From positions 14,707,452 through 14,771,451 of the forward strand of contig NC_049985.1 in NCBI RefSeq assembly GCF_000003815.2: 64,000 nt of DNA, written 5' to 3'. Positions within the stretch are counted from its first letter, which is position 1. The number at the start of each line of letters is the position of its first letter. Positions 1 to 64,000 of this stretch are shown here, in pieces. Under the pieces are notes generated by a model. That model did no database searches and was not told the DNA's origin. It worked only from the letters and a program-made list of their open reading frames with translations. The stretch is from Branchiostoma floridae. Lineage: Eukaryota > Chordata > Leptocardii > Amphioxiformes > Branchiostomatidae. The position numbers and the translations under genes were made by a program.

Positions 1-250
1 CCAAATATCATTACAATCCATCCATAGGTTCTAAAGTCATGCTGACCACAAATATGCGTAAACACAAACAGACACACAGATACACCAAAAACTATACCTC
101 CATTTGTCATGGTGGTCACTACAAAACAACACCATCCTTAACAACTAGAAAGGCCGGCATTTGCTTATGAGCAGAAACAGTATGTTTCAATCCTTCTCCA
201 TTTCAATGCAAGAATGTACTGCTTCATATCAACTTTTTGCAGAAATTGAC

Positions 251-1060
251 CTATCCCAAAACATCACCCCACTGCAAAATAGATTTTTGAAATAAGTTAC
301 CCCCCCCCCATATAAGAATAGACTCTTCTAAAACACCCGTACCCCGATCTATGAAAAAAAGGACAGGTCTATGTGACCCATTTTCCATTCCTATTGCTAA
401 AGCTATCCCAATACCAAATTCCAGATCAGTTGACTGTTTCATGACATAGGAACCCAAAATCTACTTTTTTTTGTAAAAAAAATGGTACAAATCCCAGATT
501 TAACAATTTCTAAGTGATGTACACCATACGTGTGAATGGGGTCCAGTGGACACATACCGTACGCATCCTCATACCAAATTTCAGATCATTTCGTTTTCAC
601 AAAGGCGCCAAATACTGTATATATTTTTAGTCTAAAAATGGCCAAGATTCACAAATTCAACAATTTTAAGCACTGTATGCCAGAAGTGAAAATGAATTAC
701 TGTGGACACACATTCAACACACTTTCATACCAAATTCCATGTCATTTTGTTTCAATATAAGGCCATATGGCAAAATATCCCCAAATAACTCATCTTTGAA
801 GTGATGTGTGGTGACGGGGTCCTGTGCGTATATGTCTATTGCATCTCTGTACTGAATTGAAAGTCATTAGGCTGTAATATCAGGGTACGGGGAACCCAAA
901 TATATATTTTTGGTCTAAAAATGACCAAAACACTAGATGTAATATTTTCTTATTCCTGTATAAAAAAAAGTGAAAAGTATTTGCTATCTCTACCTCCATA
1001 CTAAATTTCAGCTCATTTGGTCTGGAAATATGTATGTTGAAGAAGGAGGAGAAGAAGAGA
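251..1060. repeat. Degenerate ~150-bp repeat array
   Basis: Related phrases recur roughly every 130-160 bp: a 'cataccaaatttcagatcat'-like string near 408, 568, 725 and 1000, and a 'tatatttttggtctaaaaatg'-like string near 620 and 900. The units are too diverged to set exact borders. It reads as an old tandem or multicopy intergenic repeat. No coding potential is seen; the short ORFs here are low-complexity and lack splice context. Confidence 0.45.
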
Positions 1061-1872
1061 CACGACAAAGGACAGATTGAATATATTTCAAACCATATAT
1101 GGATTGAAATATCAAAACTACAATACAGTTTTATATTTAGGCAGTTTGAATCTATATTTTCTTAGTTTCCATGTCTCTCTCTCGGCTTGTAAGCCATCAC
1201 GAAATCGCGGGCGAATTCACGCCCTCTACGCGGACACACCCCACAAAAGGGTAATGCAGTTGTAGTCTACGTGGTTACATCTTTATGTCTTGACATCATT
1301 ATTCACACATGTAGAATGTATGTATGTATCGATTAATTGATTGATATCTGTATTATGATGATGTTCATTATGATATATTGTTTTTACGTTGCACAGGGGC
1401 CTTACCCTGATGTCATTGTGCATGCCCTGTCACATGAACTTGTTGTAGGAAAGCTGAAATGATTAGAAACATTGTCTCACTGTGGAACCCAGACAAAAAA
1501 AAGAACTTGGGTACAATTCATTGCCTGCAGAAATTCCTAGAATGGGTTTAAGAGGATTCTTTATAGCAGCTTTAAAGAAAGGCAAGAAAGATGTTTAAAA
1601 ACTATTTTGCCAAACCAAATTAAATCTAAAACGTAAATCTACGTGAACATTGAAAATGGCGGCATATATGAATGATTGTATACGTCATTCTATGGTTTAA
1701 CCGTAGGGTAGCTATAGCTAGAAATGTGATTCCATTGTTGTCCTTATAATATCTTTGAATAGTAATAGTTTGAACCGCAGCTAGATACCACATTGCTATA
1801 ACTCACTCAGCAGATCAGTTTGAATCGATCGTCTAAAGATTCCATTGGTTTGTCATTATTATTTGCTGGTTA

Positions 1873-2742
1873 GGCCACGTTGATTTGATTATATGGATGA
1901 CATCCGCGCTCGCACCAATTTTCGGCCATTTCCAAAAAAAAAAAGTTTTCAACCACACAATAAATTGTGCAAAGCAGCTGTAAAATGAGCACAAATATTC
2001 CGTAGATTGAATAAAAAGTAACAGAAAACAGATAACTAATGCCATAGAATGCCAAAATGAATCTAAAGTCAAAGAATAAGATGTGAAAGGACAGAAAGAA
2101 AAAAAATCTATTGTTGGTTGAGAGACGTACCAGTACAGAAAATTCAGGTCCAGAGGATCATTTCCAGGTCCGGACATGAACCTGGACCTGATTGTCTGTG
2201 GAAACTTGAGAACTGGCAATACTCAAAACAATGGTAATTGGTCAATTTTGCTACAAAGGAATCTGTTTGGTGGATTATTGGACTCCCACTGCATTTTTAA
2301 AATCCCATCTCCATGTAATAAAGGCTAACTGTCTCTGTACCTTTGACTGTAGAAACTTGGTGCAATTGACTATAAACTCTACTTGACTTCGCTCTTGTTG
2401 TCTTCTTGGCCCCATGGTTAGACCCCAAATGGCTGCCGACATAGTGTGTCCATTTTGTAATTGGCGAAACCTGTTCCTCTGTTGTTTTTTTTCAGGTCTG
2501 TTTTTTCGGATTGGTCCAAGAAGAAAAAAATGTTTTGCACCCGTATGATGTACTGGTCCCTACACCTAACTGTTGGTATACCATACTATGTGTGTTTAGT
2601 CCTATGCTCAACCTTCTTGGCCACTTTGATTTCATACTGAAGGCAACTTTTTTTTTGGCCAAACTTTTTTTTTTATTCGCTCGCTCGCATCAGTTTTGGA
2701 GTTCCCGGAGGATGTCATCCATATAATCAAATCAACATGGCC
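1873..2742. mobile_element. PIF/Harbinger-like non-autonomous element
   Basis: The ends are inverted repeats of about 33 bp, starting GGCCACGTTGATTTGATT on the left and, read in reverse complement, GGCCATGTTGATTTGATT on the right. They are near-identical through the following ATATGGATGACATCC. TTA lies directly outside both ends (1870-1872 and 2743-2745). A 3-bp TTA/TAA target duplication with ends starting GG is typical of PIF/Harbinger. No transposase is present, so this is a non-autonomous copy. A second element interrupts it. Confidence 0.7.
2127..2565. mobile_element. Degraded hAT-like MITE nested in the Harbinger-like element
   Basis: The left part (gtaccagtacagaaaattca, then AGGTCC-rich sequence) and the right part (cggattggtccaagaagaaa, then gtactggtccctac) match the young hAT-like copies at 19,752, 37,102 and 61,510. 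Divergence is high and no clear TSD remains, so this is an old copy. It lies inside the 1,873-2,742 element and therefore inserted later. Exact ends are uncertain. Confidence 0.5.
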
Positions 2743-3309
2743 TTAGTGCAAAGGGGAGGATCCATTGTACACACAAGGGCCATAACAGTAATTACTCTGT
2801 GACGGAGGGTAACCTCTGATGACAGAGTATTGTTGTTGTCCAATGTAATGAGTGTTCGCATCTGTATCACTATGTTCCCTTTGCCGCATTCGTATGTAGT
2901 TTGGTATGTCGTCTGAATGCAGTTACGCGGTAGCTGTTTTATAATCAAAGTAATAATTTCAGAAATCACCCATATATCCCTGGTATTATGGAACAGGCCA
3001 TGTAGTTTGGGGGTTTGGTAATTAGTTTATCTCCAAGCAGATATGGGTTGTGAGTTCTCTAATGTAGAACAGCTGTCGTAGCTTAGGAATCCCTAAACAG
3101 ATGTTAGAGACTCTGGCTTCCTAGCACATTGCATTGGTCAGTGACAGTGTTATAATAAACAAGTACATTCTTGGTCCTGGTTAGCTATCAGTAAATATTA
3201 GGGCTAATCGATTTCTTTCCTGTTCTACGTTATTTGTCTGGTTGGGACTGTTCATATCATCGGCATAATATAGTATACATTATATTGTTGCAACTGATGC
3301 GGCGGAAAC

Positions 3310-3317
3310 TATAAATA
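3310..3317 (+). promoter_or_regulatory. TATA box upstream of the C-type lectin
   Basis: TATAAATA lies 109 nt before the proposed ATG at 3,419. A possible acceptor (acattacag, ending about 3,404) sits between them, so the first exon could be a short leader or the TATA box could directly serve the exon containing the ATG. Confidence 0.4.
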
Positions 3318-3418
3318 CCTCTTGGAGTATGATACCTACGGTCACTTGTTTTGATGTTAATCCTATGGGTTGAATACATTTTACGTGTATATCGTACATT
3401 ACAGACTTTGCCCGGCAT

Positions 3419-6400
3419 ATGTGGAATGTGAGGATATTTGGTGCAGCCTATCGTCTTCTAGCCTGTGGAGTCCTTGTAATCCTCTTCATTATCACGATCG
3501 GCGTCACTCAGGTCAAACCTGATCAGAAAGTAAGCCAACAAGACTTAACTTATTCTTATGAAATAATGACATTTGCTAAGGCTATGCTATGGACATTGTA
3601 TTTCAACAAGTTTGGGTGTGGATTTATTTGGATTAGCCTGATAGGATTAGAAATCGTATTCCTACTATCACTTCAAGGATGTCCTCGAACGAAATCATGA
3701 CGTATGTCTAATATAGACAGCACAATAAGCCGTATGTCACAACAGGGCGTATGTTACTGCTAAAGGCCAAACTACCATATTAGACTACACTATTTAGACG
3801 TCAAACCAAACTATAGTAGGGACAATAGGGAGTTACAAATAAATATATTTATTTCAAATACGATTTCTAAGTCTATTAGACTATCTAGAGAAATAACATT
3901 CAAAAGTAATGAACTGATTTGTGTCTTGTGGTGAAACGACTTACTTTGTGGCGAAGCGACAGTGGCGAAGTGACGTTTTGGCGAAACAACCTGTAACCTA
4001 TTGTATTACATGTACTTTCATCATGATATCAAATTCTCGATTGTAGGAGAATGAAGATGGCGTACTGATGGGGGCTAACCTGAAATTGTCAGGCACTAGC
4101 ACCGCCTGGTTGATGACATCCGCCCAAGATTACAGCTCGACCATCAACCGTGTAACTGGACTCCCCACCATCCACCACCCAGGTCGTCCTGCACCACCGT
4201 CAGGACGACCAGCGATAGAGTCAGTTACAAAGACCGGTGTGAACGAAGGGGCTGGCTTACAAACGATTGTCGCGTCCCTGTCAGCCACAGGTAGGCTATC
4301 TTGATAATCAACCAAAAAGCAGTCACTCAAGAAACTGGATATGGTTTTGGAAACGGTCAGACGTGTCAACTAGCATCCATTAGCTTTCGTCAGTGACACT
4401 GAAGCGATCTTGTTGGGGAGGGTTTTTATATCATAGCGCATTAATTCATAGTTGGGATAACCTGTTCTTAGATCTCTTTTATATCAATTCACAGCTAAGA
4501 TATAAAAAGCTGAAACGCCTGACTGTCTCCAAAATCATATCCAGTTGCATCTGCAACCTGAGATTTGCGGGTCAAATTGTCTGATCACACTTCACCCTTC
4601 TTTTTCTCGCCACTTACCTTCTAATTTAGAAAAAACGAATGCCTGAAAAGTAATGATTCCAATGATTTGAAATTTGGAGGATATTGATAAAAGGCTTTAT
4701 ACTATGAATTTGTGCCTGAAAATCTGAGTTTTGCTTGTTATTTCTTGGTGAGGCCGAGAACTTATTGATCACCACTCGTACGTGCTATACATTGTACAGT
4801 ATCATGTGCTTGAGGCACCTGCCAGTACAGCGAAGACGCACTACTTATACCCCCTTTCCACTAGGACGGCGCTCTCACCGCGCTCTCTCTGCGACCTCAA
4901 ATTTGACAGATCGTTCAACGAATTCTATAGAAAAGAAACGAATCTTTTTACACCTTGTGTGCTTTGTTGTCTTCTCAGTTACACTTTTACATTTTGTATC
5001 ATATACCAAGTGTGAAAGTAAAGATTACACATATCCTATTTAGGTCGCAGTGAGAGCGCAGCACGCGATCGCCGTCTAGTGGAAAGGGGGCCTTACAAAA
5101 CACAAATTGAACACAGACCCGCTCTTTGAACATCAACTGCACATCTGTCCGTTGTACATCTATTCGGGGAAGCATGTGCACGTATCCACGGAGTATACGT
5201 AGATACGGCCAAAGCAGTGACAGTTGATCATACCAGCACTGCCGAAAGCAACTATTCTTAGTACCCGTCTGTAGCACCCTTGCCCAGTCCTTGGTTTCTG
5301 ACTTTCCATTCACTTTACAGCAGGTCACCGCAGCACTGCAACAAACTCAAAACCACCGTTTACGTTGTCACAATTTCTAAACTACATGTATTTCAATTTC
5401 TTTAAAACTTTGCAGCTCAGTTTCTTTCAGCTTTGAGTCCATGAGACAGAGGGAAATACTCCGAAGGTTGGCACCACAAAACCTAGATTCGCTCTTGATT
5501 TTTGTAGAAGCGCCACAAAGAGGAATTTGATGGTAACGCACAAATCTATGCTCGTCCTTACAGCCGAATGTCAGTCTGGGTGGAGCGGACACGGCAACCA
5601 TTGCTACAGGTTGATGGAAGACAAGGTCTGCTGGAAAATAGCAAAGTCAGGGTGTGAACGTGTTGGCGCAGAGCTGGCCTCTGTGAAGGACAAAGAGGAG
5701 AACGACTTCATCGCAGATCTAGTTGTTGGTGGTGAGTAATCACTTCTGCTGACAGAGGTTTACAGCACTTAAGTTTTATCTTAAGCCAAATGTAATGAAT
5801 GACATCCTGGTCTGGAGACCAAAAAAAAAAAAAAAACTAATGCCGGAGGGCGAAAAAAGAAAAATGCAGGAAAAAATACTGCTACTATATGAACATCAAG
5901 TCCATTCTTGTTTCTGTTCATCATTTAGCTCATTCTCTTATAACGTTAAGTATTGTTTATATTTCGTTACTTTTTGTATTTTGCTCATTTCTTCACGTCT
6001 ACGGTTTCTGTATAGTGGCTGTGCTTATATACGTTTGCTAATTTGAGCGCGCCATCACTACATCTGTTATGTCACGTCTGTGAACTTGAATAAAAAAACT
6101 CATTGCATTTTAGTAAACCAGGCTTCCTAGGTATCTGGCAAATCATAAGCGTTACCATTTTATTGTAGCCCCTAAAGGCTATGTTGCGCTTGTCTGGCTC
6201 GGCCTGCACAAAGAAAGCGGAGAATGGAAGTGGACGGATGGATCACTGGCTACCTACTTCAACTGGGCTCCCGGGGAACCAAACAACAGCTGGTTTCATT
6301 CTCTTGGCCGCGGAGAGAACTGTGGTGCTGTGTACTCTGAGGTTTGTATGACAGCCTCGATCTGTTACCTTTGGGAAGAAGGTTATATTTTCGGTAGCGC

Positions 6401-6496
6401 ACGCAATGTGTATTTGTTTGTGTATGTGTGTGTTTGCGGTGTGTGTTTGTGTGTGTGTGTGTGTGTCTGTGTGTTGTGTGTGTGGTGTGTGTATGT

Positions 6497-6539
<43 letters not shown>

Positions 6540-7028
6540 CGTGTGTGTGTGCGCTAAGTGTGTGTCCGCGCGCATGTGTGTGTGTGTGTGTGTGTGTGTT
6601 TGGGTTTGTATGAATGTGTGTTTGTGTGAGTGAGTGTGTGTCCTCGCTCGTTTGTGTGCGTGTCTGCGTGTGTGTGTGTCACGGTGTGGTGTGGTGTGTG
6701 GTGTGTGTTTGTGTGGTGTGTATGTGTGACTGTCACACTATTGTACCTTGCATCACTAGAGGAAATGAAGAGTGAATGAATGAATAAATGAGGATCACTA
6801 GAGGAAATGAAGAGTGAATGAATGAATAAATGAGGAAAACTGAAGAATGTAGTTAAAACGTTTGTAGAAATCTACACAGGGATGCCGTTGACGTTTTTTG
6901 TGCATGTGATGATTTTACAGACCGGAACGAAATGGATCGGCCGTATGTATAGTGAGCGGGGGCAGTGGAACGACAATGCCTGCAACTGGAATTATCCTTT
7001 CATCTGCAAGCGTCCCAAACAAGGATGA
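3419..7028 (+). CDS. Type II membrane C-type lectin (five exons)
   Basis: Exon model 3419-3529, 4047-4290, 5564-5731, 6169-6341, 6921-7028. All boundaries are GT-AG, the phases agree (0,1,1,0), and the total is 804 nt or 267 aa. Residues 1-12 are a short cytoplasmic tail; about 13-30 are one hydrophobic signal anchor (LLACGVLVILFIITIGV). A Ser/Thr/Pro-rich stalk follows (HHPGRPAPPSGRP). From about residue 119 to the end is a C-type lectin domain: it opens ECQSGWSGHGNHCYR, has VWLGLH for the WIGL core, EPN (mannose-type calcium loop), WND (second calcium site) and a final FICK cysteine. EPN plus WND predicts calcium-dependent mannose-type sugar binding on the cell surface. An in-frame open stretch precedes the ATG up to an acceptor near 3,404, so an extra upstream coding exon is possible. 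Confidence 0.85.
3929..3997. repeat. Short GTGGCGAAGCGAC-type repeat
   Basis: Four imperfect copies of (g)tggcgaa(a/g)(c/t)gac lie head to tail inside lectin intron 1. This is a simple local repeat with no visible function. Confidence 0.5.
4334..4552. mobile_element. Short inverted-repeat element in lectin intron 2
   Basis: The left arm (actggatatggttttggaaa, then cggtcagacg) pairs with the reverse complement of the right arm (gcctgactgtctccaaaatc, then atatccagt). A solitary relative of the left arm occurs at 11,707-11,775, also followed by ctttcgtcagt. These are probably non-autonomous dispersed repeats; no TSD was resolved. Confidence 0.5.
6412..6730. repeat. GT-rich microsatellite
   Basis: About 320 bp of interrupted (GT)n within the last intron of the lectin gene. 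The long Cys/Val ORFs on + and Thr/His ORFs on - are artefacts of the dinucleotide repeat. Confidence 0.95.
6752..6835. repeat. Two-copy 42-bp tandem repeat
   Basis: The unit starting atcactagaggaaatgaaga occurs at 6,752 and 6,794 with no visible differences. It contains a GAAT-rich tract and lies in the last lectin intron. Confidence 0.85.
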
Positions 7029-9630
7029 GCGTCGAGCAACGAAGACAAGGACAGCGAGTAAAGTAAAGTACACCCAATAGGATATTGGAGCTGTCTTTTT
7101 CGCAACCAGTAAAGTATTACGTTTCGATGACTATCAGACATCTTCCACAGAGCTTCTAACTGTAATGCTGCTTCTCGCCGCTACGTCTACGAGGCGCCTT
7201 TGTGGCAAGACCAGAATCCCAAACGTGGCTACATTTGTATCCCCCCTCGTCCTGGTTAATCACTGGTTCATTCCGGTTCATCACTGGTTCATTCCGGGTC
7301 ATCACTGGTTTATTCCGGTTCTTCCCTAACTACATCAGCTACATGCAGTGACGAAAAGCGGTACTCCAGGTAGAAGCTCTAGATCTGAATAAGATGCGTT
7401 ACAGGCATCGAAATGTAAGCAGGTGAGACTTTACTAACCAGAAACTTTAAAGCAATTAAGGGGGTGTGTGATAAATTCCTAACAGCCAATGGGTAATTAA
7501 GGGCACCCTAAGATGAAAATGATTCTGTGGACCTTCTGCATAAAAAGGTTTAAACCTACTCTGAACTCCAGAATCGATACAATAGTGGATCATATATTTT
7601 TATTCACTCACGATAGCGTGTAGGGAACATGATGGAATGAATGAATGAATGAATGAATGAATGAATGAATGAATGAATGAATGAATGGATGAATGAATGA
7701 ATGATATAGTTCAATACAAAATAGAATCTCACAATCAATGATATGCCCTTTCAGCCACTACAGGATTGAATACTTGAGGCATGTTTACAGTTATAAGAAT
7801 TCTTATGTATCAAATATAATTAACATCACGTGACTGACTATTGATTCCCTGGCACATATTGAACAAACTAAATCAAGTGTCATATGAATAAATATCAAAT
7901 GCGTTTTCGTGGAACTAAGTACAATTGCATCCAAAGAATTCACCATTGAAAATTTGTAACATTTGCAATATATTATTATTTATTTTGCTGGACTCCAGGA
8001 GGAACAGTGATCTTTACTTCACTAATAGAGATCTGAAAAAATAATATCATAAAATATTTTATCATAGCATACAATAGTTACTAATACAGTTATGAATACT
8101 GGATCTTAAAGTACTAAGAGTAAGGTTGTAGTGCATATTATCAGTGGACAAGCCCCCTGCTGTAGTGTTCGCACAAAAGTTGTGTGGCCCAGGGAAACAG
8201 AAACGGAGATGGGCGCCGCCCTATGTATCATCATGCGCGGGTAGGACTTTGACTGGCGGTAGTGCATATAAATTAAGTACGTGAATTCGAAGTTCACATA
8301 TGAATTAAGTGTTCAATTAAGAAAGACAATACATTGTGTTCTTACTGTTGACTGTGACTTGTGAAAGGTGATAGGGGTGAAATGGGTCAATGATGTTACA
8401 CTTGTTTTAACATTATTGTATGATATGGCAGTGAAATGGTAATGGTGTAAACAAAGTCAGTAGCTTGTTTTGTTAGAAGTTATTTTATTGTTTTATCATA
8501 TCATACTTTAATCATCTAAGCTTTGTGTGATTTTTTTTATGATACACTAATTCACATTCTCTGTACTGTATCCAAACAGAACAAATATAAAATTTAACAT
8601 AAGAATTCAGACCATATATTGGAACTTCATTGCTGACAACAGGTTCAGTCTCAAGAGGCGTTAACAACAATTATTAGTATTGCTGTTCTAAATACCAATA
8701 CACTTCTTCAAAGTTGCATGGAATTTCCATTTGACAGGTATCAATCTAACTCAAGAATTCCAAACGTATCAGTCCACCATATCACCATATTTACAAATTT
8801 ACATATTCCATTTTCTTTGGATAAAGAAGACCTCTGCAATATCCACCTTTGGTGGGCAGTTTTTTTACATTACCAACATACATGAACATGTACATACATG
8901 AGTGTGTTGCTACCGATATCTATCCAACATATCCTATCTAGCTCTTTCTTTTACAAATACATTTAAGAGTTGTACGATATGTTTCATGTGTCTGAAACAC
9001 ACTATGTTTTATTAAAGTCTACGTGGAAAATACCGGCAGCAATACCTTCATTTTGTTTTCTGGATTTAGAATTCATTTTAACATGCTAAGAACAAATATC
9101 AAAATTTTCGTTTATGCTATTGAACAATGTTCGTTTATGCTATTGAACATTGACTTAATACAGGTGATCATACCACTCACTTTCAAAAGGGAGTATTGAA
9201 AAATATATTGCCTTAATTTATTTTTATGATTAACTAATACCTTAGAACAGCAAATAACGTATTTATGATAACATACACAAAAAAAGTATATTTTAACCAC
9301 CGTCCTTACGTATATGGTTATTTATACATTTATACATATTGATTGCATATCATATTATAAGAGGAAAAGGTGCAGCGAAAGAGTTCTTGTGGCTCGCGAA
9401 CATTAAACCACCGCGAAAGTTTCTGCATTCACAGTAATCTTCTTTTAGATATGTTCGGTCTAGAAATACACCAAACTTTACATTTAGGCCCCTTTACAAA
9501 AAATCATAACTTTATCACACACCTGGAATGGTTGCAAGTATAATATCATCTCTACCCTGGGCCCTTTGATATTTGCTATTTGTAGTTTGTATACAATACG
9601 AAGTACGGCACATTATAATTACAGGTCATA
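7029..9630. other. Intergenic DNA between the lectin and the PPPY gene
   Basis: AT-rich, no supported gene. It holds a (GAAT)n microsatellite at about 7,633-7,704 and a repeated GTTCATCACTGGTTCATTCC phrase near 7,263-7,320. A fragment at about 9,390-9,440 matches one end of the TA-target MITE seen at 62,183-62,393 (cgcgaacattaaaccaccgc, ending gcattcacagta). Both flanking genes end here (convergent). Confidence 0.6.
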
Positions 9631-12219
9631 TCACTCTAGAAGGGAAGCCATATCCGACTCCGTATGGGTGTTATTCCCTTGGGAGGAGTTCACAGCTGAT
9701 ATCCGCGCCATGTCAATATACGCTTGCTGATTGGCCCATGGGTTGTTAGGCGTGGTCGGGCTGCCTGGATACGGCGGTGGCGCTTCTGTTGGAAAGAAAT
9801 GCATGAAAGATTTTTTTTATTCGTCGTGCATGTGTATGCATACAGTATATTTGAGTAAGAAAAACAAAAACAAAAAATCAAACGAATCACCAGCCAATGT
9901 CTCAAAGGAACACATCCTGCACTAACAAAAGCGAGTTAGGCTTTTTACATGAACGAAAGAAATTGAAAGATGGCTCCATCAAGAACTTATCTTAGAAAGT
10001 TATAATCATGTTTCTCGGTGTTAGGACGGTGCATGTACGTACATGCACTCCTTTTAATGAACTCTACATAAACTTTGAGGAGTTAAACTACTGGTATCTT
10101 GCAGTAGAGTGATATAGATGTTTGCAAGTTTATCGTGGACAAACCTTGCATGTAGCCTTGCGGTGTAGGGGAGTAGGGCGGCGGTGCCATGGGCTGGGCG
10201 GGAGGCATGGGAGGTGGCACCGACAGCCTTCCTGCCAGCCTCTCCAGGAGTACCAAGGGGCTGGAGAATTCTATCAAGTCAATCTGACGGGAGAGGAAAG
10301 ATGATACAGAGAACGTTAAAAGTCGATATAACCTGTCAACTTTCAATCGTAAATAATCTGTTACATCGAGTCTGTTAACATACGTTTGACTATTTGTTCC
10401 ACTATTGAACTGCTGATGAAGAAACAGACGAGTTATCCAAGCTGCCTTACCTTTCCTTGAAGGTCCACCCGCACGTCGTTACATCCGCAGAAGAACTTGC
10501 AACCTGAACCGCTAGAGGGCGCTTGTGGACGGCCCGCGATGAGCAGTGACGCGCCAGAACACCTGAACGTTGCGTACATTCCCTCTTCGCCCAGCACGTC
10601 GCGGTAGAACTGCTTAACCAGGGCGTTTAGACTGATCTGTGATCAGAAAAAACATGCATTGAAAAGGTGTTTGAGAAAACAAAAACAAAAGAAAGTTAAA
10701 ACAGACGACAGAAGAAACACTGAGTTTGAAATGAAATATTTAATGCCGTTTTCACTGTGAACTTCAGCCATTCAGCTTCCATTTTGATTTTTTGTTCTTA
10801 CCTTCATGTCAAACTTCTTCCCCTCCAACATCTTTTCGTAGGCGAGCTCGAAGCCTTGGTCCAGCTGTCTCCTGACGTATGGGTGACGTGTGTTCACCAT
10901 CAGCATAAAACTCGCTGTGCACAAAAACAACAACATTTTAGAGTCCAGATCTTTGCAACGTCTGTTTTTTTTTCAGGAAACCTTCACAGACGTATGTATA
11001 TCTCAGTGCTACTTACTTTTGTAATATATCATCAACATAAAACTCATTGTATAAAGTTAACGCAAAATCAACAACATATGAGAGTCCTTCAAATTTCGTT
11101 TTTGATTTCATCAACGAGAATTCATCAACGCACGTATGTCCCCGTGCCACTTCATGATATATTTCTCTTGAAGATACAATACTGTACAGTGTATATGAGA
11201 TTTCGTACTCGTAAATGTGCTTTTAGAGCACAATTTCACAAGTTTTCTAGTTACTTTGAAGGTTTTAATGTTGGTTGAATAAATTCTTTTGATAGTTATA
11301 AAGCTAACATTTATATGAAATAGGATTTATATCACGATTTATATCACACTTATCAATGTGTCAAGAAGATATCTTACCTTTCAGATGTTTGGTAACCCTG
11401 ACGATGACATAGTGGTTGGTACTGCTCCTGCAGGCGTCTGCTTGCATCCACAGCGGAGCGCCGACTAGCCGTTCACGTAGGGACTGCAGTGCCTCCACGG
11501 ACTCCACGCGGATTTTCCTGAGGTAAACAGGTGGCATCAGGAGATTCTTAGCAAGGGACAAACAAAAACGTAGCCTTCATATTTCTACATTCTACATAGG
11601 GTATAATTTTTTCTTCCGAGATTGTTTCCTGTTTTCTATCAAGGTTAGTTCGAGTCGTGAAAGAAACATAAAAGTGCGCCAAATAGCAGTTACTCGTACT
11701 CAAGCAACTCAACTGGATATTATTTTGGAAACGGTCAGACGTTTCAGGTTTCCACTACCTTTCGTCAGTTATTACCTGGATGTCTATCCTTCGTCGACGT
11801 TAACATAAAAGTGACTCATTCTAAGGTAAACAAAAAGAGCACTCAAAATCATTATATGACAACACCGTGGAAGAGCAAGTATAGTACGTAGAGATCCATC
11901 AAATAATGGGATGGCATACAGGTAACTGTAGAGAATTTGCATACAGTCAAGACTGTAAAAGTGACCAACAAAATAGTTTAAAAATAATGTTCTTTGAAAC
12001 GCACCTTCCCAGCCTGTTGGCGAACACAGGCATGTCCACACAGACGTTCGCCATCTGCGGATCGTGCACGATCTTCCTGGTCCCCGGATCGATCACGAAG
12101 GTGCTCCTGGGAAGGTTCCTGAGGAAGTTCTGCATGAGGGCTGCTCCCACCATCATGTCGTCATCCCGCCGGGCGGCGGCCTGGGGTGGGAGGGGGGCGC
12201 CGTACACTACTGCGGACAT
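9631..12219 (-). CDS. Uncharacterised 315-aa protein with two PPPY motifs
   Basis: Six coding exons on the minus strand: 12219-12005, 11517-11378, 10914-10802, 10636-10451, 10283-10145, 9785-9631. All boundaries are GT-AG, the phases agree, and the total is 948 nt. I do not recognise the family. Residues 1-220 look globular: LPRSTFVIDPGTRKIVHD, then VEALQSLRERLVGAPLW, SFMLMVNTRHPYVRRQL and a Cys-rich KFFCGCNDVRVDL. The last ~100 residues are Pro-rich and carry two PPPY motifs (MAPPPYSPT and EAPPPYPGS), the usual ligands of WW domains in Nedd4-type ubiquitin ligases and adaptors. There is no signal peptide or membrane segment, so it is probably cytosolic. An acceptor (tttttcag) about 28 nt upstream of the ATG shows a spliced 5' leader. 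Exons are GC-rich relative to flanks, which supports real coding. Confidence 0.8.
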
Positions 12220-12247
12220 TTCGCTATGAAACTTGTTGTGGCTTTCC

Positions 12248-15200
12248 TGAAAAAAGAAAAACGCAGAACATTACAAATATAAAAATCAAAAGAAGACAAT
12301 CATAGACGATTTGGAACTATTCTAGAATGAGTAGTTGAATAGAAAGTTTTTTTTTAGTTTCACAACATAGTTGAACAAAAGTTATAACGTTATAGTTTCA
12401 CAGCATAAACATAAAACAAATATGATATTAGATGATATATTGTCGACAATCAATAAAAGGAGCATTAGAAATACATCTGAAAAGGCTAAGTAAATTAATA
12501 TATGGACCGTTAAATTAACACATAGCCCATATATTCAACTTTAAGGTCTTCACATCGACCTTCGCCTAAGAACCTACAAGAATGTGAATGGTTATAATCT
12601 ATTGTAGCGATAGACCTACAGAAGAATTGAATTAACTCTGCTCTCTATAAAAACGGACTGAAAGAATGGGACAATCACTTTTTATACAACTTGTCTTTTT
12701 GGTGAGAAGTACTATGGATTTAGTAGTTTATCATATTATCATATCATCATAATCTATATCTGCTAAAGTTGCATGTATTCTCACATCGTCTATAATCAGT
12801 CTTCTTAAAACTGAGTCACTCGCACAAGACAAGACAATTATAAGATTTCTAAGTAACTCTTCCGCAGTGTCTTCTGTTTTTGACGTCAGAGATTTCGATG
12901 ACATGTCACGTATCCATTCTTCTCAGTCTCGACGTTTGTTGTCATGCACTCAACTGTAAACAAAGGAGATCCTGCCCCCAAGCAAAACAAAACTCCAGAC
13001 ACACACCTCTCGTCCTATTACCCACACGTAAGTAATTAACGTTACTGAAGTATGACATTGCAAAAGACACTAGAGTTTATTCCATTCTTATCTATGTACA
13101 CAAATTCACTCTATTCTCGGTTTACAGATATCCACTGACCGTCTATTGCTCTATGGACAACCTGTACTCTCTTTGTGTAACTTTCTGACAACTAAAACTG
13201 GTCCGACATGTATTGTATCCTCCATACTGACCTTTACAGACCTGTATATGATTAGAGTGCAAAAAAAAGTAGACAATATAAACGACAAACTGTATTCTGT
13301 ACACAGAATGAAAAGGCCATTAAAAAGTCTTACGCATAATGTTTCTAACTGACGAAATGAACTTAGTACTACTGTAAGTTAATGACCCATGACCCCCCCC
13401 CCCCTGCAAGAAAATAAAATTCGAAACCTCGAGTCGTTATAAACCTTTAACGGTTTCGGGGGCTAAGTTAGATTTAAGATTTCACGACAGCGACCGAATC
13501 AAGTAGTCTATGTAACGTTACATCCGTAATTTTGTTGCTTCTTCGAGCGTTTTATTCTTTTGTTTGCGTTGCCATTGTCATTGGACGTAGTGTCCTATTT
13601 GTATTCTTCTCCTTTCTCCCCCCTCGTAAATTGTCTATCTATAACGTTAACTCCAAATATTTGCCAGTGGATAGTTCCGTATGTACACAATAACCTACGA
13701 TGTATAAACTCAGTGAAATTCAGTAGTCTGTGCCAGTCTCTAATGGGGACGGTTTAACGGAGTGAATGATTTGCCCCCAGGGACAACCGGAGCTTCTCGG
13801 GCCTGCGAGCTCCAAACTGACAAACTAGTCACAATTTCGGCAAAGTTTGGCTATCTATTCCACTCCAAGGTAAGTCTATGGTGGACTTAAGAAGCAAAAC
13901 AAACAAATAAACAGATAAACAACAAACGAAAAATTAAACGGACTAACATTAACATATTACTGACGTTATAGACACTCGTTACAGACACTTGTTAGAGCCG
14001 AAAACCATTACGTCATTTATTTACTATTTGCTGTGACGTCATATATGTTCAAAGTCGCCCTTGGTTAACAACCCCCGAAAACGGCTTCTCGGTAAAGAAT
14101 TGCACAAGAAAAATTCCCTCATGTTGATGCCTCTTTCTTCGTTTTAACTTCATTACTACGGCTTGTTTAATCTAAGTCAACTTTTGCCACCAATATCCGA
14201 AGTTAGTTCCAAAACGTGAGCACTGGAAAGGCCCATTTAAAGCCCTAGACAACAAAATTTTGAGCTTCATAGACTAGATCTAGAAAATTGAAAACACTGA
14301 AACCGCTGGCCGTAACGTGAGGGAGGAAAGTTCAATGGTAAAACAGAAGGTCATACAGTTTGGTGATATTCCGTCCATCCATACGTTAAAGGTCAACCTC
14401 TCTGTACGTGGTCTATTGTGTACAATATGTATAGACACTGTAGTTCTCAAAAGTCAGTCAATTCCTAGATCATATTCAACAAACACCAGCCTTAAAGCTT
14501 CACACAAGTATCTCTTAACTGTGTAACACGTTACAATAATATAACCGTCATTAACCGTAAACGTACACTTTGTACAATGTTTCTCACCAATGTGCACATT
14601 AAATATTGTTTATCATGTTTACACCTCAAAACACACATAAACTCTACATGTGTACACGATACTACAAGGAAGTGATATGGATACTAACGTTACGTGTATA
14701 AGGTGCCAGCAAGTTGCAAAACATATAACTTCCTGTTGTATTCTTAAGTTCCGAGTAGAACCCACATGTCCGACTATACATTAGCCGTGACGTCTTAAGC
14801 ACAAGTTACTCTCAACTTACTAAATCTTAAATCCTTCACGTCTTGAGTTAAGTTGTCCCTAGGGATGATTTTTCACTGACAGCAGGAAAATGTAACCCTT
14901 AAGAGGAAGTGTAAACAAGCAGAATAGTTCCCTACGTTCCACAACAGTGAAAAGGCTTCGTCATACAGACATACACATACTGTACTCACCTATTAAATCC
15001 CCGATCGGTGAAAGTATGCGGAAAAGTTCTTCTTGGGACTCCAGGGAAACCTTAAGAACTGTTGAGGGATCAACTTAAGGGTTGTCCTAGGTAGGTTTGG
15101 GTTGAAATAGTAACCGTTGACTCTGTATCTTTGCCCTTTTCTCTGTTTGCACAAGAGAGTAGAAATGGCGGACCTTACGTAGTGTTTAGTATTCTATACA

Positions 15201-18200
15201 ATGATCACACCCAGGTCGAACAAGTCGGACAACTTCCTCTGACGTCACTAAGGGGGCGGAGTCTATTCATAGCCGGGGTTCCCATAGTTCTCAGGAAACC
15301 CACTAGACAATACTACTTTTGGACTTCTTGGATATAAAGGAAACAATCATTTCAAGATGTCGCCGTATACGTACACTAATACTTGACCAGACTATCATTG
15401 TTGACTAATATATGTATCATAATCATCTCTTTTGTGTAAATTCTAATCAAGGAGTTCGTTTCAAACCTGCCAACTTTAGCAACTCTTGCCTTGCGTTCGT
15501 GTCTACCACATAAGGTCAAATGATTTAGACCAGTGTGGGCGGAATTTAGAATATTACTTCCTTATTAGGTCCCGTTTACACCTCACTCGAAAACACTTCG
15601 GTTGATCAAATATGACGATTACTATGTTTACCCCAGGCTTCCAGTTTCGACGTTCGAGAGATGCAAGGGTAGGGTATTTTTGTATCCAACCATTTACGAG
15701 TGTTGATTATTAAATAAGGACAAGAGACGCACCTGTATCTGTAATTTTGGAGCTAAAATAACCCTGCATCCTATAGCTAAAACACCTGGCTCAGAATATG
15801 CTCGGTTATTCAAGTGTTCATTTCTCTCGGGGGCTTGTCAAAAGACGACCAAAAAAATATCCAAGCAGTCAATTTCTCAAGAATCGCCTATTTTTACCTT
15901 TGCCAATGTTTTCGGTGTCTTTGTCAATCTCTCTCTGTGTATGTGCGTCTGTGAACAGCCAACTCCAGAATTCTGGGATGGATCCAGATGCATGGTATTT
16001 GGTAGAAAAATTAAAGTCAAGTTCGTCAATGGATCTCCTAGCGGTTTTCCAAGACACTACAGCATAACTTTCGGCTTTGATCTCTCATGTTCTGGACATG
16101 ATTTTGCGTGGTAGATAGCTCTTGGGACAAAGAGTAAGTGTTGTAAGCTTGGCCCCTTAGCGACATGTTATGAACAGCAGGAGCCGATTTTGTTACTTCG
16201 GACGAGAATAACTCAAAAAGGTGTCGACGGATCATGATTTTTGTTATGTTCTACAAATATGACTCTTACACAACCTATGATAACTGAAGTTTCAGGAAAA
16301 TTGACAGTTTATGAGACATATGTAAATGACACAGAAAAACAACATGACAAAAACGCATCAACAAGTGTAGGACAATTTACTCAGCGAGTTTGTGCACTTT
16401 CATAGCACCAAATTACATGTGACCTGGCATGTGTTTATCAAACCAAAACACACTAAGGAGTGCATTTACCTACAAAAATTTAAATATAAGTGCATAATAT
16501 ACAGTGTAATATGAATACATGGATGGCCAGTTGTAGCTACAACATCTAATGTGCAATAAGGATTCCTTGTCTTAATATAAAGTTAAGAAATGTGAATTTT
16601 TCCTTTACCAGACACAATGATAAAACTAAAGAATTGTATTTTGAAATTACCAGAACAATTAGCACTACCTCCTTCATTTTGTTGACAACAGCAAAAATGT
16701 CAAACGGTGTATCGACATGGTGATAGACATACATTTTAACACAAGTACATTAAATAAGTACCTTTCTTTTCTCCCAGAGCAAACTCCTGCATGTGTGTTT
16801 TAGCACTGGTTTCTCACAAATGTTTCTGAGACTTTTTGCCAATTACCTGAAATGGCACTGAGAAGTTCTTCCGATGACTTCTTCACTTTTTCTTACTTGA
16901 AGGCTATTGTCTCAAGAGTTAACAACACAGTGAGGGAAAGTGAGATTATGGAGCAAAAGGACACTTTAACAATCTCAACCATACAATGTACATTTTTATA
17001 CTAATGCAACTTGGATATCTACAAGTGTGTATAAAACGGTACAAAACTAGAGTCACCGTTTCCTTGTCAAGTTTGGACTCATTTTCAATGCTGAGATTGT
17101 AGGCCTGTGGTTTGAGAAGTTTAGACCTGTGCAATTCGAAGATTTTAAAATGGTAAAAAACTATAAACAGCAAGAACTGCTATTCTTTATCAAATCTAGA
17201 TCTTTTTACAAAGCGGATCAAAAAGCTTTAGCCATGCTGTGTGAAAAGTCGGCATGTGCCATTTAAAAATCTAAAACTTCCACTTTTCTGCAAAAACAGA
17301 TAATGCACATCAAAAACGTTTCGGTGTTTCAGCTCACTATCTTTTTAACTACCAAGGGGTATGCAGTGCCTAAAATATACAAAATGTACCTCTGCGTGTA
17401 TTATTGAAGTCACAGAATGAAGTCGTCAAAAATTTGACTAAGTCATATTTCTTTGCTTCAAAAGAGATGCATCAATATTTTAGTTATAAATCCATTCTAT
17501 AGCCAAACTTATAAACTTCTGTATAAAAATTTGGACATAAACATTTCCTGCTTTCCTCACTAAGCATTCTTTTTATGTTTCATGGTACTTGCCACAAACT
17601 GGGAATATTCTTATACTAACACTATAGTAATTGTTGTAATGACACGGTCAAATCCTGTTTTGTGTCATTGATTGTTCTTGCATAATACCAACATAAATTA
17701 TAATTCAGAAATGTTAGATTTGAAAACAAAAACATCAACAGATAAAATCAAACTAAGACGGCTTTATAGTTAAAACAAAAGCTTTCTACTCAATTAATCC
17801 TACAATGAAGACTGCAACACATATTATTCATATTACGATAGTCATAATATTGTACATAATGGCTAAAAACTATGAGTAGCAATTGTCATATTTGGCACTA
17901 AGTCAATGAGAACAATGGCTTTCCTATTACGTAAGAAAGATCAAACTTATAAAACATTCAATGACATTTACAAACACAACTATGAGAATATATGAAGAGA
18001 AAATGGCTGTGGCAGCTATAAAACTTACTCTACTACATGTAAGTTTTAGATGTTCTAAAACTTTCTAAGAACAAGAAGCCACTAGAACATTCTTTACGCA
18101 TCACATAATAGATACAGATACGTGTACATGGATACAGTATAAAATTTTGGTACTTAAAGGCTTGGAGCAGTTTAAAAACACCCCAAAATGGGTCAGATGG

Positions 18201-18377
18201 TTTAAAAGGCACTTCCTGGCCTTTTACATCACTCCTTGGATGTAAAAAAGTCATTGAAGGCTGATATCTAAGGCAGAATCGTAGAAATCCACATAAAGCG
18301 TTTAAAATCAAAGTCATTTCAACTTGATGTAAGTAAATGTTGTAAGTAAATAAATGAGAAGCGTCTCGTTTCTTCCA
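12248..18377. other. Intergenic region; leader/promoter of the PPPY gene expected here
   Basis: No coding exon was recognised in about 6 kb. The PPPY gene (-) must start here because its first coding exon has an acceptor near 12,247. One candidate leader donor on the minus strand is AATAG|GTGAGTAC near 14,990, in a stretch that also holds gatcggtgaaagtatgcgg. A plus-strand donor-like CCAAG|gtaagtct occurs near 13,870 with no linked ORF. An 11-nt C run lies at about 13,386. The rest is AT-rich with no clear structure. Confidence 0.4.
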
Positions 18378-21300
18378 CTAGCTGCAGATTCCCGCGTTGA
18401 CTTCGCATCCGGACGCCGGCACGGCGAGGAAGAGTTTCCCGTCGGGACACGTGCAGAGCTCGAAGACGTTGTCCAGCTGCCGTCCCGATCTGCTGGGCGC
18501 GCTCTCAGGGATGTTCTGTAAGTGGATGTTACCAGCATCCAACACAATCTGGGAGGAGGAGGAAAAAGGCAAATTTTATAGCGACCCAGTAGTGTACTAT
18601 GCACTCAGTGACCGAAATATTTTTTTCAGCCAGGTTGTCCAATTGGCAACCTGAGTCAAAAGCCAGGTTGCACCATCAACATTTCAGGTTGCCCCACTTT
18701 CAAGTTGTTACTTTCTTCAAATCTGCTTCTTATCCCTTATCTTTTCTTCCAGTTATATAACACTATGTAATATGTTTTATATAATAAAAAAATGAATACA
18801 AAAGCTTATGCACATAGGTGGGGGAAAAGTAGTGTTCCAACAGCAAGATTTCAGGTTGCGCAGAGTGCAACCTGGGTTTAAAATTAAGTTGCGCCAAGCA
18901 AAATGTGGTTGCATTTTCAAGTGGGCAAGTGGGTATTTCGAGCCCTGGCACTGTAAATATATGTATGACTAAGTGTGTTTTATCAGAACAGGGCTTAACA
19001 CCTACACTATCACCTTGTGGCCTCATATTGAGCTTTCAAAGCTTTGTTTTCTCCACAAAAATTTAGATGTTGTTTTGGTGTGTTTGTCAGTCTGTTTCTC
19101 TCTCTCTCTGTTTGTTTACATCTGGATATGTGTGGTCAGGATAACCTCTGAAGAACCTCTGGTTGGATTGAGATGATATTTGGTATGTGCGTAGGTCGTG
19201 GGATGACAGAAGTCAAGGTCAACTACGGACTACCTGTCAGCTTACCGTCGCGCTGCAAAAGAACTTACAGTTTTTGCATTTTTTTTTACATGCTATATTC
19301 TTGTTTATACATACCTTTCCCTGGCTGGACGTGAGTTTGATGTCAGTGCGAGAGGTTGTGGTGAACCCGCCCCCCTCAGCCTCCATGGTTACCCCCTCCG
19401 GAGCCTGCACATACAGGGACCTGGTGGTGGACTCCAGCCTGGTAGGGGGTGAACAACAGCAACAAAATTAGACTTTCACAGGAGAAATTTGGTCTCTACA
19501 AGACTGACTACACTGGCTGTGATAGGGTGAATTTTTGAGGAGTTTTGCTATGAGAGGAGTTGGCTGGCCATACATCTGATTTCCTTAGCATGGACTGGCC
19601 GATTTCCTGATTTCCAAATTCTATCATTCCCATAGGAAGGCCTGATGCATGGAGAACTTGCTAGTGTTTGTGTCATAGCTGAAAACTGGAGCTGCAGTAC
19701 CTTACTGCATCAGTAGGAGGCATTGTGTGAGAATGCTAGCTATGTCTCTACTAGGGGTGGGTACCGGTACAGAAAATTCAGGTCCAGGTCCGGTTCAGGT
19801 CCAAAGGATCAGGTCCAGGTCCGGACCTGAACCTGGACCTGATTCAGTATGACTCATACCAATGGTCCATTTCACTAGAATACAAAGAAATCTGTTTGGT
19901 GGAGTATTAGACTTACACTGGCGTTTCAGAATCCTACAACGCTAACTACAACTGTACGATTGACTGTAATCCTTGGTAGATTACTATAAACTCTACACTA
20001 CTTCACTCTTGTTATTTTCTTCCACCTGCAAGCGCCAAAACGTGTGAATGCCTGATAAAATAATCTGTTAATTTTCTAATCGGTCCAATATCCGGTCCGC
20101 CTAATTTTTTCAGGTCCGGTTTTTCTGGACCGGTCCAATAAGAAAAACCGGTTTTGTACCGGTACACTGTACCGATACCCAGCCCTAGTCTCTACAGTAT
20201 GTATGTGAAATTTACTTACTTGAGGGGTTCAAATGGTTCTGCTCTAACATGTGGGGTCTGCACTGAGCCTGCAAACACTGCTCCTTGCTCTCCTGTAGAA
20301 AAACACAACAAGGAAAGTTCTTTTAAACATTGACAAGGAATCTATGTCTGATAACAAGCTGTACATGTAAGTTTCATTCTAGTTTGATATAGGTATAATT
20401 TGACATTGAATTTCACGACATATTTGAGTGATTTTAAAATGTTCAGGTCACTTGCTCTTTTCCACGTAAAGATTAGTAAATTATCCTATTTCCAAGTCAC
20501 CTAAAAATCAGGACTTTAAAAAAATTCAAGTAAAAGATGGGAAATCCCTTCACAGTATCCAATTTTTTGTCTAACAATTTGTCCTACAAATTTTGAAACA
20601 TTTCTTCTGGGGATTAAATTTTCATGTGCAAGATATTCACGAGCAAATTTTTCATAAACAGAAACCACACATTTCTTGGACAGACGCTAGTGGCGTAACT
20701 TTCCCACTCATACACACACATGAATGATGTCCTCATAAGGATAATTAGGGCTTGAAATACCGCCTGCATATGCAGGTTAGTGCAGGTAAAATTGGAACTG
20801 TGCAGGTATTTCTGGTGTCTACCTGCACCTAACCTGCACTGGTCCATGTACTGGGTTTTACACATAAATGTCCTATAATGTAGGTGTATGTGGATTGATA
20901 TTAGCTGCATTGACTGTTACCACCTTTTAAGTATCAAGGAAAAAATAGCAATGGTTCCTAAACAATTCTAGTATGATCCACACTTCCTAAATTCAGAGCG
21001 GTGCAGGTAAAATTTGTCTGGTGCATGTAATTTTCAATGTTACCTGCACCAGTGCAGATATGCAGAAAAAGGTACTTCGAGCCCTGATAATGCCTAATTG
21101 AAAGAGTGGAAGGTATATGTAAGTATGAAGCAGTCACCTGTAACTCTGAGTCTGTCCGCTCCAACCACCACCTCGTTGGTGTCAGCATAGAACAGCATCT
21201 TTCCATCGTTATCATCCACCTCAAACTGGTCATTCATGGCGACCACGTCATTGGCACCTGGGAAATAAAACACATCACCAAATCTGTCAGCTCTTTCAAA

Positions 21301-21815
21301 GATATCCTGACTAAGATTATGAAATGTACTTTCATTTTTAAAATGCGCATGAATCCAAGAGGATACTTTATCCCTCTTGTATCATATACAGTGTGAAATT
21401 TAACATAATTACAGAAATGCGTAAACACGTAACCACAGAGCAATTACCATGGTACAAAATCAATGTCAAACAAATAGGATTTGGGAATAGAGCACAAGCT
21501 TGTGTGCATGCACAGTCAGAAACAAAAAACAACACCCAGTTTAAATTCTGAATCTGGACTCAGAAGAAGAGTTAAAGTCATATTTGGTAAATAAAATATG
21601 CATGACCATAACATTACAGGATATCTTTCTTACCTACAACCAGTCTTCCAGTGACCTGCCCATCCAGGTTCCTGGCATTCATGGTCACATTTCTGGCAGA
21701 CTCCAGCACAAGGGGTTGGTCCTGGGGGAGTAAGAAATGGTGGTCAAAATTTTCAAACTGCTACCATATTTCTGACCAAGACAGACACACACAGAGAACA
21801 CACAGTTATACATTT

Positions 21816-21853
<38 letters not shown>

Positions 21854-21894
21854 TGACAGGCAGACACACAGGCAGACAGACACACACACACAAT

Positions 21895-21945
<51 letters not shown>

Positions 21946-24900
21946 ACACACACATACACACGCACACACACACACATACAAACACACAAAAGTACTGGTA
22001 TAACCATCTGCACCCAGTAACTTGTTTGCATATTATACATCTAGGAATAGCCATTCAGAATCCATCTTTCACTTCTGCCTGCGAATGCTTAATCCTCCTT
22101 TATCAGAATAAGGCTTACAGTAACGCCTTCTTTCCTGGCAACCTGAGTCCCCTACTGGCGTCATTCTGCCCCTTATCAACTCTGCTTCAAACACACTATG
22201 TGGCACGAACGACAGCCAGACATTACAAAATGGCTTCTCTTTCACCCCTTTCTAAATAAATGCTGGTCTTTAGTTGCTTCTGTAAGTTACACAGAACATG
22301 TCTTTGACTGATGTCTATTTTCCTGAAACAAATTGACATGCAGTGGTTTGAAGTTCTTGAAGGAAACTTGGCACGTGAATTTGTAAACATGCCACAGTGG
22401 CGAATTTGTATTTGAAACCCTTCAGTCTGTCACTGTAGTATGTTTAGATAACCCTAAAACTGGTCAGAATACCCAGTGGTGAATTTGCTACTCTATAGGA
22501 TGTTTAGATAATGATATAGAATGTTTAGACACTGCTACAAGTCAGAATACCAAAGCTAGCCTTTCCGGGAGTCGAATTTGAACCATGATAGAAATGGTTC
22601 CATTTAGAATGTCAAGCTTTTGACCTACATACTTTAGTATGGCACACTTTCCAGAGACCAGAATATCAGGAAATGTTGAAGACTGAACTGCATTCTTAAT
22701 CCTGAGGCTCAGACACTGGCCTAGCTTCAAAATTCCAGACTCTAGACACAGTTGCAAGACCACAAGATAATCCTACGTGGGTGACTGTGTAATTTGGGCT
22801 CTAACAAAAGCCTGCAAACAACAAACCCTTTGAACTGTAGAAATACTTCAAGTAATAAGTTTAGCAGTGCTCGAAGTACTCATTTCAGCCAAGTTGCCTA
22901 AGCAGCAACCTGAGCCAGGTTGCGCCACCAACATTTCCGGTTGCCCCACTTTCAAGTTGTCATTTTCCTCAAATCAGCTACTTATCCATATATTTGTTAC
23001 ATGTATCTACTATATAATATGTGTTATCAAGAAATAAATACAAAAGCTCATGCACGGAGGTGAGGGCAAAGCAGTGTTCCAACTGCAAACTTTCAGGTTG
23101 CGCACTGTGCTAAGTTGTTCCAAGCAAAATATGGTTACATTTGAAAGTGTGCAAGTGGGTATTTCCAGCACAGGACTTCATGTACATGCCTTGGGAATGG
23201 CATAGACATGAACTAAGGTTTCAGACTTTCCCAGACACTCCATCTCTCCACCAGGACCAACCCCTGAACTCCCACTCCTGGCACAACCACACAAGTCTCT
23301 CCTATTACTGCCACTCACAACAACATGGGACCCAGCTGTTGGCACTGACATGTACACTCCTGTAGGGACGTGTAACCTTGACTTCCAACAAACAACACTG
23401 CTACAGTAATCACAGACGTCAGAACTCAGGGCAAAGCCGCTTTAGTAATTTGCTTCAAGTCTCTAAGTCATTTGTTATTTTCTTGTACAAGCAGTAGACA
23501 GATCCTTGGCAAGCGTTTCAGATTTGGAGGAAAATCCATTTCGATCAAGGAATAGAACTTGATCTATAAGTTCTTAGGTCAAAACGCAGCCATGTTGCAA
23601 GAAGGACAGAACAAAGATTTCTTCCAGTTGTTGCATTCTAGTACAAGCAGTAGACAAATCCTTGGCAAATGTGCCAGATTTGGAGGAAAATCCATTTTGA
23701 TCCCTAGGGAATCAAACTTGACCTTCAAGTCCTTGGGTCAAAAGGCATGTTCCAAGAAGGACAGAACAAGTATGACATGTTATGCCATATCTGTGAAAAG
23801 ATTTCTTCCAGTCGTTCCATTCTAGTACAGTTTGATGATGTCTGTTCACAGTTTGGAGATTCAGGAAAGCCTCCCCTGGCCGGTAGCCAAGCTACTGAAG
23901 GTCAGAGTCAACCACCCTGGTGATAAATACACCACCCAAAAGCATTTTGGTATGCTGGACAAACTCCAGGTGTGAACAGGATACTATCATCAAACTATGA
24001 AACAAAGATATGTTGCTGTTTAGGGTTGTGGTAACATGTGCGGTGATAGACGAAAATTAAAGTGAAATTGATCTCGAACAAGAGAAGACAGACTTTTCTA
24101 AAAATTTGGGTGGACTGACTACTCTCTCTTGGCAGCCAGGGGCTGAATTATGCGGAGCTTACAGTTACAATAGGTGGGGCTAAATCGCAAGGATCTGTAG
24201 CCATTCAGGTGACCTCAATAAGACTGTCGCAAGGGTCTGGAGCGAGCTGCCATTCGGGGCCACTCAGGTGACCTCAATACAACTGTGGCAAGGGTCTGGA
24301 GCAGCTACCATTTGGTGCTAACTCAGGTGACCTCAATACGTGTGGCCAAAGGACTGCATTTTTTTAACCACTGACACCGAGAAGGATACCTCCTCTTTTG
24401 TGGAGTGCGGTAATGTGCTGGAGGTGTGGCTCTCCTAAGACACGCGTCCTATCCGAGGGACGGCCCTAATCGAAGCTAGATACTCATTTTCACCACTCCA
24501 GAGTACAAATACTAAAATAGCTAAGGACTGCAATTTGATGTGAATGCTGGGAATGCAACATCAACCTGGATTGAAACTCATAACCGCTGGACTAGAGTAC
24601 CTAAAAGATGCAAGTTGTCACCTTAAATCACTTCTAACCTCGAGTTTAAATCTGGGGTTTAATTTTGTAGGTAAGACTATCCAACCTTTTACTCAGACAT
24701 TTCTGTTTGCCATTAAATAAAACCAGTCCCCACTGGGGCAATCACACTGTTTATATACATACATCATCAACTATCAAATAAGATAATTCAGGAGAGTAGA
24801 TTCAGTGTCTCTCTGAATTCTTGTAGTAACCTATAGGTCAAGTTTACTCAGTTTTATCTGCCCACTTACATCTGTGTTGTATCAAACACATCATGGTAGT

Positions 24901-26170
24901 CAGAATATATGGGGGCTTCAGGCAATGGACAAGTTGAAGTTACACAGATATCAACGTTAGTAACTCTTCTTGTATTACAGTACACGACTGAGAAAACTAG
25001 GCATAGTGTGATGAAATACACTTTTCAGAAGAAAGAAGAGCAAGTGAAGCAAGTACAAGTTGTTTGTGAACCTTCTTTTAAAAAGGTACCCAGGCCTATA
25101 TGTATGGCCTCCAGTCAATATTGAGCGTGGTAAAATCCTAAAGACCTAATTGATATCAGCCCTACAGTTTCAACTATGACTAAACAGTCCTGAAAATTTC
25201 AGTATCTGTCACATAGGGCACGTTTGTAAGCTGACTCATGTCTGTCAAAAACCCAGGCTTATATCATTGTATATGACATTTCCACATGTGCAACACGCAA
25301 AGTCGTACGATTACTTGTAAAAGTTTTCCATGACTTACCAATCTAGATCGGACCTCTGCAGCGTACAGCGGTTTGAGGAACTCAGACTCTCCCTCCAGCC
25401 TGAGTCCTTTGTCCAGGATGCGGAGTTTTCCCATGCCATCCTACAGTCAACATACATGTACAAATATCAGTTACATTATTCATAATCATAATATGCCTCC
25501 TGTACATCTCAAAATAAGAATTTATTTGACATGCTTTAGTGTGAGTGTGAGTGATGCTCTAAAAAGTAGTGTTATCAGAGCTTGGACATCAGCCAGTGAG
25601 CTTCAGTCAGTTCTAACTTCTTCCCCAAATCCCATTAATGGACAAATCCTACAAAGAATAATTTTTCCTCCATTATTGTGTCTGAGCTTAAGTCATATTA
25701 CTCAAATTCGGACATCTTTACCCATTGAGTTTTGTCAGTCAACATTGATGAAGAGGTCTCTCCTTGATATGCAAAATTTTGGCAATTGACGGAAAGACAA
25801 TTGTTGACTAGAGCACTGTTGAAAACACTCAGGAGTACTATGCCAAATACGTGTACTGAGGTTGAAAACTAAATCAGAGCTTGGAAACACCTATAACAGT
25901 TACTCACAACATTGAAGTTGAAAACTTTGATATTATCAAAGCCTGAAAACACTTATAACAGCTACTCACAATGTTGAAGTTGAGCACTTTGAGGATCCAT
26001 ATCGTCAGGGCAAGGTTTATCACGATGAGCACCATGAGAAGCAGGATGAAGAGGTACAGACATCGCTTCCTCCAGCCGTAGATACCGATCCGGTAAGACA
26101 TCTGCTGCTGCGGTCTGGATGGAGTGCCGTTGACTGCGTAGGAGGCGTTTGCCGCTCCTCCTCTCGCCAT
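18378..26170 (-). CDS. SGCG/SGCD/SGCZ: Sarcoglycan, gamma/delta/zeta type (seven coding exons)
   Basis: Coding exons 26170-25970, 25440-25339, 21721-21634, 21257-21138, 20292-20220, 19438-19315, 18548-18378. The total is 879 nt or 292 aa, close to human family members (about 290-300), with all phases consistent. Features: a cytoplasmic N-terminus with the diagnostic [16 protein letters not shown], one transmembrane anchor (about residues 36-58) and a large extracellular domain. An NVT glycosylation site is near residue 112 and [11 protein letters not shown] is at the exon 5/6 junction. The C-terminal cysteine cluster is [10 protein letters not shown]...[11 protein letters not shown]. Sarcoglycans form a type II transmembrane complex in the dystrophin-glycoprotein complex of muscle. 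One gene of this type is expected outside vertebrates, where it predates the gamma/delta/zeta split. The ATG exon has acceptor TTGTTGTGCAG, so the 5' leader lies upstream, probably ending at 34,726. Confidence 0.93.
18606..18947. mobile_element. MITE, 5-bp TSD family, 'GGTTGCG' subtype
   Basis: It starts CAGTGACCGAAAT and ends ATTTCGAGCCCTG (inverted), with GCACT on both sides (18,601-18,605 and 18,948-18,952). Subterminal inverted copies of CAGGTTGC/GCAACCTG are visible. Located in the last intron of the sarcoglycan gene. No ORF. Confidence 0.8.
19752..20187. mobile_element. hAT-like MITE with perfect 8-bp TSD
   Basis: Termini are TAGGGGTGGGTACCGGTACA and the inverse, ending ACCCAGCCCTA. 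GTCTCTAC flanks both ends (19,744-19,751 and 20,188-20,195). The interior has repeated AGGTCC/GGACCT arms. It lies in a sarcoglycan intron (between the exons at 19,438 and 20,220). An 8-bp TSD and TA(G)GGG-type ends fit hAT. Confidence 0.85.
20746..21086. mobile_element. MITE, 5-bp TSD family, 'TGCAGGT' subtype
   Basis: Begins TAGGGCTTGAAATAC and ends GTACTTCGAGCCCTG; ATAAT flanks both sides (20,741-20,745 and 21,087-21,091). Inside each end are palindromic TGCATATGCA and GTGCAGGT/ACCTGCAC motifs. Sarcoglycan intron. Confidence 0.8.
21786..21990. repeat. CA-rich microsatellite
   Basis: About 200 bp of interrupted (CA)n just upstream (on the minus strand) of the 88-nt sarcoglycan exon. Long Thr/His and Cys/Val ORFs here are artefacts. 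Confidence 0.95.
22865..23173. mobile_element. Older MITE, 5-bp TSD family, 'GGTTGCG' subtype
   Basis: Ends CAGTGCTCGAAGTACT and GGGTATTTCCAGCACAG, with the same CAGGTTGC/GCAACCTG interior as 18,606-18,947. No matching TSD is left, and several terminal bases differ, so it is older. Confidence 0.65.
23484..23826. repeat. Two-copy ~157-bp tandem repeat
   Basis: The segment starting gtacaagcagtagac(a)gatc recurs at 23,641 with shared phrases atttggaggaaaatccattt, aagaaggacagaacaa and gatttcttccagt. The copies differ at many positions. Intronic to the sarcoglycan gene; no function evident. Confidence 0.7.
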
Positions 26171-29100
26171 GTTTTATTGTGTGATAGCACCTACCTGCAC
26201 AACAACATGGAAAAAAAGCATTCATCAGCATAAACATGAATACTTTCTGAACTTTAATTTAAAATGCATGAAAATCTCTACTTTATCTATGCAACTTAAA
26301 GTTGCTATTATAATGTATTAAAAAAATAAACAACTATAACACAACTTAATGAAATTCACTGGCCATTTCCATTTTTGAAACATATAGCATTTAAAGAGCA
26401 ATTGCTGTAAATTCTTCAATTTCTATGCAACTTGAACTTGATATCTCATGTGTAAAAAAATACCAATAACACAACTTAATATAAGTTCACTGGGCATTTC
26501 CATTCTACCCAATTACATAGTCTCTTGTGACAGACAAAATTTCAAGAGCAAATCTTCCTGTAAATTCACCCCCAAAAGTACACATGCACGCTAATGTGAA
26601 TGCTAATTTGTGACTATTAAAAACTACATGGTAATTGCTCTGGTCAATACCTGTGCATAATTCCAACACCAATGCTGTAAGTATTACTTACAAGTGCATA
26701 AGCTAAAACAGAACCATCTCCCTCTCATTCCACTCTCTTGTTAGCAGACCAAATGTTGACCTTTAACAGTTTATCACCAATTTGTTTACAAGTCCAGTCA
26801 TTTCTTCTACAGTTACAAGCTCTGTTTACTACTCAAGATACAGTTACACTCCCCAGAGCCATTTTGTCCTGCAATGGACAGCAGTACTCCAAGATATGTC
26901 TGACCTAGTTATAAATTATATTCCAAAGATTCTGGCTTTGTATGTTTACAGGACTAATTCCAAAAGCCAATTTGCACGAAAACAATTTCAGAAAGCTCCG
27001 TAACTAACCTTGATAACCAAGTTTTGACCGGCCAGGATGTCAAAATACAGTACACAACTTCCTTCTAAAAATCATGCTCTTGCAAGCTAACAGAGGCAAA
27101 ATAACCGCAAAACTTGCAACTGCCAAACTTAAATACCTCCTACAATGTGTGTTATTATAGCAATTTACACCACAATAGATTCCACAGAAGTTTTTTTTTT
27201 TACATTTTCTCAACCTAATAACAGTTCACTGCATTTTCCACATGAACCACAATGCCATATTGTTACATTTTCACACCCCTATTCTTATCAAATTCATTGT
27301 AATAGCATGACCCTATAAACTCTCTACACCAAGACCATATTTTCGAGTACCGTAACTCTTTTTATCAGGAGGGATGCCCACAGAATCAGTGCTATGTGTC
27401 CAGGGTAACACTGCTCAACTTGAACAGTATGAATAGATCATTCCTCTAACTAGACTCTCCAGCTGTGAGAGTTTGCTTCACTGGAGTCTGATCACAAAGG
27501 CATAAAAACTACTGTGAAAATGGCTTTACAAAAGGCTGACAAAAAGGCTTTTCAACTCTTACAATCTGGAGAAGTAAAGGGACCATGTGGTCTTGGCATT
27601 ATAATCATGAGAGCTCGGATAAAACCCTTTTTGTAACACTAGTTCAAGTTTATCATTTTGGAATATAACGTTACATATCATAGTTACACAACATATCTGA
27701 CCTGCTAAAACCAGTACAAATTTAGAGATGTCAACTTCAAGTTGGCAATGTATTTAGGCATTACACAGGTTCAAAATATATGGATGTAGCCATATCTTTT
27801 TGTAGTTTGAACTAGAATATTTTAACTGTCAAATGTCAACTTCTAGTTCAAGTAATAAAGTATCTACTAGTATACATAGTTTCATAATAAGATCAAGTAG
27901 GGATATCATACAGGTAACATTAAAGTAGGTGTCACTATTTGATTGATTGAACTTGAAGTGCCCAATGACAGCTTGGTATCCAAACATATATAGCTATCCA
28001 GTCCTTTTGTCCCCTCCCAAATAGAGGACAATAATACATTTGGATAACATATTACCCAATGAAGTAACTAAACAGTCAGTAAAACCACTAAAAGACCAAC
28101 TGAGTTTGCAGTAGTTTGTTTAAAATTCCTGGCCAAGATCTCCTAGACAGAAAACAGATACTGGGCATGACCTAAATGAACCAGGCATCTTTGAGCCTCC
28201 CTCACTTGTCAACAAGACAAATCTTTTCCACATGGCATAGTCATGAACTTGGTACCTATAGGGGACTATGGGTCAAGTTGAATTGGGGTGTGGAACTATT
28301 GATGTGCATATGGCAAAATCATTTACAGAAAAGTTTATCAATGTAAAAAATATATCTTTCACAGTTTCACTTTCAGATTACATTTCTATTGACGATTCGC
28401 TATTACCATCATAAATAAGGATATCGATGGAATAGATTGCATGTTTTTAGCAATGTGTCGAAAAATACGGCTTATCCTTCTACTAGACAACCAGCAATGT
28501 GAGATCATTATGTCACGCCATATGACTGTTGAACTTGACTGCCAAATGTTTCTCCATACTTCCCTGCGTTCTTTTTCCTCATAAAAGTTTTATAGCAAGA
28601 CCTTAGGGTAGCTCCCATATCACTTCCTCAGGGAAGTCACTGTCTGCATACTAATCTGACACTAGTACTAGTAGTAGGTCTGCTATGTACCATGCTGCCA
28701 CCTGGTATAAACACTTCAAGGTGTAGATTTTGGGTGGGTGTTGGTTTTCAGGCTACTGGGGAAATCTAGCTGTAGGTTTGAATTAGCTAACCTATCTTTT
28801 ACCAGGATACTGTCTACTTTTTACTTGACATTTTGCCAGGGCATAAACACAAAGTAGCATTGGTAATCTACAATGTAATGTATATAGTTCTATTACATCA
28901 CAATTTTCCTAACTTCTTTGTTTTGTACTTTGGGTCAACAACTTGGGAGAAAAGGCACTTTGACTTAGATTACAAAGTAGGTTTAATCTTTGGTCCTTTC
29001 TAATATTTTCAAATGTGATGTGAACCTAGATTATTACTCTACCACATCTAGAAACACAGAGAAAAGAACTACAGTTTTGTATTCTAGCAACACCTTTGTA

Positions 29101-32100
29101 GAAACACGGAGGGACCATGCAGAGGGGAAGAAAATTAAGGGAGAAACCATAAGTGACATGCTTGTAGACATTCCCGCTGAGCACAACCTATTGCCAATAA
29201 ACATAACTACACCAGAGATGGCTGTGAGAGTCTGGCACATGCAGAGATCAGCTGGAAATGTTAAACTAATCAGGTTTGTGCTGATTGGAGTCAGCTCTTG
29301 GGCGCTGTTTGGCAGTTGATGCCTATCTTGAAGGTCAATGTATCCAAAATAAACAATGAAGTTTTGTTTCTACATTCCTTTCTTACTCACTATGTACGCT
29401 TCAGACTACAGTTCTGAACAACATACCCTGGATACCAAACCCCAGCCCGATCTCAAAAATATCTATCTGAAAAAATATCTATTGTGTTAAAGACTCAGAA
29501 ACACACATTATGCACTGTAGTCGGTACTATCATAGGCTACATTATAGACGTCTTTACAAAACAGCCAATACAGACAATCTAGAATTTGATACCTGAAAGC
29601 ATAAATCTTCCAGGTCACCTGTAGAATTCAAGTACAGTACTGTACAGTACAGTACAGTACAGTATTCATTCAAAGTGAAAGCTTATTGCATAACAATTGC
29701 AAGGGGTACAGCTACCAGATCACCAAAGCCTGAGTACAGCCTGACTATCTGTTGGGGAGGGGTCACCATAGGTCAGCTGTGTAAGGACAGTACCAAGACA
29801 CACACAAGATGTCTGTAGAACTCACTATCCTCCTAAGGCTTCACCGGCCTGGTTACTGGGTCTTCATGATGATGCTGACAACAAACATACTGTCCTACAT
29901 AAAACACATGTGGCAACTGGCCTGACACATACTAGGGACATGGTTTGAATCTTCAAGTCTAAAAACATCAGACATGACTCATTCATAGCAGCAATAAATT
30001 GGCATGGAACTTGGTACAGAAATATTTCGGCCACACCCATTTGTCCCACATCCTTCTTCTAGCTGTCACTAGAGAGATGCTCCAGTATTCACAGTATTCA
30101 ACTTAGAGACATGCCAATACCTTACAAGTACATTTGGTGCTTGTATGTCTTCTACCAACAAGGTTATAACTTATCAACCTAAACATGTCTCAAGCATGAC
30201 AGTCGAAGGCCATCTCTTGCCTCGGGAGACTGATTTGGGGGTTGCCAATCAAAACATGTTAGCGAATAGGAAATAGATTCACATATATGAATGTGAGTCA
30301 CATCATAAACTTACTACAAGCTCTACAAACATACTTTTTCTTTCAGTTTCTTGAAGATTCACTATCTCCCACAGCTATGTAGTGATAGTAATAGACTTCC
30401 TGATCTAATTCCAATGATAAAAGGCAAAGAGAAAGTAAACTGTGAAAGTACAAGCTGGAAGTGATAGCGGATACTGTGATAGTGATAAGAAGTTGTCTGT
30501 TATCTGTTGTGTCAACCATCAGTCTAGAAAATCTCCAAAGAATCTTTTAAGTTTACCCCCAGTAAGTTAGATGATAAGCAACTATGCAAAAGTATGAACA
30601 GTAATTTCATGTAGTCAATTTCATGTACTGCAAACAGTATACTGTAACATAGTATAAACATAACATGATTAATGCTATGACCTAGTTTGAGACAGAATCA
30701 TCCACACTCAATTACTGATTGCTGACTTGTTGACTACAGATAAACAAGCCTCCAATAAAGAGAAACAGGCTCCTTATCATCTACAGCAGTTTGCTTTGGA
30801 CATGCACCCCTCCTCTGTATGGAGGATTCACTTGCAGGAATAGAATACTGAAAAGGCAGTGGAAGACAGGACTGTCTCTAGCTTTAATTTTTTTTCATCC
30901 CACTCATTGTTTGTGATGTCGTTAATCCTTATGTCATGAAAATCAAATTTCCATCCAGGGATAGAGGGACGGGTCCTGAAGACGCTGGAAGCTAATCTCC
31001 AAGCAGATCCTGCGGTAGCATTAAATTAGTATCGAAAGCTGGCAGAGGAGTGTAGCCGGCCCAAGAGTGAGCATTGGCACTCACATCTTTCACACCATCT
31101 TTCACACCATACGGTAATGATTTCACACAAGATTCTGTAGGGAAATGATGATGATAATGATGATCAAAACCAGCATACAATGGCAGATATTATCACTACG
31201 GTGACAACACTTGAGTTCACAGCTATCCCTGTGAATTGAGTCCCCTGCTGACAAAATTACCTGTGCCAAGGGTACCTGACTGTGATCCAAAGTGGCATGG
31301 TATCAGGGCTTAGGAATGTGTATGGTCAATGAAGTGTTAACCTGTGGAACTGGGATGAACTCTGCTAGTAAATTTGAGCCAGCTGCATTTCAAACTTGTA
31401 GGGCTTGATGCCAGTTCCAGTTCTTCCAGTGAGTCACTGCTAGAAAGTCAATGCAGTACATTACAGAGTCCTCCCCAAAGGATGGAATAACAGAGACCCT
31501 CCACTATACTCCTAGCCCAGCTCCACTATACTACTTTTGAAATTTAGTGTGTTTCTTCCCTATTTTCTTGGTTAGTTTTGCTAAAATCAATGAAAATTCA
31601 CAGATTTTTGTGCCAAGTGGCATCACTTTTCCAGTGGGCATTGTCACAATGTCTGCAAAAACTTGTGAATGGGCTATAAAGATCAAAACAATAGCTGTTT
31701 TGCCACCTCACAACAAAGGAATCACAATGATATATTATACTTGTAGTATTTGACACCCTCATTGTCATTGCAAAATGAACCACCATTTTCATGAAAGAGC
31801 AGCGCATTGGTTCGGGTTTCTTTTGCCAGCCCCTCCACTATACTAAAAAATTCTGGGGTGAATCCTGACATTGTACCAAACATACAAGCTCTTTGGATTA
31901 CTAAAATGCAAAGGTACTTTGTGTCATGGTAGAAGGGATATTGACTACAGGCTCAACATGTGGTCTTTTGAAAAGTCACAGTAGTGTGAAAGGTTACCAC
32001 CCCTTTCTATGGAACCAATGCTAGAGTTTCATGCCAATCTCTACTAGGGTGTGGCTAATCAATTAGCTAGACTGAACAAATAAACAAACAGCTCAGGCAT

Positions 32101-34725
32101 TGATAAGAACAACAAAAGTAACTCCTAAAGACCCTACATTGCCTATCAATTGTTCCAATCAATAGCATGATCTATGTATCATTGTATGTATTTCATGGGT
32201 ATGAATTTCTAAACAATGAAAATCATTACACACATATTTACATTACAAATTACAATGTCCTGGATTCTTGGTTTTAATAACAAAAGTTTGTTGAAAAAAC
32301 ATGGGCATATTTGTATCACATATTTTTCACTCCTGGAATAACAAAGATGCAAAACTGAACCCACTAGGGAAAAAACACTTACCAACATTTCTTATAATGT
32401 TAGAAATGATGGTATTCAACAAAAATTTCTGGCTATGTGGCCTTCAAGTGGGTCCTGAAAAGTAGGGTTCAGAGAAATGTTTGTAACAGACTTCTTCTAG
32501 ATTTACACAACAGGACTACTGTTTCTTCGCTTTTCTGCATCATCTTGTAGTGGACCAACAGAATGGGACAAAGTGGAGGTAATGTGACTAGGTCAGAGTG
32601 TAAGTGACCCATGTCAAACTCTGTTGGACTCTCTCCCAATAGTCATGACCCTGATCTTTTGGACAGTAGTTGTGCCCAGACTAGGGTTGGGTACCAGTAC
32701 AGAAAATTCAGGTTCAGGTCCAGAGCATCAAGTTCCGGTCAGGACCAGAACCTGGACATGATTGTCTGTGGTCCATTTTGCCACAAATCAGTTTGGTAGA
32801 GTATCAGACTTCCACTGGCGTTCTCAAATCCTATTTTTCATGTAAACAAAGCTAACTACCTCTGTTAACTAGACCACATTTGACTGTAGAAACTTGATAA
32901 ATATGACTTCAATTCTTCTCTACTTTACTCCTTATCTTCTTGGAACGTAAGCCCTAAAACGCATGAACACTTGCCGATATCCTATTATGTAATTGGTACA
33001 AAATCCAGCCTACTAGTACTGATTTTTTCCAGGTCCGTTTTTTCTGGACCAGCCCAATAAGAAAAAAAAAACAACTTTTGTACCATGCCCATGGCCTAAC
33101 CCAGACACCGACAGAAATTACTATCACAATCTACAACAACATCTTTTTGTAGTATAATATCTCCAGATGTCTGGTTCTTACCAGTTGGAAATGGAAGATT
33201 GATGTGGCATCTGTAGGGAATGTGGAGGAGGGGCACTAACCCAGATATCATTTCAATACATCTAGAGTTGTTTGAAAAGGTGAGAGGACAGTGTTTATCA
33301 TTCCTCCCACAAGGAATATGAGTACAGAAAGGTAAAAGTCTTCTCTAAGTTTATGTGGGAGTATCCCAAGAGAGGTACAACTTACAACAAGCGTCACTAG
33401 TGCTACACTTTGCAATGGCCTAAAGTACACAAGTATGGACTCCCTGTTGCTTTGGTTATTGACATAATCAAACTGGGTCTGCCTGTCTGTATAAAAACCA
33501 GACACTCTGCTGAGGTGACTGGAACATTCCCATGACTTTCTAGCATTCTTCCTGGAAGCTGATTACTTGTAGTTGTACTTGAAGAGGCATCTTGAAAATT
33601 TCTCGTCCGTATGAAAAGTTTTCTGACAGTCAAACCTTTTGGTTTTGTGGATCTAAAACAATGTTACGTCTGTCTGGCTATTTTGGACTTGCTTAAGTTG
33701 CTAACAACTCAATAGGTGACTTTGTGACAAGTATTCAAAATTTCTAGAGAGCAGATACACTGTATATTTTAGTATTCTTACTGAAATACTTTCTTAGGAA
33801 TATGATAGATATACATGTGGTTGAACTTAAAAGATCTACAAATACAATGCACTGTATATGGCTTTACTTTACCTTAAAACCATATTTGTGTGCAAATGAA
33901 TTCAGATTTAGATGTTTTTACTAACGTTTATAGTGAAGTTTCTTGTACTGCCATGAGGCAGGCAATTCAAGTGAACTGAACGTTGACTCAGAAATACAAT
34001 CCAAAATGCCCTGACCTAAAATCAGCATGTAGTCAAGGATATGTTTATTTCTGAGTGCTGTGGACTTCCACCATGTCACCATGAAGTCTGGTATCCTTTA
34101 CATATATGAAAGTGAAATGAGTTGTTGATAAAGATCAAATTCTGAGTGACTGTCCCAATATTCGGGACGTTTGATCAAGATTAGGGACCCCAAAATAATT
34201 TAACAGACGATAGGAAAGGAATGCGGTGTGATCTTGAACCACGTCCAAGAGTTCGACTTTCTCATATATTCACTAGTCAAAATATTGAAATCAAAACTAA
34301 ACAGCATATGGTAACTCAGGAAATAGGGGAAGGCTTGCTTCAAAGATTCCTTCCTCAACCTATACTTTTGATCTTGAGCCAAGAAAGTGGCCAAACGTCT
34401 TAAAAAACCGAAGACATGTTTGAACAGATTTTGTTGTGATGTCAAACAACTGTGTCGCGTGTCCCCTACACAAGGATTTTTTTCATGGGTTAGATCAGAG
34501 AATAGTTCGGGTTAGACAAGCTAGAAAAGGCCGTTTGCTCGGGTAAAAGCTAAAGCACACACCCGTATACAACTTATTCAGGAAAAGATAACGGAACACT
34601 ACAGCGGTAAACAGTGCCCTCACATACCGAGAATTCCCCCCACATGGAAGTCATTTTGGGACGCCGGCTTCCAAACTCACATCATTAAAAACACGACCGT
34701 ATAAAATCTGGTGCAAGAATCTTAC
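26171..34725 (-). other. Probable first intron of the sarcoglycan gene
   Basis: No coding exon was recognised in about 8.5 kb. A spliced leader is required by the acceptor before the ATG exon, and the nearest good donor found is at 34,725. Contents: a (CAGTA)n microsatellite at about 29,635-29,664 and a hAT-like MITE at 32,682-33,098. The 109-aa open frame at 28,990 (+) has no family signature, start context or exon partner that I can see. Confidence 0.5.
32682..33098. mobile_element. hAT-like MITE, diverged copy
   Basis: Starts TAGGGTTGGGTACCAGTACA and ends CATGGCCTA, with the same interior as the 19,752 copy. Flanks GCCCAGAC and ACCCAGAC match at 7 of 8 positions, as expected for an ageing 8-bp TSD. 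Confidence 0.75.
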
Positions 34726-35076
34726 CTGGCTTGTTGTGCAGAGTCCGTTGGTTACGGTCCTTCCAGGTGGAGTAAAAAATTGAGGTAAAAATGGGGGAAA
34801 AATCGCCCGAAAAACAAAAGGCACTGAACCGCTTGACGTTTGTGATTTACATCCCAAGTGATCCTAATCGTGGCAATGTAATGTCGTCTGTCATTGGCTT
34901 AGAAATCACAATTTCCTTCAACCATTGGCTCTTATATTTTCCGTCGGTCTATGTTTATACCAATCCAAATGTAGGATGCCTGACTTAAACCAATCAAAGG
35001 TAGCCACGGAAATCAGGTGACCAATCAGCATTGAGTTAAAAAGGTATACGGGGTAGGTACCGGCGATTGGACCAAG
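34726..35076. promoter_or_regulatory. CCAAT-rich bidirectional promoter
   Basis: A minus-strand leader exon appears to end at 34,726 (GCCAG|GTAAGATTC) and would feed the sarcoglycan gene. A plus-strand gene starts at 35,077. Between them are at least six CCAAT boxes in both orientations: ATTGG at 34,893, 34,924 and 35,066, CCAAT at 34,960, 34,990 and 35,021. Clustered CCAAT boxes of both orientations are typical of NF-Y-driven bidirectional promoters. The exact starts are not visible. Confidence 0.5.
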
Positions 35077-35178
35077 ATGGCCGACTGCAGGAAGATATTT
35101 TCCACATTTGTGTGTCTTTCGGTGGTTTTCTTCCTCCTCGTCGTCGATTCTCCTGCTCTCGGGGTGAAGAAGAAAGAG
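35077..35178 (+). CDS. First exon of a secreted or ER protein (partial)
   Basis: The ATG is in good context (accaagATGG). The exon encodes 34 residues, MADCRKIFS then a hydrophobic core TFVCLSVVFFLLVV, ending LGVKKKE. It stops at a strong donor (GAG|gtacgtg) in phase 0. This is a classic cleavable signal peptide exon. I could not find its next exon on the plus strand; all recognised genes to the right are on the minus strand or belong to the inserted element. The product is therefore unidentified. Confidence 0.5.
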
Positions 35179-35650
35179 GTACGTGTAGTAGAGTTGTCTA
35201 AAGTCTTGTTTGGAAATAAATATGGCTGGTTTGCTGTTGATTTTGCGTGTTTTGGTAGGGGGCGGGCCGAAGTGGTCTTGGAGAAAGGGTTTTCCATACT
35301 GGCAAATCATCATCTTTGAAATTCATTATGATATAGTAGAGTGTATGCGTATTTTACGAACTCAAGGATAGCCGCCGGGATTCTTTTGAATGTAATACAG
35401 TTCCATGATAATGATTTGATAGGATGACTTGACTTTATAAAGATCCACAAATTATTAGCTATACAAGTTAAGTACAACAGAAACAGTTATGAGGTCATAC
35501 TTTACGCTGGGTATGTTGTGGTACTGCACCTTGACGCTGTCTTCCTTGATGTTATATAATGGGGGTACCTCTTGTAAACCTCTGTAACCTTTGTAAAATC
35601 ATGTTCAACTTCATGCGCACGCACACACACAGACACACACACACACACAC

Positions 35651-35993
35651 CAGGGCTTTAGCCAGCTCGAATTTTTTTTCTGTCAGCCAATTCCAATCGT
35701 CGTGAAAACCGTGAAAATTAATTTTCCCTATGACACTACAAAGTAGTAAATGTTGCCATTGAGACCTTGAAAAACCGGTTTTAATGAGATTATCGTATTC
35801 AAAAGAGCGCCGACACACATTGGCAACAATCATAGTAATAGCAAAGCAAACAGTGTGTGGCTTTCACCGCCGTGGACGGCGTCCCCAAGCCGCCCGTGGC
35901 TTCCACCAAGGATTTTTGTCCTTCAAGGTTGACGGATTGGTTTTAAAATTTTTCCGTCAATTGACGGAAAAACGGACGCTGGCTAGAGCCCTG
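35651..35993. mobile_element. hAT-like MITE inserted in a CA microsatellite
   Basis: Ends CAGGGCTTTAGCCAGC and GCTGGCTAGAGCCCTG form an inverted repeat. The flanks acacacac and acgcacac are a plausible 8-bp TSD in (CA)n, which continues on both sides (about 35,617-35,650 and 35,994-36,046). A palindrome around ccgtcaattgacgg sits inside the right end. No ORF. Confidence 0.75.
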
Positions 35994-35996
35994 ACG

Positions 35997-36028
<32 letters not shown>

Positions 36029-36198
36029 TACACACACACACACACATGTACTATAAGTTTCTATTTTTCTCACACTTATAGATTTTAAAACCAAGAATAC
36101 TTTTTTTTAACTTTAACTTTTCTTTAAAAAGGATAAATAAAAGCACAACTCTAATGTCTGATACAATGATTTGTTTATTGAATGATTCGTACTGACAT

Positions 36199-36256
36199 TA
36201 TTAATAATAATAATCTTTATTGCAAATTCATGCCCGAGGGCTAATTGCATACAGGG
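36199..36256 (-). mobile_element. 3' tail of a short retroposon
   Basis: On the minus strand the sequence reads gggcatgaatttgcaataaa followed by an (ATT)n tail. The same tail occurs at 63,363-63,420. Two copies with the same core and a simple-repeat tail suggest a SINE or LINE 3' end. No promoter part was recognised. Confidence 0.45.
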
Positions 36257-36765
36257 TAAGGTAGTAGTGGTATACATAAACATACTTAACAAAGAAGGGA
36301 ATTAGGGAAATGATAATCATAGATAAATAAAAAGGGAATAACTTCAATGCATAACTTCTTTTTGTTTTTATGGCTAGATCTATACCTATATCTATAGATC
36401 TATAACAAACCTCCCACTGAGTCCCAGTAAACAATGTTAGACACTTGTTACTTTGTATCCTTGCAATTGCAAATGAATCAATCAATTATAATTGTGGACA
36501 TGTCATAATGATCACAGTACATTATTGAACTGTAATCCACATGTATACTAGCATAAATTGCAACTTGAACTTTCAATTTTTATACTAGCTATTATTGATA
36601 ATTTTAGAGAAAATTTATTTAGATGTTATTAGTGAAATCTTTTTTTAAGAAACTTGAATAGTTACTATTGATAGTACAGAAAAGGACGTCAATTATATAT
36701 AATATCCTACAGTGAGGTGCTGAATGAATGTACACTGTAACATAACTCGAACAGTGTCAGCTTTT

Positions 36766-39700
36766 TTATTCAAAGTCAAATATGACGCCAGTCCCACTAA
36801 ACTTCTCCTCATACCAGTCATCAAAGGCTTTACTCTGCTCTGGTGTAAACATGTTCTTCCAGTCTCCTATGATACCTGTGAGGGAGACAAAATTATGCAA
36901 AGTCATTATCATTATCAATGACTTCTACAGATCCTTAGCTGTTAGTTAATTGACATGTTCCATTACTGTAGTTTTCCTAGTTATCCGCACTTGTATTGAA
37001 TTGCTCTGCCAGTTCATTCTGGTGACGCTGAAAAAGAGTGTTGGAAGTCACTTGAAATGTCCGGAAGTAAATCTCTGTTTTTTTATCCAAAGACTAGAGA
37101 CTAGGGCTGGGTACCGGTACAGAAAATTCAGGTCCAGGTCCGGTTCAGGTCCAAAGGATCAGGTTCAGGTCTGGACCTGAACTTGGACCTGATGCAGTTT
37201 GACTCATACCAATGGTCCATTTCACTACAAAGAAATCTGTTTGGTGGAGTATTAGACTTACACTGCAAGCGGCAAAACTTGTGAATGCCTGATAAAATAT
37301 TCTGTTAATTTTCTAATCGGTCCAACATCCGGTCCATCTAATATTTTCAGGTCCGGTTTTTCTGGACCGGTCCAATAAGAAAAAACGGTTTTGTACCGGT
37401 ACGCTATACCGATACCCAGCCGTACTAGAGACTATAGATGCAGAACCCAGTGACTGATGATTGATGAGTATATAAGAGATCTATGGAATGGTACAAATGT
37501 ATTTGAAGATTTTTACAGATATTAAATGAACAGTTACTAGTACTGAATTTTAAGATTCTTTTGAATTTCAAATTTTGCACAGGTACAGTGATATACATAC
37601 TCATCCTTATGACTTCAGAAATTGTTCTTAAGAAAAGTAACACACCTTTCCTGGCTATCGCCTGTCTCTCAGCCATCTTGGAGTTATCCATGTCTGCCTT
37701 CATGTTGTTGAAAGTACTGGCCTCTGCGATGCCTTTTATGGTCGATTCATCCAGATCAACCTCCAGAAATGCCACTATGGTCTTCACTGCACTCAGCAGA
37801 TCCTACATAATAATTCACAGGAAATAAAATCATTCATACTACATAAAGATAAATGCAACATAACCTTCAAGATTTTTAGGGAGAGTCTGTCGCTACAAGT
37901 TGATAGTGATAGCGATATGATCTTACTAGATATAAATTCCACAAGTCTTTGTCTTTTTCAATATTCCGTTTTATTGGTTACTTATGTACAGTCTTTTTTC
38001 AACACAGATTGGTGCAGAACTAGATAGTGATGAAAAAGTGTAACCTAATATAGACATTACTAGATAGCCGGTTGGTTGTCTGAATGTCCACATTTGCCAG
38101 TGGCTTTAGAATGCATTTTTATGGGGTTAGTGAAGTGATGGTTTGTGTGCACTGTACAAGACTGTACCTTCTTCATGTCCTCATATTTGAGGAAGAGGAA
38201 GTGGGGGTCATCTCGCATCTTCCACCAGCCCAAGACATGGTCTTCAAATGGTCCATATGCCACTGTATGTCAACATGTATGTACAATGTACTTTTAAGGC
38301 ATACACAGAAACACTCACAGAGTGTACTGAACTGAAGGTTTCAGTAAAGTAAGGAGAAATCATTTCATAATGCTTCAGGCCTCGAAATACTTTCTTTAGC
38401 CAGGTTGCGCAGGCGGCAACCTGAATCAAAAACCAACTTGCGCCATCAGCATTTCAGGTTGCGCCACTTTCAAGTTGTTACTTTCTCCAAATTAGCTACT
38501 TATCAAGTATCTGTAATAACAGTTCATTTCAGTTGAAGAAATATAGCAAAAAAAAAAAGATGCAGGGCAAATTAGCGCACTTTTCACAATAAACAACATC
38601 CATTTATCGATCTTTTGAAAATAAAGACTGCAACAAACGTAATATCTCAAAGAACTGTGAAAAAATCGCGACCTCCGTTGAACAGTGCCGACCGTGCACC
38701 CCTCCCCAGTATAGTCATTGTCACACTAGCTGTTTTTCCCGCATTCCATCGACAGTATTGTCCCAAACAAGCAAAAAAAACCCTTCAAAATAAGCCTATA
38801 CATGTACTTATCAGCAAGGACATTAGGCAGTTGATGAGTTTTCGTATTTATATTGTCAAAGTTTGATGCCTTGCTGCATGATTTTTGCCGCGAACACAGC
38901 GTTGGGTCATCAGATATTCCACGTCACGGCCAATGGGGTATGACTCTCGCGATTCGCCAGATGTGAGTTAGTGATAGATTTTGCGCGAGACTTGAAGGTA
39001 GATTTAAAATGGCGGCTCTATAGCGGCCAAAATCCGCAAATTTTGAACTTCGAGCGAAGTTTCCGGCGGAAAATTAGGGCTTACCAAAGGCGTTCATCCC
39101 CAAAACAGGGTGTACATTTTCTGATATCTTGTTAGTAAAGGGCCTGTATCTTAAGAATCGTTTTGTTTACCCAAAAAATCAAGTTGCGCAGTGTGCAACC
39201 TGATTTTCTGAACAACTTGCGCACGGAGAAAACTACTTGCGCGGCAGGGGTGCGCAAGTGGTTAATTCGAGCCCTGTGCTTGAACATCTAAATGTTAATT
39301 TCTAAAGTAGTCAATGCAACAATTTCTCTAGGAAAGAAAGGATATAATTATGGTATTAGTAAAAAATCAATGCAACAATTTCTCTAGGAAAGAAAGGATA
39401 TAATTATGGTATTAGTAAAAAATCAATGCAACAATTTCTCTAGGAAAGAAAGGATATAATTATGGTATTAGTAAAAAATCTTTCCGTACAACTTTATTAC
39501 CTTTTCCATTGGTGAACTTCTGAGCAAACCCTTCCCATGGAATGTCGTGTGTTATACCCATCAACTTGAAAATCTTGTTGCCAAAGTGGTAGAGTGACAC
39601 AGCCGTGTCCTTTGGGTTCCTCATTGGCACCAGGATTTTCACCTAAGTGGAGATAAGATATATTTCAATATCATTTGCAGTGGTATAATATTTATGATAC

Positions 39701-40534
39701 CTGATGTTTTGGTAAGAGTGGTTGTCACCTACCGCTATACGTTATAAAGTATCTTACAATTGCAATATTTGTTTTCATAATTCATTTCACATTTTTTTTA
39801 GCTGTAGGAATAATTCAAATAGCAGTCAAGATGTAAACAAAATTATTTCAGGAAAACTTGGATCTGGCTATATGTGAACATGTAGGTACCTGATGCTGTA
39901 TATGCCAATAAGTAACAGACTTTCCCCATATATCTAGTCTATTTCAAATTGATTTTGCAGAAAAGTACAATGAAATTTTGAAAATCAGAGATCCAATGTA
40001 TTGAATTGGTATGGCCCAATGTTAGGTATGTTAGGTACATGTAACTGTTTTTCTGGTGATGCACTTGTACCTTATTTTGTGGCTTGGATATCCCTTCTGG
40101 TGCCAACTCAAAAGGCAGGTGTGTAGCCACAATGCGAGGAGAGGGCATGTCTGCGAGCATGACGTAGCATGGTTGTGTAGCTGTCGGTGTCTTCATCTCC
40201 AAAGGCCCTGGTGCAATCAGACTGTCTGTACTGCTTTCTGTTTTTCCTGCAGCACGCAGGATCTTACCTACAATCTCCAACAGCCAGTTTGTCCCTTGGA
40301 AAAAGAAATAAAAACGGAAAATTGAATTGGCGTAAAACAGACATTTCTCATTTATCAAAATTCAAAATCCAATCGAAAATGATAATGTCCACAGGTACCT
40401 GTCTTTGGAAAACTTGCCACAACAATGTCGTCGTCTCGAATCTGGAAGGTAGACAGATCGTCCAGGGTTTCCTCGGTAATGTCACGAGGGAGAGTAAACC
40501 CCTTGTACTCCCAGCTTATCTTCTCAAAACTCAT
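36766..40534 (-). CDS. SULT: Cytosolic sulfotransferase A
   Basis: Exons 40534-40399, 40294-40071, 39642-39501, 38262-38168, 37802-37646, 36875-36766; GT-AG throughout; 864 nt, 287 aa, the normal cytosolic SULT length. It transfers sulfate from PAPS to hydroxyl or amine groups of small molecules. Motifs: PAPS 5'-phosphosulfate loop FPKTGTNW (residues 42-49), catalytic His in THLP (104), 3'-phosphate site RNPKDTAVS (128-136), and the C-terminal RKGIIGDWKNMF (from 250). No signal peptide. An acceptor 6 nt before the ATG (CTCACAG) joins a leader exon ending at 41,090. First of at least four tandem copies. Its exon 1-intron 1-exon 2 block is nearly identical to gene B although later exons differ, suggesting gene conversion. 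Substrate cannot be inferred. Confidence 0.93.
37102..37424. mobile_element. hAT-like MITE with perfect 8-bp TSD
   Basis: Starts TAGGGCTGGGTACCGGTACA, ends ATACCCAGCCGTA; CTAGAGAC flanks both sides (37,094-37,101 and 37,425-37,432). It lies in the last intron of sulfotransferase A and is about 110 bp shorter inside than the 19,752 copy. Confidence 0.85.
38376..39276. mobile_element. Long member of the 5-bp TSD family, 'GGTTGCG' subtype
   Basis: Begins CAGGCCTCGAAATAC, ends AATTCGAGCCCTG; TGCTT flanks both sides (38,371-38,375 and 39,277-39,281). At 901 bp it is about 560 bp longer than its relatives. Hairpins CAGGTTGCGCA...GCAACCTG lie near both ends. The extra interior has no recognised ORF and could be ancestral sequence or a captured fragment. 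Intron 3 of sulfotransferase A. Confidence 0.8.
39311..39480. repeat. Three-copy 56-bp tandem repeat next to an exon
   Basis: Three essentially identical 56-bp units starting tcaatgcaacaatttctcta lie at 39,311, 39,367 and 39,423. The array ends 21 bp from the donor side of sulfotransferase A exon 3. Genes B (about 43,040) and C (about 60,232) have one related copy, so the expansion is specific to A. Confidence 0.9.
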
Positions 40535-41089
40535 TGTGCTCTGTGAGTGTAAAGCCAACAAACATGTTTCAGTCAATAAATTTGGAACAAGTTCTAAATA
40601 AGGCTAGCCCCTGTGGCGTCGCCAAAAATTCACAGAAGAGCAATCACCCGATAATTCACCTTTGTTTTGGTGTATTATTGTAGCCAGTAGGGGTTGATGT
40701 CACATTCTGAGTAAGGTTTACATCACATTTCCAAACTGGGGACCGGCCAGGCAGCTTTCAGGAATGAAAAGTATCATATAAAAGACACAAACTACTCAAA
40801 ACGTTAAGAGAATACTTGTGGGCATTATTTATGCATGTTCTTACATACAGGTGTACATTTGTATTTCTCAAATTTTCCACAAGCAGCCCGGCCTGGCCTG
40901 GCCCTGTTCTGGTTCGGAAGTATGATGTTAGTCTAAGTAATAATGAGGCTGTTGACGTGCTCAAGGAAAGTCCTTGAACACAGATTTCCCATTTCAAGTC
41001 CCTTCCTAAAGTCAAAATGACATGACAAAATGACATGGAACAATACTCGTATCTACAGCATATGTTACATGTATAAGGATTGTGTTAAC

Positions 41090-41400
41090 CTGTTGTTTGT
41101 GGATACTGCGCTTGTGGTAGCTGCCAGCTGGTATCATGCAGTTCTTCAATTTGTGTCTCCAATTCTGTCGACTCACTGAGCTCCTACTTGCAAGGTCTAT
41201 GTAGAGTGTTGCTGAATCACTGCTGTCTTCCCCCTATTTATCTGTACTGGATGACCGTACGGTCAATTTGTTCAGTCCATTCCCTCCAAGCAATGAATGT
41301 ACACGTCAGGTGTTGACTGTACGGTCAGTAACCTTTCTTTCAACGGGGTCAAAAGGTAAAGGTAAACCAAGGACGTTGACCTCATTGGGTAAACAAAGTG
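41090..41400 (-). promoter_or_regulatory. Leader exon and upstream promoter of sulfotransferase A
   Basis: A leader exon ends at 41,090 (AACAG|GTTAAC). The equivalent donors in genes B (57,684) and C (61,986) are also conserved. Upstream, a TATA-like ATAAATA (minus strand) is near 41,235, the palindrome TGACCGTACGGTCA is near 41,252-41,270 and the inverted half-sites GGTCAGTAACC are at 41,333-41,343. This block is conserved upstream of B and C. Exact start site unknown. Confidence 0.55.
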
Positions 41401-42012
41401 CTATTTTTTTTAGGATAGGGAAGCTTGAAGTGTTTTAAAAGATGGGAGGCAAAAATGGACTGTCATGCACCAGCCAGTCCTTTTGAAACCAGTAATATCC
41501 TTCTGATAAATGAAAGCAGAAATCTAATACTGATTTTTCAAAACTTGTTTATTCTAAAAATCTTTCTTAACTTATGCTACATTGATAAATGCAATTTTAT
41601 GATATTGTGTATGGGCAACATACAATTCATTTTGATTTTGATCTAGTAATTTTCTGCCTTTCCTACAACTTCTAGATCTTTAAATCAAGAATACTTTTAA
41701 CTTAAAAGCATGAATGAAAAGCATAACTCTGATGCAGTAAAAATATATTAGTTACATTTGTATTTGTAAAATATTTCAATAGCTTTATTTTGTTGATATC
41801 AAACAGTACAATGTATGTTGAATCAGTATTACAGAAACCAACTATAGTGGGCTGCTTTTCAATTTTGAATACACTTCTTTTGTTACTACTATTTTAACTA
41901 TTGTTATAGTTGCATTATATAAAGCAAACAATGTAATGTCAGCTAAACTTGAAAGTTCAACTGTGTTAACTTTGCAGAAGTCATTCTGGATAATGTAAAA
42001 ATGTCTGCAAGT

Positions 42013-45000
42013 TTATTCAAAGTCAAATGTGATACCAGTCCCACTAAACTTCTCCTTATACCAGTCATCAAAGGCTTTACTCTGCTCAGGTGTAAACATG
42101 TTCTTCCAGTCTCCTATGATACCTGTAAGGGGAGCAAAAGATATCCAAAATGAAGCAATGATCTCTACATATATTCTAGTATTAATTGACTGTTTTGCAT
42201 TTCAAATTTTGCAACTGCAAATAATTGGTTTATGTATTTTTTTTTATTGATCATGTTAGATAAACAATATTTTTGGTCAGATTAGAATGTACGTAGATAC
42301 AGTGTATAATATCTCATTCTATACTTGATAGCTTGCTAATTGAGAAAGTACAATTACTGTAAACACCAATTAAGACACACCTTTCCGGGCTATTGCCTGT
42401 CTCTCAGGGATCTTGGAATTGTCCATGTCTGCCTTCATGTTGTTGAAAGTACTGGCCTCTGCGATGCCTTTTATGATCGATTCATCCAGATCAACCTCCA
42501 GAAATGCCACAATGGCCTTCACAGCAGTAAGCAGATCCTACATAAAGATGCTCATGAATAGTTGATAGAGATATGATCAGATATAAATTCTGCAAGTCCA
42601 TAGTCTCTTTCAATATTCTGTTTAATTGGTTTATTATGTACAGTCTTTTTTTAACGTTTGGTGCAGTAACTAAGTTGTGAAAAAAGTGTTAATAGTAATA
42701 GTAATAGACATTTGTAGATAGCCGGTTGATTGTTTGCGTGCCCACATTTTTATGGGGTAATTAGTGATGTTTTGTGTACTCTACCTTCTTCATGTCCTCA
42801 TACTTGAGGAAGAGGAAGTGGGGGTCGTCTTGCATCTTCCACCAGCCCAAGACGTGGTCTTCAAATGGTCCATATGCCACTGTATCAGTGTATGTCAACA
42901 TGTATACAAATCATTATGTACTTGTAAGGCATGCACAGAAACACACACAAAGTATGTGTACTACTCAACTGATTCAGAAGGGTTCGGTAAAGTAAGGAGA
43001 AATCATTTCATAATGCTTGCACAACTAAATGTTAATTCCTAAATGCAACAATTTCTCAAAAGATACAATTATGGCATTATATATTATAATTAGTAAAGAA
43101 ATCTTTTCTGTACAACTTTATTACCTTTTCCGTTGGTAAACTGATGAGCAAACACTTCCCATGGCACTTCGTCTGTTACACCCCTCAACCTTAGAATTTT
43201 CTTGCCAAAATGGAAGTGTGACACAGCTGTGTCCTTTGGGTTCCTCATTGGCACCAGGATTTTTACCTGTTTGAGTTAAAAATATTCATACAAAGATATT
43301 ATTTGCAGTCGTGATCTGCCAGAAGTCTAGATCTGTTATTGAGTCGAACTACAGTACGCGTGGTATATGTTATGTGACAGTTTGGTAAAAGGAGTTGTCA
43401 CCTACTGTTACCAGGGCTCGAAATACTAGGTGCATGTGCACCCAGGTGCACCCAAAATTGTAGCTGTGCACCCATTTATTTTCTGTGGGTGCAGATATTA
43501 AAGATATCAAAGAATACTACTATATATCATATTCTTGACATCAAAGTGTTAGAAAGATTATAGAAATGTCTGTCATCGTGAAATATCTGTGGTAGCTTGT
43601 AACTATATTTTATTACTAGGTTATTACTTAAATTTAAGTGCTGCACCCAAAAATTTTTTGGTGCACCCAATTTTTTAAGCTGGGTGCACCAGTGCACCTA
43701 ATCCAGTTTCCAGTTACGACCGCCTGAGGGGGTGGAGGAAATCAAGCAGCAAATTCTTTGTCTCAATTCTAAAATACGTATTGCCGGGAAACCCTTTTTC
43801 TCTTCATCTTTTGACACNNNNNNNNNNNNNNNNNNNNNNNNNNNNNNNNNNNNNNNNNNNNNNNNNNNNNNNNNNNNNNNNNNNNNNNNNNNNNNNNNNN
43901 NNNNNNNNNNNNNNNNNNNNNNNNNNNNNNNNNNNNNNNNNNNNNNNNNNTACTGGAAATGGTCTTTAAAACATCCATCTCCAGATTTACGTGTTTGTAT
44001 GCCCATTTGTAGGGACAGAACTTGGTGTCAGAAGAAGAAGATTAACAAATATTTGTATATCTTTTTTATGAAAGAAACCAATTTGTGTGAACCCTCATAT
44101 AAAATACAACTTTCCTGGGAAGAATATTTTGATATACCCATACCTTGGAAACAAGTGTACTGCCTACCCTACAAGCTCTCTATAGATACCCACACCAGAA
44201 TGTTTCAGTATAAATTGCTTTTTAAATTTTTAACTGTTAATAAAACATTGTTCACTTGGAAATTAATAAACTCTCCTAGGTGTAGCCTTTGCAATGAAGA
44301 AGAAGAGACGGTCATTCACCTGTTTTGGGACTGTAGAGTTGTTGCTAATTTCTGGTCCAAGGTGGATGAGTGGTTCTTCAATCTTACAAATATTCATTTG
44401 CATATTAATGTTTTCAATGTCATCTTTGGTGATTTAAGTGACCGTTGCCCAGCTCTGTCAAATCTTATTATCCTCTTAGCTAAGATTTATATTTTCAAGT
44501 ATCGACAACAGAAATTAGAATTATCTAGTTTTATTTCATTTGTGTCTTATGTCCATAAATTAGAATGCATCATTGCAAAAAGATTAGACAAAATGCCTAA
44601 ACACATCGGGAAGTGGGGTAAATTATATGTTGTATTGATTTAAGTTTCCTTTAGCCATTGTTTAATTTATTTTCCGGGGTCCTCATAATTTCTCATTAAT
44701 TTTTATGGTTCTTATTGTCTACTGGTTTTATGTATCAGTTTTGTTGTCATGCATGTGCGTCACGAATTTTGTTTGTTGTGCCATGATTTTGTTCTCCTTA
44801 TTTTGAAATGAATAAAAAGAAAGAACTTAAAAAAAAAAAAAAGAATACTACTATATATCATATTCTTGACATCAAAGTGTTAGAAAGATTATAGAAATGT
44901 CTGTCATCGTGAAATATCTGTGGTAGCTTGTAACTATATTTTATTACTAGGTTATTACTTAAATTTAAGTGCTGCACCCAAAAATTTTTTGGTGCACCCA

Positions 45001-48000
45001 ATTTTTTAAGCTGGGTGCACCAGTGCACCTAATCCCAAAAATGAATTTCGAGCACTGGTTACACAATATAAACTATCTTGCAATATTGCATTTTTTTTCC
45101 AAGTCAAGGCCACACTGATTTATTTTCATAATTCATTTCACATTTCTTAGCTATAGCAAAAACTCATAGCAGTCAAAATATTAACAAAGGGCTTGGAAGA
45201 CAACTTAGTAGGTCCCTGATAAGTTGTACATGCCACCAAGGTACCGCACGCTCGTACCCAGCGCCGTGAAGAAGCCATAGGTTTGAGATCGTGGGCTTAT
45301 TCACAATCCACCTCAAGCTGAATTGAATAAACTCTATGGAATTCACAGCTGTCGTTTTGTTTTGTTTTGTGTTTGTCTCAATGCCTTAGAAAATCGTAAG
45401 TTGTGAGCGCACGCCACTACGTGCGTTTCTACAGCCTGAGTATTTTTACAGTTACCGGGTCCAAAACTGGTCGCAAGTTTACTATTTAGGGTGTAAAATG
45501 TTGCCACAATAGTGGCACGTTACAACAAAGGGAGTTTTAGAATGTACCTGATTTGGTGGCGCTGTAAGGGCGTTAAGATTATCCCTCTACATTGCCAAGA
45601 GGGAGTTATGTCACGGAAGGGAGTTTTGCACGGCGGCGCGTTTGGCCTTCTCCACGGACGCTGGTAGATTTGGAATCAAGATGGCGCCCGCATATTAATG
45701 AGGCAGCCGGCGGCTAGCGAGTTAATGTATGCAAGAAGCCGACGGCTGCCCGAGCGCACCCGAGCGCTGGGGGAACCCGAGAAATAATGAGATGCAGCTC
45801 TCTGATACGTCACGGGCTTCCAGAAATAGCTCGGCGGAAACACCAGAGCGGTGAGCGGGGTATTTCACACTACCAAAACAAAAGGTCGGTATCTTTGTTG
45901 AATATGGCTGAGACCGTTTGGCGGGGAAAAGGTGGCAAAATGAAGAAATTTGCATCGATAAAAGCTTTTAGACCAAAGTCACGACGAGTTGGACATGGCA
46001 GCGTGCGGAGAAAACGTCGGAAAAGAGAGGAAAAACATGGATTCTGCGTGCCGAGCCTCCAGAGAGGGGAGGGTTCCATGCCCTCACAAGGACTGCTTGG
46101 GTAATGGCAAGTTTTACGTGAGCGGTGCGGGTCTGGACGTCCACTATCGTGCGAGGCATGGCAGCAAACCGGACGGAAACACCGAGAAGGCTGCAGAGAA
46201 AATGCTCCACCGGCTTTGTTTCGCCGAAATGAAAGAGAAACTCCTGGAAATCGAGGTATGTTTCTATAGTTTAACTTTGTACCATTTAAAAGAATTGTGA
46301 AGTATAATCGATTTGGGTAAAGTCGTTCCCCAAAGTGTGGAGTTTGGAAGGTACCTAAAGAATTTGCACAATTGTTATTTTGATCAGATAATACCCTCAC
46401 GGTAAATATGTGTTTCATATATGTGATTACAAATGTCCCACTGAATTTCCACCGTAGTTGTATTCAAACTACTGTTAATATTTTGCAGGTGTTTTGATTG
46501 AAGCTCGATGACGATTTCCTAGTAAACACTGGGAGAAAGAAATATTTAGGATAACAAATAATCTTGCCTATCAGTATGAATAGCATTCTGTTTACATTTT
46601 AGTCTCAAGTTTAAACTTCGAAGGGAAGATGTCATTTTTTCTGCACTTATTTCATTACTGATTGATGCATTTTGAATACAAGTCAAAGTTCTAAATCATA
46701 GATTCAATAGGTACTATATTATGTCATATGATGATGACATATTCAGGTTTGCTGTATTTAATGGGTGTAATATTTGATATCTGCTTTGCTTGTTGTTACA
46801 AACGGAAACTCTGGCACACGATAGATAGTACAGTTTACTTATGTTGTTTGTCACTTGTTTCTCTTCAGGCGAGTGAGCAAGCAGGTGAGGAGTATACTGT
46901 GACAAGCGTGGCACTAACTGCAAAAATCACAGCTACAAGACCAGAACAAGCTGCAAAAAAGGCAGGTATAATTCTTCATGCTGGAGGCTTCCTTCACTCC
47001 TTCTCCAGTGCGCAGCCACCGTACCCTGTCAGTGTCCAGGGGAAAAACAAGGAGGTACACTATGACCTCTGGTACATTTTAAAGGTGCAAGACAACATGA
47101 GGTTCCCCGCCATTTTTTGCAAACCTACCTATGTGAAAATGTCACTTGAAAAGCATCAGTCCCAGGATGCTACCGCCAACAATTCTACCTGCCTACCTAT
47201 CGGAGAAACAGACATTGAGGACCCTTTGGAGGAATGCCTCAACAAGGTGTTCAATCTGCAATCTTTCCGTCCAGGACAGAAAGATATCATCAATGCAATA
47301 CACACCGGGGAAAACACTTTTCTGGTTATGCCGACAGGGGGTGGGAAGACACTCTGCTTCACACTACCGGCCCTCCTAAGGAAAGGTGTAGCAGTGGTGA
47401 TCGTTCCCTTGCTTGCCCTTGGAACAGACATTCTGAGAAGATATGAAGAGAAAAGGATACCAGCAGTCTTTCTATCACATCTAACTGCAGAGGTGACCCT
47501 CAACACTGTCATCCATGACCTCAACAGCAACACTCCAAAAACAAAACTGCTCATAATAACACCAGAAAGTCTTGTCAACAAGCCAGTGGTGTGGGGCTGT
47601 GTGGTAGGACTGAAAGAAAGGGGTCTTCTGGAGATGGTGGTCGTGGATGAGGCCCACTGCATGGATCAAATGGGTCATGAGTTTCGGCCCACTTATCTAC
47701 AACTTTCCAAACTTGCAGAACTCAAAACACAGATCGTTGCTTGTACAGCCACAGCCACCCCAACAACAAAGCAGTTCATCATGACACACCTTCAGATGGG
47801 GGAATGCCGTACATTTCATAACTCGGTGGACAGAAGAAACATCCAGTATAGTGTAAGGTTAAAGGGAAAGACAAGGGAAGCTTGCCATGGGCAGGTGTGT
47901 GAAGTTGTGTTGGATCACAAGGAACAGTGTGGCATTGTCTATTGCCAGACAGTAAGTGATGTTAAGGACATACACTATCACCTGCAAGAAAATAGTATAA

Positions 48001-51000
48001 AAACAGTTAAATACCATGGCACAGGCACAGGACAGAATGAGCAGGAGGGGAGACAAAGTCTGTTGGACTGGCAAAGAGGCCTCAAGGATGTACTTGTAGC
48101 AACAAAAGCTGCAGGGGCAGGGATTGACAAACCGGATGTAAGGTTTGTACTTCACCTTGGATGTCCATCCTCTGTCCCAGATTACTTGCAGGAGTCAGGT
48201 CGTGCCGGGCGTGATGGAAGGCTGGCAAAAGCAATCCTGTTCTATAGCCCAAAAGACAAGGCTTTACATGTCACAAGGATAGGAGCCATAGAAGAGGAAA
48301 CATACAGAGCCGGAGCTGTCAGAAGACTCGCTGATGTTATCAACTTCTGTGAAACAGAACTGTGCCGAAGAAAGGTTTTGTTAGAGGCTTTTGGGGAAGA
48401 CACAACCTCATACAATTGCAACAAAACATGTGACAATTGCCTCAGTCTAACTGTGGCAAGAGAGGTTGTCCTGACCACAGAAGCTGCCAATATGGTGAGA
48501 TGCGTGTCTGCAATCCGGCATACTGTACCACAGCCCTCTTCATCTCTACTGGCTAGAGTATTCCTTGGACTGGGGACTGGGCAAGCGGTGAAAAAACAAA
48601 AGTTGGATGAACTACCCGAGTTTGGTCTGGGGAAAAACTCTGGTTTCAACTTGAAAATTTGCGAGAGATTTATACGCGCAATGACTAGAGCAGAGATTCT
48701 AGAAGAGGTGCTAGTGCCTAAGAGTACCACTCAAAAGTTTGCCTCTCTGCATATCCTCCCAGGGAGGATGGCAGAGTCCACTATTCGAAATGAAGTACAT
48801 GTTACGTTATTCATAAGGTGATTTTTTATGTATATATATGTATATATAGTCGTCCTATGTAAGCTACTGAGGGCTGGATGAGAGTTTATACATATATACA
48901 TGTAGGTCTGTCTTTTTCAAAGGGTATCAATCGTTCAATTGCTACGATTATTGCTTTTCATTGTAAACTTTTATGTGTATTAAAGTATATACACTATTGC
49001 CAGCAATCTGTACATAAATTATGACCAGTAGAAGCAAAATGTGTATAGATATCCTTTTTTTACATGCTTGTACAGTATAGCTACCTGACCTCTGAGCCTT
49101 TGTGTATTCTTGCCAAATAAACAAGAACTGAGTGTTGATATGAGAATTGTATGACATAATCTGCTGATTGCATGCATGTCAGCCTGCTGGAAGAATTTTA
49201 GGAAACTATAAGAACATGTAAATTGTCATGTAATCATTCTTTGACCGGTATATCATATTATTGTCTTTGCTTTATATAAATGCATTTCAATAATGTATGA
49301 CTTGTTACTTCCCACGAGAAGGGATTATTGTCTGTATATTTGTATATAAATGTTTTGTACATAAGTTTCCTACGTGCATCTTTCTGCTGAATTGACTTGT
49401 GAAGCTGTGAGCATGCTGATGATATAGTTTGTATAGACATCAAAATCGGACCTATTTCCAGTAATCTGAACAGCATAAAGGACCAGTAGAAGCAAAATGT
49501 ATATACACATTCTTTATTTACATGCTTGAAGAGTACAGCTACCTGACTTCTGAGCCTTTGTGTAAAGGTACATGTATTGTCAAATAAACAAGCAGAACTG
49601 AGTATGGCACATTTTGAGTTTCCTATGCATTCTTTTCATGATCTTCAACTATACAAAGGGCTTTAACGAGCCACTATTGAAACATGTAAAGTCCACAGTA
49701 GCATAGCCATGTGCAGAAGAATAAACCAGATTAGAAACCTAAATGCAAATGACACATCATATAAACAGTTGAGATGTGTTTTGTTCTTACACACCCTTTG
49801 CCTAGCAGTGGTCAAGGGAGGGGGGGAAACGTTTTATAGGGGGGATGCGAGCCCAACCGTACATACATTTATATCCCGCCTAGCAGGAAGGCGGTGCGAG
49901 GAGGGGGGCAATAGTTTTATAGGGGGGATGCGAGCCCTCTGCCAAACCGTACATACATTTATATCCCGCCTAGCAGGAAGGCGGTGCGAGGAGGGGGGCA
50001 ATAGTTTTATAGGGGGGATGCGAGCCCTCTCCCAAACCGTACATACATTTATATCCCGCCTAGCAGGAAGGCGGTGCGAGGAGGGGGGCAATAGTTTTAT
50101 AGGGGGGATGCGAGCCCTCTCCCAAACTGTACATACATTTATATCCCGCCTAGCAGGAAGGCGGTGCGAGGAGGGGGGCAATAGTTTTATAGGGGGGATG
50201 CGAGCCCTCTGCCAAACCGTACATACATTTATATCCCGCCTAGCAGGAAGGCGGTGCGAGGAGGGGGGCAATAGTTTTATTGGGGGGATGCCAGCCCTCT
50301 CCCAAACCGTACATACATTTATATCCCGCCTAGCAGGAAGGCGGTGGAGGAGGGGGGCAGAAGTTTGACAAAGTACTACATAACATTACAATGTAGGCAC
50401 ATTTTCCCTGAAAACAGAGGGTACCCTTCGTCTGTTTGGAAATATGTCAAACATTTTTCTTTTGAAGTTTGCCTTAACCTTTTCGCACCCCTTACTGTAG
50501 ACATCACATCGATCATTCGGGACAAACTTCTGACTGTCTGTGATGGGATAGACTTTGGCCTTGCGACGCTCAGGGTCGTACTTGAAAAACTGCTCCTTTA
50601 AACAGAAAAGACAGACAAAGATCTGATCTAGAAGCGGTGCTGGCTCACTGTGGCGTTTTGTGTTGTGGATGTCAAAACCACCTTTGGACTTGTAACAGGC
50701 TCTTGCGCTACCAACAATCTGTAGGTTTACATTCAGTTTCTGTAGGGTCTTCAGTGTGGTTTGTCCAGAACAGTACTGTTTTAAAGGTTTCACAATGTGT
50801 GTTTCCACAAACTCATCACATGCAATGTTATGTCCTTCTCTACCCTCTACACTGACTGAACAGTTCTGCTGTACCATTTTCCTGATGGCAATTGGCCATG
50901 CAGCTGTCATGTTGACCACGTGTGCGAGTGCCTCGATCCAGTAGTTCTTCTTTTTGGACTGAGAGAATATGGGCAGTAGAACCATCCAAACTGCTTCCCG

Positions 51001-54000
51001 ACCTTGTCCGTCCCCATTCTTAATTGAAGTGTTGTATAGTCTCATGAGTGGTCCAAACAGTGAAACACCTTGTATTCTGTATCGGAATGCGACATCGTCT
51101 TCACTGCATGAGGCTATCCAATCCTTGAATCTAGACAATAGAAGCGGCCCTTTATCTTGCCCACAACTCGCCAGCTCTTGTTCAGTAGGGAAAAGTTCTG
51201 AGCCTGAGAACTCGAGCACTGCAGAGAGTCCATAACCAAAGGCGACATCCCTGTTGGCTTCTCTTATCAACTGGAGGTTGTTGTCTTTGAACTTGTCTTT
51301 CCCATACGTTTCTTGTTTTACCTTTTTCCTTTTAAGAACATCTGTGATAATATGATAAAGACCACCCGGACCCTGAGATTTTGCAAAACACTCCTCGGCA
51401 TATCCAGATGCATGCATATCACCTGGCATTTCTGATGTCCAGCCAAAAGCTACTTCATCACTGAGTCTGCAGTGCAAATGGTTCTTATTAGTCAGCCCAT
51501 CTCCCACTGTTACATTAGGTGCATTCTTTCTGTGGAAGGTGTACACTTCATCCTGTACCTCTACTTGCTCCATTTGAGTAATGAGATCATCTAGGGCATT
51601 CTGTGGTTCTTTCTCGACTTCATTAACAAACTGCATGTACTGATTACAATCTTCTTCTGGTGATGGTAGCAACTTTTCCATGATGTCCAGTGTGTCATTC
51701 TGACCCATTTTTGTAGCAATGTTTAGTGGCGAGGGGAAATGAAGGAAGGTATGACCATCTACAGACACTGCCTCTGTTTCTAGTAAACACTTTATCATGG
51801 CATTATCGTGTCTTAACACTGCAAGACAAAGGGGAGTTGCCCCACACCCTTCTTTGGAGTCTGCATTGACTCCTGCAGTTAACAGGTATTTCAACAGATC
51901 TACATTCCCCCCCTCCACAACAGCATGTACAATACTACGACCTAGGTGATCTCTAATCTCAGACCAACTATCTTTAGAGTCTGATACATACCTACTGAAC
52001 TGCTCTAGATCTGCTACATTTCCTGCCCTATTTGCTGTTGCCAGCCTATCCTGCATATCTGACACTACTTTTCTCATCTTCTCGTCCTCCTCCTTCCATC
52101 TTCTTCTCAGTGAACCCAGATGTCTGGAGCTTGCTGGTCCTTCGTCACCATTATCCTGTTGATCTTCTATGTCAACAGGAACCTCCTCTCTTCCTTCATC
52201 CCACGGATCATGTGAAATGCTGTTCAGAATGGCAACTTGATCGACTCGATGCTGTTCTATACTTTGATGGAATTCAAACCTCTTCCTGGCCAATGAAATG
52301 TCAAACTGAATGCTGTTCTCATCAAAAGGAAGGTACTTTGTGTCACTCCTGTTAATGGGTATGTTGAACTCTTTAGCAAACTCCTCATTTATACAGGCTG
52401 TACCTGTTAGTGTGGCTTCGTTTTCCGTTGATAATGGAAGTACGAGAATGTCTGTTTTTTTAGAGTTTGGGGGATCTGCGGGTCTTTGTAGGATTGTGTA
52501 GGTGTGAGAGTTCTTGAGGTCTTGTTTGGACAACCAAGATTTCTGTTGTGCTGTAGTTTTGTGAGTCTGGTCTTGTGTGTCTTTGGGGAGTATGTTTAGG
52601 GCTGTGTCAAGCAGGTCAAGGTAGTAGTCGTCCTGAGCTCTTTCCCATACCTGTGCCAAATCAGGGTGGGACTGGAGGAAGACATCGTCCTCACTCAGGT
52701 CTTCTACAGGTTTCTGGGGCATCTCTGCGGTCTCCTTTGTTGTAAAAAGTTCCTCGATGCCTTCCAGGTCTGGTTTGATGGCCATACGCACCGTGAAGTT
52801 CCACATCTGTGCCCTGCCTTTCATGACTCTAACGTGTCGGACGGCTCGGAGGATATTGATGTTGTCGTAACCAAACATCACAGGGCCACCATCACCAAAC
52901 TTGTCATCAATAACTGTCTGAAAGCTATCCAGCCTTTTGCCCATGAATCCCATTAACGTGTCCCAACTTTCAGACAGGCCGAGGTGTTGTAAGAGGGACA
53001 CAAATTGCTTGCCAGCTCCATATGACACAGCAACCAGGCCAAACAATATGGTAACGTCATTGTTGGCCCTCGAACTGCGTAAGTCCAACAGTCCACACAA
53101 AGCATGTACTGCACTCTTCATCTTGAAAGCATTTGTCTTCAGCTTGTTTCTTGACTTTTCCTCAGTCACAACCAGTGTCCACAAAATGGAGTGTATGAGG
53201 GGGCATTCATCAGGGAGGGCCGTTGCAATCTGGCTGAAGAAGGTTACAGGAACATCATCTATGGCTCTTTCTCTTAAGCCCACACCGACCATCTTTTCAA
53301 ACGCTTTCATCTCTTCCGAGAGTTTCACTTGCTGTTGCTTGGACAGTTGAGTCCCACTTTTCTCGTGTTCTCTGAGACTGTCAATATGCTCCCTGTATAA
53401 CTGGACAAGGGTTGAAACAAGCTTGTTTCTTTTGGCCCACAAGCCCTCAAACTGTGATGCCACATGATGTTCTGTACCAAACTTGGATAGATGTGCCCAG
53501 CTTTCCTCCAAGTCTTTATCTACTTTGCGAATCAATGTTTGGATGTTTTCTATCTGAGCTGTGGTGCCTGTGGCTAACTGCAGACTGTCCAATGTTGTGG
53601 GCTTCCACCTTAATCCTGATAGAACCTTGCGCTTTGCTTTATAGTTCACAGTAAAGACTGACTTTGCTATTCTAGTTATAGTAATACCAGATACCGTGGA
53701 AGTATCTGCCGATGCTTCCTCTTCCTCCTCTTTGTTGGAACAATGCTTAGCCATTTGTTCGCAGTGACTTTGAAGACCTGTTTGCACATCTTCCATCAAA
53801 ACACTGTCCTCCTCTGCACCTTCCTCGAGCCTACTCAACAGGTAACCCCGTACAAGAGAACGCACCTTTTCCTGCTGACTCCAGGCACTCCCGGTGCTTG
53901 CCCGCTTTGAGGAGGGCTGAGGGAGGGCCTTAGACTTTGGGGTCATGAGCCGCTTTTTGTCTTTCCTGGGTGTGTTAGTTGGAGTCGTTGTGGATGGTGA

Positions 54001-57000
54001 CTGTTCCGGTAGAAACCTGGCCAGTGGTTTGTCATCATCCGAAGATGTCTCAATGTCATCTAGAAGACACCTGGCCAGGGGTCTGTCATCATCAGATGAC
54101 TCACCGTCCGCCATTTCTGCAAGCAAAAACTTTTGGTTACTGTGTGTAAATATTAAATGCTGACAAGTTGGACTGATACAAACTTAATATAACATCAAAT
54201 ACTAACTTACTTTTGCCTAGCTATGTTGGTCGTGATGGGCTCCTTACTTGAGTTAACAAAGGCTAAGAACTGAAATGTTTTATTCCTGACACTTAAGTAA
54301 AAAGAATAATCTATATACTTGCATACAATATCAGTACCTTTACATAGGTTACCATTTAAACCCAATGGGTTCAGGTCAAAAACTGTTTACATAATAGGTT
54401 AATTGACTCCACTAATGGATGGGGCTGTTTCTGCCAATTAAAATGGTTTTATCCTTCTACAATTTACTGATGAAGAGTATTGAAAATATTTGTTCTATAA
54501 AATCTAGTTTCATGATGGGTTATATACAACACCCCAGTCAACACACACCCATTTCTGAAAGCAAAAACTTTTGGTTACTGTCTGTACATGTTGACAAGTT
54601 GGGCTGAAACAAACTTTAGATACAATATCAAATACTAACTTACTTTCTGCAATAAAAAAAATTAGGTTACTCCTAATGCTGACAAACATGATCACCACGT
54701 GTACAAGCTTATCACACAATACTTTGTAAACTTACTTAATTTTACCCTGATAGATTGTCTATCAGGCAACAAAACCAGCAAAGACATCCTAGAAACAGTG
54801 TTTCAAAAATGGAACTTGTTTGACAGAAATAGGATTTGCTTGGAATTCAAAAAACCAAAAGAAAGTAAGATATACGTTGGAAAGCATTGTCTCACCTGGC
54901 TATATAAAATCTTCTCTTCCTCTTTGTCGTCAAGTCAGGACAGTAATATCTCAGGACATGCCTAACAAAGGAAACGTTTCATTAGGGTGATGCAAAAACA
55001 GCCTTTAGACTACTAGTACTCATGCATTCATAAAAACCCATGTAGCTCTAATGGAAATGCTACTTACTAGACCGTGTAGGTAAAAGAATACATGCATACA
55101 AATTTGGTACCAAAATATGAAATTTAGGAGATGATTCATAACTAATTATTCATTTCTTAATATTTTCTTATTGACAATTCAGAGGAAGCCACCAGATAAA
55201 AAAAATTCTACTGCTACAAAACAACAGAATATGGCACAAGTAATTTGTTTTAAAAAATCTAGTTAACTTACTTTTAACATGCTAATTGTTTTATGTCTGA
55301 CTCTTTAGTTGTGTAAGTAAAGGTACATTGGAATTTGTAACATACAGCATCATATTGAAATGTATTCTAGAGCTAGGGAACAAAATGGAAGTTGTTCGAA
55401 TTTTAGGCACCCAACTATGAGGCGTTGCCAAAAACACCCCCCCCCGCTCCACGTGAAATGACTGCCAACTATCCAAGTCGCTACACTAATAATCAGCACA
55501 GTTGCGGAGAAAATAGCAATCGCCGTCTAATCTATGTATATCAGAGGGTACATGAATGAAATATGAAGAACGGGAGCGGCGTTATGTCTGCAAAAATACG
55601 CGATGAACTTTGAGCAAAATTAACAACATCGTAAACAACATGGCGGCCATCTTTTCCAAAAAATAACATCCAATTTTAGCCTGCCGCCACAACCTACTCA
55701 GATGCACATAACCCAAAGTTTCGTAGCGACGGTAATATATGGTCAACATAGTGTGGCTACGAAGTGATATAAAGGCGTATATTTTTCATTTAGAGTAAAA
55801 CCAACGCGATGAAACGCGTACATGTAAAACTTGCATAAATAATTTTCTACACTTTCGACGTCGCTACACTACTAAGCAGCAAAGTTACGGAGAAAATAGC
55901 AATTGTCGCCTCAACTATGTATATCAGAGGGCAGATAAATAAAATATGAAGTACGGGATGGGCGTTATGCTTGTAAAAATACGCGATGAACTTTGAGCAA
56001 AATTAACGATAGATCGTGAACGACATGGCGGCCATCTTTTCCAAAAAATAACATCCAATTTTAGCCTGCCGCCACAACCTACTCAGATGCACATAACCCA
56101 AAGTTTCGTAGCGACGGTAATATATGGTCAACATAGTGTGGCTACAAAGTGATATAAAGGCGTATATTTTTCATTTAGAGTAAAACCAATGCGATGAAAA
56201 TCGTACATGTAAAGTTTGCATAAATTAAGACAAATTTTCTCCACTTTTCAAATCGACATCGTGAACCATCCAATCTTATTCAGGCACGTCTTTACCTTGT
56301 TCCAAAGGCTATAGGTACCAAAGATAGCACATGTGAGTTTTTGTAGCACTCAGCTATCGATAACATGTGAAAAACTTACCTCGAAAATCGGGGACTCTCG
56401 TGCAAAAATGGCCACTCTCGTCGGACAAGTTCTGGCAGCGTCCTCCCGCGCCAGATCACGTTCCCAGGACACTTAGCTCCTCTCAGCATGATTCGCCCCA
56501 GGAATGCGTTCTCTGTCCCAGGACTGTCTTTGAGAAGAATCCCAGATGCCAGTAGCCACCATGCGGCCGTATAATGTATTGCAAAAAGACTCACACGCAT
56601 ATTCAGTGGAATAACACGATTTAATAGGACGCTGTGGAGGAGCGTGAAGGTACCGACTTTCCCCATATACTCAATATGATAAAGAGTCTATTTCACATTG
56701 ATTTGGCAGAAAAGTACAATGAAATTCTTAAGATAAGAGATCCAATGAATTGAATTGGTATTGCCCAGGTATGTAAGGTATGTTATATGTACATGTACCT
56801 TATTCTGAGGCTTGGATATCCCCTCTGGTGCCAACTCAAAAGGCAGGTGTGTAGCCACAATGCGAGGAGAGGGCATGTCTGCGAGCATGACGTAGCATGG
56901 TTGTGTAGCTGTCGGTGTCTTCATCTCCAAAGGCCCTGGTGCAATCAGACTGTCTGTACTGCTTTCTGTTTTTCCTGCAGCACGCAGGATCTTACCTACA

Positions 57001-57262
57001 ATCTCCAACAGCCAGTTTGTCCCTTGGAAAAAGAAATAAAAACGGAAAATTGAATTGGCGTAAAACAGACATTTCTCATTTATCAAAATTCAAAATCCAA
57101 TCGAAAATGATAATGTCCACAGGTACCTGTCTTTGGAAAACTTGCCACAACAATGTCGTCGTCTCGAATCTGGAAGTTAGACAGAGTGTCCAGGGTTTCC
57201 TCGGTAATGCCACGAGGGAGAGTAAACCCCTTGTACTCCCAGCTGATCTTCTCAAAACTCAT
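42013..57262 (-). CDS. SULT: Cytosolic sulfotransferase B, with a 13.5-kb intron 2
   Basis: Exons 57262-57127, 57022-56799, 43266-43125, 42879-42785, 42537-42381, 42122-42013. Exon lengths equal those of A and C, with all splice sites and phases intact, giving 287 aa. Motifs: FPKTGTNW, THLP, RNPKDTAVS, RKGIIGDWKNMF. Exon 3 differs from A (SHFHFGKKILRLRGVTDEVP), which changes the region after the 3'-phosphate site and may alter substrate choice. Intron 2 is swollen from about 0.4 kb in A to 13.5 kb by three nested or adjacent insertions: a MITE, a LINE inside it, and an 11.4-kb DNA transposon. A full-length coding potential remains, but whether the transcript is still spliced across this intron is unknown. 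Leader donor at 57,684. Confidence 0.88.
43511..43704. repeat. 194-bp target-site duplication, copy 1
   Basis: Identical by eye over 194 bp to 44,842-45,035. The two copies exactly bracket the LINE fragment, so they are best read as an unusually long TSD made at LINE insertion. Confidence 0.85.
43705..44841 (+). mobile_element. 5'-truncated LINE (L1/Tx1-like), recent
   Basis: An open frame (43,705-44,643, broken only by the assembly gap) encodes the C-terminal part of a non-LTR retrotransposon ORF2. It includes a zf-RVT-type motif CSLCNEEEETVIHLFWDC (Cys-X2-Cys...His-X4-Cys) after the reverse transcriptase region. A stop at 44,641-44,643 is followed by a short 3' UTR, an AATAAA near 44,811 and a 13-nt poly(A). 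The endonuclease and most of the reverse transcriptase are missing, so it cannot move by itself. Confidence 0.85.
43818..43950. other. Assembly gap (133 N)
   Basis: Unknown bases inside the LINE fragment. The real length of missing sequence may differ, but the reading frame on both sides is the same. Confidence 1.
44842..45035. repeat. 194-bp target-site duplication, copy 2
   Basis: Second, identical copy of 43,511-43,704, beginning immediately after the LINE poly(A) tail. Beyond it the host MITE continues to its right terminus. Confidence 0.85.
45238..45246. repeat. 9-bp TSD, left copy (AAGGTACCG)
   Basis: Identical to 56,647-56,655. In paralogues A (about 39,903-39,927) and C (about 60,682-60,706) the two flanks are contiguous, which identifies this as the duplicated target of an insertion. 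Confidence 0.93.
45247..45265. repeat. Left terminal inverted repeat of the 11.4-kb transposon
   Basis: CACGCTCGTACCCAGCGCC. It matches the reverse complement of 56,628-56,646 at 15 of 19 positions, including the outermost seven. It directly abuts the TSD. Confidence 0.88.
45247..45994 (+). promoter_or_regulatory. Left end and promoter region of the helicase gene
   Basis: About 750 bp between the left terminus and the first ATG. It becomes GC-rich after 45,600 and contains AAGATGGCGCCC at 45,678, which fits the YY1 core AAGATGGC; matching motifs lie upstream of the partner gene at the other end. A possible upstream ORF starts at 45,904 and overlaps the helicase start in another frame. Start site not determined. 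Confidence 0.4.
45995..48821 (+). CDS. RecQ-type superfamily II DNA helicase of the transposon
   Basis: Two exons, 45995-46255 and 46869-48821, phase 0, donor GAG|gtatg, acceptor ctcttcag; 737 aa. The start is the ATG in ggacATGG. The N-terminus has a C2H2-like finger (Cys29, Cys34, His50, His55). The helicase core is complete: FRPGQKDII (motif 0), Walker A MPTGGGKT (241-248), DEAH (347-350), TATAT (380-384), GIVYCQT (motif IV), ATKAAGAGIDKPDVR (V) and QESGRAGRDGR (arginine finger, 528-538). The RecQ zinc-binding cysteines follow (CETELCRR...CNKTCDNC, 581-611). The usual winged-helix and HRDC parts are short or absent. Probably unwinds DNA ends or repair intermediates during transposition; that role is inferred from its location. 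Not the cellular BLM, WRN or RECQ1/4/5 gene, which are longer and many-exoned. Confidence 0.9.
48822..49625 (+). repeat. Duplicated 3' UTR/polyadenylation segment of the helicase gene
   Basis: A segment with gaccagtagaagcaaaatgt, catgcttg...agctacctgac and tctgagcctttgtgt...caaataaacaag occurs near 49,000-49,140 and again near 49,460-49,605. Each copy has an AATAAA (49,116-49,121 and 49,583-49,588), so the gene has two candidate polyadenylation sites about 465 bp apart. Confidence 0.75.
49817..50358. repeat. 90-bp minisatellite, six copies, between the convergent genes
   Basis: The phrase acatacatttatatcccgcc starts at 49,861, 49,951, 50,041, 50,131, 50,221 and 50,311, exactly 90 bp apart. 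Units are nearly identical and differ mainly at ccctct(c/g)cc. Because 90 is divisible by three, the array stays open in one frame on each strand (30-residue periodic peptides), but neither frame has coding evidence. It starts ~1 kb after the helicase stop and ends 27 bp from the stop of the opposite gene. Confidence 0.95.
50386..54114 (-). CDS. Putative transposase, DUF6589-like with internal ankyrin repeats
   Basis: A single coding exon of 1,242 aa; the ATG (GAAATGG) follows the acceptor TTTGCTTGCAG by 2 nt. N-terminus: two copies of an acidic motif SSDDD(R/K)PLAR, then a basic Ser/Thr-rich tail. Residues about 80-460 include VMFGYDNINILRAVRHV (near 412-428), which matches the 'DN-I...RH' signature I know from DUF6589 proteins and may hold a catalytic Asp. 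Residues ~670-720 are coiled-coil-like; about 722-816 hold roughly three ankyrin repeats (DHLGRSIVHAVVEGGNVDLL, then GATPLCLAVLRHDNAMIKCL, then SPLNIATKMGQND). About 1,040-1,120 resembles the C-terminal DUF6589 segment: LPIFSQSKKKNYW and EGREGHNIACDEFVETHIVK, with a possible catalytic Glu. No virus- or host-gene homology is recognised. It is the only candidate transposase in the element. The family name rests on motif memory. Confidence 0.8.
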   Translation of the reverse strand: MADGESSDDDRPLARCLLDDIETSSDDDKPLARFLPEQSPSTTTPTNTPRKDKKRLMTPKSKALPQPSSKRASTGSAWSQQEKVRSLVRGYLLSRLEEGAEEDSVLMEDVQTGLQSHCEQMAKHCSNKEEEEEASADTSTVSGITITRIAKSVFTVNYKAKRKVLSGLRWKPTTLDSLQLATGTTAQIENIQTLIRKVDKDLEESWAHLSKFGTEHHVASQFEGLWAKRNKLVSTLVQLYREHIDSLREHEKSGTQLSKQQQVKLSEEMKAFEKMVGVGLRERAIDDVPVTFFSQIATALPDECPLIHSILWTLVVTEEKSRNKLKTNAFKMKSAVHALCGLLDLRSSRANNDVTILFGLVAVSYGAGKQFVSLLQHLGLSESWDTLMGFMGKRLDSFQTVIDDKFGDGGPVMFGYDNINILRAVRHVRVMKGRAQMWNFTVRMAIKPDLEGIEELFTTKETAEMPQKPVEDLSEDDVFLQSHPDLAQVWERAQDDYYLDLLDTALNILPKDTQDQTHKTTAQQKSWLSKQDLKNSHTYTILQRPADPPNSKKTDILVLPLSTENEATLTGTACINEEFAKEFNIPINRSDTKYLPFDENSIQFDISLARKRFEFHQSIEQHRVDQVAILNSISHDPWDEGREEVPVDIEDQQDNGDEGPASSRHLGSLRRRWKEEDEKMRKVVSDMQDRLATANRAGNVADLEQFSRYVSDSKDSWSEIRDHLGRSIVHAVVEGGNVDLLKYLLTAGVNADSKEGCGATPLCLAVLRHDNAMIKCLLETEAVSVDGHTFLHFPSPLNIATKMGQNDTLDIMEKLLPSPEEDCNQYMQFVNEVEKEPQNALDDLITQMEQVEVQDEVYTFHRKNAPNVTVGDGLTNKNHLHCRLSDEVAFGWTSEMPGDMHASGYAEECFAKSQGPGGLYHIITDVLKRKKVKQETYGKDKFKDNNLQLIREANRDVAFGYGLSAVLEFSGSELFPTEQELASCGQDKGPLLLSRFKDWIASCSEDDVAFRYRIQGVSLFGPLMRLYNTSIKNGDGQGREAVWMVLLPIFSQSKKKNYWIEALAHVVNMTAAWPIAIRKMVQQNCSVSVEGREGHNIACDEFVETHIVKPLKQYCSGQTTLKTLQKLNVNLQIVGSARACYKSKGGFDIHNTKRHSEPAPLLDQIFVCLFCLKEQFFKYDPERRKAKVYPITDSQKFVPNDRCDVYSKGCEKVKANFKRKMFDIFPNRRRVPSVFRENVPTL
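54117..54643 (-). repeat. Duplicated leader introns upstream of the putative transposase
   Basis: Two near-copies each contain a full small intron on the minus strand: 54,210-54,117 (94 nt) and 54,643-54,555 (89 nt). Both have GTAAGTTAGTATTTG donors, the shared phrase ccaaaagtttttgct near the acceptor, and an exon starting AAATGG. A third donor-like copy (GTAAGTTAAC) lies near 55,270. This would give a leader with repeated, possibly alternatively spliced exons. Confidence 0.65.
55478..56245. repeat. Two-copy 382-bp tandem duplication near the right end
   Basis: Copies start gtcgctacac at 55,478 and 55,860. They share long identical stretches, including acatggcggccatcttttcc (55,638 and 56,022), and differ at scattered sites. 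On the minus strand that phrase contains AAGATGGCCGCC, a YY1-like motif. The position 1.4-2.1 kb upstream of the 50,386-54,114 gene suggests a duplicated promoter. Confidence 0.85.
56628..56646. repeat. Right terminal inverted repeat of the 11.4-kb transposon
   Basis: GACGCTGTGGAGGAGCGTG, whose reverse complement begins CACGCTC like the left end. It directly abuts the right TSD. Confidence 0.88.
56647..56655. repeat. 9-bp TSD, right copy (AAGGTACCG)
   Basis: Followed at once by actttccccatata, which is also found in intron 2 of sulfotransferase A at 39,918. Confidence 0.93.
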
Positions 57263-57683
57263 TGTGCCCTGTAAGTGTAAAGCCAACAAACATGTTTCAG
57301 TCAATAAATTTGGAACAAGTTCTAAATAAGGCTAGCCCCTGTGGCGTCGCCAAAAATTCACAGAAAAGCAAACACTTTATAGTTCACCTTGGTGTATTAT
57401 TGCAGCCAGTAGGTACCCAATCTTATGAGTAAGGTCTACGTCACATTTCCAAACTGGGGCACAACCGGGCAGCTTTCGGGAACAAAAAGTATGCTATCAA
57501 AGATACCAAATTACACAAGACGTAAAAAAGAAATAGTTGTGGCTTGTGGGCATTGTTTGTGTATGTTTGTAGGTACATACATTTGTATATACTTTTGTAT
57601 ATTTCTCAAGTTTTCCACATACAGCCCGGCTGGGCCCCATTACTTATCTACACTGCAGCATACTAGCATTGTGTTTACTTTAC

Positions 57684-58030
57684 CTGTTGTTTGTTTGTGG
57701 ATCCCAGTGCTCGTGGTAGCTGCCAGCTGGTATGCAGTATCTTCAGTTTGTATTATCCAATTCTGTCAACTCACAGAGCCCCTGCTTGTAAATGTAATGT
57801 AAGGGAGGTCTATAGAGTACTCTGTGTAGAATCACTGCTGTGTGCCCCCTCTTTGTTTGTACTGTATGACTGTATGTCAATTTGTTCAGTCCATTGCCTC
57901 CTAGCAGTGAATGTACAGGTGTTGACTGTACAGTCGTTGACTGTACGATCAGTGACCTTTCTTTCAGAGGGGTCAGGGAGTAAAGGTAAACCAAGGACGT
58001 TAACCTTCTTGGGTAAACAAAGTGAGAAGA
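57684..58030 (-). promoter_or_regulatory. Leader exon and upstream promoter of sulfotransferase B
   Basis: The leader exon ends at 57,684 (AACAG|GTAAAG). The upstream block aligns with those of A and C and contains ttgactgtac repeats and the inverted half-sites GATCAGTGACC at 57,947-57,957, followed by tttctttcag and ggtaaaccaaggacgtt. Confidence 0.5.
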
Positions 58031-58969
58031 GTTTTTTGGGCGGAAGAGTAGGGAAGCTTTAAGTTTTAAAAGTGTTTGAAAACATGAAAGGCAAAACTGG
58101 ACTTTGTCATACACCTTTTGAAACCAGGAATATCCTTGAATATGATAAATGAAAGGAAGAGATCTATTTTTCAAAAGTTGTTTATTCTTTTCTTTTTAAC
58201 TTATACTTCATGTAATTTTATGTCATTTGTATTGTGTATGGGCAACATACACATGTATAATTCATTTTTATCTTGATTAACTAAGTTTCTGTTTTTCCTA
58301 CAGCTTCTAGATCTTAAAATTAAGAATACTTTTAACTTGAAAGCATAAATGAGAAGCATAAATCTGATGTGGGTATACTATTTTTATTCAATAATCTGTA
58401 CCCGTAGTGATTTTTTTTTTTAAATTTCAGTAACATCGGTTATACTTTTTATTCATGGGTAGATGTAGATCTAGTTACTGACGTAACATGTTAATATATA
58501 TTTGTCTTCTGTTTTTTGTAATCACCAGTTACATTATAAATATATACATGTAGAACTGTAATCCACATGTACATGTACAATTACATAAATTGCAACTTTA
58601 AAAGTACAACTTATACTATAAGAGCATTGATGATTTTCAAATTACTATTGAGTCATTAGTGAAATCCTTTTAATCAATAGATTTGTTTGGAAAGTATAAC
58701 ATTGCATTCAGTTTTACAGAAACCAACATTACTATAGCCACTATATCAAAATTTCAGAAGTGTATTCGAATTGAATCATAAAGCACTAGTGTTGTGCTTA
58801 ACACTAGTAGTCTATTGTGCTTAATAAATTTAATTCAAATACACTTCTTTTGTTGCTACCATAACTATTGTTATAGTTAGATCATAATCAAATAATGTAA
58901 TGTCAGCTAAACTTGAAAGTTCAACTGTGTTTGCAGAAGTCATTCTGGATAATATGATATCTAGCTAGT
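58031..58969. other. Intergenic DNA between sulfotransferases B and C
   Basis: AT-rich. It is closely related to 62,640-63,320 (between C and D) and more loosely to 41,650-41,990 (between A and B), so it belongs to the tandem duplication unit. No gene. A short inverted repeat containing agtgttgtgcttaacactag is at about 58,785-58,812. Confidence 0.55.
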
Positions 58970-61295
58970 TTATTCAAAGTCAAAGGCAAAGTCAGTCTCA
59001 CTAAACTTCTCCTCATACCAGTTGTCAAAGGCTTTACTCTGCTCAGGTGTGAACATGTTCTTCCAGTCTCCTATGATACCTGTGAGGTGAGCCAAAAATA
59101 TGGAAAATCAAGCATTGCTGAATTTTGCAACAGCAAAAGATAGTTTATGTACAAGTATTAATAAATTCAGTCTGATTGTAAATGATTGAAACTGCATCGT
59201 ATACTGGACTGACACAAATTCACTTTTGATGAAGGTATAAAAGCAAGAAATGATACATCTTTTTTCAAATATTCATAGTATATGGGAGTTGATTTTTAGG
59301 TAAACGAGATTTAGTTCAGAATGTTACTAAAGCTTGTTAATCATTAAGAAAGTACACACCTTTCCTGGCTATTGCCTGTGTCTCAGCCACCTTGGAATTG
59401 TCCAGATCTACCTTCATGTTGTTGAAAGTACTGGCCTCTGCGATGCCTTTTATGGTCGATTCATCCAGATCAACCTCCAGAAATGCCACTATGGTCTTCA
59501 CAGCACTCAACAGATCCTACAATTTTAGTACAAAATAATGAAATACAAGAAAATGTAGAATCATTGAAGGTTTGTTTGAAGTAAAGAGAAATCATTCCGA
59601 AATGCTTGCACAACAAATTCATATTATTTTTATGTTAACAGTGTAGCAATATAATATACATGTATAGAATTGCAACATAACTTTTAAAATACGGAAGAGA
59701 CTTTGTAGCTGCAAATGTCCACTTTCAATATTTTGTTTTGGCTTAATACTAAATAATAGACTCCATTCCAGTTACGGTGGCCATTTTGGATTGTGTAGTC
59801 ATTTTTTATTCTATAGAGTTAGGAACAGTATTTTCAAAGTCAGGAGAAAAAAGTTACTATTTGGTAGACATGCTTTAGTCTGGTTGTTTGCATGCTCACA
59901 TTTCCCCAATGGCCTTTGATTTAGAATGCATTTTTATTTAATACTAGTGATTGTGGGTGCTGTACAGTCATATACCTTCTTCATGTCCTCATACTTGAGG
60001 AAGAGGAAGTGGGGGTCGTCTCGCATCTGCCACCAGCCCAACACATGGTCTTCAAATGGTCCATATGCCACTGTACATGTATGTCAACATGTATACAATC
60101 ATTATGTACATGATAAGTATAGTTACGAAGAAAAAACATAGTACTACTCAACTTAAGGTTTGGTTTAAAGTAACTTACTTAAATTATTTTGAAATGCTTG
60201 TGCAACAAAATGTTAAATCATTTAGTTAACAATGTAGCAATTTCTCAAGGAAAGAAAATACACCCAGGTTTGTTATTGATGAGAAATATTTTCAGTATTT
60301 AAATTAAATATAAGTTACCTTTTCCCTTCGTGAAATTATGAGCAAACTCTTCCCATTGCACATCATCTGTCACACCCATCAACTTCAGGATTTTCTTGCC
60401 AAAATGGTAGAGTGACACAGCCGTGTCCTTCGGGTTCCTCATTGGCACCAGGATTTTTACCTATTTATGTTAGTAAAAGATTTATCACAGTATTTTCTGA
60501 AAGTTATTTCTTAATTGAGTATCATGATCTTTTCTTTTTTAATTCAAGGCCATATCAATTCATTTTCATAGTTTATTTTACATTTTTTCAGCTATAGTAA
60601 AAATTCAGTAGCAGTATAAAGAATGTAAACAAAAGGGTTGGAGGAAAACTTGGATCTGGCTACAGGTCCTGGATACTGTATGTGCAATTGACGTGTAGTC
60701 TTTCCTCATAATTACGTCTATTTTCATGTTGGTTTAAAATTTGCATTTAAGTTATTTTTTTAAATCTGGGAACTAACGGAACAAGTTGATCTGGTCCAAT
60801 CTATGTTCTTAGATTTGTTTCTGCCAATTTACCTTATTCTGTGGCTTGGATATCCCTTTCGGTGCCAGCTCAATAGGCAGATGTGTTACCACAAAGCGGG
60901 GAGAGGGCATGTTTGCCTGGGTCAGGTAGCCTGGCTGTGTGGCTGTAGGTGTCCTGATCTCCAAGGGCCCTGCATCAATCAGGCTGTCCGCACTGCTGTC
61001 TATTTTACCTGCAGCTTGCAGAATCTTAGCTACAATCCCCCGCAGCCAGTGCGTCCCTTGAAAAAAAAAAGCAGAAGGCAGAATTGTGTAAAGAAGATTT
61101 AGCATTTATCACAATTCAAATACGATTGAATGCAATATATAATGACGTGCATAACTTACCTGTCTTTGGAAAACTCGCCACAACAATGTCGTCGTCTCGA
61201 ATCTTGAAGTCGGGCAGAACATCCAGGATTTCTTTGGTAACATCAAGTGGCAGAGTAAACCCCTTGTACTCCCAGCTTAACTTCTCAACACTCAT
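58970..61295 (-). CDS. SULT: Cytosolic sulfotransferase C
   Basis: Exons 61295-61160, 61056-60833, 60460-60319, 60070-59976, 59516-59360, 59079-58970; the same lengths as A and B; 287 aa. Motifs: FPKTGTHW (His replaces the Asn of A and B in the PAPS loop), VTHLP with the catalytic His, RNPKDTAVS, and RKGIIGDWKNMF. Exon 2 is more diverged than between A and B (GTHWLRGIVAKILQAAGKID), so C was not part of their recent conversion. Intron 2 is short (about 0.37 kb) and shows the empty form of the site where the 11.4-kb element sits in B. Leader donor at 61,986; acceptor CACTTACAG 6 nt before the ATG. Confidence 0.92.
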
Positions 61296-61509
61296 TGTGG
61301 TCTGTAAGTGTAAAACCAACAAACTTGTTTCAGTCTATAAATTTGGTCCGAGTTCAAAATTAGGCTAGCCCCTGAGGCATCACCAAAAAATTCACAGAAG
61401 AGCAATCACCTGATAATTCACCTTGGTGTGTCATTGCCAGTTTTCTGGAACAAAAAGTATGACATAAAAGACACCAAACTAAACAAGACATAAAGAGAAT
61501 AGTCATGGG

Positions 61510-61736
61510 TAGGGGTGGGTACCATTACGCTGTACCTGTACAAAACCGGTTTTTCTTATTGGACCGGTCCGGAAAAAATGGACTGGAAAAATTAGGTGGA
61601 CTGGGATGTTGGACCTATTAGAAAATTAATTTTTCACAAGTTTTCACATACTGAATCAGGTCCAGGTTCAGGTCCGGACCCTCTGGACCTGAACCGGACC
61701 TGGACCTGAATCGTTCTGTACCGGTACCCACCCCTA
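61510..61736. mobile_element. Short hAT-like MITE with perfect 8-bp TSD
   Basis: Starts TAGGGGTGGGTACCATTACG, ends GGTACCCACCCCTA; GTCATGGG flanks both sides (61,502-61,509 and 61,737-61,744). The interior AGGTCC/GGACCT arms are in the opposite order to the 19,752 copy. At 227 bp it is the shortest member seen. In the leader intron of sulfotransferase C. Confidence 0.85.
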
Positions 61737-61985
61737 GTCATGGGCATTGTATGAGATATTTTGACTTTTCTATTTCTCATTTTTCACAAACAGCCCACTG
61801 GACCCCAGTTGGGAAATGTGACGTTAGCCAGTACTGAGGCTGTTTATTTGCTCGAGGCAACTTCTTGAACACATGTGAAGTCCCCATTTTTCGTCCCTTC
61901 TGAAAGATGAAATTACATCTATTAACAAAAGCATGGAACTTTACTAGTAGTAATAGTATCTACAGCTTACTAGCATTGTGCTTAC

Positions 61986-62530
61986 CTGTTGTTTGTGGAA
62001 TCCGATTTCTGTGCTCGTGGTAGCTGCCAGTTGGTATGCAGGTATCTTCAATTATTCGTATATCCAATTTTGTCAGCTCACCGAGCTCCTGCTTGCAAGG
62101 TCTACAGAGTAGTTCCGAATGTTGAATCACTGCTGTGTGCCCCCTTTTTGTCTGTACTGTATGACCGTATGTACGGTCAATTTACTGTAAATGCATTAAA
62201 GTTTGCGGGGATTTAATTTCGCGGTAGCGGAAAAAGAACTTTTCGCGGTGGATTTAAGTTCGCGGTAACACCATAGACTGCAGTCTAATACCATTATAGA
62301 AAAATGTTCGCGGTGGTTTTAAGTTCGCGGTGAAGTGGTCACCGCGAAAACCGCGAACATTAATCCACTGCGAACATTTCTGCATTTACAGTATTCAGTC
62401 CATTGCCTCACAACAGTGAATGTACAGGCGTTGACTGTACAGTCGTTGACTGTACGGTCAGTGACCTTTCTTTCAGGGGTCAGGGGATAAAGGTAAACCA
62501 AGGACGTTAACCTCCTTGGGTAAACAAAGT
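61986..62530 (-). promoter_or_regulatory. Leader exon and promoter of sulfotransferase C, split by a MITE
   Basis: The leader exon ends at 61,986 (AACAG|GTAAGC). Upstream are TGACCGTATGTACGGTCA (about 62,162-62,179) and the perfect inverted half-sites GGTCAGTGACC at 62,456-62,466. Between them the 62,183-62,393 MITE interrupts sequence that is contiguous in gene A (ggtcaatttgttcagtcc). Confidence 0.55.
62183..62393. mobile_element. TA-target MITE (Tc1/mariner-like) in the sulfotransferase C promoter
   Basis: Ends TACTGTAAATGCA and TGCATTTACAGTA are inverted; the interior is rich in TTCGCGGT/ACCGCGAA arms. Comparison with gene A shows insertion at a TA/TG position, consistent with a TA target duplication. 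A fragment of the same family is near 9,390-9,440. Confidence 0.78.
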
Positions 62531-63362
62531 GAGAAGATTTTTTTGGGGGGGGGGGAAGAGTAGATAGGGAAGCTTTAAGTTTAAGTGACAAAACATGCGA
62601 GGCAAAACTGGATTGTCATGCACCCTTTGAAACCAGGAATATCCTTGAATAATATTATGATAAATGAAAAGCAGAGATCTATTTTTCAAAAGGTGTTTAT
62701 TCTTTTCTTCTTAACTTATACTTCATGTAATTTTATGTCATTTGTATTGTGTATGGGCAACATGTTTTTATTTATTTCAGTAATATCCGTTACACTTTTT
62801 ATTTTCATTGGCAGATCTAGTTACGAACGTAACATGTTGTATGTTTGTCTTCTGTTTTTTCATAATCACAAGTTACATTATAGAAATGTAATCCACATGT
62901 ACATGTACAATTGCATAAATTGCAACTTTAAAAGTATTAGAGCATTGGTGATTTTCACGTTACTATTGAGTCATCAGTAAAATCCTTTTCAGTAGATTTG
63001 TTTTGTTGATATTGGAAAGTATAACATTGTATTCAGTTTTACAGAAACCAACGTTACTATAGCCACTATATCAAAATTTCAGACGTGTATTCGAATTCAA
63101 TTTATTAAGCAAGTTAGTATTGTGCTTAACACCGAAAATAGCGTGTAAATTGATATCCAGCACACAACCTCTGAGCAACAAATCAGTAATTTTTCCAATT
63201 TTTGCAGTAGTCTGTTGCGCTTAATAAATTTAATTCGAACACACTTCTTTTGTTGCTACTATTTTAACTATCGTTATAGTTACATTATAATCAAACAATG
63301 TAATGTCAGATAAACTTGATAGTTCTTCTGTGCTTGCAGAAGTCATTCTGACTGGATGATAT

Positions 63363-63420
63363 AATAATAATAATAATGTTTATTGCAAATTCATGCCCAT
63401 TGGGCTAATTGCAAGAGAAG
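63363..63420 (-). mobile_element. 3' tail of a short retroposon, second copy
   Basis: Same core as 36,199-36,256: an (ATA)n stretch followed by tttattgcaaattcatgccc. Both lie 250-600 bp downstream of a sulfotransferase stop codon, either by chance or because one copy was duplicated with the array. Confidence 0.45.
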
Positions 63421-63673
63421 AAAGACTAAATACATGAAATGAATGAATGTAGTCTAAGAACATGTAGATAAACTAAATTCTAACATACAAATATTAAGTG
63501 GTTGAATGTACAAATGATACAAAATAGGGTACTAAGTCTACGTGGCTATCACGGGGTTTGACTTCTTCTTTGAAGACAGTTGAAAATGAAATGCCCCATG
63601 TATTCTATAATAGATTGGTTCGATGATCTTAGTAGGAAGAGAATCTTTTGTGGCGTATATAATATCATCTAGT

Positions 63674-63783
63674 TTATTCAAAGTCAAAGGTGATGCCAGT
63701 CCCACTAAACTTCTCCTCATACCAGGCATCAAAGGCTTCACTCTGCTCAGGTGTAAACATGTTCTTCCAGTCTCCTATGATAC
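63674..63783 (-). CDS. SULT: Sulfotransferase D, last exon only
   Basis: The 110-nt final exon encodes IIGDWKNMFTPEQSEAFDAW and ends GITFDFE, with an acceptor at 63,785-63,784. Exon length, phase and sequence match genes A-C. The rest of the gene lies beyond the right edge, so the array has at least four members. Confidence 0.9.
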
Positions 63784-64000
63784 CTGTAAGGGGAGCCAAA
63801 ATTATGAAAACAGCAAATAATTGTTTACTTAGTATACAAGTCAGTCAGTCTGATTGTAAATGATTGAAACTGCATTGTATACTGGACAGACACAAATTCA
63901 CTTTTGATGAAGATATAAAAGCAATAAAAAATACATCTGTTTTATATAATATATTTATAGTACATGTATATGGTAGTTGATTTTTAGATAAACAATATTT

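What the first reader, a model, noticed from the sequence alone, without database searches (positions are those of the whole stretch)
45238..56655. Complete 11.4-kb DNA transposon carrying a RecQ-like helicase and a DUF6589/ankyrin protein
Seen: an 11,400-bp insertion with a perfect 9-bp TSD (AAGGTACCG), 15/19-matching inverted termini starting CACGCTC, and two intact convergent genes of 737 and 1,242 codons. Known: RecQ-like helicases are rare in DNA transposons; from memory, the AcademH lineage encodes a helicase plus a transposase and makes 9-10-bp TSDs. Inference: this is an autonomous AcademH-like element, young and possibly active, and may be the first ankyrin-bearing form.
Basis: partly seen in the sequence, partly recalled or inferred. 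Interest (0 to 1): 0.95.

Follow-up and report, generated by a model that had tools for sequence, protein, structure and literature searches.

The report
Amphioxus DNA transposon carrying RecQ helicase
This is a whole, recently mobile jumping gene in the Florida amphioxus genome that carries its own DNA-unwinding enzyme and an unusual ankyrin-containing protein that probably moves it; it appears to belong to a class of mobile DNA already described.

Summary
The element is 45247-56646 (11,400 bp), between perfect 9-bp duplications AAGGTACCG, with 15/19 inverted ends and two intact convergent genes: a RecQ helicase (737 aa) and a DUF6589 protein with ankyrin repeats (1,242 aa). In the window alone the ends could be chance at about 1 in 60; the genome removes that doubt. 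The left end matches 40 scored places, window included. Of 31 copies examined, window included, 23 have perfect, mutually different 9-bp duplications at the predicted ends; 2 with both ends lack one; 6 have no complete right end found. A second full-length copy on C1 is 99.2% identical with both ORFs open. A second subfamily and ~600-bp deleted copies share the ends. Selection is purifying. The gene pair recurs in three other amphioxus assemblies. RecQ helicase plus 9-bp TSD fits AcademH, published in 2020; that paper was not readable here and homology to Academ transposases is untested. The distinctive feature is ankyrin repeats inside the DUF6589 region. A good new member of a known kind, less surprising than first scored.

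The parts
45238..45246 (.). left target-site duplication AAGGTACCG
45247..56646 (.). complete 11,400-bp DNA transposon
   Evidence: both ends coincide with copy boundaries elsewhere in the genome
45247..45265 (+). left terminal inverted repeat CACGCTCGTACCCAGCGCC
   Evidence: 15/19 with the right end; the only match in the window at up to 3 mismatches
45995..46255 (+). helicase exon 1, with a C2H2-like motif at about 46079-46159 (by eye, no Pfam hit)
   Evidence: matches P0005 residues 1-87; no Pfam hit there in P0005
46869..48821 (+). helicase exon 2: DEAD, Helicase_C, RecQ zinc-binding, RQC
49855..50366 (.). 90-bp minisatellite, 5.7 copies, between the two convergent genes
50386..54114 (-). 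DUF6589/ankyrin protein, 1,242 aa, probable DDE-type transposase
   Evidence: transposase role inferred
52339..52482 (-). upstream DUF6589 piece (profile 57-104; weak alone, E 0.028, 13.6 bits against a cut-off of 27)
51664..51957 (-). ankyrin repeats lying between the two DUF6589 pieces
50716..51045 (-). downstream DUF6589 piece (profile 278-389)
52864..52866 (-). candidate first catalytic Asp (YDNIN)
   Evidence: kept in P0001, P0003, P0004; P0002 does not cover it; role inferred
51499..51501 (-). candidate second catalytic Asp (GDGLT)
   Evidence: kept in all 4 homologues; role inferred
50932..50934 (-). candidate catalytic Glu (NYWIE)
   Evidence: kept in P0001-P0003; P0004 does not cover it; role inferred
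55477..56225 (.). 385-bp tandem duplication near the right end
56628..56646 (-). right terminal inverted repeat ending GAGCGTG
   Evidence: the 11 best right-end matches in the genome, window included, run to this last base, some weaker ones stop short
56647..56655 (.). right target-site duplication AAGGTACCG

Best explanation
An autonomous, recently mobile TIR DNA transposon of the AcademH type in Branchiostoma floridae. Shown: exact ends, 9-bp duplications at many independent sites, two full-length copies with both genes open, and selection on both genes. Inferred: the DUF6589/ankyrin protein is a DDE-type transposase that binds the short inverted ends, cuts them and joins them to target DNA with a 9-bp stagger; the RecQ-type helicase unwinds DNA at the ends or target during strand transfer or repair; the ankyrin repeats bind a protein partner (the helicase, another transposase subunit or a host factor). 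The ~600-bp copies are internal-deletion derivatives moved in trans.
For: Left end: 40 matches among 40 scored of 89 candidates, 12 (window included) at 99-100% over all 154 bases from base 1. Right end: 42 matches, 11 (window included) at 98-100% over all 150 bases. Of 31 copies examined, window included, 23 have perfect 9-bp TSDs, all different. Sister copy on C1, 11,477 bp, 99.23% identical over 11,376 aligned sites, both ORFs open. Against the second subfamily, dN/dS is 0.096 (helicase, 655 codons, L015), 0.095 (helicase, L019) and 0.087 (transposase, 845 codons, L015). recQ_fam model above its cut-off. Held papers: AcademH makes 9 or 10-bp TSDs (PMC10045372, passages); RecQ helicase in Academ (PMC3627910, one passage); fungal Academ copies carry recQ_fam domains (PMC6416283, passages).
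Against: L013 and L025 have both ends but no matching 9-bp TSD; for L003, L009, L012, L020, L021 and L022 no complete right end was found. The second-subfamily copy L015 has its transposase in two frames with about 127 residues unmatched, so it is not intact. The first 266 transposase codons show dN/dS 0.42 against L015. No structural support for a DDE fold: both models failed (mean pLDDT 36.6 and 38.5). Homology of the DUF6589 protein to known Academ transposases is untested. The upstream DUF6589 match is weak alone. No paper in the held library uses the term DUF6589.
Confidence: 0.85

Rival explanations
1. A helicase-bearing member of another superfamily, such as KolobokH, rather than Academ.
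For: KolobokH also encodes a RecQ helicase, and a red-alga Kolobok has one on the complementary strand (PMC9587614, passages).
Against: 23 of 31 copies examined have perfect 9-bp TSDs, all different, with no fixed TTAA; that Kolobok duplicates TTAA is recalled. [quoted passage not shown]
Confidence: 0.06
2. A previously unnamed superfamily that independently acquired a RecQ helicase, with 9-bp TSDs by coincidence.
For: Protein searches reached only Branchiostoma homologues of the DUF6589 protein; Academ membership of DUF6589 was not shown here.
Against: Helicase type and TSD length both match what held papers say of Academ and AcademH; the search tool needs shared 5-residue words, so its silence says little.
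Confidence: 0.08
3. Two adjacent host genes with chance flanking repeats.
For: TSD plus inverted ends in this window alone are only moderately improbable.
Against: Ends recur at many places with new TSDs, and a second full copy lies on another chromosome-size contig.
Confidence: 0.01

Closest known systems
AcademH (Kojima 2020, Mob DNA 11:15; title and citing passages seen, paper not held)
   Same: helicase-encoding DNA transposon of animals and fungi (title); 9-bp TSD within the 9 or 10 bp reported; RecQ-type helicase as reported for Academ
   Different: ankyrin repeats inside the DUF6589 region; whether published AcademH elements have them is unknown to me
AcademX
   Same: the sister lineage of the same superfamily
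   Different: reported 3 or 4-bp TSDs and a nuclease; here 9-bp TSDs and no nuclease domain among the Pfam hits of the three ORFs scanned
KolobokH
   Same: RecQ helicase beside a transposase
   Different: [quoted passage not shown] TTAA duplication recalled; here 9-bp variable TSDs

Membership tests
AcademH | 9 or 10-bp target-site duplication | tested here: met
   perfect 9-bp TSD in 23 of 31 copies examined, 2 with both ends lack it, 6 unpaired; feature taken
AcademH | encodes a RecQ-type helicase | tested here: met
AcademH | encodes an Academ-type DDD/E transposase | tested here: inconclusive
   DUF6589 match, candidate D, D, E; both structure models failed; no Academ reference protein available
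AcademH | termini and proteins match Repbase AcademH consensus sequences | not testable with these tools
   Repbase not available; AcademH paper not held
AcademX | 3 or 4-bp TSD and a nuclease | tested here: not met
   9-bp TSDs; no nuclease domain among the Pfam hits of the ORFs scanned
KolobokH | TTAA target-site duplication (recalled) | tested here: not met
   TSDs are 9 bp and all different

The most novel reading that the evidence does not exclude
An animal AcademH branch whose transposase core is split by an ankyrin-repeat domain, kept across amphioxus species, that couples the transposase to its RecQ helicase or to a host factor: a domain architecture not yet reported for eukaryotic transposases.
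Probability: 0.4. Interest if true: 0.6.

Novelty: new member of a known kind. Interest (0 to 1): 0.45.

Why it matters
How helicase-carrying transposons use the helicase is, to my knowledge, open. This family has near-identical long copies, short derivatives and exact ends in a tractable chordate, so the roles of the helicase, of the ankyrin insert and of the 9-bp stagger could be tested directly.

Tried and rejected
Structure prediction of the DUF6589 protein (ORF residues 160-1265, then the C-terminal 425 residues, 5-sequence alignments) gave low-confidence models; no fold search was run on them. Two protein searches with the DUF6589 protein found the same 4 Branchiostoma proteins; one with the helicase found 9 Branchiostoma proteins and 14 others, bacterial where named. 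Scans of viral and prokaryote contigs found no relative. Rfam found nothing at gathering scores.

Literature searches of the held library: AcademH 7 papers; DUF6589 none; DUF6589 with helicase none; AcademX 1; Academ with DNA transposon, helicase and transposase 7; Academ with Branchiostoma and transposon 4; Academ with RecQ helicase and TSD 2; Academ with DDE transposase 2 (listing only); ankyrin with Academ 2, one seen only in the listing and one in passages where the two words are unrelated; ankyrin with RecQ, DNA transposon and transposase 1, listing only. In PMC12210899 and PMC8290104 AcademH was seen only in the reference list. PMC10799480 passages name AcademH and KolobokH as sources of DEAD and Helicase_C domains. 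PMC4455052 passages give 265 B. floridae families in Repbase by 2015, so this family may already be named there.

The host-gene reading was rejected on copy number and TSDs. My notebook first gave 17 short copies (entry 3); one search corrected this to 16 among the 30 left-end loci. A genome-wide search with the DUF6589 protein or its Pfam family did not complete, so the copy count of that gene is unknown. The left end of the C6 relative was not found in the 1.2 kb fetched; its right end was. Ten of the 40 left-end places were not fetched.

Full report
Check of the observation. The window shows AAGGTACCG at 45238-45246 and again at 56647-56655, enclosing 11,400 bp that begin CACGCTC and end GAGCGTG; the first 19 bases match the reverse complement of the last 19 at 15 positions. 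A 9-bp repeat flanking a 7-bp exact inverted repeat at 0.5-20 kb occurs 3 times in the window against a mean of 0.75 in 20 shuffles, so that alone is weak. With at least 15/19 in the inverted ends only this pair remains, and 60 simulated windows gave one in total.

Genes. The helicase has two exons (45995-46255, 46869-48821; 737 aa) with DEAD, Helicase_C, RecQ zinc-binding and RQC matches. It scores 327 bits against the recQ_fam model (cut-off 220), and the best solved-structure relatives by sequence are BLM and RecQ. The opposing gene (50386-54114, minus strand, 1,242 aa) matches DUF6589 and ankyrin repeats. DUF6589 profile positions 57-104 match before the ankyrin block (E 0.028 for that piece alone, below the cut-off) and positions 278-389 match after it (E 1.3e-13), so the ankyrin repeats sit inside the DUF6589 region. 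Candidate catalytic residues D417 (YDNIN), D872 (GDGLT) and E1061 (NYWIE) are kept in the amphioxus homologues that cover them; the ankyrin block lies between the first two. Their catalytic role is my inference; both structure models were too poor to use.

Copies in the genome. The window lies at G000:C7:14707452-14771451 of a 513-Mb assembly. That it is Branchiostoma floridae rests on P0005, a helicase named by NCBI as B. floridae and differing from the window's at 4 of 737 residues; its contig length (35,335,272) equals that of C1 here, where the sister copy lies. The first 154 bp of the element match 40 places (89 candidates, 40 scored), 12 of them, window included, at 99-100% over the full length. 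I examined 30 of these 40 places plus one found by its right end (L050). Perfect 9-bp TSDs: the window; 16 short copies of 537-609 bp; L008 (11,477 bp), L019 (9,358 bp), L024 (1,713 bp) and L030 (1,642 bp); L015 (10,305 bp) and L050 (585 bp). That is 23 of 31, all different. L013 and L025 have both ends but no matching 9 bp. For L003, L009, L012, L020, L021 and L022 I found no complete right end; L009, L012 and L021 contain runs of N, and L021 matches the right end only up to base 11377. L015 and L019 also hold runs of N. The last 150 bp give 42 matches (52 candidates, 40 scored), 11 at 98-100% over the full length, window included; some weaker ones stop short of the end.

Age and selection. 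L008 is 99.23% identical to the window element over 11,376 aligned sites, with 125 gap columns, and both its ORFs are open. For this pair helicase dN/dS is 0.13 (13 changes) and transposase 0.35 (26 changes). Against the second subfamily the helicase gives 0.096 (L015) and 0.095 (L019), at dS about 2, near saturation; the transposase gives 0.087 over 845 codons (dS 1.15) but 0.42 over the first 266 codons (dS 0.18). So most of both genes has been kept under purifying selection. The L015 transposase itself is not intact: its two parts lie in different frames with about 127 residues unmatched. A genome search with the helicase gives 64 matching pieces (135 candidates, 61 scored): four places open from residue 83 to the end (C1, C7, C12, C2), a partly matched open one on C6, pieces interrupted by stops on C1, C6, C8, C10, C11, C140 and elsewhere, and a few weak matches of 26-32% identity that may be host helicases. 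In 14 of the 16 short copies the match is to about the first 375-411 and the last 161-213 bp; L026 and L028 matched the left part only. Seven belong to the window's subfamily and nine to the more distant ones. This is what internal-deletion derivatives look like.

Other amphioxus. Relatives of both genes share a contig length in B. floridae x B. japonicum (LOC144870649 and LOC144870650), B. lanceolatum (24.0-Mb contig) and B. belcheri (Bbelb_320200 and Bbelb_320190); other helicase hits (P0006, P0008, P0010, P0012) and P0002 had no partner in these lists. Contig identity is judged from length and identifiers only; I did not see that DNA.

Comparison with the known. Held papers say that AcademH makes 9 or 10-bp TSDs while AcademX makes 3 or 4-bp ones, and relate this to helicase versus nuclease (PMC10045372, passages); that a RecQ helicase is known in Academ (PMC3627910, one passage); and that fungal Academ copies carry recQ_fam domains and are often annotated as host genes (PMC6416283, passages). 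The AcademH paper itself was not held. The element works like AcademH and meets the two features I could test; the third, an Academ-type transposase, is inconclusive. KolobokH also has a RecQ helicase (PMC9587614, passages) but does not fit the TSDs (TTAA recalled).

Judgement. The score is lower because helicase-bearing Academ elements in animals are published, and the ankyrin feature, real here, may already be on record in sources I could not open.

Noticed in passing
P0001 and P0002: DUF6589/ankyrin proteins from B. floridae x B. japonicum and B. lanceolatum are 96.5% identical over 821 aa, far closer than either is to the window's (83.1 and 82.1%): orthology, recent activity or horizontal transfer.
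   Followed up: no
L015 (C12 copy), transposase N-terminal part: dS to the window copy is 0.18 in the first 266 codons but 1.15 in the 845 codons of the rest: perhaps a mosaic of two subfamilies by recombination.
   Followed up: partly
P0002: This transposon protein is named BARD1 in the database, probably because of its ankyrin repeats.
   Followed up: no
window 43951-44643: Reverse-transcriptase zinc-binding domain (zf-RVT), probably the end of a LINE, just upstream of the insertion.
   Followed up: no
window 43818-43950: Run of 133 N in the window.
   Followed up: no
L013: A short copy interrupted by about 1.6 kb of other sequence after base 115, with bases 111-115 matched on both sides: perhaps a nested insertion.
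   Followed up: no
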